This document shows, in pieces, positions 1-64,000 of a stretch of DNA of 64,000 bases. The first letter of the stretch is position 1. Each line of letters starts with the position of its first letter. The stretch comes from Gigantopelta aegis (taxonomy: Eukaryota; Mollusca; Gastropoda; Neomphalida; Peltospiridae), in assembly GCF_016097555.1 (NCBI RefSeq), contig NC_054704.1, forward strand, positions 97,761,351 to 97,825,350, given 5' to 3'. Under the pieces are notes generated by a model. The model saw only the letters and a program-made list of their open reading frames with translations. It made no database searches and was not told the DNA's origin. A program made the translations under genes and the position numbers.

Positions 1-3000
1 CTCTGGAGGAAGGTTGCACTCAACAGAAAACTGGACGAGAAGAAACAACAACTGAAAACCAGCAGAGAAAAACTTGTAAAAGAAGTTCAACATTATCATG
101 TATGTACTGGAGTCAGGGGAAGGTCAGACCCAAAATGCAAATCTAAACACTGTTCTATTGGTCAGAAAATATTGTCACTCAGTATTACCTAACAATTTTG
201 ATTTGTGACCACAATAAAACAAATGTTCCAATTATGTTAATTATTGTTATTAGGAATAGGGCTACTTTATTTTATGTCAAATTAGAGAAGTCTATATAAA
301 GTCAACTGGGTCCCACTTGTAATAGTATGATAAATTATTTTATAAGCCAAACTGATACCCAAGTCAAACTGTACCTGAATTTTAATGGAATTCTTGCCAG
401 CATATGACTTGCCAGCATATAAATCCAATTTGACTGCAATCATTAATCTGGATTAAGTTTAAAAATGACCTGTACATTACCCTAGGTACAATGTAACAAA
501 TTTAAATGTTATTACAGACATCAGGGATGCGACACCCATTTAAAAGTTGAAATCATCTTGAAAAAGTTGAAAACTATTTTATACTTTAACAGGGCTAGCT
601 CTGGCACTCGTCAAATTCACCAACTGCGAATTTTGAAAGCAATTTGCAAATTTTATTTTCATTTGGCAAAATTATTTTATGTAATAACTGACATTTTTTA
701 GAAAATAACTGTTGATTTCTGCAATTTTTTAAGTTTATATGGACAATTTGGTGAAATGTTTAGCTCACCCAGAGCTAGCCCTGCTTCTGTTAAAAATATT
801 CAACATGTCGGATTCAGTCTATATAATTTAAAAAATGTGAAACAGTTTCATCAAAAATTCTGATTCATTTTTAAGAGTAACAAAATAACTTATATGCAGA
901 TCTAACTTATATCATGGAGAGTCATTTAAGATATTACCATGCTGAGCATTGATATGTTTTTTAAATTCACATGCTAAGGGGAGCTAAAATTACTCTCCTT
1001 GAACTAGTCTCGAGGATGTGAGTTATGGAAAACCAAATTTATCCCATTTCCATTTCAACTTATTCTCGTGATTATGTCCAATTAAGGTTCATGTACACTG
1101 TCCACACACCTCAGCTGTTTGAACTGTCTGATAGTCAGTTAGTTGTTCGTGGTTAGTGATACATATGTTGGTGTAGTGGTCTTACACCTAGCCATCGAGT
1201 CGTTAACTCTTCGTGGGAGCCAGTATTACCAGAGTGATATCTCCCCTTAAATAGTGATGCCTGCCCATTTAAAATTAACTGCATGTATTTTTTTCTATCT
1301 TCCCAGTTGGACCCTAATTTACAGAAAGAGATTGTCCATTTATCTGTTGAAGCGCTGCAGAACAGACTGCAGACAGGAAAGCTGAAAGCGATGGATGTCC
1401 TGAGAGCGTACCAAGCAGAGGTCAGTGATGTGAAATCTTTGGAAATCAACAGAAATTTATATACAATTAATGTTCAAGCTTTGAGCTGCTGTGGACACAT
1501 ACACACACACACCTCAGCTACTATCAGATCTGTCTGTTCAGGACAGTGGTTTAATGGTGTTAGTATTTGTTTAACGACACCACTAGAGCACATTGATCTA
1601 TTAATCATTGGCTATTGGATGTCAAACATACATGTATGGTAATTTGTATACAGTGATAGGTGAGGAAACCCGCTAAATTTTTCCATTAGTAGCAAGGGAT
1701 CTTTTATATGCACCATCCCACAGACAAGATAGCACATACCACAGCCTTTGATATACCAGTCGCGGTGCACTAGCTGTAATGAGAAATAGCCCAATGGACC
1801 CACTGGCAGTGATCGATCCTAGACCGACCGTTGTTCAGACATGCACTTTACCACTAGGCTACATTCTGAATCCCCCCCCCCCCCCCCCAACCGAAAAAAG
1901 CCCAAAGTGATGATATTACAGAAGATGGATCATCATAAGAATGAAACACGCTGATTAATGCATATTTTATACTGTATTATTAACATTAATTGCCCCTGTA
2001 TGTGCCGTTCCTCATTGTGGTACAGAGGTGGCAACATTCTCACGGGTTTCCAAAAGCCTCTGTGATACTGTATTATTAACATTAATTGTCCCTGTATGTG
2101 CCGTTCCTCATTGTGGTACGGAGGTGGGCAACATTCTCACGGGTTTCCAAAAGCCTCTGTGATACTGTATTATTAACATTAATTGTCCCTGTATGTGCCG
2201 TTCCTCATTGTGGTACGGGGGTGGCAACATTCTTACAGTTTTCCAAAAGCCTCTGTGATACTGTATTATTAACATTAATTGTCCCTGTATGTGCCGTTCC
2301 TCATTGTGGTACAGAGGTGGCAACATTCTTACAGGTTTCCAAAAGCCTCTGTGATACTGTATTATTAACATTAATTGTCCCTGTATGTGCCGTTCCTCAT
2401 TGTGGTACAGAGGTGGCAACATTCTCACGGGTTTCCAAAAGCCTCTGTGATACTGTATTATTAACATTAATTGTCCCTGTATGTGCCGTTCCTCATTGTG
2501 GTACGGAGGTGGGCAACATTCTCACAGGTTTCCAAAAGCCTCTGTGATAATATTTTCAAATGTTTTTCATTTTGTGCTCATAATTTGGTGGCTTACTGGT
2601 TTTTTGACCACATCATTCATTTTTGTCTTTTCAGATATTTATTTTTGGTTTGTTGTATTGATCTTTCACAGCAGTTTACTTTTTTTGGCTTGATAATTTG
2701 ATGAAATATTAGTTTGTTTACCAGTTCCATACAATATTTTTTATCGTCTGATAATAATGTTTATTTCTGTCTTTTTAGTATTTAATGTTGATATGGTTCA
2801 TTGATGAACATGTTGTTTAACCTTTCCCAGTTAACATTTTCATACAATATAATATATTATTTATATTAATAGTTTGTAATTTAAAAACTCTGTTCCATTT
2901 TGAGGGAACTTATGAGTGTATACATTGTAACTATTACACATCAGTAAGTTTCCCCGAAATTAAAACTGTTTCTTTTAGAAAGCTATTTTGAAAAACACCT

Positions 3001-6000
3001 TGACCTTGCAGGCCCTGCTTGTAGATGACAGACTGAATTGTATTTCTGAAACTCTGTTGGAGGCGACCGACCGTGCTTGTGACTGCGACTCAAACAAAGG
3101 TCAGAAGGGAATGCTGCATGGCGTCCCTGTCAGTGTGAAAGAAAACTATAATATTCAGGTCAGTTTGTTAGAACAATTCTCACAGTGTATGTTCCTTGAA
3201 AACTATAACATAGCCTTCAGGTCAGTTTGTTAAAACAATTCTCACAGTGTATGTTCCTTGAAAACTATAACATTCAGGTCAATTTGTTACAACAGTTCTC
3301 ACAGTGTATGTTCCTTGAAAACTATAACATTCAGGTCAGTTTGTTAGAACAGTTCTCACAGTGTATGTTTCTTGAAAACTAACATTCAGGTCAGTTTGTT
3401 AGAACAGTTCTCACAGTGTATGTTTCTTGAAAACTAACATTCAGGTCAGTTTGTTAGAACAGTTCTCACAGTGTATGTTTCTTGAAAACTAACATTCAGG
3501 TCAGTTTGTTAGAACAGTTCTCACAGTGTATGCTCCTTGAAAACTATAACATTCAGGTCAGTTTGTTAGAACAATTCTCACAGTGTATGTTCCTTGAAAA
3601 CTATAACATTCAGGCCAGTTTGTTAGAACAATTCTCACAGTGTATGTTCTCTGAAACTGTAACATTCAGGTCAATTTATTAGAATAAATGTCATTTGTCA
3701 GTGTTTGTTCCTTGAAAACCTGGAAAATATGGTACAGTATGTAATATATGTACCTGTATATTTTTGTAATCTCTTATTTAAAAACAAACAGCACATGCTA
3801 AGGGTAAACATGGGTTGTGTACACATATTATCATACAAATGGGGGGGGGGGGGGGGGATAGTCAGTTTAGGGGTCAACTGCTCCCCCTCCAGTGCAAAAA
3901 CGATGGAGATATTCGGGCAAAATGAGCCGGGTCTGAAACCATTTAACATTATATTTTCATCACTCTTCTCACAATATTCGCTGTAATCTATGTGAAAATA
4001 TGTCATGATTTTATTGCAACCATTTCTTAGAATGCTAAGATGAATAAACATCGTTATCCATATTCAGGCAAACATCAGCCTGCCCCACCTACAAAATGGA
4101 AGCCCGTATGCCTATGTGTACATAATAATAAAACACCTCATAGTGTACGGCAGGGGTGGGGAAAAGCCCTTTTTTCCCAGTCTGGGACCGATTCTCGATC
4201 TCTGAGACCGAAATCATTTTTGAAAAACGCGCGTTTGCCAGTCCCACTTTTGTCATTCTTGTCGGTCCGAAGCACCTGTCCATTTCTATTATTGGAACAA
4301 ATTCCTATCGGTCAAGTGGACCGGCCAGCCCAGATATCGGTATCTCGTGCATGATCTAAAATAATAAATAAATAGTGGTCAATATGGCTGGTATTTCAGA
4401 CATTTGTGATTTTAAAGTCTGCCTAAGTATATTGCCAGTCACTGAAGTCGGACCTACAGTAGTGTCAATCGACTGCCACTAGACTACCATCAAGGTATTA
4501 CACTCCAATTAAAACAAAGGACCCAGAATTTGCAACTGGTTACAATCAACACCTGTCAACACCTGTGTACGGAGCTCTGGGAGTCTGTCGGGTCGAGTGT
4601 CCTAGTCTGAAACAAAAGGCTTTTGTGCAATACAAACTGCTTAAAATAGCATGAAATATAATGAAATAATCTATAAATGTATTTATTGTTGACTGTTCAA
4701 TGTAGTGTATCCAATAATTATAAAGGAGTTTAAACTTAACAACAGGTTTCCACCTTTTTTTTAACAAGTGGGAGTAAGCAGAACAGCTACATGCACTGTT
4801 ATCTCAAGAACCAGTAGAGGTAAAATTTCATCCAATCAGTGATGAAGTTATTACTCTCTTTGTCTAAACATGTGCTAGCTTAGGCTGTCAAACGCTTCGA
4901 ACAGTGCCATCTTTTATTAATTTTCAGGACACTACTGAATACTCGTACTTTTTATACATATATGGGAATTAAAATTCATAACTTTTATTCCTTTTTTATA
5001 TTATTTATTCTATTATTTATTCTATTATGTAAAATATATACAATTTGTGGGGTTTGTCACAGATCATTATTATGTGATTAATTTTTTATTTCTTCATGTT
5101 TTCATGTTTATCGTTTTGCATTCATGATTCAAGATAAAACTATACAAATATCACTATGATTTAAAAAAAAAACCATTTGACAAATATCGTTTTTTAATTT
5201 ATTTTTATTTTTATTCGTTTCTTCTCTCTCCTGGTTCCTGGCTGTGAACCCAGTACCTACCAGCCTTATGTCCGATGGCTTAACCACGACACCACCGAGG
5301 CCGGTTTATATTCTATAAAGGAAACTTAAACATATAACAGATATTATGATCAAGTCACATGGTGGTAAAAGGTGATCTGTATATGTTATTACCACACTAG
5401 AATACATTTCATTTTCAGCCTCATTTATAATGTTAAGTTCTTCATCATTTATAGTGTGTGATCTGGATAATTCTGAAAAAAGGTTACCATGTGAAAATTT
5501 AACTATAAGCATGTTGTTACATTAATTATGGCAGCATGCAATTACTGAGGGCTTTGGGATGATTTTATAACATATGTTGTTAGTCTTAGAGAACATTAAT
5601 GTGCATGTATTTCTTCTATTTCACAGGGATATGACACAACTATAGGTATGGAATATTTCATAAACAAACCAGCTGATGAAACTGCCGTTCTGATTCAGGT
5701 ACTTTACACAGGTGTCTAGCCATAAACTGTATTAAAATCTGTATTAAATCAGAACCATTAAATTTTGGATACTGAACAAACCATATGCATGAAGATCCAA
5801 ATGTTATCTATGCCTTAAAATCTATGACCATTGAGAAGTATAGTTAAGGTAACTCTTAACACATGGAACAAAATGTGTGCTTTTTGTGAGGCCCAGGTTT
5901 ACCGAATGTTTAGAAAAAAAAAATTTGACATCAGTTATCATAAATCATGAGATATGATGTCAGTCACCAATACTTGACATATTTAGAAATTTAGACAGAT

Positions 6001-9000
6001 TTATCTAGCCCTATGCAAAATGTGGCTAATTCAGTCCAGTTGGCAGCTACTACAGTACTGGAATGGGCAGATTAAAACTGATGTTTTTCCATTGGCCATT
6101 TAGTATACGTTTAAACATTGTATTCTCATCCAGTTATCTTGTGAGCTGGAATGGTATCTCAAGGTTGAGAAATGGAAGGAAGGAATATTTTATTTAATGA
6201 CACACTCAACACATTTTAATTATGATTATATGGCATCAGACATACGGTTAAGAACCATACAGATGAAGAGAGGAAACCCACAGCCACCACACCATTGGCT
6301 AAGTACTCTTTCTGATGACAAGGGATCTTTTACATGCATCATCCCACAGACATTCATGATAGTACATACCACAACCTTTGTTGCACCAATTGTGGTGCAC
6401 TGGCTGGAATGAGAAATAACCCAATGGGACCACCAATCCTAGACTGACCACACATCAGGCGAGTGCTATACCATTGGGACACTTCATTTTGCTTGAGAAA
6501 TGGTCTGATGGGATAAGTTTTACTAACAACCTGCTATGTTCATTTCGAATGACCATTATCTCAAGCTATTTGGTTCAGTCCGAGACATGACTATGGAACT
6601 ATTTGAGAGGAGTGATTAATGGCTCCCCACACCTAGACTATGGGGAGCAGCTGTTGAAGATATTTCCATATTGAGCATTGAGAACTAATCCTTTAGCAAT
6701 ACGATACATGTACAATTGTTTTCTTAAATTCACATGGTATAGGTGTTACTCTTATTGAACTAGTCTCAGGGGAGTGATTGGGAGTAAAAGTGACAGCTCC
6801 CCATAGAGGGCAAGGTCTGTAGTGCCTACATGAAGATAACCATATATATAGTTTGACCATATATTGGAAATAAGCTGCAGACATGTAAGCATATAACTGG
6901 GACCATTTCAAAGTCTTTTGTTTTTCACCCACTTTGTCATTTTTGTTATTACATTTCAATTGAATGAAACAAAAATTTAAATATTTATCCTAGCTTAGAT
7001 GTCTAGTAAATATTTAAATTAAATCTCTCTGTCAGGTGTTAGAAAGACAAGGAGCTATACCTTTTGTGAGAACGAACGTGCCACAGACAATGTACAGGTA
7101 TGATGTTTTTGACACTTTTATTTTCCATTTAAGACATTCATTTCCATGCTTATATCGAGTTAAAATTCAAACGCTCTCTGTTGCAGAGACATCAGCTACA
7201 TGTATCTGGCCCATATTTGCGAGACAGAGATTATAGATTATTATAGATGTTTACCTATTTTCCTCATTTTTGATATTTATTAAATCATTAAATTAGAGAT
7301 ACTTAGCTAATTTCCCCAGTTATTCATGTAAATGATTGGTTCAGCAAAAACACAATATAATGAACAAGTGTTATGGTTTTTGTTACTAATTTCCCAAATT
7401 ATTCATATAAATGATTGATTTAGTACATATACAGCATAATTAACAAGTGTTTTGGTTTTTGTTAAATTATTGATTCAATAAATACACTATATAATTGAAA
7501 TGTGTTATGGTTTTAGCTATTCTTGCTCTAATCCAATATATGGCGTCACCAAGAATCCGCATGACGTCGCCAGATGCCCAGGGGGTTCGAGTGGGGGAGA
7601 GGCTGCTCTGATTGGCGGTGGAGGCTCATTGATGGGTATCGGAGGTGATATTGGCGGCAGTCTGCGAATTCCGGGTAACATGTGTGGAATTTATGCCCTA
7701 AAGCCAACATACGGCAGGTTGAGGTGAGTTTGTCATTCCAGACAGCAGCATTCAAACTTGCAGGGACTGTCCTGAGTTTCCTGCCATATGGTAACATGTA
7801 TATGACATACAGAACCTTTTTGATGACTAAAATTACATACTTAGCCTAGTATTACCAGTAAAGATATTTTCTGGTTTAGAATATCAGTGACTGTATAAAT
7901 AAGGTGTTTGTTGTTGTACTAAGTAGTTGAAATCAGATTTTACCTTCCAATAATCCCGTATGTATGAACAAATATATATTACGATGTAAAGTGAAAAATG
8001 ACTGCTACAAACGTAAGTGCATGATATACAAATACATTGGATATACAGACAGTGGTATTCTAAATAAAAAAATGTATTTAATATGTAATTTTAGTCACCA
8101 AAAAGACTGTTAGTTGGAAACATCTTACAATGACTGCAAACTCGAGTCCCTTTAGGAACTTGCTGACTATGGCAATTTTGAAATGGTTTTGCCATAGGAA
8201 TATTGCTCATTTATGGCAATTTTGTGCCTTTTTACAGAAATTTTAAACAAGTAACTATTGCAACAAATATAAAAATGAAAAACATTTTTCATTCAACGAA
8301 TGCTGAGGGGCACATACCCCATCCCCCTTTTGTCCCTGACGTCAAAAAAGAAACAGTAATTAAAGCCTGTTCAACATCTCTTACCATGTCCCGTGATCTC
8401 CCTTCACGGATCTCCCCTAGATCCATGTCCCGTGATCTCCCTTCACGGATCTCCCCTAGATCCATGTCCTAGCATTTATTAAATGTATTTCTTTCACCAC
8501 TTAGTGATCTGTATAACCAATACGATTTTACAGTTTTAACTGCAATATTGGTACTGCTGTATTAATATTATGGCAAGTTTAGATAAATTATTAAGTTTAT
8601 ACGTGAAATGTAGATAGACTGTTAAGGTATAATTATGTTTTGATTCTCATCATTTATCTTTTTTAAAACAGTAAAAAAGGAATGTTTTCAGTTGGAAGTG
8701 GACAAACATTAGGTAAGAAAGTTGACATTTACATTCATGCATTGTCTATTATATGTAAATTTTTTAAACGTTGTCTAGCCTGCTGTAATTTGGTTTAAGC
8801 AATATTAATTTCCAAAGAACAATATATAAAGGAATCACCTCGAATGTTTTTTAATATGGAAAATATCAACGAAGTCCATGTTAATCGGTGTTTGTTGAGG
8901 CTCTCCAAAACAAATATCAACCAAGTCCGTGTTAATCGGTGTTTGTTGAGGCTCTCCAAAACAAATATCAACCAAGTCCGTGTTAATCGGTGTTTGTTGA

Positions 9001-12000
9001 GGCTCTCCAAAACAAATATCAACCAAGTCGCTGTTAATCGGTGTTTGTTGAGGCTCTCCAAAACAAATATCAACCAAGTCCGTGTTAATCGGTGTTTGTT
9101 GAGGCTCTCCAAAACAAATATCAACCAAGTCCGTGTTAATCGGTGTTTGTTGAGGCTCTCCAAAACAAATATCAACCAAGTCCGTGTTAATCGGTGTTTG
9201 TTGAGGCTCTCCAAAACAAATATCAACCAAGTCCGTGTTAATCGGTGTTTGTTGAGGCTCTCCAAAACAAATATCAACCAAGTCCTTGTTAATCGGTGTT
9301 TGTTGAGGCTCTCCAAAACAAATATCAACCAAGTCTATGTTAATCGGTGTTTGTTGAGGCTTGTTGAGGCTCTCCAAAACAAATATCAACAAAGTCCATG
9401 TTAATCGGTGTTTGTCGAGGCTCTCCAAAACAAATATCAACCAAGTCCATGTTAATCGGTGTTTGTCGAGGCTCTCCAAAACAAATATCAACCAAGTCCG
9501 TGTTAATCGGTGTTTGTCGAGGCTCTCCAAAACAAATATCAACCAAGTCCGTGTTAATCGGTGTTTGTCGAGGCTCTCCAAAACAAATATCAACCAAGTC
9601 CGTGTTAATCGGTGTTTGTCGAGGCTCTCCAAAACAAATATCAACCAAGTCCGTGTTAATCGGTGTTTGTCGAGGCTCTCCAAAACAAATATCAACCAAG
9701 TCCGTGTTAATCGGTGTTTGTCGAGGCTCTCCAAAACAAATATCAACCAAGTCCGTGTTAATCGGTGTTTGTCGAGGCTCTCCAAAACAAATATCAACCA
9801 AGTCCGTGTTAATCGGTGTTTGTCGAGGCTCTCCAAAACAAATATCAACCAAGTCCGTGTTAATCGGTGTTTGTTGAGGCTCTCCAAAACAAATATCAAC
9901 CAAGTCTATGTTAATCGGTGTTTGTTGAGGCTGTCCAAAACAAATATTTTACATGTTAAAAACACAAGTAGTGAATTCTATTTATCCTATAACACTTCTA
10001 AAATAACATCAGTCTTGTTGGCTTGTAAACAAATGACTCATTGACAGCAACAAAATATTCACCTAGTTAATAAATAGAGACTTATTTTCTTGCCCACTAG
10101 ACTGAATTAGCCAGCTTTTGCATGGTGATAAATAAATCTGTCTAGCACCCCAGTGCTGGACGATTTTTACATACGCTTTATGCTATAACTCATGTTTTAC
10201 AATGATTGATGTCATAACTCATGGTTTTCAAAATTCTGTTTGCCAGTTCATGCAAATTAATATTTTCAACCCTATATTTATTGGTAAGTTGTTACATTTT
10301 TATATCGTTGCATAAAATGGACTATATTTTTCTGTGTATGATTAAGTGAGTTTGTAGGTGAAATGTTTACGAATCATTCTACAATAAACAAACCGTTGCT
10401 TACAAAGTTAATATTTTGTTACTGTAATTAAATGGGCAAGAAAAGGAATCAATCACCATTGTGTGGTATAGATAAGGCAATTACAACCCTCGGGACAAAA
10501 TGTTTTTTATAAGGGCCTCGGTAAACCACGGACCTCACAAAAAAACATTTTGTCCCGAGAGTTGGAATTGCAATATCTATACCTCACAACAGTGATAGAT
10601 TCTATTAATATGAGCTTGTTTGTAATACTGATTTTATGAAATGAGTGTCAATGTTTTTGTATGGCCGAAGCGAGAGCAAGGGTAATACCTGAATCCTGAC
10701 ACGAGTTTGTTACAATCAGTACAACTCACATGCGAGTGTAATAATTTCTTTATTATCCATAATACAATGTATTATTATTTTTTTAATGAATAACAAGGGC
10801 CGTCTCAAAATGTTTTAATCACAACCAGAAAGAGACAACAAAATGACGTCATATTTCACAGGCACAGTCTGAGCTTGGACTGGGGAAGCAATGTCATGTT
10901 ATGATGTTGTTTCCCAAATTTACGTCATTACACTTGTTATTACACAACAGATGTAAGCCTATATTAAGGCCTCTCCGTACATACATTTCACAAGTACAAA
11001 TGATGGTATACAGCCAAGATGACAAACACAGTGTGTGATTAATTAATATTTTTGGGGCGGGGCATAAAATACATGCCTGATGCGCATACAGTGCCCATTG
11101 TGCTATTTCTTGTTCCAGCCAGTGCACCACGGCTGGTATATCAAAGACTGTGGTATGTGCTATCCTGCTTGTGCGATGGTGTATATAAAAGATCCCTTGC
11201 TACTAATGAAAAAAATTAGCGGGTTTCTTCTCTTAGACTACATGTCAAAATTACCAAACGTTTAACATCCAATAGCTGATGATTAATATGTGCTCCAGTG
11301 GTGTCGTTAACCCATACTTTATATTTAACTTTGTATCTTGTAGTGCAAGGGACACCCGGTCCCATGGGCCGTGATGTTGACACCATAGTAATGCTGCAAC
11401 AGGCTCTGCTCTCCCAAGATATGTTTGACCTTGATCCAGCTGTTCCACCAATTCCATTTAGAACTGAGGCAAGTCGGATGTATTTTATTTATTACAGTTT
11501 TTAGTTGATCAATATTTGCAGCCTTAAAAGTGTTTTGGTTTTTGTTGATGCAAATTAAACACACAGAGACACAAACAGTGCAAAAAGATTGTTTATCAGA
11601 TCTGTATCGTATCAGTTAGACATTTTATTAGTTGACGAAAATGAGTTTACAAGCCTCTGAGAATTGAGAATAATTTATATCGAATATTAAGCAACGGTTA
11701 AGCAAAAAACAAATTCAGTAACTCATTAAAAATACTCACATTTTGCATAGCTCATTTTGAATTTCTCATTCCAGCCAATGCACCACGACTGGTACATGTA
11801 CACAAATGTATATCAAAGGCCGTGGTATGTGCTCTCCTATCTGTGGGATGGTACATATAAAAGATTTCTTGCTACTAATGGAAACATAAAGCAATTTTCC
11901 TTAGCAAATGTTTGACATCCAATAGCCGATTATTAATAAATCAGTGTGCTCTAGTGGTGTCGTTATACAAAACAAACTTACTTTACCTCATTTTGATGAT

Positions 12001-15000
12001 GTAATCAATGTCTTAAGGGGCCATCCATAATTTTCAACATTTTCACGAGCGTACAAAATGTACACTTTTGACCATCCCCTTCCCCCCCCCTAAAAGTGTA
12101 CATCCCCAAATGAAAAATGTTGATTGACATTTTTCATTTTTTTTAAAAAGCATACGCTGGCCCCTTAACCCCTTACCCCCCCACCCCCCACCCCCAACCC
12201 CCCCACCCCACCCCACCCACCCACCCCCACGTACGGTTTGTACGCTCGTGACTTTTTTTGAAAAGTACATGTATGGATGGCCCCTAAAGTTTAAAGTTTG
12301 TTTTTTGTTTAATGACACCAATAGAGTTGATGAAGTGCCAGAGTAGAGGGAAGATACCTGTCCATGTCAGCTTCATCCTTCATGTCTCAGGTGGATTGTC
12401 AACCAAGACAAGTCATGGTTGCTCCCAACACAAAGCCTGCAGTTCTTTGGTGTCCTGCTACAAACAGAGCTGTGCCTAGTACAGGTTCCTTTCGACAGAT
12501 GGGAGGAGATCCACTTTGCATCTCCAGGGTTTTTATCAGGCATGTGATGTTCCACTAGTGTTGGAGTCTGTTGGGTCTCTTGACGTCAGTTCAAGACATG
12601 ACACTCAGAGGCCGATTGCAGTTACACTGTATTCTTACATTGCATTCAAGTCTTCTTGAATCCTTACATCATGTTGGACAACCTCAATTGATATTCAGAG
12701 TTCCATGCAACCTTTGCCCTAACCTTCAGTGGTGGCTGATTCCATCAATGTCTCAGGCGAAGTCTTTTGATACCATTCAAGTGATTCACCATCTTTGTGT
12801 TGATGCGTCGCTGGAAGGTTAGGGAGCTCATCTGAACAATCAGATGACTTCGGGGCTGTGGTCCTCGGACGAAGTCTGTCTTCAAATCATTGTGTTCGAG
12901 CTTCTGACAGTCTTCAGTGCATGCCTGATGGTAGCAATGGCAATGGGATGGAAGTGGCATACATGAATCGTCAAGGTGGGATGCTTTCCAGCAGTCTGCT
13001 GGGACTAAGCCATCGTCTCTGCGAGTTGGTTACCGCCATTCTGCTGAACCTATGAGGAAGACACATTCCTGAGGTCTCGAATGTGCTAGCAGACATCTTG
13101 TCCAGGACATCCACTCCACAAGCCATGGAGTGGATGCCACATTCCAAAGCATTCTGGTGGGCATGTCAAAGACTTTGGCCACTTCACGCAGACGTGTTCA
13201 CGACCCAATTCAATCGTTAAGCTTCGGGTTTATGTCTCACTGGTTCCAGATCCAGACGCTATGGATCGCAACGCACTGGCCATCAGTTGGGAAGGTCTGG
13301 ACGCATATACGTTCCATCCACCAGTACTACTTTCCTGGGTACTTAAGCAATTCCAAGAGTTCGGCTGTGCCCTGCTACTCATGGCTTGGATGTTGCCGAA
13401 TCGTGTCTAGTATCCCAATCTACTACGTATTACAGATCCAGATCCACAACCATTACCTGACTGGGAAAGACTGCTTTTTCATCCCACGTCGACACGACCA
13501 TCCCAATCCATACTTGTTCTAGTTGCAAGCATTGATTTTATCTTCGAGGGAGTGAAGAAGACAGGTTTTTTCCTAAGACCACGGAGGCGATTTGTAATGT
13601 CTGATGTCTGTGCTTTCACAGATGGTGTCTTAGAAACAAGATCAAGCCTCAGACAAATCATGTTGAAAAGCTGGTGGAGTTCCTACTGTATCTACAAGGT
13701 TCCTATTGTATCTACAGGGTTCCTACTGTATCTACAGAGTTCCTACAGGGTTCATACTGTATATACAGAGATCCTACTCTTTCTGCAGAGTTCTTACTCT
13801 TTCTACAGGGTTCCTACTTTATATACAGAGTTCCTACTGTATCTACAGAGATCCTACTGTATCTACAGGGTTCCTACTGTATCTACAGAGTTCCTACAGG
13901 GTTCCTACTGTATATACAGAGTTCCTACTCTTTCTACAGAGTTCTTACTCTTTCTACAGGGTTCCTACTGTATCTACAGAGTTCCTACTGTATCTACAGA
14001 GTTCCTACAGGGTTCCTACTGTATCTACAGAGTTCCTACTGTATCTACAGAGTTCCTACACTATTAACAGAGTTTCTTCAAGCTGAAGGGATCGACGATA
14101 GTGGGCTACATCTCAGTCATTGCTACCATCCGGGACTCCGCAACTGGGTCACAGTTGGCTTGGTACCGGAGATCCATGCGATTCAAAGGGTTCAAATATG
14201 AAGAACAGATTCAATGGATCAATGGGTTCGTCCTCCGATATGGGACCTGAATTTTGTTCTAAGGGCCTTGTCCAGATAACCTTCTGAGCTGTTGTCAGTG
14301 GCACCGCTGGATGTCTTGACAAGGAAGCCAGTGTTTCTATTTGGCTTTGTGATGGCGGTGTTCAGGTCTACATGCGTTAGCAGTCGTCATAGTGCAGTTG
14401 CTGCGTGATGAAACTTCGGTCAGTCTGTGACTGTCAATGAACTTGTAAGAATCACCTTCGAAACCAGCCGCCATGGAACTATTCAGTGCAAGTTCTCTCA
14501 TCCGTCGTGGGTCAACTGATGTCGAGGAAGCACTTGCTGCAACAATGTCTTTGCACTACAATACACCAAATAGTAACATTCTAACAGGTATTTTGAGGCA
14601 CTGATTCCATCTTCGCTACCGACTATCAATGAAATGTCTCTACCGACGATGTTGATGGGTTCCACCACCTGGGTCCAGTGGTCGCAGCGCAAGCTCTGGT
14701 GAACACAGGCTGTGCTCATCACCACAGATGTTCTGTCTGGTTCCAAGCCTGCACACTGAGAGAACCGACAGCTGAGGACTGGCCTTTGACAATTGTCTGT
14801 TTGCGCCATACTACATTTCGACAAGACTTTTGTTAGGTTAACATTAGCCTTTTTGCACAGCACATCAGCGAAAGTTTACTACATTATTGGACTAACAGAA
14901 ACTTGTTTACTAACCTAGGCTTGTTTAGTTCAATGTTCTGACATGCACGTTGTTATTATTTTTAACTCCAACTGCATGGTCGGTTACCTAATACCAGTAT

Positions 15001-18000
15001 CGCCAGTGGCTATGTCTACCCACTCTGTCAGAACACTGTAAGTAATGGATTACCTGTTCTTGGTTCTCACAAACCTGGGGCTGCATCCTCCATTCATCTG
15101 AAGGATGCAACCATCACTGCTGTTGTTACTGACATCACAGGTATGGTCCGTTTCAGGCATCCATCCATGACCTAATCTTCCACTTTTTCAGACTCCTATT
15201 GGTCTATGGGAAGAAGACAAATGCATCTTCAGAGCATGGAAACTGCTGCCTTCGTTTAAATTTTATTCTATTTTGTTGGGTGCCCAGCCTTGTTGGCATC
15301 AGAGGCAGTGAGAAGGCAGATTCAGCTGCCAAGTCTGCTTTGGGTTTGCCGTATGCCAGTGTGCCTTATACTGATTTTAAACATAGTATCTTTTCAACTT
15401 GGGAACATGATTGGGATGGTGCGGTTGCGAACAAGCTATCAAGCCAGTCTTGGGAGAGTGGCAGTCATCCTATAGGCAGTGCAGGAAGGATGAAATTGTC
15501 TTGTGTCATGCTCGCATCAGTCATACTTACTTGACCCATTAATTTATCTTGAAGAAAGATTCTCCACCTCAGTGTGAGCACTGTCAATGTCTTCTGATGG
15601 TGCGCCACATATTGGTGGAGTGTAAGCATTTCAACGGAACTCGAAAAGATATATTTGGACAACGAACTGTGATGGAATCCTTTTATTACAATTTTTATGT
15701 GATACTGACTTTACTCTAAATTTTAAAGTGATCTATCTGTGATATTTATAATTTTTGCACAGTTCTTGACACTGTTTTAATTTAACTGTTGAATTTTTAT
15801 ATTGATGTTGATCGTCACTTTATTTGTTTGCATTTACCATATTTTGACACCCAGTAGCCAATGTTTTTTGTGTGCTGGGGTGTCGTTAAACATTCATTCA
15901 TTCATTCATTCATTCATTCATTCATTCATTCATTCATTCATTCATCTCCCCACTTCCACTTCTCTGAGTGATCTGCTCAGGAGAAAGAAGGAATTACAGT
16001 CACATGACCGGAACTGGAACGAGGACTTATTGGAAGAATTTTAAGCCATCTCATTGGCTGTAGGGATGTTTGGACCAGACTACTATCCTGAGGGGAATAT
16101 GCAATTGTGTTGAGGCATGGTGAGATATTCTTAAAAGAGAAAACACTCCAAGTTTTCTCCATGTTATAAAACAATGCAGACTTAGTGCACATGTATGTGC
16201 TAGAATGTTTGAAACAGTTATTGTTGTTGGAGGTGTTTCATGATTTTAAAATTTCTTTTAGATTTACAAAGACAAAAGCCCACTGAAGATTGGTTTCTAC
16301 ACCTGGGATGGAGGTGTTCAGACTGTACCGTCAAATGTGCGAGCTGTCCAAGTAGCTAAAGCAGCGTTAGAAAGAATGGGGCACACGGTATACTAACGTT
16401 CTGACATTCTCACAGAAAATTCTACCATCTGTCTTTGCCCATTATAGTTGGCCTGACCTAGGAAACAAACCATTAAAGCTTGTTAATTTTATGAGACCTA
16501 AATAAGCTGAAGTAAAGTTTAGTTTGTAGAATTAAGTGCAAATTGCAACTGACCTATGAGTGCAATATTTTAGTTCCATACAGTTATTTTACTTAAAAGT
16601 TTAAATTCTCACGATCTTCAGAGTGTTTTTTTGTTCATTCAGTCTAACATCTTCAGCAAATGTGGTGGAATCAAGAAAGAATAACTATGTTCTCAATAGA
16701 TGGTGAACAATAATTTACAAAATGGTAATATTTATATTTATGATTTTTGACCCTGTTATACAATGTCATGTAAGTTTACCCCTTGGGATATTGAAGAATA
16801 TTTTGACATATATAATAGGGGTGTAACGAATACACATAGTGGTGAATACGATAAATATCATGAATATGAGGTGATGAATACTAATATATATCCACATCCA
16901 TGAATACAAAAGTAAAATGGTTTTGTAGAGCAGTTAAAAAAAACCCCCAAACCCCTCATTAATCAATGGTCTTTTTACTGTCTATGTGCTTGATCTAATA
17001 CAAAACAGGTTTGGGCATGAGTATGAGTATTGTATTTTGGTTAGTGTGAATTACAAATATTAATTGTAGTTAGCATTACATACATTGTACGTGTATTCGT
17101 GTATTCGGTTCAGATAGACAAATACGAACACATGTACAATATAGATCACTGTTTGGTTCACCGAAAATTCAAGTATATCATTACAGCCCTAACATATAGT
17201 AGGGGAATTAATTAGTTCATTTCAACTTATTTTCGTGCTTATATCCAATTAAGGTTCAAGCACGCTGTCCTGGGCTCCCACCTCAGCTATCTGGGCTGTC
17301 TGTCCAGGACAGTGGGTTGGTTGTTAGTTGGTGTGGTTAGTGAGAGAGAAGAAGGAGTAGTGGCCTTACCCACTGAGCCCTTAAGAACTCGCTCTGGATT
17401 GGAGCTGGTACCGGGCTGTGAACCCTGAACCTACCAGCCTGTAGTGCGATGGCTTAACCACTGCGCCAGAGACTTTTCACTGTACCACTGAGCTGCTACT
17501 TGCTGCACACGCAGAAACGAATCAGACCGCTATCATGGACAGAACTCTCTGGCCAAGTCAGAGGTTGTGCCCGCGACAGATGTGCTTGAACAGTTTTCTG
17601 ATGGAAGCATGCCAAAAATTACCTACACCCACACTCACAAATCAGACCAGATAATATATGAAGGGTCCACAGGAATTACCTGTGATGTTACATTTTTAGT
17701 AACTTATAGGTAATATTTATAAATTTTACCAGTTACAACTCTGCAATCGTGGAATATTTATGCATAACAAAGCAAAATTTACCAGCTGATTTTAATAGCC
17801 TTCCATAATTATACGTTTTTAATTTAGTGTGTCATTGTTACCGTGACATATACGACTGTTATAATACTGACTATCTGTTGGACATCATAGGTTATTCCCG
17901 CGGACCCTTTATATGTATTTGATTTAATTTTAATTATTACTAGGTTGTTCCATACACCCCCCCACGAGCTATGGAAGCAGTTGCAACACTCTGGATGAAG

Positions 18001-21000
18001 GCTATGGCGGGAGATGGAGGCCAATCATTCACTGAGAAACTGTAAGAAATACTTAACACATAAACTGTAGCGATGTTAGGATGTACCTGTCTCATAATAC
18101 ATTATGTATCATGATTCATAGCCCTCAATGTGATATGGGCAAAAATGCAGATATTGTTAACTTTTGAAAAATACTATTCAACAGCATTTCTCTTGAACGC
18201 AATGACGTAAAAAAAAAAATTCACTGCTTTTGCAGAAAAAGTACAGATGATTCACATCTATGATTATCATAGGTAAAATAAATATTTTTTAAGTTCTGAC
18301 CCGACAAAGGTCAGAAAAAACGTAAGGACATTTGTTATAAAATAAATATAACTGCCAGGTAGTCTTCTCTTGACCAAAGCAAAATAGACTGCAGTCCATA
18401 AAAAATTTGCTAAGTTATGAGGTCTGGCAGACACACACACGTATTTGTTTTTAAGGTACAGTAATAAACAAAATATGTTACACAACCACTTCTTTGAAAA
18501 TGTTTGTGTGGATGTCTGAAAATTATATTATGTGATAATACAATATACAATGGAATTATTGTGAATAGTGTCTCTTTGCATTGTGCAAATATAAATTGGT
18601 GTCCTTTGGTCTGCTATAAATATTCAAGAGTTGAAAGTATAAACCTGAAATGTAAACAAAATACGAAAAATTAAATGCAAACAACTTTTAATAATTATGT
18701 TATATATTCAACTTGTTTGAAATATCCCAATGAAAACTCACCAAATGTGATTAAAATATCATATTCTCACTAAGTATATTGGGGAAGACTGAACCGGTTA
18801 TCATACATTACGAAACCATGGACATTTTATTAAAAGTAACATATTTTGCTTTAAAAAATGCCCCTTCACTAAAATAACCATAATTTTTGTATATACTTGG
18901 TATCTCACAATGTTTGATAAAGGACCTTCAAATGATCATAATTTATAATAATTTCTGAGAAGTACATTTTTCAAAATTTCTCTATCAAAAATTAACAATG
19001 TTGGCATTTTTGCCCCTACATGTATGTCTGGGACCATTTCTCGGTCTCCGTGACCAAAATTATTTATAAAAATGTGTTTAATTTGCCGGTCCCACTTTTA
19101 TCATTCTTGTCAATCTGAAGGAAGGGACGTAGCCCAGCGGTAAAGTGTTCACTTGATGCATGGTCAGTCTGAGATCGATCCCCGTCGGTGGACCCATTGG
19201 GCTATTTCTCATTCCAGCCAGTGCTCCACAACTGGTGTAACAAAGGCTGTGGTATGTACTATCCTTTCTGTGGGATGGTGCATATAAAAGATCCATTGCT
19301 GCTAATCGAAAAGAGTAGCCCATGAAGTGGCGACAGCGGGTTTCCTCTCTCAATATATGTGTGGTCCGTAACCATATGTCCAACGCCATATAATCGTAAA
19401 TAAAATGTGTTGAGTGCATCGTTAAATAAAACATTTCCTTCCTTCTTGTTGGTTCGAAACACCTGTCCATTTCTATTATTGGAACAAGAAGAAGTTTGTT
19501 TTGTTTAATGACACCACTAGAGCACATTGATTAATTAATCATCAGCTATAGGATGTCAAACATTTTGTAATTCTGACTCATAGTCAACAGAAGAAACCTG
19601 TTACATTGTCCTAATGCAGCAAGGATCCTTTATATGCAGTTTCCCACAGACAGGAAAGCACATACCACGGCCTTTGTGGTGCACTGGTTGGAACGAGAAA
19701 AAAACAGTCAATTGAATGGATTCACTGAGGTGGTTCGATATTGGAACAATTTCCTATCTGTCAATTGGACATGCCCAGACATCAGTATCTCGTGCTTGAT
19801 AAAAAAAAAAAAAAAAAAAAAAAAAAATAGTGGTCAGTATGGCTGACATTTCAAACATCTGTGATTTTAAAGTCTGCCATACATGTAAGTATATATCGCT
19901 GGTCACTGAAGTCAGACCTACAGTAGTATCAATCCACTGCCACTTGGCTGGTCATGAGATTAAACAGTTGTTAACAATAACACCATTCTTTGTGAAAAGC
20001 TCTCAAAGTATTACACTGCAATTAAAACTAAGGACCCAGAGTTTGCAACTGGTTACAATCATTGTCCTGTCAATACCTGTGTACGGAGCCCTGTCAAGTG
20101 TCAGAGTCCGAGGAAAGAGGCTTTTGTGAAATATACAACTGTTTGAAATAGCATAAAATGTACTGAAATAATCTATAAAATTAATGTATTTATTGTTGAC
20201 TGTTCAATGTAGTGTATCCAATAATTATAAAGGTCTTGAAAATTAAAAAATGTTTTCAACCTTTTTTGTTGTGGCAGAATAGCTACACCGGTTATCTCTA
20301 GAGCCAACAGAGGCCAAATTCATCCAATCCGTGACAACATTTTTAATCATTTAGTCTTGGCCTTTCCCCAGCATCTTTTTAAGGTCGCTTACATTTTTAG
20401 TATCAGTATAACACAAATCAAGCCAAAATAAGTGGGGTAGTGGGTTGAACACCGTTTCTCGTTAACGGTCGCGAGATCGCTATTACGCTAATTGAATATT
20501 TGGTATTATTATTATGTTTGAGGTGTCGGATTAATTATGTAACCATTTGTTCACATCAGAAGATAGAAAATGGCTTAGCCAAACTTTTAGCCACTTACAA
20601 ATTTTATTAGCCATTCTTTGTGAAAATAATTTGTAATTAACCAATGGCTAATTTGGCTACCAACAGCGCAAGCCCTGGATGTTTTCAGTGTGTTTTGGGA
20701 AGGGGTGTTAGTATAGAAATGAGTGATTGCCAGTTAACTGTACTTTTAAAAAGTGCTTCAACTATCATTTATTCATTTAAATGGTATAGTTGATTCTGAC
20801 AGTGGGCATCTTCTTTGATCGGCCTTGAAGCTTGATTGCTCTGTGCGGAAATCCTGTTATGCATAAGCGCCTTCCTGACGAATTAGCGGTCCCATTTTTG
20901 AGCAGACGACTGGTCCATTGTTAGGTATTTAGGAAGTGTTTTACCTGTCATAGTGATTAGGTGTGCTTGATATACTGGTAGACAAGTTGTTTACAAGAGG

Positions 21001-24000
21001 TAGTAGACTGCCACGCTCGTACTTGTGATAATTGTTTTTCTAAAGCACTTCAAATCAAGGCGTTGCGGCAGTTGATTTACGGTGCTTCCACGCCGTCAAA
21101 GCGCTTACTTTACAGACCAAGGCGTGTCGGGCCGCTATGCCAAACGGCCCTGGGGAAACCTCTGTAGTCTAAACACGTGCCAGCTTAGGCTGTCAAACGC
21201 CTCAACCAACGGTGTCATCTTTTATTAATTTTCTGGACACTTGTACTTTTAATACAATCATATACATGTTAAAATTCATAACTTTTATTCCTTTTTTTAT
21301 ATCATTTATTCCATTATGTTAAATATACACAATGTGTGGTTTTTTGCTGATCAAAAATTGTTTCTTTCTTGTTTTGATGTTTATCGTTTCGCGTTCATGA
21401 TTCAAGATAAAAACATACAAACGCCATTATGATTTTAAAAAACGTATTTGGCAATAGTTAAATGTTCCCTGCCGGTAGTGATAACATCACGTAGGACTGA
21501 TTGACAATTTTATTTTTCCCCACCCCTGATGTCGATACCTGATTCGCAATGTTTTCACCATAAAACAATTTTAAGAAGGGTGAAATGATTTAAAAATAAG
21601 AAATAAACCTGATAAAAGTGAAAAAACCCTGATTAAACACAGTTTTAATGTAGAAATGCCACATCATAGACATATTAACATAAACAGGCACATATTCTTT
21701 CACTGTCTTTTTTTTTTTTTAAGGAAATAACTTGTCAATAAATACCATTACAAATTGGAGTTGGTAAATGAATACAGAATTAATATAAGAATTGATACAT
21801 TTTTAAAATGGGAACCGATACAAGCAAAGGTATTGTGTATCCTATCGTCAGGAGTGGCAAAATTACTCAACCTTATAATCTATCTCTGCCAACCAGAGGC
21901 AAAAGCAAACTATCAACTGTAAAGATACATTTATCATTTCTACAAAGTATGGGCAGGATGTAAGCCAGTGGTAAAGGACTCGTCGCGGTCCATCTAGGAT
22001 CAATCTCCATCAGTTGTCCCTTAATTTGGGCTATTTTTCCTTCCAGTCAGTCCTCCAAGAATACTTAACAATGAAAGAAAAGGTTATCTTGCACTGGTAA
22101 TACTTACTAGTCCCCTACCGGTCCAAACTATAGGTTTGATCTCCATTATTCTGTATCTCTGTCTCTCCATCCTTCCTTCTGTCCCCTAACGCCATATAAC
22201 CGTAAATAAAATGTCTCGAGTGCATCGTTAAATAAAATATTTCCTCTATTTCCGTCTGTCACATATAAAGTTTTCTGGATGTTTTTTTCAGAATGCCTTG
22301 AGATATTGAGCTGAAATTTGTGTATAGCTGTATAATGTACTGTTACAGATCAAGTTTGACTTTCATGGCAAGTTACCGATTTGTCACAGAGTTATGGCCC
22401 TTGAATTTAGGAGATCAAAAAAATTGTTGGGCAACATACATGTATATTGCTTTAGCAGTACTCTCAGAATGCTTGTTTAAAATACTTTCATTTTGAACAA
22501 TGTCATTCAAAACTAATCATCAAATAATCAAAAAGTAATCATCTCAAGCCATTGATGAAAGATATATTTGAAATAATCAATTGCAATCATTTCGACTCCA
22601 CTCAGGACTCCCATTTTGAAAGATGCTGATTTTTCAGCAACGTATTCTTTCACATATTGATATTTTGAATGTTTTATTGTAACTTGAATTTTTGTAATAA
22701 CCAATATACATTATTGTTTATTCTGAGGTTTGTAAAGTATTCATCCATCCATCCATCCATCTACACACCCACACGCCCATTCATATTTCTTGTGTATGAA
22801 AGATACCACCCAAACTTGCCAAAGGCATGTAATATGTGCCTACAAAATTGTTTGTACAACAGTTATTATTTTATTTTATTGTGTTAATGGATACGTGATA
22901 AATATATATAATACTATATACTGAATATGTTTTTAAAAACCACATTTAAGAAATAGTAACAGGTATATTAAGGGTTAAATAAAATGCATATCTCAGTATT
23001 AAGAATACTTCAGTGATATTTCGTTTTCCAGGAAAGATGACTATGTTGATGATGCGTACAGAATGGTTTACATTTTGACAAATCTTCCCAGAATGCTGGT
23101 GTGGTTATTGTCAAAGCTGATGTATCCTCTGGTAATTTGGCTTTCCTTTACAACGCTTCTCACAGGCAATTCAGCTTTACACTGTTGTGAAATCTGATCT
23201 TTAAGTTGCAATCTCTTCACACCTCAAATAATATCACTAGATGTATGCCGTGGTTAGCACACGCAAGTTTAGATTGGGTATTGTGGCCTTATATTGGGCT
23301 TCCCCAAATAGTATGGCCTCCATATAGATAGCCATATTCTCAGTTAAGTGACAAAGATGGCAGCATTTATTGCCATTGTATTCATGAAATTCATCTTTGT
23401 ATGCACTATTGTGTGTATACAGTAGCTGACTGGACCTGAGCACAAGCAAATCCTTGTCAAGTATAAAAGAACGTGGATGGCAGTGCAAATCAAAAGACGA
23501 GAAGCGATCTAACAAATCGTATCACTATTTTTTTTATACAGCTCACTAATTCTATAATTAGCAACCAGATTTTATAAATAATTAAACATTAATGAAGTGA
23601 TGTCTTTTTCAAAAAGGGGGATGGGGGTGGGATGTAACCCAGTGGTAAAGTGCTTGCTTGATACGTAGTCGGTCTGGGATCGATCCCATAGGTAGGCCCA
23701 TTGGGCTATTTCTTGCTCCAGCCAGTGCACCATGACTGGTACATCAAAGGCTGTGGTATGTGCTATCCATCAAAGGCCGTGCATTGGTGCATATAAAAGA
23801 TCCCTTACTACTAATGGAAAAATGTAGCACATTTCCTCTCTTAAGACTATATGTCAAAATTACCAAATATTTGACATCCAACTGACGATGATTAATAAAT
23901 CAATGTGCTCTACTGCAGAGTATGACAAATATTTTGAAAAATCGCTAGCCACAGGGCTAGTGGGTTTGTGAAAACCACTAGCCCACCAAGATAAAGCACT

Positions 24001-27000
24001 AGCCCAAATTCCTGATCAATTATAACTGGATTTTTATACAATTTTTTGTAACATTACACATTTACGAGTATAACAGTAAAATAAAACAAACACTTAAATC
24101 ATGTTGTAACTTTCAGTTTTTTGTCGTGTTGTACGTTTGGTTTTTTGTCAAGTGTGATCCATCGTCGTTCGCGTTTTCGCGTTTGCCCTCCCCCAGGGGA
24201 AAAATAATTGAGCAAACTCATGGTTGATATCTAAACCCACTATCAAAATAATTAAATTTAAATGAGGGTACGACAGTGTGACACACGGTAATAGATGGTT
24301 CAGTGTATTCGGTAGTGGGTTATACATTTAGGGCCCTACTATTAATGTGGCCAGGAACGGTGATGCCAATTGCTCAAATACAGGGCATTATCCCGTGTCA
24401 GACCGATATCAAAAGAATATAACGGCGACATCTAATCCGTTGTTAATTGATGAACAAAAAAGGTATCATCTTGTATCGGCAGCTGTGACGCATTATCCAG
24501 ACCGATACACAAATAGGTCAAGCAGAGTCATTGCATGTGCGTTACCATTAAAGTAAATTGTTTTCCTGATTGCCGATAACCACATGTCAGCGAAGTGTAA
24601 AATTAGAAAACAACAGGTAAATAAAACAAACAAATTTCTCTTAACTTTTTTGCCCGAATTTGACCATTTTCTCCACCTCCATCCCCTTGTCTCATACGCT
24701 TACGCACCATATAACCATACCCGGTAATTAAAATGTGTTGAGTGCTGCATCAAATATACATACATGTATATAGTTGATAAAATTGTGTAAATAGGATTTA
24801 TTCATTAATTCTAATATACGCCGCATGAGGCTGGATTGCATGAGTGTCATTTCACCACAACTAGGACCTAGTGTCATAGTATATTGAGTTCTGTTGGCAA
24901 ATATCTTCTACATAGTATGTCCACAAATATGACAGTCTCCAAAATGTTTATTCTAAGTTTAAAACTAACTTAACTTGACATGTAATTCTAATCTTAACCT
25001 TAATGTTTAAACTGAACAAATAACCGAGATGCTGGAGTATTTCAGCTGTAATGACATTACACATTTTATTGTCAGAACACATCACTAGAATGCACATCCA
25101 TGTAACTGCCAAGTATATATATACAACCAAGTACAAAGTAGTTATTTCTATATATAGATTTAACAACATCTTACGTGCTGATTAAAAAATATTTTCACAT
25201 TTCAGGATCCATTTATGAGTGCCTCTATGAAAGGTCTTACTGAAGCTGGGTAAGCTAAATATACTAAAATAAAGTAAAACCCCGACAAAAGCATGTGTTG
25301 CCAAGTTATATAGTCTATCAGAAGATGACAGTACATATGTTTTCATTTTAGTAAAGGCTTTTTCAATTTTATAAAACGTATTGAAAATCTAACATTAAAA
25401 TATTCCGTCTAGATTACTAGTTTTCACATAGTTAACAAGCACATTACTGCAATTTTCTGCTAAATTTAATTTCTCTGTAATCTGCATAATGTCAGAGTTT
25501 ATCAAAGGTATTATTTCAGCTTATCTTAGTTTTAGTCCCCTACCGGTCCAACCAGAGGGTTTCATCTCCATCTTACCTGTCTATCCTTCTACCTGCCTGC
25601 CTGTCTGTCTGTCCATCCGTCTGTCCTACATATAGTTTTCCGGATGTTTTTTTAGAATGCCTTGAGATATTGAGCTGAATTTTTTTTTAATATAGTTTTA
25701 TCATGTACTGTTTGACTTTCCTGGAGATTAACTAAAAAAAAATTATAAGTTTTATCATGTACTGTTTGACTTTCCTGGAGATTAACTAATTTGTTTTTAA
25801 TATAGTTTTATCATGTACTGTTTGACTTTCCTGGAGATTAACAAAAAAAATTTATATAGTTTTATCATGTACTGTTTGACTTTCCTGGAGATTAACTAAT
25901 ATTTTTTTATATAGTTTTATCATGTACTGTTTGACTTTCCTGGAGATTAACTAATGTTTTTTTATATAGTTTTATCATGTACTGTTTGACTTTCCTGGAG
26001 ATTAACTAATGTTTTATATATAGTTTTATCATGTACTGTTTGACTTTCCTGGAGATTAACTAATGTTTTATATATAGTTTTATCATGTACTGTTTGACTT
26101 TCCTGGAGATTAACTATTTTTTTTATATAGTTTTATCATGTACTGTTTGACTTTCCTGGAGATTAACTAATGTTTTATATATAGTTTTATCATGTACTGT
26201 TTGACTTTCCTGGAGATTAGCTATTTTTTTATATAGTTTTATCATGTACTGTTTGACTTTCCTGGAGATTAACTAATGTTTTTTATATATAGTTTTATCA
26301 TGTACTGTTTGACTTTCCTGGAGATTAACTAATATTTTTTTATATAGTTTTATCATGTACTGTTTGACTTTCCTGGAGATTAACTAATGTTTTTTTATAT
26401 AGTTTTATCATGTACTGTTTGACTTTCCTGGAGATTAACTAATGTTTTATATATAGTTTTATCATGTACTGTTTGACTTTCCTGGAGATTAACTAATGTT
26501 TTATATATAGTTTTATCATGTACTGTTTGACTTTCCTGGAGATTAACTATTTTTTTATATAGTTTTATCATGTACTGTTTGACTTTCCTGGAGATTAACT
26601 AATGTTTTATATATAGTTTTATCATGTACTGTTTGACTTTCCTGGAGATTAACTATTTTTTTATATAGTTTTATCATGTACTGTTTGACTTTCCTGGAGA
26701 TTAACTAATGTTTTTTATATATAGTTTTATCATGTACTGTTTGACTTTCCTGGAGATTAACTAATGTTTTTATATATAGTTTTATCATGTTATTCTAAAA
26801 ATGAATCATATTTAATTAGCTTCTGTTATTCTGGGACAAAATAAAAATCTATCTTATAGTTTTAACTCACACTAATGTGAGCGCATGTGCGCATATAAAA
26901 ATAACAATGGAATTTTCTATTACTACAGGGATTATTCTATAGGTTAGTTAATTGATTGTTGTTTTAAGTTTAAGCTATCTGCATGAAATAAGAACAGATC

Positions 27001-30000
27001 AAATCTAAAGTCTTGACACCAAGACTTACATGATGACATAACCGTCCAAATATTACTGTAATAAACAATAAGTAAGTGTTTATGCTTTGTAATATGATAA
27101 CAAAATACATTGTATATTTTGGTAAAATGTTTTTTTGTTTTTTTAACAGATTTATTTTTGTTTCAATATTTATTTTATCAATAGCCTACTATTGAGCACA
27201 AGCACAAACACACACACACACACACACATTACATTTTACTGAGGCAGAACATTTCCATGTTTAGGCTATTGTCCATTTGCTTCAAAAGGGAACCGATGAA
27301 TTTTAACTTTATTCATTATGAAGTTACATGCCAATTTTGATGTGGATCTAAGGGGGGGGGGGAGGGGGCGATGGTTATAATTTTATTATATATTACTTTT
27401 AATTTTTTTATGATCCCCTACAAACCTCCCTCAAAGTTCCATTAGCATTCCACCTCATGTCATTGGGGAACCCCCCCCCCCCAAATGGATTTTCTGGATC
27501 CGCCACTGCAATTAATCACTTTCCTGTTGAAGCAAATGGACTATTATTCAACAAAGAACATTCTAATTCTGATTTTGATTTTGGCTGTGCAGTTAAATTT
27601 CATTGTAATAATTGGAGGACTAGTTGAATTTGAGAAGGGTCAGTAAGATTTTTCTTTAACTGGCTGCAGGCGACCATGGTCTTCATGTTAATTTTAAACC
27701 CTTATAATACTTTTTTTTTTTCCCTTACCTGTAGATCTGTTTACGACTGGTTCATTCTGTCTAACAAAATTCAGGTATTGTATTTTATTTGTTCTAAGTT
27801 ATATTTACTTAAGTAGCCTAAGAAATGTTGATAATCTTATATATTTTTTCACTGTTAGAGTTTCAGTTGCAAAATCATGAAAAAGTTCCACCTGGATGTT
27901 AAAAAGTTTGTTTTGTTTAATGACACCACTAGAGCACATTGATTTTTAATTATTAGCTATTGGATTTCAAACCCGCTACATTTTTGCATTAGTAGCAAGG
28001 GATCTTTTATATGCACCCTCCCTCAGACAAGATAGCACATACCACAGCCTTTGATATACCAGTTGTGGTGCATTGGCTGGAACAAGAAATAGCCCAATGG
28101 GTTCACCGACAGGGATCGATCCCAAACCGACCATGCAGCAAGTGAGCACTTTACCACTGGTCTACATCCCGCCATCCACCTGGATGGACTCTGAGAATAT
28201 ACTATGCAGACTGTGGCTTTGAACTTTCATTAGATATATGCAGGTTATTCGAAACTCTGGTCTGATGCATGGGGTGTGTTCATGAATGTGTTCATGAATG
28301 TGAGACAGTTCTCATATGCCAAACTACCTCGTATCATAATTAACAAGAATGGGTTCTCAGTCCATTCGCAAATGCAGTTTTGAATACACAGGAAGATGCA
28401 TTAAAAGATTAAATTAGATCATGAAACATTGCTATTAAAAACTGTCATTGGGTTTGCAACAATACAATATTTTGCTTGTATGGAACAAAATTTATTAATT
28501 AGTTTTTAAAATCTACTACAGGTATTGACATATAAAAGTCAAACATAAAAAATGAACTAAATAGATTTTAAAAATAGGTTCTAAATATTCCCTCCAATAA
28601 CAACCTTAAAATAACCAAATGTAAGTAAATTTCATTTCATTTTTAGTTATTTTCATGCTTATATCCAATTAAAGTTCAAGCACGTTGTCCTGGACATACA
28701 CCACAGCTATGGGTTTGTTAGTTGTAGTAAGAGAGAAGTCAATGTAGACCCCTGACACCTACCTATTGAGTCTGGGTGGGAGCTGGGATGCGAACCCAGT
28801 ACCTACCAGCCTTAAGTCTGATGGTATAACCACTATACCACCAAGTTCGGTGTCTGCTTAGTCTGATTTTCGTCTTTGTGTTTTATTCTCGAGCTCTCAA
28901 TACACTTTAGTATGTTGTTCTAGAATGGTTTTATATATAGATGGGTTTATTGGCCAGTGACGTCAAAGTACTGTGTGCGGTCATGTTTAGAATCACGTGA
29001 TCGGTCCGCCATTAAGGGAGTGTACCTTGCACAATAATAACATTAGAAAGCATTGCATCTGGTTGCATTTTCAGTATTTATTACCTTCTTAGTACATTTT
29101 CTGAAAGCAAAACCAGTATGTCGGATAATTCAACCTCATTTAAAGAATGTAGATCAGGGCTCTAAACGGTCTGTGGCCAGGTCACCAAATGCGATCAATA
29201 TCCCGTTTGGGCGACTTAAATATTAAAAAATAATGGCGTTAGTTGCCCAAATAATATTATTTTAGCGATCTTCTTTAGAGCTATAACATATGAGCCACTA
29301 TTAATATTTGTATTGCATATATTGATTCCACATTAAAATCTTGCTCGTAGTTCATGGTTCGTTTACCTTAATTTGCCAACATCCATTATTATTTTTTGGG
29401 TCACTGTATTTTTTGGCTAGTTTTGAGCCCTGGTAGATTCATATCTAAATTGGTGGAAGTGTGTTAATAATTAAAAACGTAAATAATAAAGCATGTATAT
29501 TAATCTAATTAAAATTAGCTTCACTACATGTATTACGTTGGAGCTTATGTCCAGTTGTCCTTTCATTCGACCAATCAAAACCTTACTTGCAAAATCATGC
29601 CAGTGATTTTAAAAGAATTTGAAAACATTCGGGATTATGCTGAGGATATACGAAATGATTCGGGTGAAGTATGCCGGAAACTATAGCAATATAAAATTTT
29701 ATATAAAATTAGTTTCAAGACGAAAAAAAAGTGATGGTATAGCCATAAAATCTGTTTATACTAGTATACAATCCAGAGTTTATTATTGCACTTTTCCCCC
29801 TGTTTTTTCAATGTTGAAATAGACCAACAAGTTCGCCTAATGCATAAATAGTCTCGCCCAATATTTTTAGAATTTGTATCTCCCGAATAACGCTATAAAA
29901 GGCGAAGTGTAATTGGTCGATATTTAAATTGTTATTTGTAGATGAAATGTCACCTGGACATGGGAGTCCACGCATTGCTGTTAGATCTACTGATAGATCC

Positions 30001-33000
30001 AGTAGAGCTAATTTTAATCAGATTGCATGTGTATACATGTGAATACAAAAGCATAACGAATAATTTAAACTATGCAAGCAAATATAATTTCCCTGGACAC
30101 CTGTATAGCCTAATATATTGAACTTTAAAACAGTATTTTAGACTCTGCTGACAGGGGTATCAGATGACACCCCTCCCCAGCCTATGCTCCTGTTTTGTTC
30201 AGTAAGTGTCAAGGGGTTCGTTTTGTAATTAACTAGTATATTGAACATTTAGGCCTAATGACTAACCAGAGGCGACTTTTCAGGGTAATTTAGTGTTGAA
30301 TATTGTGGATGAATAATTTAATTTAATTTTTTTTTTCTAGAAACAAAAAATAATTTTTTTTTCTAGAAACAAAAAATTTGACCATGTGGGTGGGGATGCG
30401 ATTTTTGGTGTGGCCAGCATACGTATTACGTCAGTAAATTATTTATTTATCATTTATTTACACACATTTAACACCATAATAATTCATATTTATATATAAA
30501 AAATAATACATTAAAAATAAGAGAGCAATATTTGGAAGTGTGAACTGCGTCCCACTTCAACCCCATGTGATCACATCTGGAATATCCCAGATCTAATAAT
30601 AGTAACATCTAAATGTTGACATCTAGATATACGGTCAGTCTTTCTTTTTTAAAATGATAAACCATGTTTTCTACAAATGTACATAATTGAAATATTTTTC
30701 TATATTTTAGGATATATTCATTAAAGTTTCACTTAATAACAATCAAACTCATTTACTTGCATGTATTTAATTTATTCGCTATGCTTTTGTATTGGCGATA
30801 TAGGTGCTTTGTTATTTATGTTTTTAATCATTCATAGATTTCCATCGACATTGATATGAACATACAATCTTTAAATGAGGTTGAATTATCTGAGAGACTG
30901 GTTTTTGTTTTACAAAATGTTCCAAGAAAGTCATAAATACTGAAATTGCACCAAGATGCAATGCTGTCACATGTTATTGTTGTGTGAATTTCACTCTCTT
31001 AATGGCGGCCGTACGGTTACACCATCTATCGACAATGTCATAAACTGCTGGGCAACAATCGGAAAAACCTGTCTATGTGTGTACAAGGCAATTTGGTGGG
31101 TCTAAACGTCAAATTTGGGCAAAAATAATACAGATATTTGGGTAAAATAGGCTAACATGAGACCTTTTTTACTGTGTACTTCCATCATTCTACATTCAAA
31201 ATTAGTTGTAATCCATGTAAATATGTGTAGTGATTCATTTGCAACCCCTTATGTAGGTGAATAAATCTTGTTGTCAATGTTATTTATAATCTAATTATTG
31301 CTTTAGCATTAACTGGGGTGGCTGGAAACTGTTGGAAATTACAGACGGGGTATAAGAGAATTTGGCTCTGCCCACAGGGATATAAGGGATTTGTCCAACG
31401 GCAAACAACCAATTAATTTAAAGAATTTTACATGAAGGCGAGATAATAGAAGTTGTAGAAGCATCACGAGGGGTATATGGCTTTTTATGTACCCTCTGTG
31501 AGCTCTTTTACCCCCTCGCCTTCGGCTCGGGATAAAAGAACACACAGAGGATACATAAAAAGCATACATATACCCCTCGTGATGCTTCTACAACTTATAT
31601 TATCCAGATTCAGGCATTTTTGTTTAATTCAGGCAAAAGCCAGCCTGTCCTCCTACAAAAATGGGAGGGCTTACGCCTATATTTATATATATATATATAT
31701 ATTTTTATTTTTTTTACTCTGTTAAGGCCTACAAAGAAGAGTATTTGCAGAGCTGGAGAAGTGAAGGACTGAATGCCGTCATTGCTCCAGTTTATCCTTG
31801 TCCAGCTGTTCTACTCAACAAAGCTTCATTCTTAACAGGTTATTAGTTCATAGTGAAAACTATTTCTATCTACTGTATACATGCAGGGTTTAGTTCTCAA
31901 ATTTGACTTGATGCCCATGACTTTGTTTTACCAAAAATTGGGAATTTTCAGTTTCATTTCAAAAACATCTCATTAAAGCTAAGTCAAATTAATAATCTAT
32001 TTTGCATTATAAAATGTTATAGGGGAGGGAAGGGTTGTTTGTCAAGAGTTATGAATCATTTTCAAAATATATCTTTATATAATAATAAAAAATGGTAATT
32101 ATTTACATTCAGATTTTGAATGTTTCACTCCAAAATTGGGAATATAAAATGACAGCCTTTGGAGAATGGTGGGCAATGGTGCCGATTATCAGAGTCTAGA
32201 AACATAGCTGATGAAACCATGACATGTCAGGCTTACATGGACTTAACACATTTTAAACAAAAGTTCTCTTACTATGATTTACTTAAAAATTGCAATATCA
32301 TACAGGCTATATATTCATTAATTGCAAACATTGGTATCCTCTAGCAAAAACCATGATGTCATTAATAGTGGTTTTAAAGCAGTGTTTTTTTTAGCAAGTG
32401 GCAGCAAGGTGATAATTTCCTGTGGTTATTACTGTCACCATCACTGCCTACACGTGTACCTTGCTTACAATTATACACCTCACTGCTCTTGGTAAATATA
32501 ACATAATATTGCTGTCTACTTTTCTCACAGAGCATCCTACTTTCAAAGGTAATAAATAATGTGATGAAGTAATTAATGTCTTTTTGCTAGATTCTTAGAC
32601 TTGGGGAACTCTTTTAAAATATGTTTATATCCAAACAAGGTTCAGACATGTCCATCTCTGTGTATGATCAGTTTTAAAGCCAAAAATTGCCTCAGTCCAT
32701 ATATCAAAGTCACTGGTGTATGCTGTCCTGTCTGAGGAAAACTGCACATAAAAGATGCCTTTCTGTTAATGGGAAAATGTAGCAAGTTTCTTCTGAAGAC
32801 TACGTGTCAGAATAACCACGTTTCACATCAGATGATAGCAGAAGAATTCCAGTGTTGTCATTAAACAAAACACATTTTAATAGTTCATGTCATGAATTAT
32901 TTGAGTTAATTTTCAGTTGCTGGTTCCATGTGTCAGCTGTACAACCTGCTGAATTACCCTTCCGGAGTTGTGCCTGTAACAAAAGTTTCTGCTGATGACC

Positions 33001-33712
33001 TAATAAATCTGGAAAATCCTAACGTGTATTCTCCACGCAACTTGCAAGAAAAAGTCATTAAAAAGGTAAGCTACTAGTACTTGAGAATCATTTTGATGGA
33101 CTAGTTTATTAGGTTTTTTTTACTACGATAACAAAACAACAACAAAAAACAACTAAACAAAAATAAGTTATATTCTTTTAATTTTGTTTATATACGTGCA
33201 GGTATGTCTATGGGAAAGTGCATATAAACAATCTGTCGGCAGGATTCTTCTTATTCTGTGGACCAAGTGTCGAAATGTACTCCCCACAAAAAATAAAGAA
33301 CCTAAGGGCGGTTTTTTTCCCCATTAATCATCTTTATCATGTATGCCAACCTATTTTAACAATATTTAAAATAAAATACCTATAAAATGTCAGAATCATA
33401 AATTAAACAAGAACCGACACCTGTCTTATTGCAATTAAAAATTGTGAAATTTAGATCATAAAGTGCTTAATTTTTAAAATGAAGTTTGGAGAGGGGAGTA
33501 CAAGTACTTGACATCAAACAGCCATAGTTTTAAATATGCTGAAGTGTCATTAAAATTCCTTTGAGCTTTAACTAATTGAGTGACTTTCTTTGCAGGCGTG
33601 CGAGGGTGGCGAGGGCCTGCCCATTAGTGTGCAGTGTGTAGGTCTACCGTTCCAAGAAGAACTGGTGCTTCGGGTTATGAAGGACCTTGAAACCGGACTG
33701 AAGACAATTTGA
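1..33712 (+). CDS. FAAH: Fatty-acid amide hydrolase (FAAH family), 16 exons, 5' partial
   Basis: Membrane-bound serine hydrolase of the amidase-signature family; known members hydrolyse anandamide and other fatty-acid amides at the ER. Exons (all joins keep frame): 1-99, 1307-1420, 3012-3158, 5627-5698, 7036-7097, 7517-7723, 8672-8712, 11344-11468, 16262-16387, 17944-18041, 23032-23131, 25206-25249, 27735-27774, 31727-31838, 32917-33065, 33596-33712 (TGA). This gives 550 aa against about 579 in mammals, so only about 28 N-terminal residues, where mammals have the membrane helix, are missing. The Lys-Ser-Ser triad is present: Lys114 in VSVKEN, Ser189 in PGGSSGGE and Ser213 in DIGGS. The spacings (75 and 24) equal those of rat Lys142/Ser217/Ser241. 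The end ([19 protein letters not shown]) is also family-typical. Exon 3 could start upstream at 2979, but 3012 keeps the family length. Intron 8 starts with GC. Seen: frame and motifs; inferred: substrate. Confidence 0.95.
100..589. other. FAAH intron 1, unique part
   Basis: AT-rich intronic sequence between the donor at 100 and a hAT-like MITE. I see no coding exon, RNA gene or clear repeat in it. Confidence 0.5.
590..783. mobile_element. hAT-like MITE in FAAH intron 1
   Basis: Both ends carry the inverted sequence CAGGGCTAGCTCTGG, followed inward by a less perfect match around tttcaccaaatt. The roughly 194 bp body is AT-rich and non-coding. The CAGGG terminus fits non-autonomous hAT elements; an 8 bp target duplication is not visible. 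Confidence 0.6.
1047..1235 (-). mobile_element. SINE-C copy, head truncated
   Basis: Third SINE family of the window, here in reverse. The tail (ttatgtccaattaaggttca, reading on plus) and the middle segment with the ctcagct/ctgtc stretch match copies at 17216, 28633 and 35241. It lies just upstream of FAAH exon 2. Confidence 0.6.
1556..1872 (-). mobile_element. SINE-A copy, near full length
   Basis: Reverse copy. On plus it starts with the tail (gacaccactagagcacattg), continues through the body (caagggatcttttatatgca) and ends in the tRNA-like head, whose B-box-like core is gatcgatcctagacc. A poly-C tract (1871-1888) follows directly. Confidence 0.8.
1967..2549. repeat. 96 bp minisatellite, six copies, FAAH intron 2
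   Basis: Six tandem units of 96-97 bp, each containing ctgtatgtgccgttcctcat and ending in tttccaaaagcctctgt. Units begin near 1967, 2064, 2161, 2257, 2353 and 2449. Two copies have an extra G (gtgggcaac), and a few single-base differences separate the units. Open frames across it are by-products of the repeat. Confidence 0.95.
3141..3680 (+). repeat. 57 bp minisatellite carrying copies of the FAAH exon 3 donor
   Basis: The first unit overlaps the last 18 bases of exon 3. Every later unit repeats an exon-like end (GAAAACTATAACATTCAG) followed by GTCAGTTTGTTAGAAC, that is, the same CAG|GTCAGT donor. About nine intronic copies follow at roughly 53-62 bp spacing; some have lost a few bases and one donor reads GCCAGT. 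The array runs outward from the true splice site at 3158/3159. Confidence 0.9.
3787..4130. repeat. Dispersed repeat E, copy 1
   Basis: Non-coding repeat with a poly-G tract (3840-3857). It resembles 31060-31270 plus 31610-31680: shared pieces include gagatattcgggcaaaat-like and taatctatgtgaaaatatg-like stretches and the end cagcctg..cctacaaaa. Class not recognised. Confidence 0.55.
4151..5190. mobile_element. hAT-like non-autonomous element, copy 1
   Basis: Starts with CAGGGGTGGGGAAAA and shares about 1 kb of diverged sequence with 19000-21528, whose right end is the inverted match of that terminus. No transposase frame is seen. The right end of this copy is missing; SINE-C sequence follows. 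Confidence 0.6.
5221..5306 (-). mobile_element. SINE-C head fragment
   Basis: Reverse copy of the tRNA-like head of SINE-C: cagtacctaccagcctta, then gatggcttaaccac, then the ccaccgaggcc terminus. Body and tail are absent. Confidence 0.6.
5990..6045. repeat. Dispersed repeat fragment, inverted relative to 10090-10150
   Basis: The stretch around gacagatttatctagcc and tggctaattcagtc is the diverged reverse complement of 10097-10145. It is one of several short families shared between FAAH introns. Confidence 0.45.
6178..6485 (-). mobile_element. SINE-B copy, reverse
   Basis: Reads in reverse from the SINE-B tail (tttatttaatgacacactca) through caagggatcttttacatgca to the tRNA-like head. Diverged, so probably old. 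Confidence 0.75.
7309..7516 (+). repeat. Degenerate triple repeat ending at the FAAH exon 6 acceptor
   Basis: Three diverged units of about 76, 76 and 54 bp, each with a ttattcat/aatgattgattta-like start and a gtgttatggtttttgtt-like end. In the last unit this end is gtgttatggttttag, which is the working acceptor of exon 6. Confidence 0.6.
7517..7723 (+). CDS. FAAH: FAAH exon 6, amidase-signature exon
   Basis: This single exon carries the glycine/serine-rich amidase signature, with the nucleophile Ser213 (DIGGS) and the bridging Ser189 (first Ser of GGSSGG). It ends in the [12 protein letters not shown] segment. Acceptor ttttag is at 7511-7516 and donor gtgagt starts at 7724. It enters in phase 2 after exon 5 and leaves in phase 2, completing a Ser codon with exon 7. 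The catalytic residues are intact, so the gene looks functional rather than a pseudogene. Confidence 0.95.
7761..8150. mobile_element. TTAAAGGGAC-family MITE, copy 1 (diverged)
   Basis: Left end agggactgtcctgagttt and right end aaactcgagtccct are inverted matches, and the interior (tattttctggtttagaatatc) matches the copy at 34089-34435. The TTAA duplications are eroded here. Confidence 0.6.
8382..8467. repeat. 39 bp tandem duplication
   Basis: Two adjacent copies of a 39 bp unit beginning atgtcccgtgatctccc, within FAAH intron 6. Confidence 0.85.
8868..9946. repeat. 51 bp minisatellite, about 21 copies, FAAH intron 7
   Basis: Unit is 51 bp (gttaatcggtgtttgttgag, then gctctccaaaacaaatatca, then accaagtccgt). 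The first half mostly has gtttgttgagg and the second mostly gtttgtcgagg; a 9 bp slip near 9352-9370 separates them. Because 51 is divisible by three and the unit has few stops, four of six frames stay open; none looks like a protein-coding gene. Confidence 0.95.
10250..10625 (+). mobile_element. Inverted-repeat element D, copy 1
   Basis: Contains an inner hairpin (10455-10590). The left arm has gtggtatagataaggcaatt and ctcgggacaaaatgtttt; the right arm holds their inverted matches. The same element occurs in reverse at 63690-64000. Non-coding. Confidence 0.65.
11051..11312 (+). mobile_element. SINE-A copy next to FAAH exon 8
   Basis: Body and tail of SINE-A (tataaaagatcccttgctac; gtgctccagtggtgtcgtta) with a poor head. 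Its end lies 31 bp before FAAH exon 8, so the region just upstream of this acceptor directly abuts the insertion. Confidence 0.75.
11469..11474 (+). other. GC-type splice donor of FAAH intron 8
   Basis: Exon 8 must end at 11468 to stay in frame with exon 9 (PIPFRTE joined to IYKDK). The intron there begins GCAAGT after CTGAG. AG|GCAAGT is the known consensus for the minor GC-AG class. No GT nearby keeps the frame. Confidence 0.8.
11760..11980 (+). mobile_element. SINE-A copy, 5' truncated
   Basis: Starts in the ctcattccagccaatgcacc part of the body and runs to the gtgctctagtggtgtcgtta tail and an A-rich end. Confidence 0.75.
12016..12285. mobile_element. MITE with AGGGGCCATCCATA termini
   Basis: Ends are inverted copies of AGGGGCCATCCATA, and a second inverted pair (tcacgagcgtaca) lies inward. 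The centre is C-rich (12178-12230). Non-coding, about 270 bp. Confidence 0.7.
12292..12335 (-). mobile_element. SINE-A tail fragment
   Basis: Short reverse match to the SINE-A tail (gtttaatgacaccaatagag), directly beside the MITE. Only the tail is present. Confidence 0.5.
12340..14480 (+). mobile_element. Retroelement fossil, DIRS-like or related, in FAAH intron 8
   Basis: Fossil of a reverse-transcribing element. Pieces resemble the RNase H region of DIRS-like and related elements, including an IPxxxNxxADILSR-type motif. A minisatellite interrupts it. The copy is clearly broken many times and has no intact gene; no ends could be placed. Likely old. Family assignment is tentative because it rests on a few short motifs. 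Confidence 0.5.
13676..14075. repeat. 20 bp minisatellite inside the retroelement fossil
   Basis: About 20 tandem units of gagttcctactgtatctaca with variants, some shortened to a 10 bp half unit (gttcctacag). It lies within the DIRS-like fossil. The three open frames seen across it are repeat artefacts. Confidence 0.9.
14481..15198. other. Unassigned intronic stretch between retroelement pieces
   Basis: No motif recognised. The GC content and many codon-like stretches suggest transposon-derived sequence, but I cannot assign it to the fossil on the left or the LINE on the right. A 121-codon reverse frame (14498-14863) has no recognisable domain. Confidence 0.4.
15199..15945 (+). mobile_element. 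LINE 3' fragment (RNase H domain, I/Jockey-like) with ATTC tail
   Basis: Frame starting at 15199 contains [20 protein letters not shown], the end of the RNase H domain of I/Jockey-type LINEs. A Cys/His stretch (CEHCQC...[10 protein letters not shown]) follows in another frame near 15565-15640, so at least one frameshift has occurred. The 3' UTR ends in ggggtgtcgttaaac and then (ATTC)n at 15891-15945. It is 5' truncated, as is usual for LINE insertions. Its last 50 bp resemble the SINE-A tail. Confidence 0.8.
16816..17191. mobile_element. hAT-like MITE (TAGGGGTGTAACGA termini), FAAH intron 9
   Basis: Left end taggggtgtaacgaata and right end tcattacagcccta are imperfect inverted repeats; the interior is rich in gaatac/gtattc motifs. 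Non-coding, 376 bp. Confidence 0.6.
17216..17470 (-). mobile_element. SINE-C copy, near full length, reverse
   Basis: Complete family pattern: tail ttatatccaattaaggttca; body with the ctgtctgtccaggacagtgg stretch; head aacctaccagcctgtagtgc. It ends near FAAH exon 10, about 470 bp upstream. Confidence 0.8.
19125..19444 (+). mobile_element. SINE-B copy, full length
   Basis: tRNA-like head (cgtagcccagcggtaaagtg; ctgagatcgatcccc as B box), body with tataaaagatccattgctgc, and tail ataatcgtaaataaaatgtg ending in gttaaataaaacatttcctt. Inserted into the hAT-like element. Confidence 0.85.
19491..19710 (-). mobile_element. SINE-A fragment, reverse
   Basis: Tail and body of SINE-A in reverse (tttaatgacaccactagagc; catataaaggatcc-type middle on the complement). 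The tRNA-like head is missing. It lies within the hAT-like element. Confidence 0.7.
20345..21170. mobile_element. Possible inner DNA-transposon insertion
   Basis: Segment absent from the sister copy at 4151. It begins near ctttccccag and ends with ctggggaaacctctg, an imperfect inverted pair, and TAGTCT occurs on both flanks. The CAGAGG-type right terminus hints at hAT. It could instead be ancestral sequence that copy 1 lost. Confidence 0.35.
21951..22440. mobile_element. SINE-B pieces interleaved with dispersed repeat F
   Basis: A diverged SINE-B head (gtaagccagtggtaaag) at about 21960-22070 is followed by repeat F, which starts tagtcccctaccggtcc. A SINE-B tail (22183-22250) interrupts it, then repeat F resumes with ttttctggatgtttttttca and agttatggcccttgaa. 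Repeat F also occurs at 25535. Confidence 0.55.
23628..23911 (+). mobile_element. SINE-A copy, near full length, FAAH intron 11
   Basis: Head gtaacccagtggtaaagtgc, B-box-like ctgggatcgatccca, body tataaaagatcccttactac, and tail gatgattaataaatcaatgt. The last bases of the tail are missing. Confidence 0.85.
25535..25690 (+). repeat. Dispersed repeat F, copy 2, leading into a minisatellite
   Basis: Begins tagtcccctaccggtcc and includes tgccttgagatattgagctg, as at 22095-22310. It runs without a break into the minisatellite that starts near 25690. Confidence 0.65.
25690..26790 (+). repeat. About 55 bp minisatellite, 20 copies, FAAH intron 12
   Basis: Core unit is tagttttatcatgtactgtt, then tgactttcctggagattaac, then a variable T/A linker. 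The linker types recur in the same order over eight units (linkers 4-11 and 12-19), so the array has a higher-order period of about 440 bp. Confidence 0.9.
27904..28172 (-). mobile_element. SINE-A copy, full length, reverse
   Basis: From tail (tttaatgacaccactagagc) to head (ctttaccactggtctacatc on plus), with the B-box-like gggatcgatcccaaacc. It lies in FAAH intron 13. Confidence 0.85.
28633..28855 (-). mobile_element. SINE-C copy, reverse
   Basis: Tail ttatatccaattaaagttca through head gtacctaccagccttaagtc and a degenerate terminus. Several internal deletions relative to the copy at 17216. Confidence 0.75.
28998..31015. mobile_element. 2 kb element with long inverted arms, FAAH intron 13
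   Basis: The left arm (from tccgccattaagggagtg, about 28998-29490) matches the reverse complement of the right arm (about 30790-31015, ending ctctcttaatggcggcc). Shared stretches include ataattcaacctcatttaaa. Further inward, 29495-29600 and 29900-30025 form a second, weaker inverted pair (attaaaattagct). No transposase frame is seen. A hAT-like MITE sits in the left arm. Superfamily unknown; the long arms fit foldback or Mutator-like elements. Confidence 0.65.
29155..29432. mobile_element. hAT-like MITE nested in the left arm
   Basis: Termini CAGGGCTCTAAAC and GTTTTGAGCCCTG form imperfect inverted repeats, flanked on both sides by GTAGAT (29149-29154 and 29433-29438). Removing it with one GTAGAT restores alignment between the two arms of the host element. 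Confidence 0.75.
31060..31690. repeat. Dispersed repeat E, copy 2, interrupted
   Basis: 31060-31270 and 31610-31680 match copy 1 at 3787-4130. The sequence between them is absent from copy 1 and includes a long hairpin. It ends in a (TA)n/T-rich tract that serves as the polypyrimidine region of FAAH exon 14. Confidence 0.5.
31442..31604. repeat. 163 bp near-perfect hairpin, FAAH intron 13
   Basis: Left arm agttgtagaagcatcacgag, ggtatat, ctttttatgt; the right arm is their inverted match ending ctcgtgatgcttctacaact. The arms are about 70 bp with a GC-rich turn near 31511-31530. Probably a palindromic MITE. Confidence 0.8.
32610..32880 (+). mobile_element. Old SINE-A-like relic
   Basis: Weak but ordered similarity to the SINE-A body and tail: tgctgtcctgtctgagg, acataaaagatgcc, ttcacatcagatgatag, gtgttgtcattaaacaaaac. 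It lies about 35 bp before FAAH exon 15. Confidence 0.5.
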
Positions 33713-34084
33713 TTGCTGCATGCCGTTCAAAACAGACATGCTGGAAGAGAATTACCTCACTGGCAGACTTGTCATTATGTTTAAGACTCACTTTTGAACC
33801 TTTTTTCTCACATGCATTTTTACATAAAATCAAACTCATTAAAGAAAAAAAGTGGCATCAACTGCAAAATCATAGCAAACCTTCATGAAACAGGAAAAAG
33901 ACCTTTGATAGCACAGTAGTGATACCTGTTTCAAAATAAAAGCTTAAATGATCGTTAAAAAAAAAACCTAGAAAAAAAGTCATTTTTAAATCCAATCTAC
34001 TATTTTATGCAAAATATAATTTAAAGATCAATTATAAAAATGGTTGAGAATGATCATGGAATTTTATGATTAATTTTCAGGTGT
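33713..34084 (+). other. FAAH: FAAH 3' UTR candidate with polyadenylation signal
   Basis: Non-coding sequence after the FAAH stop. An AATAAA hexamer lies at 33935-33940, about 225 bp after the stop, and is the most likely polyadenylation signal. No other gene is visible. It ends where a TTAA-flanked MITE begins. Confidence 0.5.
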
Positions 34085-34088
34085 TTAA

Positions 34089-34435
34089 GGAACATTCCTG
34101 AGTTTGGTGCATTGTAAGATGTTTCCGAATAATAAAATATTTCTACGATTAAACTTATTTTCTGGTTTAGGATATCAGTGTCTGTATATTCAATGTGTTT
34201 CTGGTCATCTTAATATTTGTAAGAAGTCAAACAGGATTTTGTCTTCAAATACTTTCGTATGTATAAAAACATTATATTTTTAGAAATAAAATGAAATTTA
34301 ACCTAGTACAAATATTAAAACGATCAGCCAAATATTTTATGCAGAAAAATATATTTGATATGTAATAACAATTGTTAAAAAGTCTGTGTTAGTCGATAAC
34401 ATCTTAAAAAGCGCAGCAAACTCAGGAATGTCCCT
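34089..34435. mobile_element. TTAA-flanked MITE, copy 2
   Basis: Flanked by TTAA at 34085-34088 and 34436-34439. Termini GGAACATTCCTGAGTTT and AAACTCAGGAATGTCCC are inverted matches, and an inner pair (gtaagatgtt / aacatcttaa) extends them. TTAA duplication is typical of piggyBac-like elements. No coding capacity. Confidence 0.75.
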
Positions 34436-34439
34436 TTAA

Positions 34440-35235
34440 CTTAAATGTTTCTAAAGCCTTGAACACACTAGTCAATATAATTAACTTCAACTCGGCTAGA
34501 TGACTGAATCATGATCCCATTGGTTGACAAGAGCTCAATTTCTATTTTCGTCCGTGGTTTTATCATCTTGCATGACTTCAATATCTGGCACCATTCTCAA
34601 TAGGCCTTTTTTTCAGTTCCCAGTTTTGAAGTTAAAATTCCCAAGCTGAATGTAAATATTCCCAATTTTTCATTTTTTATTATATATATATCGGGGGTCT
34701 AGCTTGGGATTTTAAGGTGTAACGCAGACTTTTTCGGTGATGGACTAAAACATAGAGCATACATGCATTTACATCATATATTTTAATAATAAAAAAAAAA
34801 ATTGTAATCTCAGGTGGTACGGAAGTACGTACCTGCATATATGGAAGCTAGGCCCCTGTATATAAATACATGATGTGAATCCTCCATTCTACTGTGAAGA
34901 TGATGAAACCCTCGAACTGAAACCATCTTGAAGGCTTCTTACAGTTAGTGCCATGGGTCATACCTTTCTGGGATATTTCTTGATAAAGATGGTTACCAAA
35001 ATCTGTTCTTTAATTTCTCTCTAAGATTGTTGAAATACCCCGGTTCTTTGTGGCGGTCAGTCTTTAGGCTAACCCATCAAGTTCTTTATTTGAGGGATAA
35101 TCATCAACTTCATCTATGTTGATTAAGTCTCCTTAGCATTAACAGAGTAAGCATAGTGATTTCACTTTCCTGTGCGTACTTGGATACCTTTTAAGGGAGA
35201 TAATTATTTCTAGTTCAGCTAGAGAGTAGAATTGC
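34440..35235. other. Intergenic sequence, no gene seen
   Basis: AT-rich intergenic DNA after FAAH. A stretch near 34610-34670 with repeated attcccaa motifs resembles part of 31900-32130 in inverse sense, probably another dispersed repeat. Nothing else supported. Confidence 0.4.
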
Positions 35236-35240
35236 TCTAA

Positions 35241-35477
35241 CTGGCCTCAGTGGCATTGGATATAAGGCTGGTAGGTACAGGGTTCGCAGCCTGGTACCGG
35301 CTCTCACCCAGAGCAAGTTTTTACAACTTGATGGGTAGGTGTAAGGCCACTAACCACTAACACTTAACTAACCCACTGTCCTGGACATATAGACCAGATC
35401 GCTGAGGTGTGTGCCCAGGACAGTGTGCTTGAACCTTAATTGGATATAAGCACGGAAATAAGTTGAAATGAAATGTA
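35241..35477 (+). mobile_element. SINE-C copy, full length, forward
   Basis: Head tggcctcagtggcattggat, B-box-like agggttcgcagcctgg, body cactgtcctggacat, tail cttaattggatataagcacg. It is the best forward copy for defining the family. Confidence 0.85.
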
Positions 35478-35480
35478 CCG

Positions 35481-35904
35481 TATGCACTATTTACTACTCA
35501 AATTTTTACATGCAATTTTATGATTGTTTTGTTTTGAATTATGTTCGCCTATTCTTTGTATAGGCATTTGTTTTTACTATGGTATATACATGTAATGTAT
35601 ATTTATAAATGTTTTAATGTGTAAAATGTTTATAAATTAAAAATATATTTTTGCATCTATTATTCTAGATTTTTGTTAAAGAAAATGGAATCTATGCACT
35701 ATTTACTACTTAAAATTTTATATGCAATTTTATGATTGTTTAGTTTTGAATTATGTTCGCCTATTCTTTGTATAGGCATTCTCTTTGTTTTTACTATGGT
35801 ATATACATGTAGTGTATATTTATAAATGTTTTAACGTGTAAAATGTTTATAAATTAATAATATATTTTTGCATGTATTATTCTAGATTTTTGTTAAAGAA
35901 TATT
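35481..35904. repeat. 212 bp tandem duplication
   Basis: Two adjacent copies beginning tatgcactatttactact at 35481 and 35693. They differ by a few substitutions and a short insertion (ctctttg), so the duplication is fairly recent. It abuts the SINE-C tail. Confidence 0.9.
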
Positions 35905-36299
35905 CTTATATGAAGGTCCATGGTGTTTGGTACTTTTTGGTAGAAATGTAATTCTGTTGGGTTTTAGCCAGTGACACATGACAAACACAGTCAATAACAC
36001 GGGTTGCTACTTACTCATCTTCAAGTGACCACAGACGTAATGATGGTACCTTACAACACTCCTCTACTCTTAGATTAAACATATTCTTGTATATAATTCA
36101 ATACAACACAAAACACAAAGAACTGAAAAAAAATCTTGGAACCGCGTTAAACAACAACAACAACAACAACAAAAATCCTTAGAAGCCGGAAAAGAACAAT
36201 AAATATTAAAAAGAAAATAGATCAACCTGATACTTAATATTGAGAAACAAACATAGAGTAACCAAAATGTGTCCACATGAATTAAACTGTCTCAGATGT

Positions 36300-37950
36300 C
36301 AGTGTTATATTCTTTAAAATACTCTGGAGGTCTTCTTTCCCTAACTGAGAATCTTGTCACTGCTGGTCGCGGACTTTCTACTGAAGATTGTGGAAATTGT
36401 AACTGGCCAAAGGTCCTCTGTGTATCGATGGGAAAGTGGGTAGCTGGCACTGAAGATGGAAATACTTCTCGATCAGGCTATGCAACTGGGGAAGTATCTC
36501 CACTTCTGTGTGATGTCGCTGAATATGGTTAACATGGCATCTGACCACACATTTATCAGATAAAAGTACTTCACAGGATAGTGGACCTGTAACTTGGACT
36601 ACAACAGCTGGAATCCACTTCAGACCATGGCAAAAGTTATTGGCATTCACCGTACCACCAACCGCAAATGTTCTTTCGCATGCTTTCTTGTCGTGATTCA
36701 TCATCATCTCTGACTGATGCTTCTGGACTTTGCCTTGCAGATTGGGTACAACAAGTCCAGTTTGGTCTTCAGTCTTCGCTGATTCAGTAGTTCCGCTAGA
36801 CTCTTCCCGGTGGTTGACTGCGGAGTTATCCTGTACTGCAACAGGAAATGATGCATCTTTTTTCGACACAGTCACCAGGAGTTTTAGCGATGCCCTCTTT
36901 CACTATTTGCATAGCCCTTTCTGTTGGCCCATTGCTGGAAGGATGGTATTGAGCTGTCTTCACATGGATGATACCATTTGACCTCAAGAACTCGGCAAAC
37001 ACCTCAGATGTGAAGTTTGTTCCATTATCAGGCACTAGCATGTCCGGAAGCCCATGCTGTGCAAAAATCACTCAACTTCCGAATGGTAGCTGTTGATGTT
37101 GTCTACTTTATCGACCCATTTCGAAAAGGCATCGACGACCACAGTCTCGAATTCAACTAGTTCACCTTGAACTTCCAATTCACACAACAGTGGAGCAGTC
37201 TTCCCTTCCTCATTTGCACTGCACATCACTGTGTGGACTTCATCCTCACTATCATCATTACCAATGTTCTTTACCTTGGACTTCCACCTCACCTGATGAC
37301 ATTTGACTCTAACATGGCCTTTTCGGCCACAGCAAAAGCAGTTCTTGTCATGAAACCCACACTGCTTTGGATCATGATCTGCTCCACAATGAAAACAGTA
37401 TTTCATCAGTCTTCCATCCTGGCGTCCATCCAGACGTCCACCACTTCTTTTCTTCTTTTGAAACTGCTGATGTCCCTGATACTTGGACTCATCCTGGACT
37501 TTTATCACACCACTTGCTGATTGCATTACAGACATCTGCATCTCTCTGACATTCCTGCATGCCGCTTCGTGAAATTCTGCAATCTGGAATGCACAGTCAA
37601 TTGTCAGTTCACCATCCGGAACAGTCAGAATCTTCTCCTGGATTTGCGCATCGTTCATCCCAGCAGTGAATCTATCACGGACCAGAGAGATGCCGCAACT
37701 TCGCCAGGAACATTTGAACACCTTCATCTATCTTACGACTTCTAGAGTTGAACAGCAAACTAGCACTAGCTTTAGAAAGTTTTGGTTTAAAATGATTCTT
37801 GACAAGGCCACACATAGCTGTGAAAGTCTTTGTTTCGGGCTTGTCTGGGAGACACAGACTTTTGATAATGTAAGTCGATGACCCAACATTTGGACACAGG
37901 ATGCACCCTTTTTTTCTTGTTATTGTCAATGTCGTTAGCAATGAAAAAGT
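36300..37950 (-). mobile_element. Ty3/gypsy-like LTR retrotransposon fossil
   Basis: Fossil on the minus strand. A Gag-like part with two CCHC zinc knuckles lies at about 37068-37940, and an integrase-core-like part at about 36380-37070. It is incomplete and broken in several places, and no LTRs were recognised at its ends. The readable motifs suggest moderate age. It lies in the intergenic region between FAAH and FBXL12. Confidence 0.8.
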
Positions 37951-38770
37951 TCAAATATTTCCACATATTCTTGCCAATTTTCACCTTCTTTGCAAATATC
38001 CGAAAATACCAGCCTTTGTTGCAATACACAGGTAAATATAATGATTCAGCACAACAGCAGACAGAATAACGTTTGTGGTGATGTGTTACACTTATATTAA
38101 AAAACAGTTTGCTTATAATGTTCCATTTTTGTTTTACCTTTAAGAAGTAAAAAATGCGAGATGTAGGTATAATTTTTCTGATGGCGATGGCGTAATTTTA
38201 AAACTTAAATTTAATGTTAAAAGTTCCGTGTTTAGATCAGTTACTCACAAACAAATCCTAAGTTGATGAAACTTGGCTTACAGTTGCACTTGTAGATGTT
38301 CATCACAGTGCACCAAAAACGTTATGGTAAGCGACACATTTAAACAAACCATGATCAAATGGTATCTAAAACCACAGTTACTATTAACACCACAGATTAA
38401 ACATTTAAAAGAAACCACACATACATGTACAGGTATACAGTGGCCTATCAGTGCAATTTTATTTTTAAACACTGACTTGCACTGATGCATTCCAATGATA
38501 TACGTGTACATACTGAAGCAATGCTCAGACCAAATCCGGAAATATATTTGCATACGTTGTCTGCTGTTTCACTCCGATTATTTTATCTTTGACAGCTTTG
38601 TAGTGGCAATTTTTAGACTGAAGTTGACAGGGGAACGCATGTAGTTTGCAAACGTGTAAATTGTCAACATTGAAGACTCTCTTCGTGGTAATTCCAGCCC
38701 ATGCAAATGTGGTACTTTAGTGTAGAATAGGTATATTCTGGCCAGATTTAGTTAGTGCATTTGTTTAAAC
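37951..38770. other. Intergenic sequence, no gene seen
   Basis: No exon-like or repeat structure recognised; short open frames on both strands overlap each other and have no motif. Confidence 0.4.
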
Positions 38771-38771
38771 C

Positions 38772-39167
38772 ACCGGCCTCTGTGGCGTCGTGGTAGGCCA
38801 TCGGTCTACAGGCTGGTAGGTACTGGGTTTGGATCCCCGTCGAGGCATGGGATTTTTAATCCAGATACTGACTCCAAACCCTGAGTGCGTGCTCCGCAAG
38901 GCTCAATGGGTAGGTGTAAACTACTTGCACCGACCAGTGATCCATAACTGGTTCAACAAAGGCCATGGTTTGTGCTATCCTGCCTGTGGGAAGCGCAAAT
39001 AAAAGATCCCTTGCTGCTAATCGGAAGAGTAGCCCATATAGTGGCGACAGCGGGTTTCCTCTCAAAATCTGTGTGGTCCTTAACCATATGTCTGACGCCA
39101 TATAACCGTAAATAAAATGTGTTGAGTGCGTCGTTAAATAAAACATTTCTTTCTTTCTTTCTTGTTT
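38772..39167 (+). mobile_element. Chimeric SINE: SINE-C head on SINE-B body and tail
   Basis: Starts with the SINE-C head (accggcctctgtggcgtcgt; aggctggtaggtactgggtt) up to caatgggtaggtgtaa, then switches near 38925 to the SINE-B body (tgtgctatcctgcctgtggg) and tail (ccatataaccgtaaataaaa). It ends in a (TTTC)n stretch. Confidence 0.8.
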
Positions 39168-39179
39168 AAACCAATATCC

Positions 39180-40535
39180 TGGGAGAAAGGGCTGGACAAC
39201 AAGGGTTGTCTTTTTTCAGAACATGTTGCCTTCAGGCAGGCAAATGTGTATACACAAATCAACTGATATTAATAAAAGTGGGCTGTGGTGAGATTTAGAT
39301 AGAAATACCCTGTACTGTTGTACATAAGAGGACCATGTATTTATACATGAATGCCTTCAGTTTTATGTTTGAACCATTCTGTATACTCTGTAACAAGTGT
39401 GAGATGGAAAGAATGTGTTTTATTTTGTAACCAAATACCTCATAAATTGGTTGTGTCTATTAAGATCATACAAATAATCTGTTTACTTTATTAAAATGCT
39501 AATAAATGGTGGTCTATTCAGTTGTTACTTTCTTCAATTGGCCTTGATATTATAGTATATATTAATACAATGATGTAACATTGAGAAATATGTCTCTCCT
39601 CTCCAGTCTTTGAGAGACTGTCACTTGTTAGGCGTTGCAAAGATGTGCAGGGCGGGGGTGGGGTAGGTTTGAAATGAACAGATAGTGTCTTTCCTAGCTT
39701 GTTTTAGCATGTCCGTGTGGCACCGTGCCTCAATAGTCTAGCGCCATCTTGCCTTTATCGGCGCCATGCTGCCGTTAAATTAAACAAGCCTTTTTCAATA
39801 ATTAATTCTACAATTGTCTTTATAAAACACTCAGAAATTACGATTAATTAATGAAATATCTCTGTTTTAAATTTTCTTGTCATTCATTTATTAAAGCAAG
39901 TACATTAATTATATTTAGTTTTATTTCAATGAATGTTTGGTCTTTAATGAAAAAAAAGTACCTTGAAAATGGTTATAATTCTTCAAAAGTGTTCAAAGTT
40001 TATCATGCATTGCCAAATTTCTAGTCCAAACACTGACAAAATTTGCAACATCACAGTGTTTAATAAATAATCAAAATTGGCATAGTCTTTATCCTTGACA
40101 TTTTATACTAGCCCGAGTACTCTGACTGTAAGAGAGCTAGGCGGACATTTGGACAGTTATACGCTCTCATTACAGTCGGAGACCAACCTATGCATTTTTT
40201 TGGCAATTCCTGACAACCAAAAAGTTGGCAAATATTCCCGCTCTAATAGCACACCAATCCTATGTTTGACGTCAAATACCTTTACATCGATCATTTTCGA
40301 GTTAACTGATAAAAAAAATCCACATATTAATCACTAATACACATACTACAGAAACAAATCCGACAGTACCCACATTCAGCTACGCTTCGTGACACTCCGT
40401 CGCCATAATTACAAAGCTCGGCGATCTATTTCGAGACGTAGATCACGTGATCGCCCACTGGGCGATTCCGCCTTGTGCAGCATTTACAGGGGCCGTCTCA
40501 TACCAAGTAAGTTACACTAATCTAAAACTCGTAAA

Positions 40536-40570
<35 letters not shown>

Positions 40571-41004
40571 ATTATATTCACCTTTTCTCCAGGTGAAAAA
40601 GTCTTTGATCTACGACTGGTATGCCTGCTTGGCGTGTGTACCACTCTCTGTCGCTTTGGTGTTTGTCGGGCACTTGGGGTGGCTGGCAGTTTTGTGGCTA
40701 TGTATGAGCCTGGTTTTTTAACTTTTCTAAATTTTATCTCCACAGTTGACAATTGGGTTTTTTTTTTGTGTCCAAGGAACGAATCGTCAAACTACATTGG
40801 AGACAGACGAATAATTATATACTTAAAGATGTTTGCTCTGTTATATACTAGTATATAAAAAAAACCCAGACATCTAAAAACTGCTTCCTCAAGACAGCAA
40901 ACAGCTTTAAGTTTTTGTAAATTATGCAATCGCTAGAGATACTTGATTGGAGTAGATACACGTAAAACCGGGAGGAATTTCCGAACAGAACAAACGTTCA
41001 GAAG
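39180..41004. other. Intergenic region upstream of FBXL12
   Basis: No gene recognised. A (CA)n microsatellite lies at about 40541-40569. The last 600 bp should contain the FBXL12 promoter, but I see no convincing core element or CpG-rich block. Confidence 0.4.
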
Positions 41005-43303
41005 ATGGAGTCGGACGCTTTCGCCAAATTACCGGACAACATTGTACTGGAAATTCTCAGCTACTTACCTGTTAAAGATTTATGCCTTTCTGGCAGGTAC
41101 TACTCCAGTTTATTATATTAAAGTATATAATTAGCATTCTGACTTCAGAATATTCTGTACCAACCGGGTGACGGGACGATCCCACTCGGAACCCTTCGGC
41201 AGAATCCGGGCGATTGCGATCCTGTTGCATTTCCGGATGCTAATTCGCCGTGTGTGTGTGTGTGTGTGAGAGAGCTAATGATCTTCTGTAAATGCTAAAA
41301 GATGTATTGCAGTTGTCCTCACCATGCCCAATTAAATTAGGCAATTGCTAATTTTTATGCAAAATGGCTATAACATCATCATAATGATCATTAAACATCA
41401 GGGTTGGAACTTAACGACGGCACCGATGGCAATTGCCGTCGTTGAGAGATAAATTGCCGTAGGTAGAGAGCTTCACCGACGGAACTTTTGTGCCATCGGA
41501 AAAGCTCAATAGTGGTAAAATGTACATTAAGTACCAATATTTTACGTTTGAATGTTTGTCTACATACAACAAAATAACCTTTCAGTTTATTTGCTGCAAA
41601 TAAACCTTTCAGTTTATTTGCTGCAAATGTCACTTTAAATGACAAAATTACCATAGGCAGACTCAAAATTGCCGTCAGTGGGTCCCTTTACCCATGGAAA
41701 TTCTTTAAAAAATTGCTGTGGTAGACAAATTCTTATGTTTGAGCACTGTAACGTTTTGTCTTTGGCTACTAAACATGTCCTTAAATTAACATCTTTTTAA
41801 AAGGAATTTTAAAGGAATTACTCAACTAAAACTAAAATTTGTTTTAGTGCGAGCCTTGCTGCAGATTGATTGCAGAGTTAAAAACTATAATATTGTATTA
41901 AATGATTGTGGTCTACTTTCAGAGTGTGTGCTAGATGGCGGCGAATTGTCCGGGACAACTCCTTGTGGCGCCATGTTGATCTTCTGCCCTACAGACTGAA
42001 CCTGCCCAAGATGTGGAAAGTACTGAGAGCACACTTTTCAGAATGCCTCCTCACTTTCCGACTGAGAGGCTTCCTCGATCCAAGTGGGTTCAAATACAAA
42101 CTTCAGTCTGCCGATAGTTGTTACATTGTTATAAAAGATTCTGTTCTGCTACTGGTATTAATGGGGGAAAATCAAATGGATATCCTTTACGATTATACCT
42201 CAGAATTGTTAGATATTTGACGTACAACAGCAGATGGTTAATAAATCAATGTGATCTAATCACCAAGTGGCAGGGAATATGGAGTGCTTTATTTGTGCTG
42301 CAGTTTTCGATGCATGTTTTAGAGATCGCTACACTGTACACAAGTCTAAAATATTACAAACTAGTTAGTAATCAATCTTCAAATTGATAGCAAATGTCTT
42401 TGATGAAACCTTTTTAAACAAAATCTTTGCCAAATGGTGGTGTTAAGCATGGTACGTCATGGACGTGATGGCACGCTTTATGATGCAGTTAATTTAATAT
42501 CACAAAAAAGCTTGGTCCATGATGTCATTCCAGCACATATATGAAAAGATTAAACAAAACAAACTTTCACTTTTAATGTTACAGGTGGTACGAAGTGGAA
42601 GAAGCATTCACTGTCGGATGCCATGCTTGGAGAACTTCGCGACAGATGTCCCCGGATTAAATCTCTTCACCTGGAACAGTGTAACACGGACAACTTGACC
42701 AGTGACAAACTGCCGAGCAGCCTCACTCAGCTCACTCTGAGAAACTGCTCCTGGCAGCCGCGCTGGCTCAAACCCAGCGACCAGATCCTCTCAAACCTGA
42801 AGCATCTCGACCTCAGTCAGACCACACGGGTGGACAACTTCGATGCAGAAGATATTTCCACATTTTCCAGTCTCGAGGAGCTGAAGCTCAATTCTTGTTA
42901 CAGAGTGGGAGAAACAGGACTTGAAAAATTGACCAAACTGTCTCGTTTGAGAGAGTTGGAGATATCGGGCACTGGGTGCACCGACATGGCGTTACATCAC
43001 ATCTGTAGACATCTTGGTGACTTACGACGACTTAATATCTCCAAGTGTACCAAGTTCACAGGTTCTAGTATTCAGAACATCGGGCTATCGCTGAAATGTC
43101 TTGAATATCTGAATGTTTCAGAATGCACACAGCTGAACCTAGCTTGGCTTCAGTGTCTATCAGGTTGTTCTAAACTGCGCGAGATCGACGTTTCAGGGGT
43201 TAATCTCACTGATGAGGATGAAAAGGCACTTGGTAAATTCATTGCATGTGTTACAATGGTTAAAAAGAAATTTGATGTTCAAAGTAAACACAAAGATAGT
43301 TGA
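41005..43303 (+). CDS. FBXL12: F-box/LRR protein, FBXL12-like, 3 exons, complete
   Basis: Exons 41005-41096, 41923-42083 and 42585-43303 (TGA) join in frame to 323 aa; human FBXL12 is 326. The N-terminus is an F-box (LPDNIVLEILSYLPVKDL, then VCARWRRIVRD, LWRHVDL), the Skp1-binding module of SCF ubiquitin ligases. Residues from about 95 on are leucine-rich repeats (LRELEISGTGC, LRRLNISKCT, LEYLNVSECTQ) that would bind the substrate. The ATG is the first possible start giving a complete F-box. Introns begin GTACTA (after CAG) and GTGGGT. The second has an atypical pre-donor base (CCAA|GTGGGT), but the frame and family alignment (FLDPSGTKWKK) support it. Convergent with CDKAL1. The FBXL12 name is by similarity; another small FBXL is possible. 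Confidence 0.88.
41399..41748. mobile_element. hAT-like MITE in FBXL12 intron 1
   Basis: Termini CAGGGTTGGAACTTAA and ttatgtttgagcactg are imperfect inverted repeats. The interior has several (c)attgccgtc motifs and a 26 bp direct duplication near 41578-41625 (aacctttcagtttatttgct). Non-coding. Confidence 0.55.
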
Positions 43304-44680
43304 AAAATATTCATCCTGATACAGGTACCACCAGTGATATGAATATGTGATAAACATATAGTTGCTATATGACCTATTGGCTTCTGGTAGGTCATTTGCA
43401 ATTTATTAATAATTTTGCATAAATACGCCTAAAGACTCCAGATGACAGAATATAAAAATCCATGTCCAGAAATAATACCAAATTTGTATTTCATATAGTA
43501 CAGGAAACCTATATTTATACATCACTCAATATGTCTAATCAAATATGTGTATTTTTATAAATATAGAATGTATTGTTAAGTAGGGTAAGATTAAATGTTT
43601 TTAATGTAGTATTTGTTTTTAAAACAATTTTTCTTGAATTAATACCAATATATTTTGTATTATTATGTATCATAAATGAGGAAAAACAAATATTGCATAG
43701 ATGAATAATTTTATTAATACAAATAATAATTAACTTAATTTCTTTTAATATATATATATATATATATACACATACAAGTATTAATATTCAGAAGAACAAG
43801 ACTATTGAGAGTTGGTAATTAAAAGCAGAGTTACTTAGCAGGTCATATCTTTTAAAATGAACATGATCATGACAATTAATTTGAAATGTTTATACTGCAG
43901 CATGTACAGGATATATACATATATACATATATATATACATATATATATATATATACACATCATGGCCTAGATATATATATATATATATACACATAATGGC
44001 CTAGCCAGCAAAAGCAGGCGAGGTGCTTGCCTCGTCTGGAATTTATTTTATTTTTCCCACGACACTGATATTTATTTTACAGGTCTGGGTTTGCCTCGAC
44101 GTTTTTTCTTCACTGGTTATGCCCCAGATGTATATTTATAGATATTACTATTTGTATCCAAACATGTATGTACTCTGTTGGTCCGTTTTGACTACATGTA
44201 TGTAAATCAATTTGTATATTGATATTATATTTAATTTGTAACATGAAATGAATTTAAGTAGATTTGGTGTTTTTTTTACCCAGATACTTGTTAGTTGCAT
44301 TGTTATAAAATTTATCTGAAATTTTTGAATAAACAAAAATAAACAGATTCCTCTCTTTCCATGTAGTTTAAGTGTTCTTCCTTCATAACATTAACAATTC
44401 CTAATCAAGATTATACCTTACTTATTTTTTAATGTGTCATTCAGGAATATCTCAAGAATGAAAGCCTAAAAACTATTAGCATCATGATGACCTATTAAAA
44501 TATACACAAACAAATATGATTGTTATTTTTTTTTAAATACCAGTATGAAAATATATAATTTTGTTAAGAAGACATTGTTACACCTGACAGTATAGTAATG
44601 AAGTCAAGCTTTATATAGTTTCAGACTGAATAAAAGAAATAATGCTAATACAGTTTTCAGGATTTTATTCCAGGAATTTT
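43304..44680. other. FBXL12 3' UTR and convergent intergenic region
   Basis: Sequence between the stops of FBXL12 and CDKAL1. It holds TA-rich microsatellites (43750-43770, 43910-43990) and AATAAA signals on plus near 44327 and 44338; the latter could serve FBXL12 only with a long 3' UTR. On minus, AATAAA near 44658-44664 could serve CDKAL1. No further gene. Confidence 0.45.
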
Positions 44681-44797
44681 CCTGGTCCCCGTTCCATGAA
44701 GCAATCTTTGCACGAAGATCACACCTTCGTGCATACCGTAGAAATGCACTTACGGTGATCTTAGAGCTCAGATCGCTTCGTGGAACCGGGGCCCAGG
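44681..44797. mobile_element. Palindromic MITE (GGCCCCGGTTCCACGAAGC family)
   Basis: About 117 bp. The right arm read in reverse (ggccccggttccacgaagc) matches the left arm (ggtccccgttccatgaagc), and an inner pair (gcacgaagatcac / cttcgtgc) makes a second stem. It sits in the presumed 3' UTR of CDKAL1. Confidence 0.75.
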
Positions 44798-44942
44798 ATT
44801 GTAATGTCATAAGCATACACACAAAGTATAGTTTTGATTAGGACGCTAAGGATGTGTCATGTGTATAAAGATGTCAACACAAAAACAAGAAAAGACTCGG
44901 CTTGGTGTTAATTTTATAATAAATATGTTTCAACGCTGCTCG

Positions 44943-47900
44943 TTATCTAAAAGACATGTATATTGAGTGAAGTCTCCAGATCACAGCCACACAAATAACC
45001 CCGAACGATAGCACTAAAAACAGTGACTGCCATGGTGACGAAGTCTGAAAATAAAATAAATCTGCATCACTGATGTATCATGTTATGGCTTGGGTTTAAT
45101 GCCCCAAGATTATAATCTAATATTTGAAGCAATCTAATGTAGCTGTAAATATTGACAATTATACAATAGTATTAAAGGTGCTTCACCAAGTTTTTTTAAA
45201 AAGAGATTTGGTCTTTACAACTTTTTACTGAGGTATTGTGAATTAATAAGTCGAGCTGACTCAAAAAATTACTACAGTATACGAAATGGGGATTATGTTT
45301 TTATGGAGCCGTTTATCAGTATTGTTTAAAAAAAATGTCTTTCTAATTTTCGATGTAATACTTTAAAATAACTTTTCAGCATCTATGGAAATTCAAGCAC
45401 TTAAATGTTAAAACTCACGTAATGAATTCTTTCAAACACTCCCGACACTTCTCCCTTCTTCAGTGGAGGTGGCACATCAGGCCGGACCGCAGAACTCTTT
45501 GAGAGTTGTCTCCCCTTGAGGAAGTGTTTTCCTGTTTCCATGATCTCCACTTCAAACATTTTTCCCATCAAATTATCATCTTTTGGTACCAAAACCTGCG
45601 AAAACAAGTATTTCGATATAAAATTTCTTTCATAAAATTAACAATACAACAAAACTTCACATTCACAAGCATCAGAATTGAAAATTTGCGTAATCCATTT
45701 ATGGGTTACGCGAAAACAAATATGGGTAACCCATTTCGTTTTTGGGTAACCCATTTAGTTTTTTGATAACCCATCATCAACATCTAAATGATGCCATAAA
45801 TTCAATGTGCGAATGAAAGTGGGTTACACAAACTATACTTACACGAGTGTCTCGCAAATGAAACTATCGCTCTTGCAACTTTCAGAAGCCTGATTCAAGA
45901 ATAAACAATTCATCATTCATTCAAATTTATACAGTATGTAACATCATCTCATGGCAAGGCATTTACATAGGTGTGCTGTCTGTTGGCCGATACACTTCAT
46001 TTATTTGAATAAATATTGTTTAGAAAGAAAACAAAGATGGTCAACAGAATTTCAGGCATGCAGTTCAGTAACTATGTAGTAACACTACCAACCTGGTCAT
46101 AGCTCTGGTTATGAGCCACATAGAACAGCCCATCGTGAGAGACTTCTGTTACAAGCACTTGCTGAACCTCACCAAGCTGACATAGAAATCAAATAACTTC
46201 CATTTTAGCAAGATTCCAATTCCATGATTAATGCATTGCCAATATATTTAATATTAGAACATTAAATGTTTGAGTATGCCAACATAATAATTTTTGGTTT
46301 ATATAGTGATGTAGTTGTATAGATAAATGTTCTGATTTAAGCCTGCATTCCATAAATGTGATTTTAAGTGCCATTCTGTGCACAAGTTTATCGACATAAA
46401 GCATACATATAGTACCGTTTCTATATTCGTGTTTCCACATGTGGGTAATATGTATGCAGAGAAAAAAGTAAATTGATGACCTATTTTTCCCACACTGTGA
46501 CATAATACAAAGTGTTTACTAGTGGCTTAAAAGTACACTTTGATGACATAAAATTTTGTATAGTAATCTGCTTGCGAAAATGCAGATGTGGAAATGCACA
46601 GATTTAAAAAAATTTTTAACGACACCACTAGAGCATATTGATTTATTAATCATCGGCTATTGGATGTGAAACATTTGATAATTTAGACAGTCTTAGAGAG
46701 GAAACCCACTACATCTTTCCATTAGTAGCAAGGGATCTTTTATATACACCATCCCACAGACAGGATAGCACATACCACGACCTTTGATATACCAGTCATG
46801 GTGCACTGGCTGGGACGAGAAATAGGTAAGTGGGCCCACCAATGGGACTCGATCCCAGACCGATCGCGCATCAAGTGAGTGCTTTACCACTGGGCTACAT
46901 CCTGCTTGGCCCATGCACAGATATGCACAAGATAAATTGCACACTGAAGAGCATGAATAGAAAACAGGCCATATACAGATGTTATTAACTCTGTCTCTCT
47001 CATACAAATACATGCATGCATTAAACAAGCAAATCAATATATTTATAAATAGCACAATCTTTCATACATTAGAGAAAGGGAATAGGTATGTGAATATCCT
47101 ACATGATGTAGGATAAAGAATTTCAGTTTGTAAGTTAATCCCTCTGAAATGTAAAGCTCATTAAAAAATGTTTTCAGTCGTTGTGTACGTTAGAATTAAT
47201 ACAAACCTGGTGTCCATATGGATAGTAAGACTGAAACAACTCGGACACCCTCTTTGTTCTTTTCTTGACCTTAAAATAATAGGGGGAAATGTTTATAATA
47301 ATGAAACAAATTTACTCTTCTGTCATGTAAGCAAATCACAATGTTTGTATTTGAAACGTTTTATGTGGAAAATTTACACCACAGCACCCATATATTCAAG
47401 CCTTCCATCTATCTTTTTTATGAGAACTAAAAAAACCCAACTATTTAATTTTTATTTTTATTTAAGAAAATATGAAGATAACAGACTACTACTGCTATTT
47501 TAAGGCTGCTAACACAAACAGCAGTTTCTTAGGCATGTACCATTTCTGTGTCACAAAAAGTTACTTTTACGTTACTTTAAACACCAGGATGACCATAAAC
47601 ACACTGGTGTTGCCAATATTGGTAATTTAAGCAAACTATTGTAAGTATGATGGAAGTTAATAGTAAAGAAGCTGTAATAACTTAAAATAGTTACACTGCC
47701 TAACTAGATTCAGTGAGTTTTAAAATAAAAACTAACTATCATATCCCCATCTCACCTCCTGTGGGTGCACACGAGGCATTTTGGCTGCCGGTGTGCCGGG
47801 TCGAGGAAAGAACTGGTTGATGAACAAGCTGGCAAATTTATACTCTTTCACAAGGTCCATCGTCTCCTGAAAGTCCTACAGAAACAATGAAAACACAATA

Positions 47901-50900
47901 TTTTAAATTATGAGCCACGTACAGTTATAACAGTTCTCCATGCCAAATATCACACTGATCTAATACATATTCTGTATATACCAGCTAAGAAGATCTGATG
48001 GAACATAATTCAACCAAAACAAAAAGGAAAGGAATGTTGTAAACTATGTTTATTTGGTGTCTAATATATCATCAGCATCTTAGCATAATTACCCAACTTA
48101 TTTTTACAGCTTTTGAAGCGAATGGATAAAAACTTATTTTTATCCAAACAAAAATGAATTCTTTTAAAATTATTAAAAAAAGAATAAGAACAATTGTTCT
48201 TCCTGTTTTTGTTTAAATAATTTTGAAAGAATCTCTTCCTTTGGTCTAAAAATGAGTTAGGCAATTATGCTAAGAGGCTATTTCAACCTTAGGGAAAGAA
48301 AACAGGCAGGAAACCCACTGCCTCCAGATAAATTACTCCACATCATAGGATTTCAAATTTCATGGCAAACACTTTTTTGGTTCCATGACTTGTGATCATG
48401 GGAACCCATCAGAAACTGTTTAAAATATATTATTTTCATTTAATAGTCGTACTTGATATAATAATCATGGGAAATGAAATTTCGGTCCTGTGATTTTACC
48501 AACAAGGTACCGAAAGTTATCGTTAGCGTGAAACCCGAAGGTGTGTTACTCCTACTAGTAAACCACAAAAGCATTTGGAAAACTTGGGACATTCTCTTTA
48601 ACCTGTTCTATCTTCCTCCCAACTACAAATACTTACCTCCTCAGTCTCTGTTGGGAAACCACAGATGAGATCAGTTGCCACATTGACACCAGGAACTCTG
48701 AAACAAGAACAACACAAGTCATTTATGAGACAAATAAAAACTGTGCGAACATTTACCATAGTGTTTTTTGGGTTTCAAAGCAAGAAACTGGCCAAAATAG
48801 GTTGTTGCATGTAAGTTCAGCAGCCCACATTTCAAGAACTGCCGGACTCCTTAAAAAACACAACTCCACCCGCTCCCCCCCCAAAAAAAAATTAATCATC
48901 ATTATCATTATCATCAGAGATATTAAAATATACAACTTGACTTGAATGGAATCTATGCTAAAATGTTTAATAACATCACACACATGCAATTTGTATGCAT
49001 TGCGAAGATGTTAAAGTCTCAAAATATCATTAGAGACGTGTGTCTTAGATTTTAACAGTTTTATAAGCACGGAGAACAGCCTGCTGAATTTCATAGAAAC
49101 ATGGCATTGTTTTGGGTCTCTGTTGAAATTTGATACTTGATTAATTGGTCAAATGTTTCCAGCAAGCAATGCTCAATGCACTTGATTAATTGGTCAAATG
49201 TTTCCAGCAAGCAATGCTCAATGCACTTGATTAATTGGTCAAATGTTTCCAGCAAGCAATGCTCAATGCACTTGATTAATTGGAACATGACTAGTAGTGC
49301 TACAGTACCTGTCTCTAAGGAAGTCGACAACGTGTTTGAAGTCTGCCACACAGTACTCGCGCTTCATATCCATGAGGACGCTGTCTGACGCCGACTGTAC
49401 AGGAACATGCAGGAACGAGTAGACGCGCGGGTGATTCAGGATCTTTGACATTTCCTACAAAATTAGCTGATCACTTAGAAACACTCATAGAAAACAACGG
49501 AAAAAAAATAACCCCATAAAAAAGAGAGATAACTTTAAAACAATTGAGTAAACATTAAACAGTGAAGTGATGCCATTTTAAAATAAAAGCTAAAATGATC
49601 TTTTCTCAGCTGAAACTACACCATAATGTAACAAATACATATACAAAGGGGTCATTCAAATATTACGTAACGCTTGAGTGGGTGAATGGTATAGGTCCAA
49701 ACGTTATGTAGCCTTACACAGGAGTGGGTGGATGTATTTAGCAGTGTTACGTAACACACTTTTTTATTACTAAAATTCTTTCTTTTTTTCATAAACGTCA
49801 CAGCAACAATTTTTAACGTAGGATTATAAATCGAGTTGAAATGCATATCTGCATTTTCCCCAAATCGCAAAACGGTACTTTAAAATTATATTACACACTT
49901 GTTTGTAAATAGGAGGGCTGGGGTGTCTCCATGTGTTACATAATAATTTGGGTCTGTAAGGTGTAGCGTTAGGTAGGGTTACAGGAGGGAGGGAGACTAA
50001 TTTTGATAAAAATAGTGTTACATAATATTTGAACAGAAGCCTGAATATTGGAATATTTCTTAATTCAAAATTATTATATGTCTATGGAATGTACATCTTA
50101 TTCTAGTCATAATTAAAGCTACTAATTCTATTTTCTGAGGTACAGGGTTTCTGCCAGAAGGAACAGATGTTATAATTACGTACATTAAAATCTTGGAAAT
50201 TAAAGGACATATTAAAAAACATTTCACATAAATGTTAGTAAGATAACAGCTGTTTAAAATCTGTCAAAGCACATGAAATGCAATGTCCAATTTCAAAAGA
50301 TTTGAAACACACCTTGTGAGGTCTCTTATGATTTGTTTTGTTTTTATTATGTACCTTCAAATTATTTTCTGTCAGAAAGCATGAGGTGCTTATCTTTTTG
50401 GTTTTACATAAAGCAAATAAATAATGTATAAAATAACGGTAAACAAGCCGCAATAGCTGAAAATATTATACATCACCTAAAAACTAAGGTCAGTGGCTTT
50501 ATAAATACAGTAAAATTATCTGTTTGATTGTGATATGTTAACTGATATGTTCCCTTAAAATATTTATTTGTATACATTTACTACATGAAAATATTCTTTT
50601 TTGCAAAATATATCGGAGAACATACAGCTTGTACAGGTATGTATGAAAAATGTATCTATAAATATTTCAGAGACAAAAGAAGCCTTGCTAATACCTCAAG
50701 ATGTTCCAGGATATATGGTGGATTGGTCATCCCGAGTCTCATTCGAGCTCCTTCAGGAATTACTTCTACTAGTTTCCATAGCAACTCGGGTAGTGTCACT
50801 CCAATATCATGGCCATATGCTCCAAGGTCCTCAGACGTTAACCATATCTCAACTACACCTTCTACAAATACAATAAACTGTGTATTTGACTACTGGTGAA

Positions 50901-53900
50901 CCACATCTCCACTACACCTACAAATACAATAAACTGTGTATTTGACTACTGGTGAACCACATCTCAACTACACCTTCTACAAATACAATAAACTGTGTAT
51001 TCGACTACTGGTGAAGTCCTTAATAAATCAGGGTGAGATGTAGCCCTGTGGTAAAGTGCACACTTGATGCATGGTCGGTTTTGGGATCAATTCCCATCAG
51101 TGGGCCCACTGGGCTATTTCTCTCTCCAGCCAGTGTACCACAACTGGTACATCAAAGGCTTTGGTATGTGCTATCATCTGTATGGGATTATGCATGTAAA
51201 AGATCCCTTGCTGCTAATTGAAAATGAGTAGCCCATGATTTGGTGACAGCGGGTTTCCTCCCTCAATATCTGTGTGGTCCTTAACCATATGTCCGACGCC
51301 ATATAACCATAAATAAAATGTGTTGAGTGCATCATTAAATAAACATGCTAAACTGCTCATAAATTTGGGGATTTAAAGAAAAACAAGACAGTTTCAAATA
51401 ACTGCAGCTAATATATTGAAAACAAATATAATTACCTTCAAAGGATTGCTTGGCTCGAGCTACTATTTCATCGGGATGGTAGCTACCGAGTTCTCCTCTC
51501 GCATGCTTTGTTTTACAGTAAGTACACTGATTGAGACACCTAAAATACAACAAGAATAATACATTCTCCAATTGTTGCTTCTTTCATAGATTTTTTCAAA
51601 CAATGTACTAAGAAGAGCCACAGAATTAGAGAGGCGATAAGAAGTCATTTATGGCATCTGTGCTACTACTGAGACCACCTGCAATTTGGATGTCTAAACA
51701 CAGAGTTTAATAACCACGAAGAAAGATCCCAAACAAATTAATATGAATGCACCTTTTTAGAAGTGTGTACTTACGAACTATTATAGCATACGACACTAAC
51801 ACTAAATGAATGTGAATGCACCTTTTTAGAAGTGTGTACTTACTAACTATTATAGCATACGACACTAACACTAAATGAATGTGAATGCACCTTTTCAGAA
51901 GTGTGTACTTACTAACTAGTATAGCATACGACACTAACACTAAATGAATGTGAATGCACCTTTTTAGAAGTGTGTACTTACTAACTAGTATAGCATACGA
52001 CACTAACACTAAATGAATGTGAATGCACCTTTTTAGAAGTGTGTACTTACTAACTAGTATAGCATACGACACTAACACTAAATGAATGTGAATGCACCTT
52101 TTTAGAAGTGTGTACTTACTAACTAGTATAGCATACGACACTAACACTAAATGAATGTGAATGCACCTTTTTAGAAGTGTGTACTTACTAACTAGTATAG
52201 CATACGACACTAACACTAAATGAATGTGAATGCACCTTTTTAGAAGTGTGTACTTACTAACTAGTATAGCATACGACACTAACACTAAATGAATGTGAAT
52301 GCACCTTTTTAGAAGTGTGTACTTACTAACTAGTATAGCATACGACACTAACACTAAATGAATGTGAATGCACCTTTTTAGAAGTGTGTACTTACTAACT
52401 ATTATAGCATACGACACTAACACTAAATGAATGTGAATGCACCTTTTTAGAAGTGTGTACTTACTAACTATTATAGCATACCACACTAACACTAAATGAA
52501 TGTGAATGCACCTTTTTAGAAGTGTGTACTTACTAACTATTATAGCATACGACACTAACACTAAATGAATGTGAATGCACCTTTTTTAGAAGTGTGTACT
52601 TACTAACTATTATAGCATACGACACTAACACTAAATGAATGTGAATGCACCTTTTTAGAAGTGTGTACTTACTAACTATTATAGCATACGACACTAACAC
52701 TAAATGAATGTGAATGCACCTTTTTAGAAGTGTGTACTTACTAACTATTATAGCATACCACACTAACACTAAATGAATGTGAATGCACCTTTTTAGAAGT
52801 GTGTACTTACTAACTATTATAGCATACCACACTAACACTAAATGAATGTGAATGCACCTTTTTAGAAGTGTGTACTTACTAACTATTATAGCATACGACA
52901 CTAACACTAAATGAATGTGAATGCACCTTTTTTAGAAGTGTGTACTTACTAACTATTATAGCATACGACACTAACACTAAATGAATGTGAATGCACCTTT
53001 TTAGAAGTGTGTACTTACTAACTAGTATAGCATACGACACTAACACTAAATGAATGTGAATGCACCTTTTTAGAAGTGTGTACTTACTAACTAGTATAGC
53101 ATACGACACTAACACTAAATGAATGTGAATGCACCTTTTTAGAAGTGTGTACTTACTAACTAGTATAGCATACGACACTAACACTAAATGAATGTGAATG
53201 CACCTTTTTAGAAGTGTGTCTTTACTAACTATTATAGCATACGACACTAACACTAAATGAATGTGAATGCACCTTTTTAGAAGTGTGTACTTACTAACTA
53301 TTATAGCATACGACACTAACACTAAATGAATGTGAATGCACCTTTTTTAGAAGTGTGTACTTACTAACTATTATAGCATACCACACTAACACTAAATGAA
53401 TGTGAATGCACCTTTTTAGAAGTGTGTACTTACTAACTATTATAGCATACCACACTAACACTAAATGAATGTGAATGCACCTTTTTAGAAGTGTGTACTT
53501 ACTAACTATTATAGCATACCACACTAACACTAAATGAATGTGAATGCACCTTTTTAGAAGTGTGTACTTACTAACTATTATAGCATACCACACTAACACT
53601 AAATGAATGTGAATGCACCTTTTTAGAAGTGTGTACTTACTAACTATTATAGCATACCACACTAACACTAAATGAATGTGAATGCACCTTTTTAGAAGTG
53701 TGTACTTACTAACTATTATAGCATACCACACTAACACTAAATGAATGTGAATGCACCTTTTTAGAAGTGTGTACTTACTAACTATTATAGCATACGACAC
53801 TAACACTAAATGAATGTGAATGCACCTTTTTTAGAAGTGTGTACTTACTAACTATTATAGCATACGACACTAACACTAAATGAATGTGAATGCACCTTTT

Positions 53901-56900
53901 TAGAAGTGTGTACTTACTAACTATTATAGCATACGACACTAACACTAAATGAATGTGAATGCACCTTTTTAGAAGTGTGTACTTACTAACTATTATAGCA
54001 TACGACACTAACACTAAATGAATGTGAATGCACCTTTTTAGAAGTGTGTACTTACTAACTATTATAGCATACGACACTAACACTAAATGAATGTGAATGC
54101 ACCTTTTTAGAAGTGTGTACTTACTAACTATTATAGCATACGACACTAACACTAAATGAATGTACTGAAGCTTAAAGGGACATACCCTAGTATTTAAACA
54201 CTAAGGTATATTTTTTCACCTAGACCCTAGTTTCAACCCGTAAAAATGAACACGAAGTTTGGTTAATTTACAAACGTGTAACAAATTTGGATACAACAGA
54301 GTGAAACACGGGTCTGTGATGTTGAAATACACTTGAAAATACACTAAAACGCGACTACATCACCGTTACTTCTCAGATGCATGTGGTATTAGAAACACCA
54401 GGATGACCAGAAACACTTCGGTTGTACAGAAATGGATAATCTAAACAATAAAATATAAGCAATGTTTGATAGATCCTAAACGGCTCTAATAATGAAGAAT
54501 ATACTTTGAGTGTTTAAAACCTAGGGTCTGTTCCTTTAACTACAGCAAAGTATGCAGATTAATCTATATTTACAGAACACAACTACAGCAAAGTATGCAG
54601 ATTAATCTATATTTACAGAACACAAAAAACACAAATGCAAATCAGGGTTAAATGTAATTAGAACAACTTTAGTACAAATGTTAATTTATGCCAAATAATA
54701 AACGGTATGTCAATCTGTAATTCTCCTGAATCTCAATATATATTAATATCTTCTTAAGAAACAAAATGTGCTATTAGAACTGAAAATTACATTTGAGATT
54801 CTTTCGGGGTTCTGTATATACAGTGAAATCTGTCTAAACCGGACCCTGAACATACCAAAATCCTGTCAAAACCTATGGTTCCGAATATTCTCTTATTTAA
54901 ACCATGTATTAAAAACCTGATAAAACCGGAACCTGTCCATTTCAGAAACCGGATTGATTTTTTGTTCAGAAATGTAAAATCCTTTATTACTTAACCTGAA
55001 CAAACCAGAGTAGTATAAATGATTGAAGAGTAAACTTAACGAAAACAAGACTTCCAGAAAACATTGAAGACCGGAATTTCTGCTGTCCAGCATCCGTTGT
55101 TACGTCACAGGTCACCAATTTTAGCCCAGCTTAGCAGACAGCAGAGTAATTAAGGCTTGATTGTTTTCATTTGTCCTGTCTGATGCAGTGCTGAGCACAT
55201 ACGTTATAGCTTCAGACAATTCTCGGATACTCACACATTAGGTTTTTCACCTTTGATTTTTAATCAATGCACTTTAATAATGAAACACTGACACACAGAG
55301 TAAAATGTTAGAAACAACTTGATTTAGAGTAAAATATACACATGTGACTTAATTTGTATATACTACATACATTGATACAAAAAGAAAATTTTATCTTTTC
55401 TGCGATAGATATGAAAAACCTCCAAGCTGAATTTTGCTAAAAAGAACAACTAAAAAACAAACAAACATGTCCCGACTACCACAGGCTAAACGTAGGCATG
55501 TGGAATTATTGTTGAAAGTAAAATTTGATTTGATTAAAAATTTGCAGTATGTACCAAAATTAACTCAAAAGGATTTGACAGCAACTAGCGCCAACAAAAC
55601 ACAATTCAGTACAGGCTGCAAATATGACGAACTGAATGAATTGACAAGGAAATGGTTTCAACATGCACGAGCAAAGAATATTCCCATATCCAGACCGATC
55701 ATTCAGGAAAAAGTTTTGAAAGTTTCATCTAATCTGCTGATTCAGGATTTTAAGGCTTCTAATGGATGGTTAGAAAGCTCCAAGTCACGCTTTTCTGTTC
55801 ATTTCAAGATCAGCGGTGAAAGTGCCGGTATTGATAACAACGTAATTGATGATTACAAACTGTCATTTTGTAACCTTAATTGTGGTAAAAACTAAATTAC
55901 ACTGAAATCTGTTGTTTTTAATTCTTTTAATGTCAATTAATAAAGATACATAACAAATTTGATGTCAAGGGAAATAACTCTATATTCTAAAACGTGACCC
56001 TCTAAACACCAGATTCTCTCCAAACCAGATAAATATTAGGTCCCCGACATGATCCGGTTTAGACAGGTTTCACTGTATCTAGCACAAGCATACCAATTCT
56101 ATATGGGCAAATTATGGGTTAAAAAAAAAACCTGCAGAGTAAAAACAATTAGTTAAACAAAACTAAGAGTTAATATAAATTTAAACTTAAATGTACAAAG
56201 GCTGCACTAGAATTATACACACACCATGAATGAATTATTGATGTTTAATGACACTCCAGCATAAGGAATAAATTGTCTACTAGAGTCCTTCCCACAGGGA
56301 ACGCCTTTTTTCATAGTGAGGAATTTACTACAAGTTATTTATTTCTGAGCCGATTGTTTTCTAAGCTGGACACAAAAATAGTATTTTTTTTTATTCCAAA
56401 CACTTTTACTTTTCTTCTTATATCAAATCAAATTGAAATTATTTACAATCTTTTTTTGAAGGAGGATGGGACAGACAATAGGTGTCAAACAAAATGAAGT
56501 ACAGGAATGAATTGATCAAATCAGAGGTTCAAGAATCAAACCATGAGGCATGCTCATAAAAGGTTAAAGTTCGCATTGAAGACTTTAGCAATGCCTCCAG
56601 ACTTAAATTACATGCTATTTGTAAGTTTGAGACTTTATCAAAATTTCGAGTCTAGACTTTAGTTTTACAAGGACAGGCCCTGATCACAACTCTTTACCCT
56701 GTATTGATAGCAATTATCTCAATGAGGGGATTTTTGCGGATCTTTGGAAGATTCAATGCGGCGCCTCCAGTTTTCTTCCCTTTCTGTTTCTTCTGCCCAA
56801 ACAATCTCACTGTGTGACCTTTCAAGGTCTCTTCCACGACCTCAACAACCCGGTCAATTTGCTGCACACCAATAATACTAAGGCCCTGAAAAAATACACA

Positions 56901-57998
56901 CAAAAACAGAATAATAATAATTTTGTTTGGTATTAACTTTAAAAAATCTAACTACCGGTAATGATATATTGTTGAATGGTTTAACTTGATTTAAATTAGT
57001 TTTAAAACATGATTTAATGATAAATCCATTTATTGTATCTATGGAGGTTTAAAAAACCAGAAATATTTGTATGTTATAATAGAATCCATAAAGGGTTTTA
57101 ACTCTACTTGCTATTGTAAATAAAGGCTGGAGAAATATACCTTAGTCTTTGGCATGGACAAAATTATTTTAAATCTTTCAGGTGGATTTCAATGATTTAA
57201 AATTACTATATAATAGTAGAAGGTCACCAATTTAATTTTGGACTGAAATAATGGACTCCCACCAGGCAAATCCTGCCGATTGTGGTACAGAAAACATAAG
57301 ACTGGGCAGCATTGTCTGCAAACAGCATGCAAGGAATTAATTTAATGAAATATTAACACAGCTTAAATGCACACCTTTGTATATTCGGATTTCGGTTGTC
57401 CCTGTGGCACACATCCAGCCAGAACGACATGCTTGTTCAGTTTGTTAGCAGAGTTTATCTCATTGCGGAAGTGATCCTCTGCAGGATTCTTTACAGTACA
57501 GCTGTTCAGCAGCCACAGGTCAGCCTCGTCTTTGTTCTCTGCAAGTAATAAAACAATGTCTTTACAATACATCCAAGTGTGTTAATGACTCGTATGCTCA
57601 ATATGTCAAAAAATGGTTATTAGGATGAAAACATACCACATACAGTTTGAAAATATTGACAATAAATGTATTTTCTTCCCCAAAATAAATAATAATTTTA
57701 TGTGAACTTGAATTAATTTTAAATATCATGAACAATTTCACATTTAAAGTTTTCCAGTGTTTCAATAAAGAGTCATGAAACTAATGGACATAATAACTGT
57801 CAGTTCTGTGAATTATTTAATTCAAAAAAGCTATTAGCGACAAAGAAATTATGTATGTTCCTAAATGTGATTAACTCTGTTCTCAAAAAGATCTATACGG
57901 CATAATTATAGACAATACGTAATGGTTAACATCTAAAGTATACTACTGCTTCTAACACTGTTATATTATTATACATATTGTGTATTATGTGTATATTA

Positions 57999-58063
<65 letters not shown>

Positions 58064-59986
58064 CAAGCGTTTACTGCAGCCGTCTGTATATGTTTGTAAA
58101 CCACCTCAATGCATCACCGTTTGGTGATTTGAGTTGAATAAAGTTCTGTTCTGTTCTGTTCTGCATTGAGCATACAATGTACATGTCTGAACTGAATCTT
58201 TTTAATTTTCAGAATATGCAGAATGTTGTAAGTTAAATTTAAAAAGATAAAAATAAAATAATGTATTATATATACATCAAAACATTATGGTGAGATATGT
58301 TACTTTTATTGTGCATAGGAACATAATTTATCCTGCCAAAATATTTGGTTGTTGATTGCAAGTGATATTTAAAAAGTATAACCCCAGTGTTCTCGCTGGG
58401 TGAAAATTAAAGGAGGGCGGCCGCTCGGCACCACACCCTTCAAAAAACACCCCAAAAACCCAATAAACGAAAAGCAAAAAGAACAAAAACAAAACCAAGG
58501 GACTGAGTGTTGTTTGGTTACCATATTGTTGTGTGTTGGTAGACTTTATGAAAAGACATACTCCTTATTTTGCCTACAAAAAGGTTTATAAATACGAAAT
58601 ACAAGCAGACTCATCTTTTAATTGAACTGTCGAAGATGATATCGGTCTGACATTCACAGGCAGTTCTGCTTTTGCTGAATCGAATATCGAAGTTTTAATA
58701 TTATTATTTTTAATAAAGATTTGAAGATATATGAAAAACAATAAAGATGTTTGTAAAGTGATCCCCTAATGTCGGATACATTTTTTGTTATTTCCATCTT
58801 CATCGAATGAATCGATCGCTGTGGTAAAATATTATCGCCAGCTGATAAAAAGTAGTTTAGTTTTTGTAAAGGCGATGTATATATATTATTTGGCACTCAA
58901 GATAAATGATTTTAATGATAAACACTACCACTTCCATTGTTTTTTATAAGCGTTCATATCTCCCCAAAATGAAAAGTTTACAATATTTTATAAAGAACTG
59001 CTGAATAAAGAGAATGACAGAAAGTAAAAATCATCAGTTACAACGAATTATATCTGCAACTGAGGACAAAATATCAGACGATAGTTAGTGGAAATAAAAG
59101 ACAGAACGACCGTTCTGATAACATGACAAATTTGGCGCCAAATAAGTGAGGGTTTTTTTCAATCGGAGATTGCCGAATCCGTAAAAAATAAAAATGTTTT
59201 CATTGCTCAAATAAAATATATAACTTTTATTGTGTCTATTAAATATACAAATGGATACAGATATGGGACAAAATAGAGGCTGCTAAAAATAGTGTTAAAT
59301 TAGGTTACGGTAACTGTGGTAAATTGCTTTTTTGTACACAATGTGGCTTGTTTCCTTTGATGTCCAGTGTGCAGACTGATGGTTGTTTTTTGTGTGGAAA
59401 AAGTGTGCATTTGGAAATAGCGGAGATAGGTGCTGGAAAATAAAGAGGGGTGCACAAAAATAAAGGAGGGCGGAGAACGTGAAAGGAGGGCGGCAAAATG
59501 GAATAGCAGGGCGGGCCGCCCCGCTTAAATGGAGCAGCAAGAACACTGAACCCAAATTGTTAACCTGTTATTTTATATCCATACGATGCAAGCTGGCCCG
59601 CCATGTATTCACTGTCTGAGTTGTTATGGGAACAGCCCCATGTCTTCACAAATACGGACTGCGTCCCTGCAAGAAAATCAAAAGTACGATAATAATTTAT
59701 TCATCACAATACAGAGACTCTGAGTGCCAACCAACAATAAAGTCAACTAGTTTTACATATCCAGCTAGATTTGCAACCAGTTTGACAGATACTTTGTACA
59801 GGTACAGGTAGTTTAACAACACTCATGCAGTGCTCAGTCTGAAAATAATTTTGTCTTAGCCAATTTTCAGATACGTAGAGCATTTCTTTGAAAATTATTA
59901 TAAATCTAAACAAAATTTTATACACCAAATATTTATATTAAATTTTGTAGCCACTTTGGATAAAAATTAGCAGTTGACTAATTTGG

Positions 59987-60052
<66 letters not shown>

Positions 60053-60526
60053 GCTAAATCATGTTGACTCAAACCCCATCGTTGCTCAAGAAAGTGTTTA
60101 ACCCATCGGGTAGTTCGACCCAACCATGCGGTCAATATCGTATAAGTGTAACTCGGTTCAAGTGCTGCTGTGTAGTTGACCCTTCCGAGATTCTACTGTG
60201 TGTATATATATACAATTTTACCAAGAACATTCATGAATCCATCAAACAACATATATATGTACATAGCATGCATTAGTAACTTGGTTGATTGTTATAAATA
60301 AAACAGGTAGACTATTTTGAAGTTGCCCTAAAATGGTACCTGGTATGTAGCTCTCTGCTTGCACTTTCTCTTCCGTTCCACCATTTTCTACTTTACTGTT
60401 CGGTGTTCTGGTCTTCCTTGCTCGAGGCAGAACATACTTCTTAGCTTCCACTCGATCTTGAACTGTGACGTCGTCAACTCTCACAATGTCCTCAATATCA
60501 TCAACGTTTGTAACAAGGGCTGGCAT
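44943..60526 (-). CDS. CDKAL1: CDKAL1, threonylcarbamoyladenosine tRNA methylthiotransferase, 13 coding exons, complete
   Basis: Radical-SAM enzyme that converts t6A37 to ms2t6A37 in lysine tRNA, anchored on the ER. Exons in order: 60340-60526, 59565-59666, 57375-57538, 56698-56885, 51436-51539, 50695-50861, 49309-49454, 48637-48697, 47756-47875, 47207-47269, 46093-46176, 45419-45595, 44943-45044. They join in frame to 554 aa (human 579). The UPF0004 domain has its three cluster cysteines: Cys74 ([10 protein letters not shown]), Cys110 (NSCTVKNP) and Cys139 (AGCVPQ). The radical-SAM CxxxCxxC is Cys215/219/222 ([15 protein letters not shown]). A TRAM domain spans about residues 430-500. The end is a hydrophobic helix ([17 protein letters not shown]) of the tail-anchor type. 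The ATG at 60526 gives the family-typical start with DDIEDIV. All catalytic cysteines are intact. Confidence 0.97.
46608..46907 (-). mobile_element. SINE-A copy, full length, CDKAL1 intron 10
   Basis: Tail acgacaccactagagcatat, body caagggatcttttatataca, head with gggactcgatcccagacc and ttaccactgggctacatcc. Same strand as CDKAL1. Confidence 0.85.
47880..48630. other. CDKAL1 intron 8, nothing recognised
   Basis: AT-rich intronic sequence; no exon, RNA gene or known repeat family seen. Confidence 0.4.
49132..49284. repeat. 45 bp minisatellite, about 3.4 copies, beside CDKAL1 exon 7 donor
   Basis: Unit starts gcacttgattaattggtcaa and continues atgtttccagcaagcaatgc, tcaat. Copies are nearly identical. 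The array ends about 25 bp from the exon 7 donor at 49308. Confidence 0.9.
49646..50043. mobile_element. MITE with TTCAAATATTACGTAAC-type termini
   Basis: Left end ggggtcattcaaatattacg and right end ataatatttgaacagaagcc are inverted matches; further gttacgtaac/gttacataa motifs occur inside. Non-coding, about 400 bp, CDKAL1 intron 6. Confidence 0.65.
50850..51012 (-). repeat. 56-59 bp repeat, three copies, carrying the CDKAL1 exon 6 acceptor
   Basis: Each unit on minus has tacacagtttattgtatttgtag followed by the first bases of exon 6 (gtgtagttgag). The working acceptor ends at 50862; copies end at 50918 (aa lost after the AG) and at 50977, which repeats the junction exactly. Confidence 0.9.
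51029..51346 (+). mobile_element. SINE-B copy, full length, CDKAL1 intron 5
   Basis: Head gatgtagccctgtggtaaag, body tgtaaaagatcccttgctgc, tail ccatataaccataaataaaa ending in attaaataaac. Antisense to CDKAL1. Confidence 0.85.
51436..51539 (-). CDS. CDKAL1: CDKAL1 exon 5, radical-SAM cluster exon
   Basis: Encodes the CxxxCxxC motif that binds the SAM-reducing 4Fe-4S cluster, starting from the first cysteine. It begins one base into a Gly codon shared with exon 4 and ends one base into a Glu codon. The acceptor is tattttag. About 200 bp into the preceding intron starts the 2.4 kb 69 bp array. Confidence 0.95.
51735..54163. repeat. 69 bp minisatellite, about 35 copies, CDKAL1 intron 4
   Basis: Unit: gaatgcacctttttagaagt, gtgtacttactaactattat, agcatacgacactaacacta, aatgaatgt. 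Two variable sites (ctagta/ctatta and cgacac/ccacac) run in blocks. Units with an extra T (ctttttttag type) lie near 52580, 52926, 53341 and 53825, spaced 346, 415 and 484 bp (5, 6 and 7 units). In the CDKAL1 sense each unit holds TTAGTAAGTAC. Confidence 0.95.
54176..54535. mobile_element. TTAA-flanked MITE, copy 3 (subfamily)
   Basis: TTAA at 54172-54175 and 54536-54539. Termini AGGGACATACCCTAGT and ACCTAGGGTCTGTTCCT are inverted matches. The end sequence is related to the elements at 7761 and 34089, the interior is not. It abuts the 69 bp array. Confidence 0.75.
54539..54624. repeat. Tandem duplication of about 42 bp
   Basis: Two identical copies of a unit starting actacagcaaagtatgcag, directly after the MITE. 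Confidence 0.85.
54821..56075 (+). mobile_element. pogo/Tigger-like DNA transposon, CDKAL1 intron 4
   Basis: Termini CAGTGAAATCTGTCTAAACC and the inverted CCGGTTTAGACAGGTTTCACTG-type end, flanked by TA on both sides, as for the Tc1/mariner superfamily. The length is 1255 bp, too short for a full transposase. It carries one frame at 55467-55895. Inserted antisense to CDKAL1. Confidence 0.85.
55467..55895 (+). CDS. Truncated pogo/Tigger transposase: DNA-binding domains only
   Basis: About 142 aa starting [20 protein letters not shown]. The N-terminal part resembles the CENP-B/pogo helix-turn-helix. The second part ([55 protein letters not shown]) matches the second CENP-B-type HTH domain of Tigger proteins. 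The frame stops where the DDE nuclease would begin, so it cannot catalyse transposition. An in-frame upstream ATG at 55434 exists, but 55467 fits family starts better. It may be a decaying non-autonomous copy or an expressed DNA-binding peptide; only the first is supported. Confidence 0.7.
   Translation: MSRLPQAKRRHVELLLKVKFDLIKNLQYVPKLTQKDLTATSANKTQFSTGCKYDELNELTRKWFQHARAKNIPISRPIIQEKVLKVSSNLLIQDFKASNGWLESSKSRFSVHFKISGESAGIDNNVIDDYKLSFCNLNCGKN
57960..58164 (+). mobile_element. Probable LINE 3' tail with TTCTG repeats
   Basis: After a TG/TA microsatellite (57990-58061) comes tttggtgatttgagttgaat, then aaagttctg repeated (ttctg)n to 58164. A short 3' UTR ending in a pentanucleotide repeat is typical of truncated LINE insertions. 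No coding part remains. Confidence 0.4.
58385..59548. mobile_element. hAT-like non-autonomous element, CDKAL1 intron 2
   Basis: Termini CAGTGTTCTCGCTG and cagcaagaacactg are inverted matches, with further inverted ggagggcgg-type motifs inward (58412 and 59462-59510). It is 1164 bp, without a transposase frame. Its right end lies 17 bases after the exon 2 splice donor. Flanks share only AACCC, not a clean 8 bp duplication. Confidence 0.65.
59990..60050. repeat. (TA)n microsatellite, CDKAL1 intron 1
   Basis: Pure TA repeat of about 55-60 bp, followed by cacacagc. Confidence 0.95.
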
Positions 60527-61080
60527 GTTGTGACCACAGTTTGCTTTTGACTGTTAAATGTTTCAGTGAAATCAAACTACTGCTGAATCAACACTATTAA
60601 ATCAATAAGTGGACCAAAATTAGCAAGTTGAACAATTAACTTTTTATTATTAATGTATCAAATGTTATACCGGTACGCAGGCCTAAAACAAGTATAATCA
60701 GATGATAATGATAGCTATGTCAGTCTCTTGCAGGCACATGTAGTAAGGGCTTCATGTTTAATTGCAACACAATAGCATTTCCTGTGGAAATAAAAAAGAT
60801 AGATGTCACTTTCATGTATATAAAATATAACTGAAATATTTTTTTTAATTTAATGATGTGTCAACATATTTTTATTTATGTTTATATTGCATCAATAGAA
60901 AATACTAAATAAGTTTCTGTGATAGAGCATTTATATTATGAGTGTATTTTCCATTGTGAGCAAAAGACAAGTGATGTACATCTTGTACAATCAAAAACAC
61001 AACAGTTGCCTCTTTTGGGAATGCCAATAGTATTCTATTTATTACACTGCACATAATTCAACAAACGAAAATCGAAAAGA
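60527..61080. other. CDKAL1: CDKAL1 upstream region
   Basis: Contains the presumed 5' UTR and promoter of CDKAL1 on minus. No TATA box or CpG-rich stretch could be supported, and no other gene is seen. Confidence 0.4.
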
Positions 61081-61082
61081 AT

Positions 61083-61217
61083 TACTTGCAAACTAGTTCA
61101 TCAAGATTAACCTCGATTGCAAGCACATGTCGAGCTTAATCTACTTAAGGCATTACGCCTATAGCAGATCTGAACGGTTTCGAGCAATCGAAGTTAACCT
61201 TGATGAACTACTTGCAA
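61083..61217. repeat. Hairpin element upstream of CDKAL1
   Basis: Arms acttgcaaactagttcatca / tgatgaactacttgcaaag and agattaacctcgattgc / gcaatcgaagttaacct form a 38-40 bp stem around a 57 bp loop. Its outer end is the target site of the next element. Confidence 0.75.
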
Positions 61218-61219
61218 AG

Positions 61220-62197
61220 GGTTACCAGTCATTTCGTACCAAAGTCATTTCATACCATCCATTTCGTACCATAGTTTATGGTAATTTCGTACCATAGTCA
61301 TTTCGTACCACAGTGCTTTGGTCATTTCATACCACAGTCATTTCGTACCATAGCCATTTCGTACCTACTTTTTACCATCTTGTACCATAATGTTTGGTCA
61401 TTTCGTACCATAGTGGTTACGTACTTGGTATCTTATTTGTGTCATGGTATGCCACTTCTTATTTTTATTGTTGACGAATAAACGTTGATGTGTAAACATA
61501 TCTTGTAAAGTGACCAAAGGTTTAAATAAACATATGTAAATTGCCACTGATGATCATTCATATAATACGAGACTCACCCACCCCCACTCCATCTTATATA
61601 GGCTTACGTCCTTACCCACTGTCGACAGATTCTCTGCCTATGCTTGCCTTATTGCTGTTGGATAAACAATCATTATAATTAACAGTCACATCACCATGGC
61701 CTTTGTTTATTTTATAAAACCATAATCCGTTTATCTAACACAAGGTCTTCGTGGGTAATTAAGGTTTTTCCGAGATCAGCTTGTCTCAGAAGATCTTGAT
61801 ATGTTATTCTAACACAAAGTGCTCGTTGGTAATTAATATAATGATGAATGGAAACGTTTGAAGATAAAAGTAATAAAAGTAATATATAATCTTTTTCTTG
61901 TTATTTGTTTGTTTGTTTGTTTGTTTCTTATGGGTGGAGCTTCAATTATCAATATAGCTGCATTAGCCTAATGTTTATTTTTTAAATCAGTAATATGACA
62001 TTTTACTATCTATCAGTCAACTAAGCTGCACAATAAATTATTGAGGTACGAAATGACCAAACAGACATGGTACAAAATAACCATGGTACGAAATGACTAA
62101 ATAACTATGGTTCGAAATTACCAGGGTACGAAATGACTTGGGAATGAAATGGTAAAATTGGGTACAAAATGACTATGGTACGAAATGACTGGTTACC
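61220..62197. mobile_element. Non-autonomous DNA transposon with 9 bp target duplication
   Basis: Perfect flanking duplication CTTGCAAAG (61211-61219 and 62198-62206). Termini GGTTACCAGTCATTTCGTAC and gtacgaaatgactggttacc are inverted matches. Both ends hold many copies of a gtcatttcgtaccatagt-type subterminal repeat pointing inward. No transposase. The 9 bp duplication suggests Mutator-like; 8 bp (hAT) is also compatible. Confidence 0.8.
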
Positions 62198-62209
62198 CTT
62201 GCAAAGCAA

Positions 62210-63689
62210 CTAAATGAGACATGAAAATGCAAACCAAAGACTGGAGAAGATTACTGCTTACCGAAATTACATCATTTATGATTTAGCAAGCTGATCATGA
62301 TGTGATGTCATGACTAATGGTCACCATTTGATTTAGCTATACATTTATCAATGAAATGTTGTATTCCTATTGCGAAATAATATTGACCAAGTGTCCTTAG
62401 TTAATAACCCCCATTTGATAAATTCCGAAACATCCCCAGTAATACTCAAAACCATATAGTTGAGGTGGGAATTTAAAAAACGATTTGCTAAAAGTTCAAG
62501 TCCCTGACATGGCTGTTTTGTGGCTCCGACTTCGAGTGACGTATGACTGTCACCCTGTGGAACTCAATGAACATTAACCTATGACCAATAGTACACTGTG
62601 GGGTATCGATCCTATTGCCACTGTACCTCAGTTGCCCCGAAACAAAAACCATGAGGGTAACATATATGATAGTTCATAAAGATTAACTTTGGCTACAAGT
62701 GCAAGCACTACCAAATGTGTATCAATGTGCATTTACATTCGAGTTTATTTTTATGAACTACATATATGTTCATATGTTCTGTTACATAAATTAAACTACC
62801 TGTTTGCTTAAAAACAAATTCTTCGAAACACATGTGTACAAGATATACAAGTATCGATAAATTGTTCTCCTTTAAGGGTAAATAAAATGTGGCGCTATTG
62901 GGTTTGATAATCGAGTTTACAAAAACAATATATTGTACTTCATAGTTAAAGAATCTGCGCAAGGGAGACAACAGACAATGATTCTCGGGTGTCACAACAC
63001 AGATGTTATTTGCCATTGAAATGCATGATAAATTGCTAAACTTCAAACGAAGATTGCAAATAGAACGAGTTCTCGTTGGCACTAACAACATACACCATTG
63101 CGAACATACATTATATATGCATTTATTTTCACTCCAAAATTGAGAACATTTCCGTCTCAATTTTCGTCTCAATTTTTAGCTATAGACCGCATCTGGCTGT
63201 AGTATCGGTCCAAACAGCTGGTTCAGAAACCCATTAACACACACCGGCTCTTCCGCACCCATGTCCCAAAAAGTCAATGCACAATATTAAAAATAACATG
63301 GGCAAAATCCAGCCAGAAGGCTTACCATTGAAAAATGCAAATTGTTTCAATTCTTCCCCAATTACTAGAAATGAATACGTGAACCACAACATATGTCACA
63401 ATTAGGAACTATAGTGAACTGTGTAGTGGGACCTCAGAGGCGGATACCAGGAGAAAACTAGAGGAACCCGCGCCCTCTAAATATATTCATGTGCCTCTTT
63501 GTCTGGCTTTAAAACAAAAATTAAATTCATGGGGTTGTCCTTTTCTCTTTTGTCCCCCACCCAAATATTTCTACAAATCTATCCATCTACCATCCATCTA
63601 TCCATCTATCTATATATGAGGCCTGTTATAACGATATTAGAAGTGGTGGCACACTCTCTAGTTTGGGGTGGGGGTGATGGTGAGGGTAT
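62210..63689. other. Intergenic sequence, no gene supported
   Basis: One reverse frame of 154 codons (62708-63172) is open but rich in Cys/Ile/Asn, without motif or repeat structure; I treat it as chance. A tagttcataaagattaactt-type piece at 62668 resembles the hairpin arms at 61100. A (ATCT)n tract lies near 63585-63615. Confidence 0.4.
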
Positions 63690-64000
63690 CAGCTAGATTA
63701 ATAGAATCTATTACCGTTGTGAGGCAATTCCAACCCAAGGGACAAAAACATTTCGTCCCGAGGGTTGGAATTGCCTTATCGATACCCCACAAAAGTGACT
63801 GCTTCTTTTTCTTGTCCATTTAATTACAGTAACAAAACATTATTTATGTAAGCTACTACGGTTTGTTTATTATTGAACGATTCGTAAACATTTCACCTTC
63901 AAGCAATGAAACTCATTTAATCATAAGCTGAAAAATATAGTTTAGCTTAAGCAACGACATAAAAATGAAACAACTTAACAATAAATATAAAGTTGAAAAT
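63690..64000 (-). mobile_element. Inverted-repeat element D, copy 2, runs off the window
   Basis: Reverse copy of 10250-10625: gttggaattgccttatcgat, cttgtccatttaattacagt and aaacatttcacctt all match the complement of copy 1. The inner hairpin is at about 63715-63795. The element continues past 64000. Confidence 0.65.

Follow-up and report, generated by a model that had tools for sequence, protein, structure and literature searches.

The window, a stretch of 64,000 nucleotides of Gigantopelta aegis DNA, carries on its plus strand a FAAH-like gene that extends from approximately base 1 up to 33.7 kb. Exons 2–7, translated jointly, matched mammalian FAAH1 with an E value of 1.2e-51 (this query carried one surplus residue at the exon 6–7 joint), and the Pfam Amidase domain (PF01425) was detected in exon 3 (E = 1.2e-06) and in exon 6 (E = 3.9e-27), while exon 2 searched alone against Pfam gave no match. 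More exons were located by tblastn with a mammalian FAAH sequence as the query, and a stop follows the last one near 33.7 kb. Exon 3 lies between introns of 1591 nt (intron 2) and 2468 nt (intron 3), and its junction with exon 4 aligned to that of FAAH1 with no gap (KENYNIQ/GYDTT against KECFSYK/GHDST in FAAH1), which indicates that the site after position 3158 is the evolutionarily expected donor. With an Amidase domain and this gapless match, the gene is a predicted member of the FAAH or amidase signature family, and its identification as FAAH in an earlier note, made from the same DNA, is upheld. A small, diverged repeat with periods of 79 and 55 (window positions 7307-7516) reaches the exon 6 acceptor, and its last copy appears to be the source of the pyrimidine stretch before the exon 6 AG.

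A minisatellite begins within exon 3 and continues into intron 3 (Table 1). TRF gave a period of 57 with 93% matches and a score of 868, and the full unit consists of 18 exon-end bases followed by 39 intron-start bases. Ten sites of the form CAG/G[TC]CA[GA]T (the slash marks the exon end) follow one another at spacings equal to the unit lengths of 62, 57, 57, 55, 55, 55, 57, 57 and 56 bp. The motif is exactly CAG/GTCAGT at seven of the ten, namely at the expected donor and at six of the nine further copies; the other three are changed, to CAG/GTCAAT twice (after 3277 and 3669) and to CAG/GCCAGT once (after 3613). The sequence CAGGTCAGT occurs seven times in the window, both strands counted, and all seven occurrences lie inside the array, against 0.41 expected from shuffles. 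In units 2, 3, 7 and 8 the exon-like tail is 18 bases long and differs from the exon by a single synonymous change, AAT to AAC; the tails of the remaining five units comprise 23, 16, 16, 16 and 17 bases. Units 4–6 are three identical 55-bp copies. The earlier note had described a minisatellite of copies of the exon end and its donor, about nine of them beyond the first, and both the 9.6 copies and the ten sites bear this out. Its roughly ten CAG/GTCAGT sites stand as ten donor-like sites, but the exact motif is restricted to seven; similarly, a 57-bp unit that includes the last 18 exon bases describes units 2, 3, 7 and 8, but not the five units with 16–23 such bases.

Table 1. Features of the FAAH-like locus. 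Positions are those of the window, except for the paralogue, which is given in contig coordinates; distances in brackets are from the expected donor.
Feature	Position	Strand	Remarks
Exon 3, FAAH-like	3012..3158	+	49 codons, both ends in phase 0, contains the GVPVSVK segment
57-bp minisatellite	3141..3684	+	9.6 copies, TRF
Exonic part of repeat unit, last 18 exon bases	3141..3158	+	
GAAAAC, left homology end, in exon	3141..3146	+	
Predicted productive donor GTCAGT, after 3158	3159..3164	+	In-phase join to exon 4, gapless FAAH1 match
Decoy 1 GTCAGT, after 3220 (+62)	3221..3226	+	
Decoy 2 GTCAAT, after 3277 (+119)	3278..3283	+	Weaker
Decoy 3 GTCAGT, after 3334 (+176)	3335..3340	+	
Decoy 4 GTCAGT, after 3389 (+231)	3390..3395	+	
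Decoy 5 GTCAGT, after 3444 (+286)	3445..3450	+	
Decoy 6 GTCAGT, after 3499 (+341)	3500..3505	+	
Decoy 7 GTCAGT, after 3556 (+398)	3557..3562	+	
Decoy 8 GCCAGT, after 3613 (+455)	3614..3619	+	GC type, lowest score
Decoy 9 GTCAAT, after 3669 (+511)	3670..3675	+	Weaker
Worn terminal half-unit	3670..3719	+	Homologous up to GAAAAC; scores 47, with no more than 26 reached in 1000 shuffles
GAAAAC, right homology end, in intron	3714..3719	+	
Exon 4, acceptor partner	5627..5698	+	Phase 0; rank 1 among 123 scored AG sites of intron 3
Region of the FAAH paralogue	97741001-97761000	minus	Upstream of, and opposite to, the FAAH-like gene

We then compared the strength of the donor copies and the products to which they would lead, using consensus donor and acceptor matrices, the U1 5' end and the nonsense-mediated decay rule. 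Among the 187 GT sites between positions 3000 and 5630, the seven exact copies were the seven top scorers, with identical consensus scores and identical U1 pairing energies; the two GTCAAT sites and the GCCAGT site scored below them. All seven, the expected donor included, have C at +3. Since the six exact decoys score just as the site after 3158 does, intrinsic strength cannot explain a discrimination between them. Concealment of the decoys by RNA structure was considered and rejected; in a single computed fold, on which no weight is placed, the donor 9-mer had a mean unpaired probability of 0.50 at 3158 and of 0.30-0.51 at the decoys. An apparent GC donor, GAG/GCAAGT, was seen at exon 8 (window positions 11469-11474), and the gene may therefore use GC sites; decoy 8 is likewise of the GC type, but distant from consensus.

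Splicing from 3158 keeps the frame open across exons 3–7, and all nine decoys give a premature stop. Decoy 1 shifts the frame, as the earlier note had anticipated from the 62-bp length of the first unit, and its computed product terminates within exon 4, while the products of decoys 2–9 all end at one shared TAA in unit 2, within the extended exon. This includes the decoy at +231, whose distance is the sole one divisible by three. The proximal site is thus required for a correct product, again as had been claimed.

We propose that the first donor remains the productive one. With long introns on both sides, exon 3 would be recognised as a whole, with the advantage going to the donor closest to the upstream acceptor; from the lengths of the two introns, the site after 3158 is therefore expected to dominate, with minor leakage. 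Occasional use of a decoy would yield frameshifted or stop-containing mRNA that would be removed by nonsense-mediated decay. The excerpted text of PMC9225289 reports that the donor closest to the downstream acceptor is favoured where introns are short, and the one closest to the upstream acceptor where they are long. In minigenes that combined two identical strong donors with introns of 365 nt, the upstream donor was used exclusively; among natural near-equal donor pairs the upstream one was favoured in only 60% overall, and larger exons were skipped when donors were weakened (PMC9225289, same excerpts). The donors in those minigenes were of a strong type to which the donor here, with C at +3, does not belong. 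Moreover, an earlier proximity rule that centres on the intron (that of Reed and Maniatis, summarised in PMC9225289), applied to this locus, predicts that the downstream copies would be used, and this counts against dominance of 3158. Overall, we give a probability of about 0.8 to the reading in which the array is a slippage minisatellite, 3158 is the productive donor and the copies are little-used decoys; what we infer within it is which donor is used, that exon definition operates in this species, that decoy products decay and that the array is neutral.

The borders of the array suggest how it may have arisen. Homology between exon and unit begins exactly at a GAAAAC hexamer (position 3141), and the sequence departs from the unit beyond a second GAAAAC at the far end of the worn half-unit, which is likely to be the original start of the intron. 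We suggest that the ancestral sequence had one GAAAAC in the exon and another about 45 bp into the intron, that slippage between these hexamers duplicated the segment across the exon 3/intron 3 boundary, and that after this first duplication the array expanded into the intron. Such an event would explain both ends of the repeat homology, and the identity of units 4–6 suggests that later expansion took place inside the array. Copying slippage, and not a designed switch, is the most likely origin, judging from these sequence features. An RNA-family origin was also considered and rejected, as Rfam gave nothing at gathering score across the whole window and a tRNA search found none.

We looked for signs of selection in the variation among units. 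Minority letters occupied 2 of 54 cells in the donor hexamer, 13 of 342 in the unit middle and 12 of 162 in the exon-like part, where gaps are scored as letters and the numbers are small. The donor motif is no less variable than the unit middle, and the decoys are neither specially conserved nor specially lost. The gene contains six arrays of at least 150 bp, one of which includes one of the 24 mapped junctions, a slightly low count in which exons 10 and 12 are unmapped and exon 1 has its end set by eye. When the six arrays were placed at random, 1.48 were expected to contain a junction, with a probability of 0.84 for at least one (a few junction coordinates in this test lie 1–3 bases off those used for site scoring). 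The single overlap is at chance level, and no special cause is therefore required. Sixteen larger arrays, smaller ones being left out, cover 7671 of the 64,000 bases of the window.

Comparison with a FAAH paralogue, which lies some 10–20 kb upstream of the window on the opposite strand, allowed the array to be placed in time relative to its intron. The equivalent exon of the paralogue ends at the same codon (KEAFYVQ/GYDCT) with the donor CAG/GTACAC, and no array is found at this boundary; a 21-bp repeat of 2.5 copies lies about 160 bp into the equivalent intron. As the intron position is common to both genes, the intron predates the array, which of the two genes compared only the FAAH-like one has. 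Other repeats in the paralogue are an array of eight 40-bp units that starts about 54 bp past another donor without including it, and an array of about 4 kb made of 47-bp units before its exon 2. In the 1.15-Gb assembly, the exact 30-base core of the unit, on which alone the uniqueness of the array is judged, was found at two places, both in the array. The exon 3 region together with 450 preceding intron bases gave a single full-length match, to itself, and the other 40 matches were partial and confined to the intronic part of the query.

Minisatellites that carry CAGGTCAGT are common in the assembly. Three copies at 40–70 bp spacing were found 299 and 408 times on the two strands, against 292 and 218 for the reversed pattern, a 1.4-fold difference in counts whose matches overlap within arrays, and these triplets come from at least about 23 separate places, counted by eye among the matches listed. 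The corresponding counts for CAGGTRAGT, with the same overlap, were 970 and 792 against 220 and 200, about fourfold, with many contributed by one 91-copy array; a genome-wide enrichment of donor motifs in minisatellites was considered and set aside. Among the matches listed, five CAGGTRAGT arrays were distinguished by eye, and in none of them did an evident coding exon finish at the first copy of the motif. This was a crude test of open frames before that copy, which at some loci itself falls within the array; two of the frames were scanned against Pfam, and the longest (66 aa) had no match, although it may still be coding. Long arrays of strong donor motifs elsewhere in the assembly included one of 34 bp x 91 (minus strand), one of 46 bp x 22, and one with a 43-bp unit and 54 CAGGTRAGT sites within a 9-kb locus; in one long donor-motif array an acceptor-like run precedes each CAG/GT. 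Within the window itself, we also observed a 51 bp x 21 minisatellite with long open stretches on both strands (8861-9947), a 69 bp x 35 minisatellite (51735-54163), a Tc5-type transposase DNA-binding domain (Pfam; 55431-55892) and a leucine-rich-repeat open frame (Pfam; 42554-43300).

The earlier note had left two readings side by side, a tunable splicing switch and a neutral slippage product. The second is the better fit, given GAAAAC at both ends of the homology, the absence of added conservation of the donor, the chance-level overlap of arrays with junctions, a window and genome rich in arrays, and a paralogue boundary that has none. A tunable switch is the less probable of the two and finds no positive support here. 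In one such form, the decoys would capture U1 and a fraction of the transcripts, leading to unproductive splicing tuned by copy number, such that longer arrays would give less FAAH-like output in an allele-dependent manner. We consider this unlikely. The match of six decoys to 3158 in both consensus score and U1 pairing energy and the stops in all nine decoy products agree with it, as do, in human ABCA7, the correlation between VNTR length and exon 19 skipping and the inverse one between VNTR length and expression (PMC5954066, in excerpt). According to the same excerpts, however, exon 19 skipping varies with array length while the retention of one unit is constant across VNTR sizes (PMC5954066), and at the present locus there is no donor-specific conservation in the array and exon definition would favour the first site.

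It is a long shot that the donor corrects itself, in the broad sense that a second splice would undo a wrong choice, loss of units would regenerate the coding end, and copy number would set the productive share. An exon copy joined to the tail of unit 2, 3, 7 or 8 keeps ENYNIQ/G, whereas a join to unit 1, 4, 5, 6 or 9 causes a frameshift or a stop, so that 4 of 9 joins are silent in the protein. If recombination removes units, populations would be expected to show the 18-base exon tail type only, and if the idea were true, array length could change inside the gene at little cost. The splicing component, in which the extension left by a decoy would be spliced out from 3158 to a unit-end AG, by re-splicing or along a ladder of AG/GT ratchet points, to regain the exact exon 3–exon 4 junction, is very improbable. 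The units do have the necessary ends, as each starts with GTCAGT or a variant (GT in 8 of 9, GC in 1 of 9) and finishes with TTCAG (AG in all 9), leaving 62–511 nt removable. Scoring for recursive splicing and micro-exons with the acceptor matrix gave 1.63-4.11 for the unit-end AGs and 2.29-3.75 for inner AGs. The mapped acceptor of exon 6, the lowest of the 12 mapped in the gene, scores 1.13, below all nine unit-end AGs; the matrix alone therefore cannot rule out their use. However, 11 of the 12 mapped acceptors score at least 5.68, and the unit-end AGs rank 14, 52, 51, 48, 47, 46, 50, 49 and 21 among the 123 AG sites of which the real acceptor is the first. The weakest alternative, that the copies stem from misassembly and are not in the genome, has in its favour that tandem arrays are error-prone and that one assembly was examined, but private variants among the units (62, 57, 55 and 56 bp, though units 4–6 are identical), the position of the array within a 102.9-Mb contig and the lack of a second full-length exon 3 region in the assembly make it barely credible. 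The copy number of the array in the assembly could nevertheless be wrong.

The locus provides a natural test of spliceosome choice among identical donors, with six decoys of equal consensus strength 62–398 nt behind the expected donor. Every wrong choice would leave a readable stop-containing product, and RNA-seq from this species would directly tell apart the two proximity rules, exon-centred and intron-centred. The locus also adds, from another animal, a minisatellite that repeats a donor as does the one in human ABCA7, an Alzheimer-risk gene, and it does so within a gene family of endocannabinoid degradation.

Two known systems share part of this arrangement. In genes of human segmental duplications, internal tandem repeats include a minisatellite across an exon-intron boundary with potentially altered splicing, as here; in the excerpts of that report (PMC2812944), the repeats were found by comparison of paralogues with transcript support and are said to form novel introns, whereas the present intron, shared with the paralogue, predates the array. 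Intron gain by tandem duplication in a potato RdRp gene (PMC4974935, in excerpt) involves duplication of a junction with AG/GT that supplies a new GT and a new AG. From its sequence, the array likewise contains duplicated AG/GT that would give GT...AG copies (one unit has GC), but its duplicates lie inside an existing intron and the unit-end AGs are low-scoring.

The closest known case is the VNTR in intron 18 of human ABCA7, for which the excerpted account (PMC5954066) describes an array that starts at the donor of exon 18, as it does here at that of exon 3, and a donor of the next unit that leads to an out-of-frame transcript, as does the computed product of decoy 1. The unit in ABCA7 is 25 bp long and begins at GT, the account naming no exon bases in it, and alleles range from 12 to ~427 copies with polymorphism and splicing effect measured (PMC5954066, same excerpts). 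The unit of the FAAH-like gene has 57 bp with 18 exon bases, and its array ten sites. As it starts at the donor and repeats the donor in each unit, the array can be classed by its sequence as a donor-containing intronic VNTR of the ABCA7 type, and it represents no new kind of mechanism, the kind being already known from ABCA7. Frameshifting retention of one unit of the ABCA7 array amounted to 2 ± 1% in the measured tissues, assuming that 'respectively' follows the order of events in that paper (PMC5954066, in excerpt). By analogy, the FAAH-like transcript would be mostly spliced correctly, with stop-containing leakage of at most a few per cent, and the length of the array may affect exon skipping.
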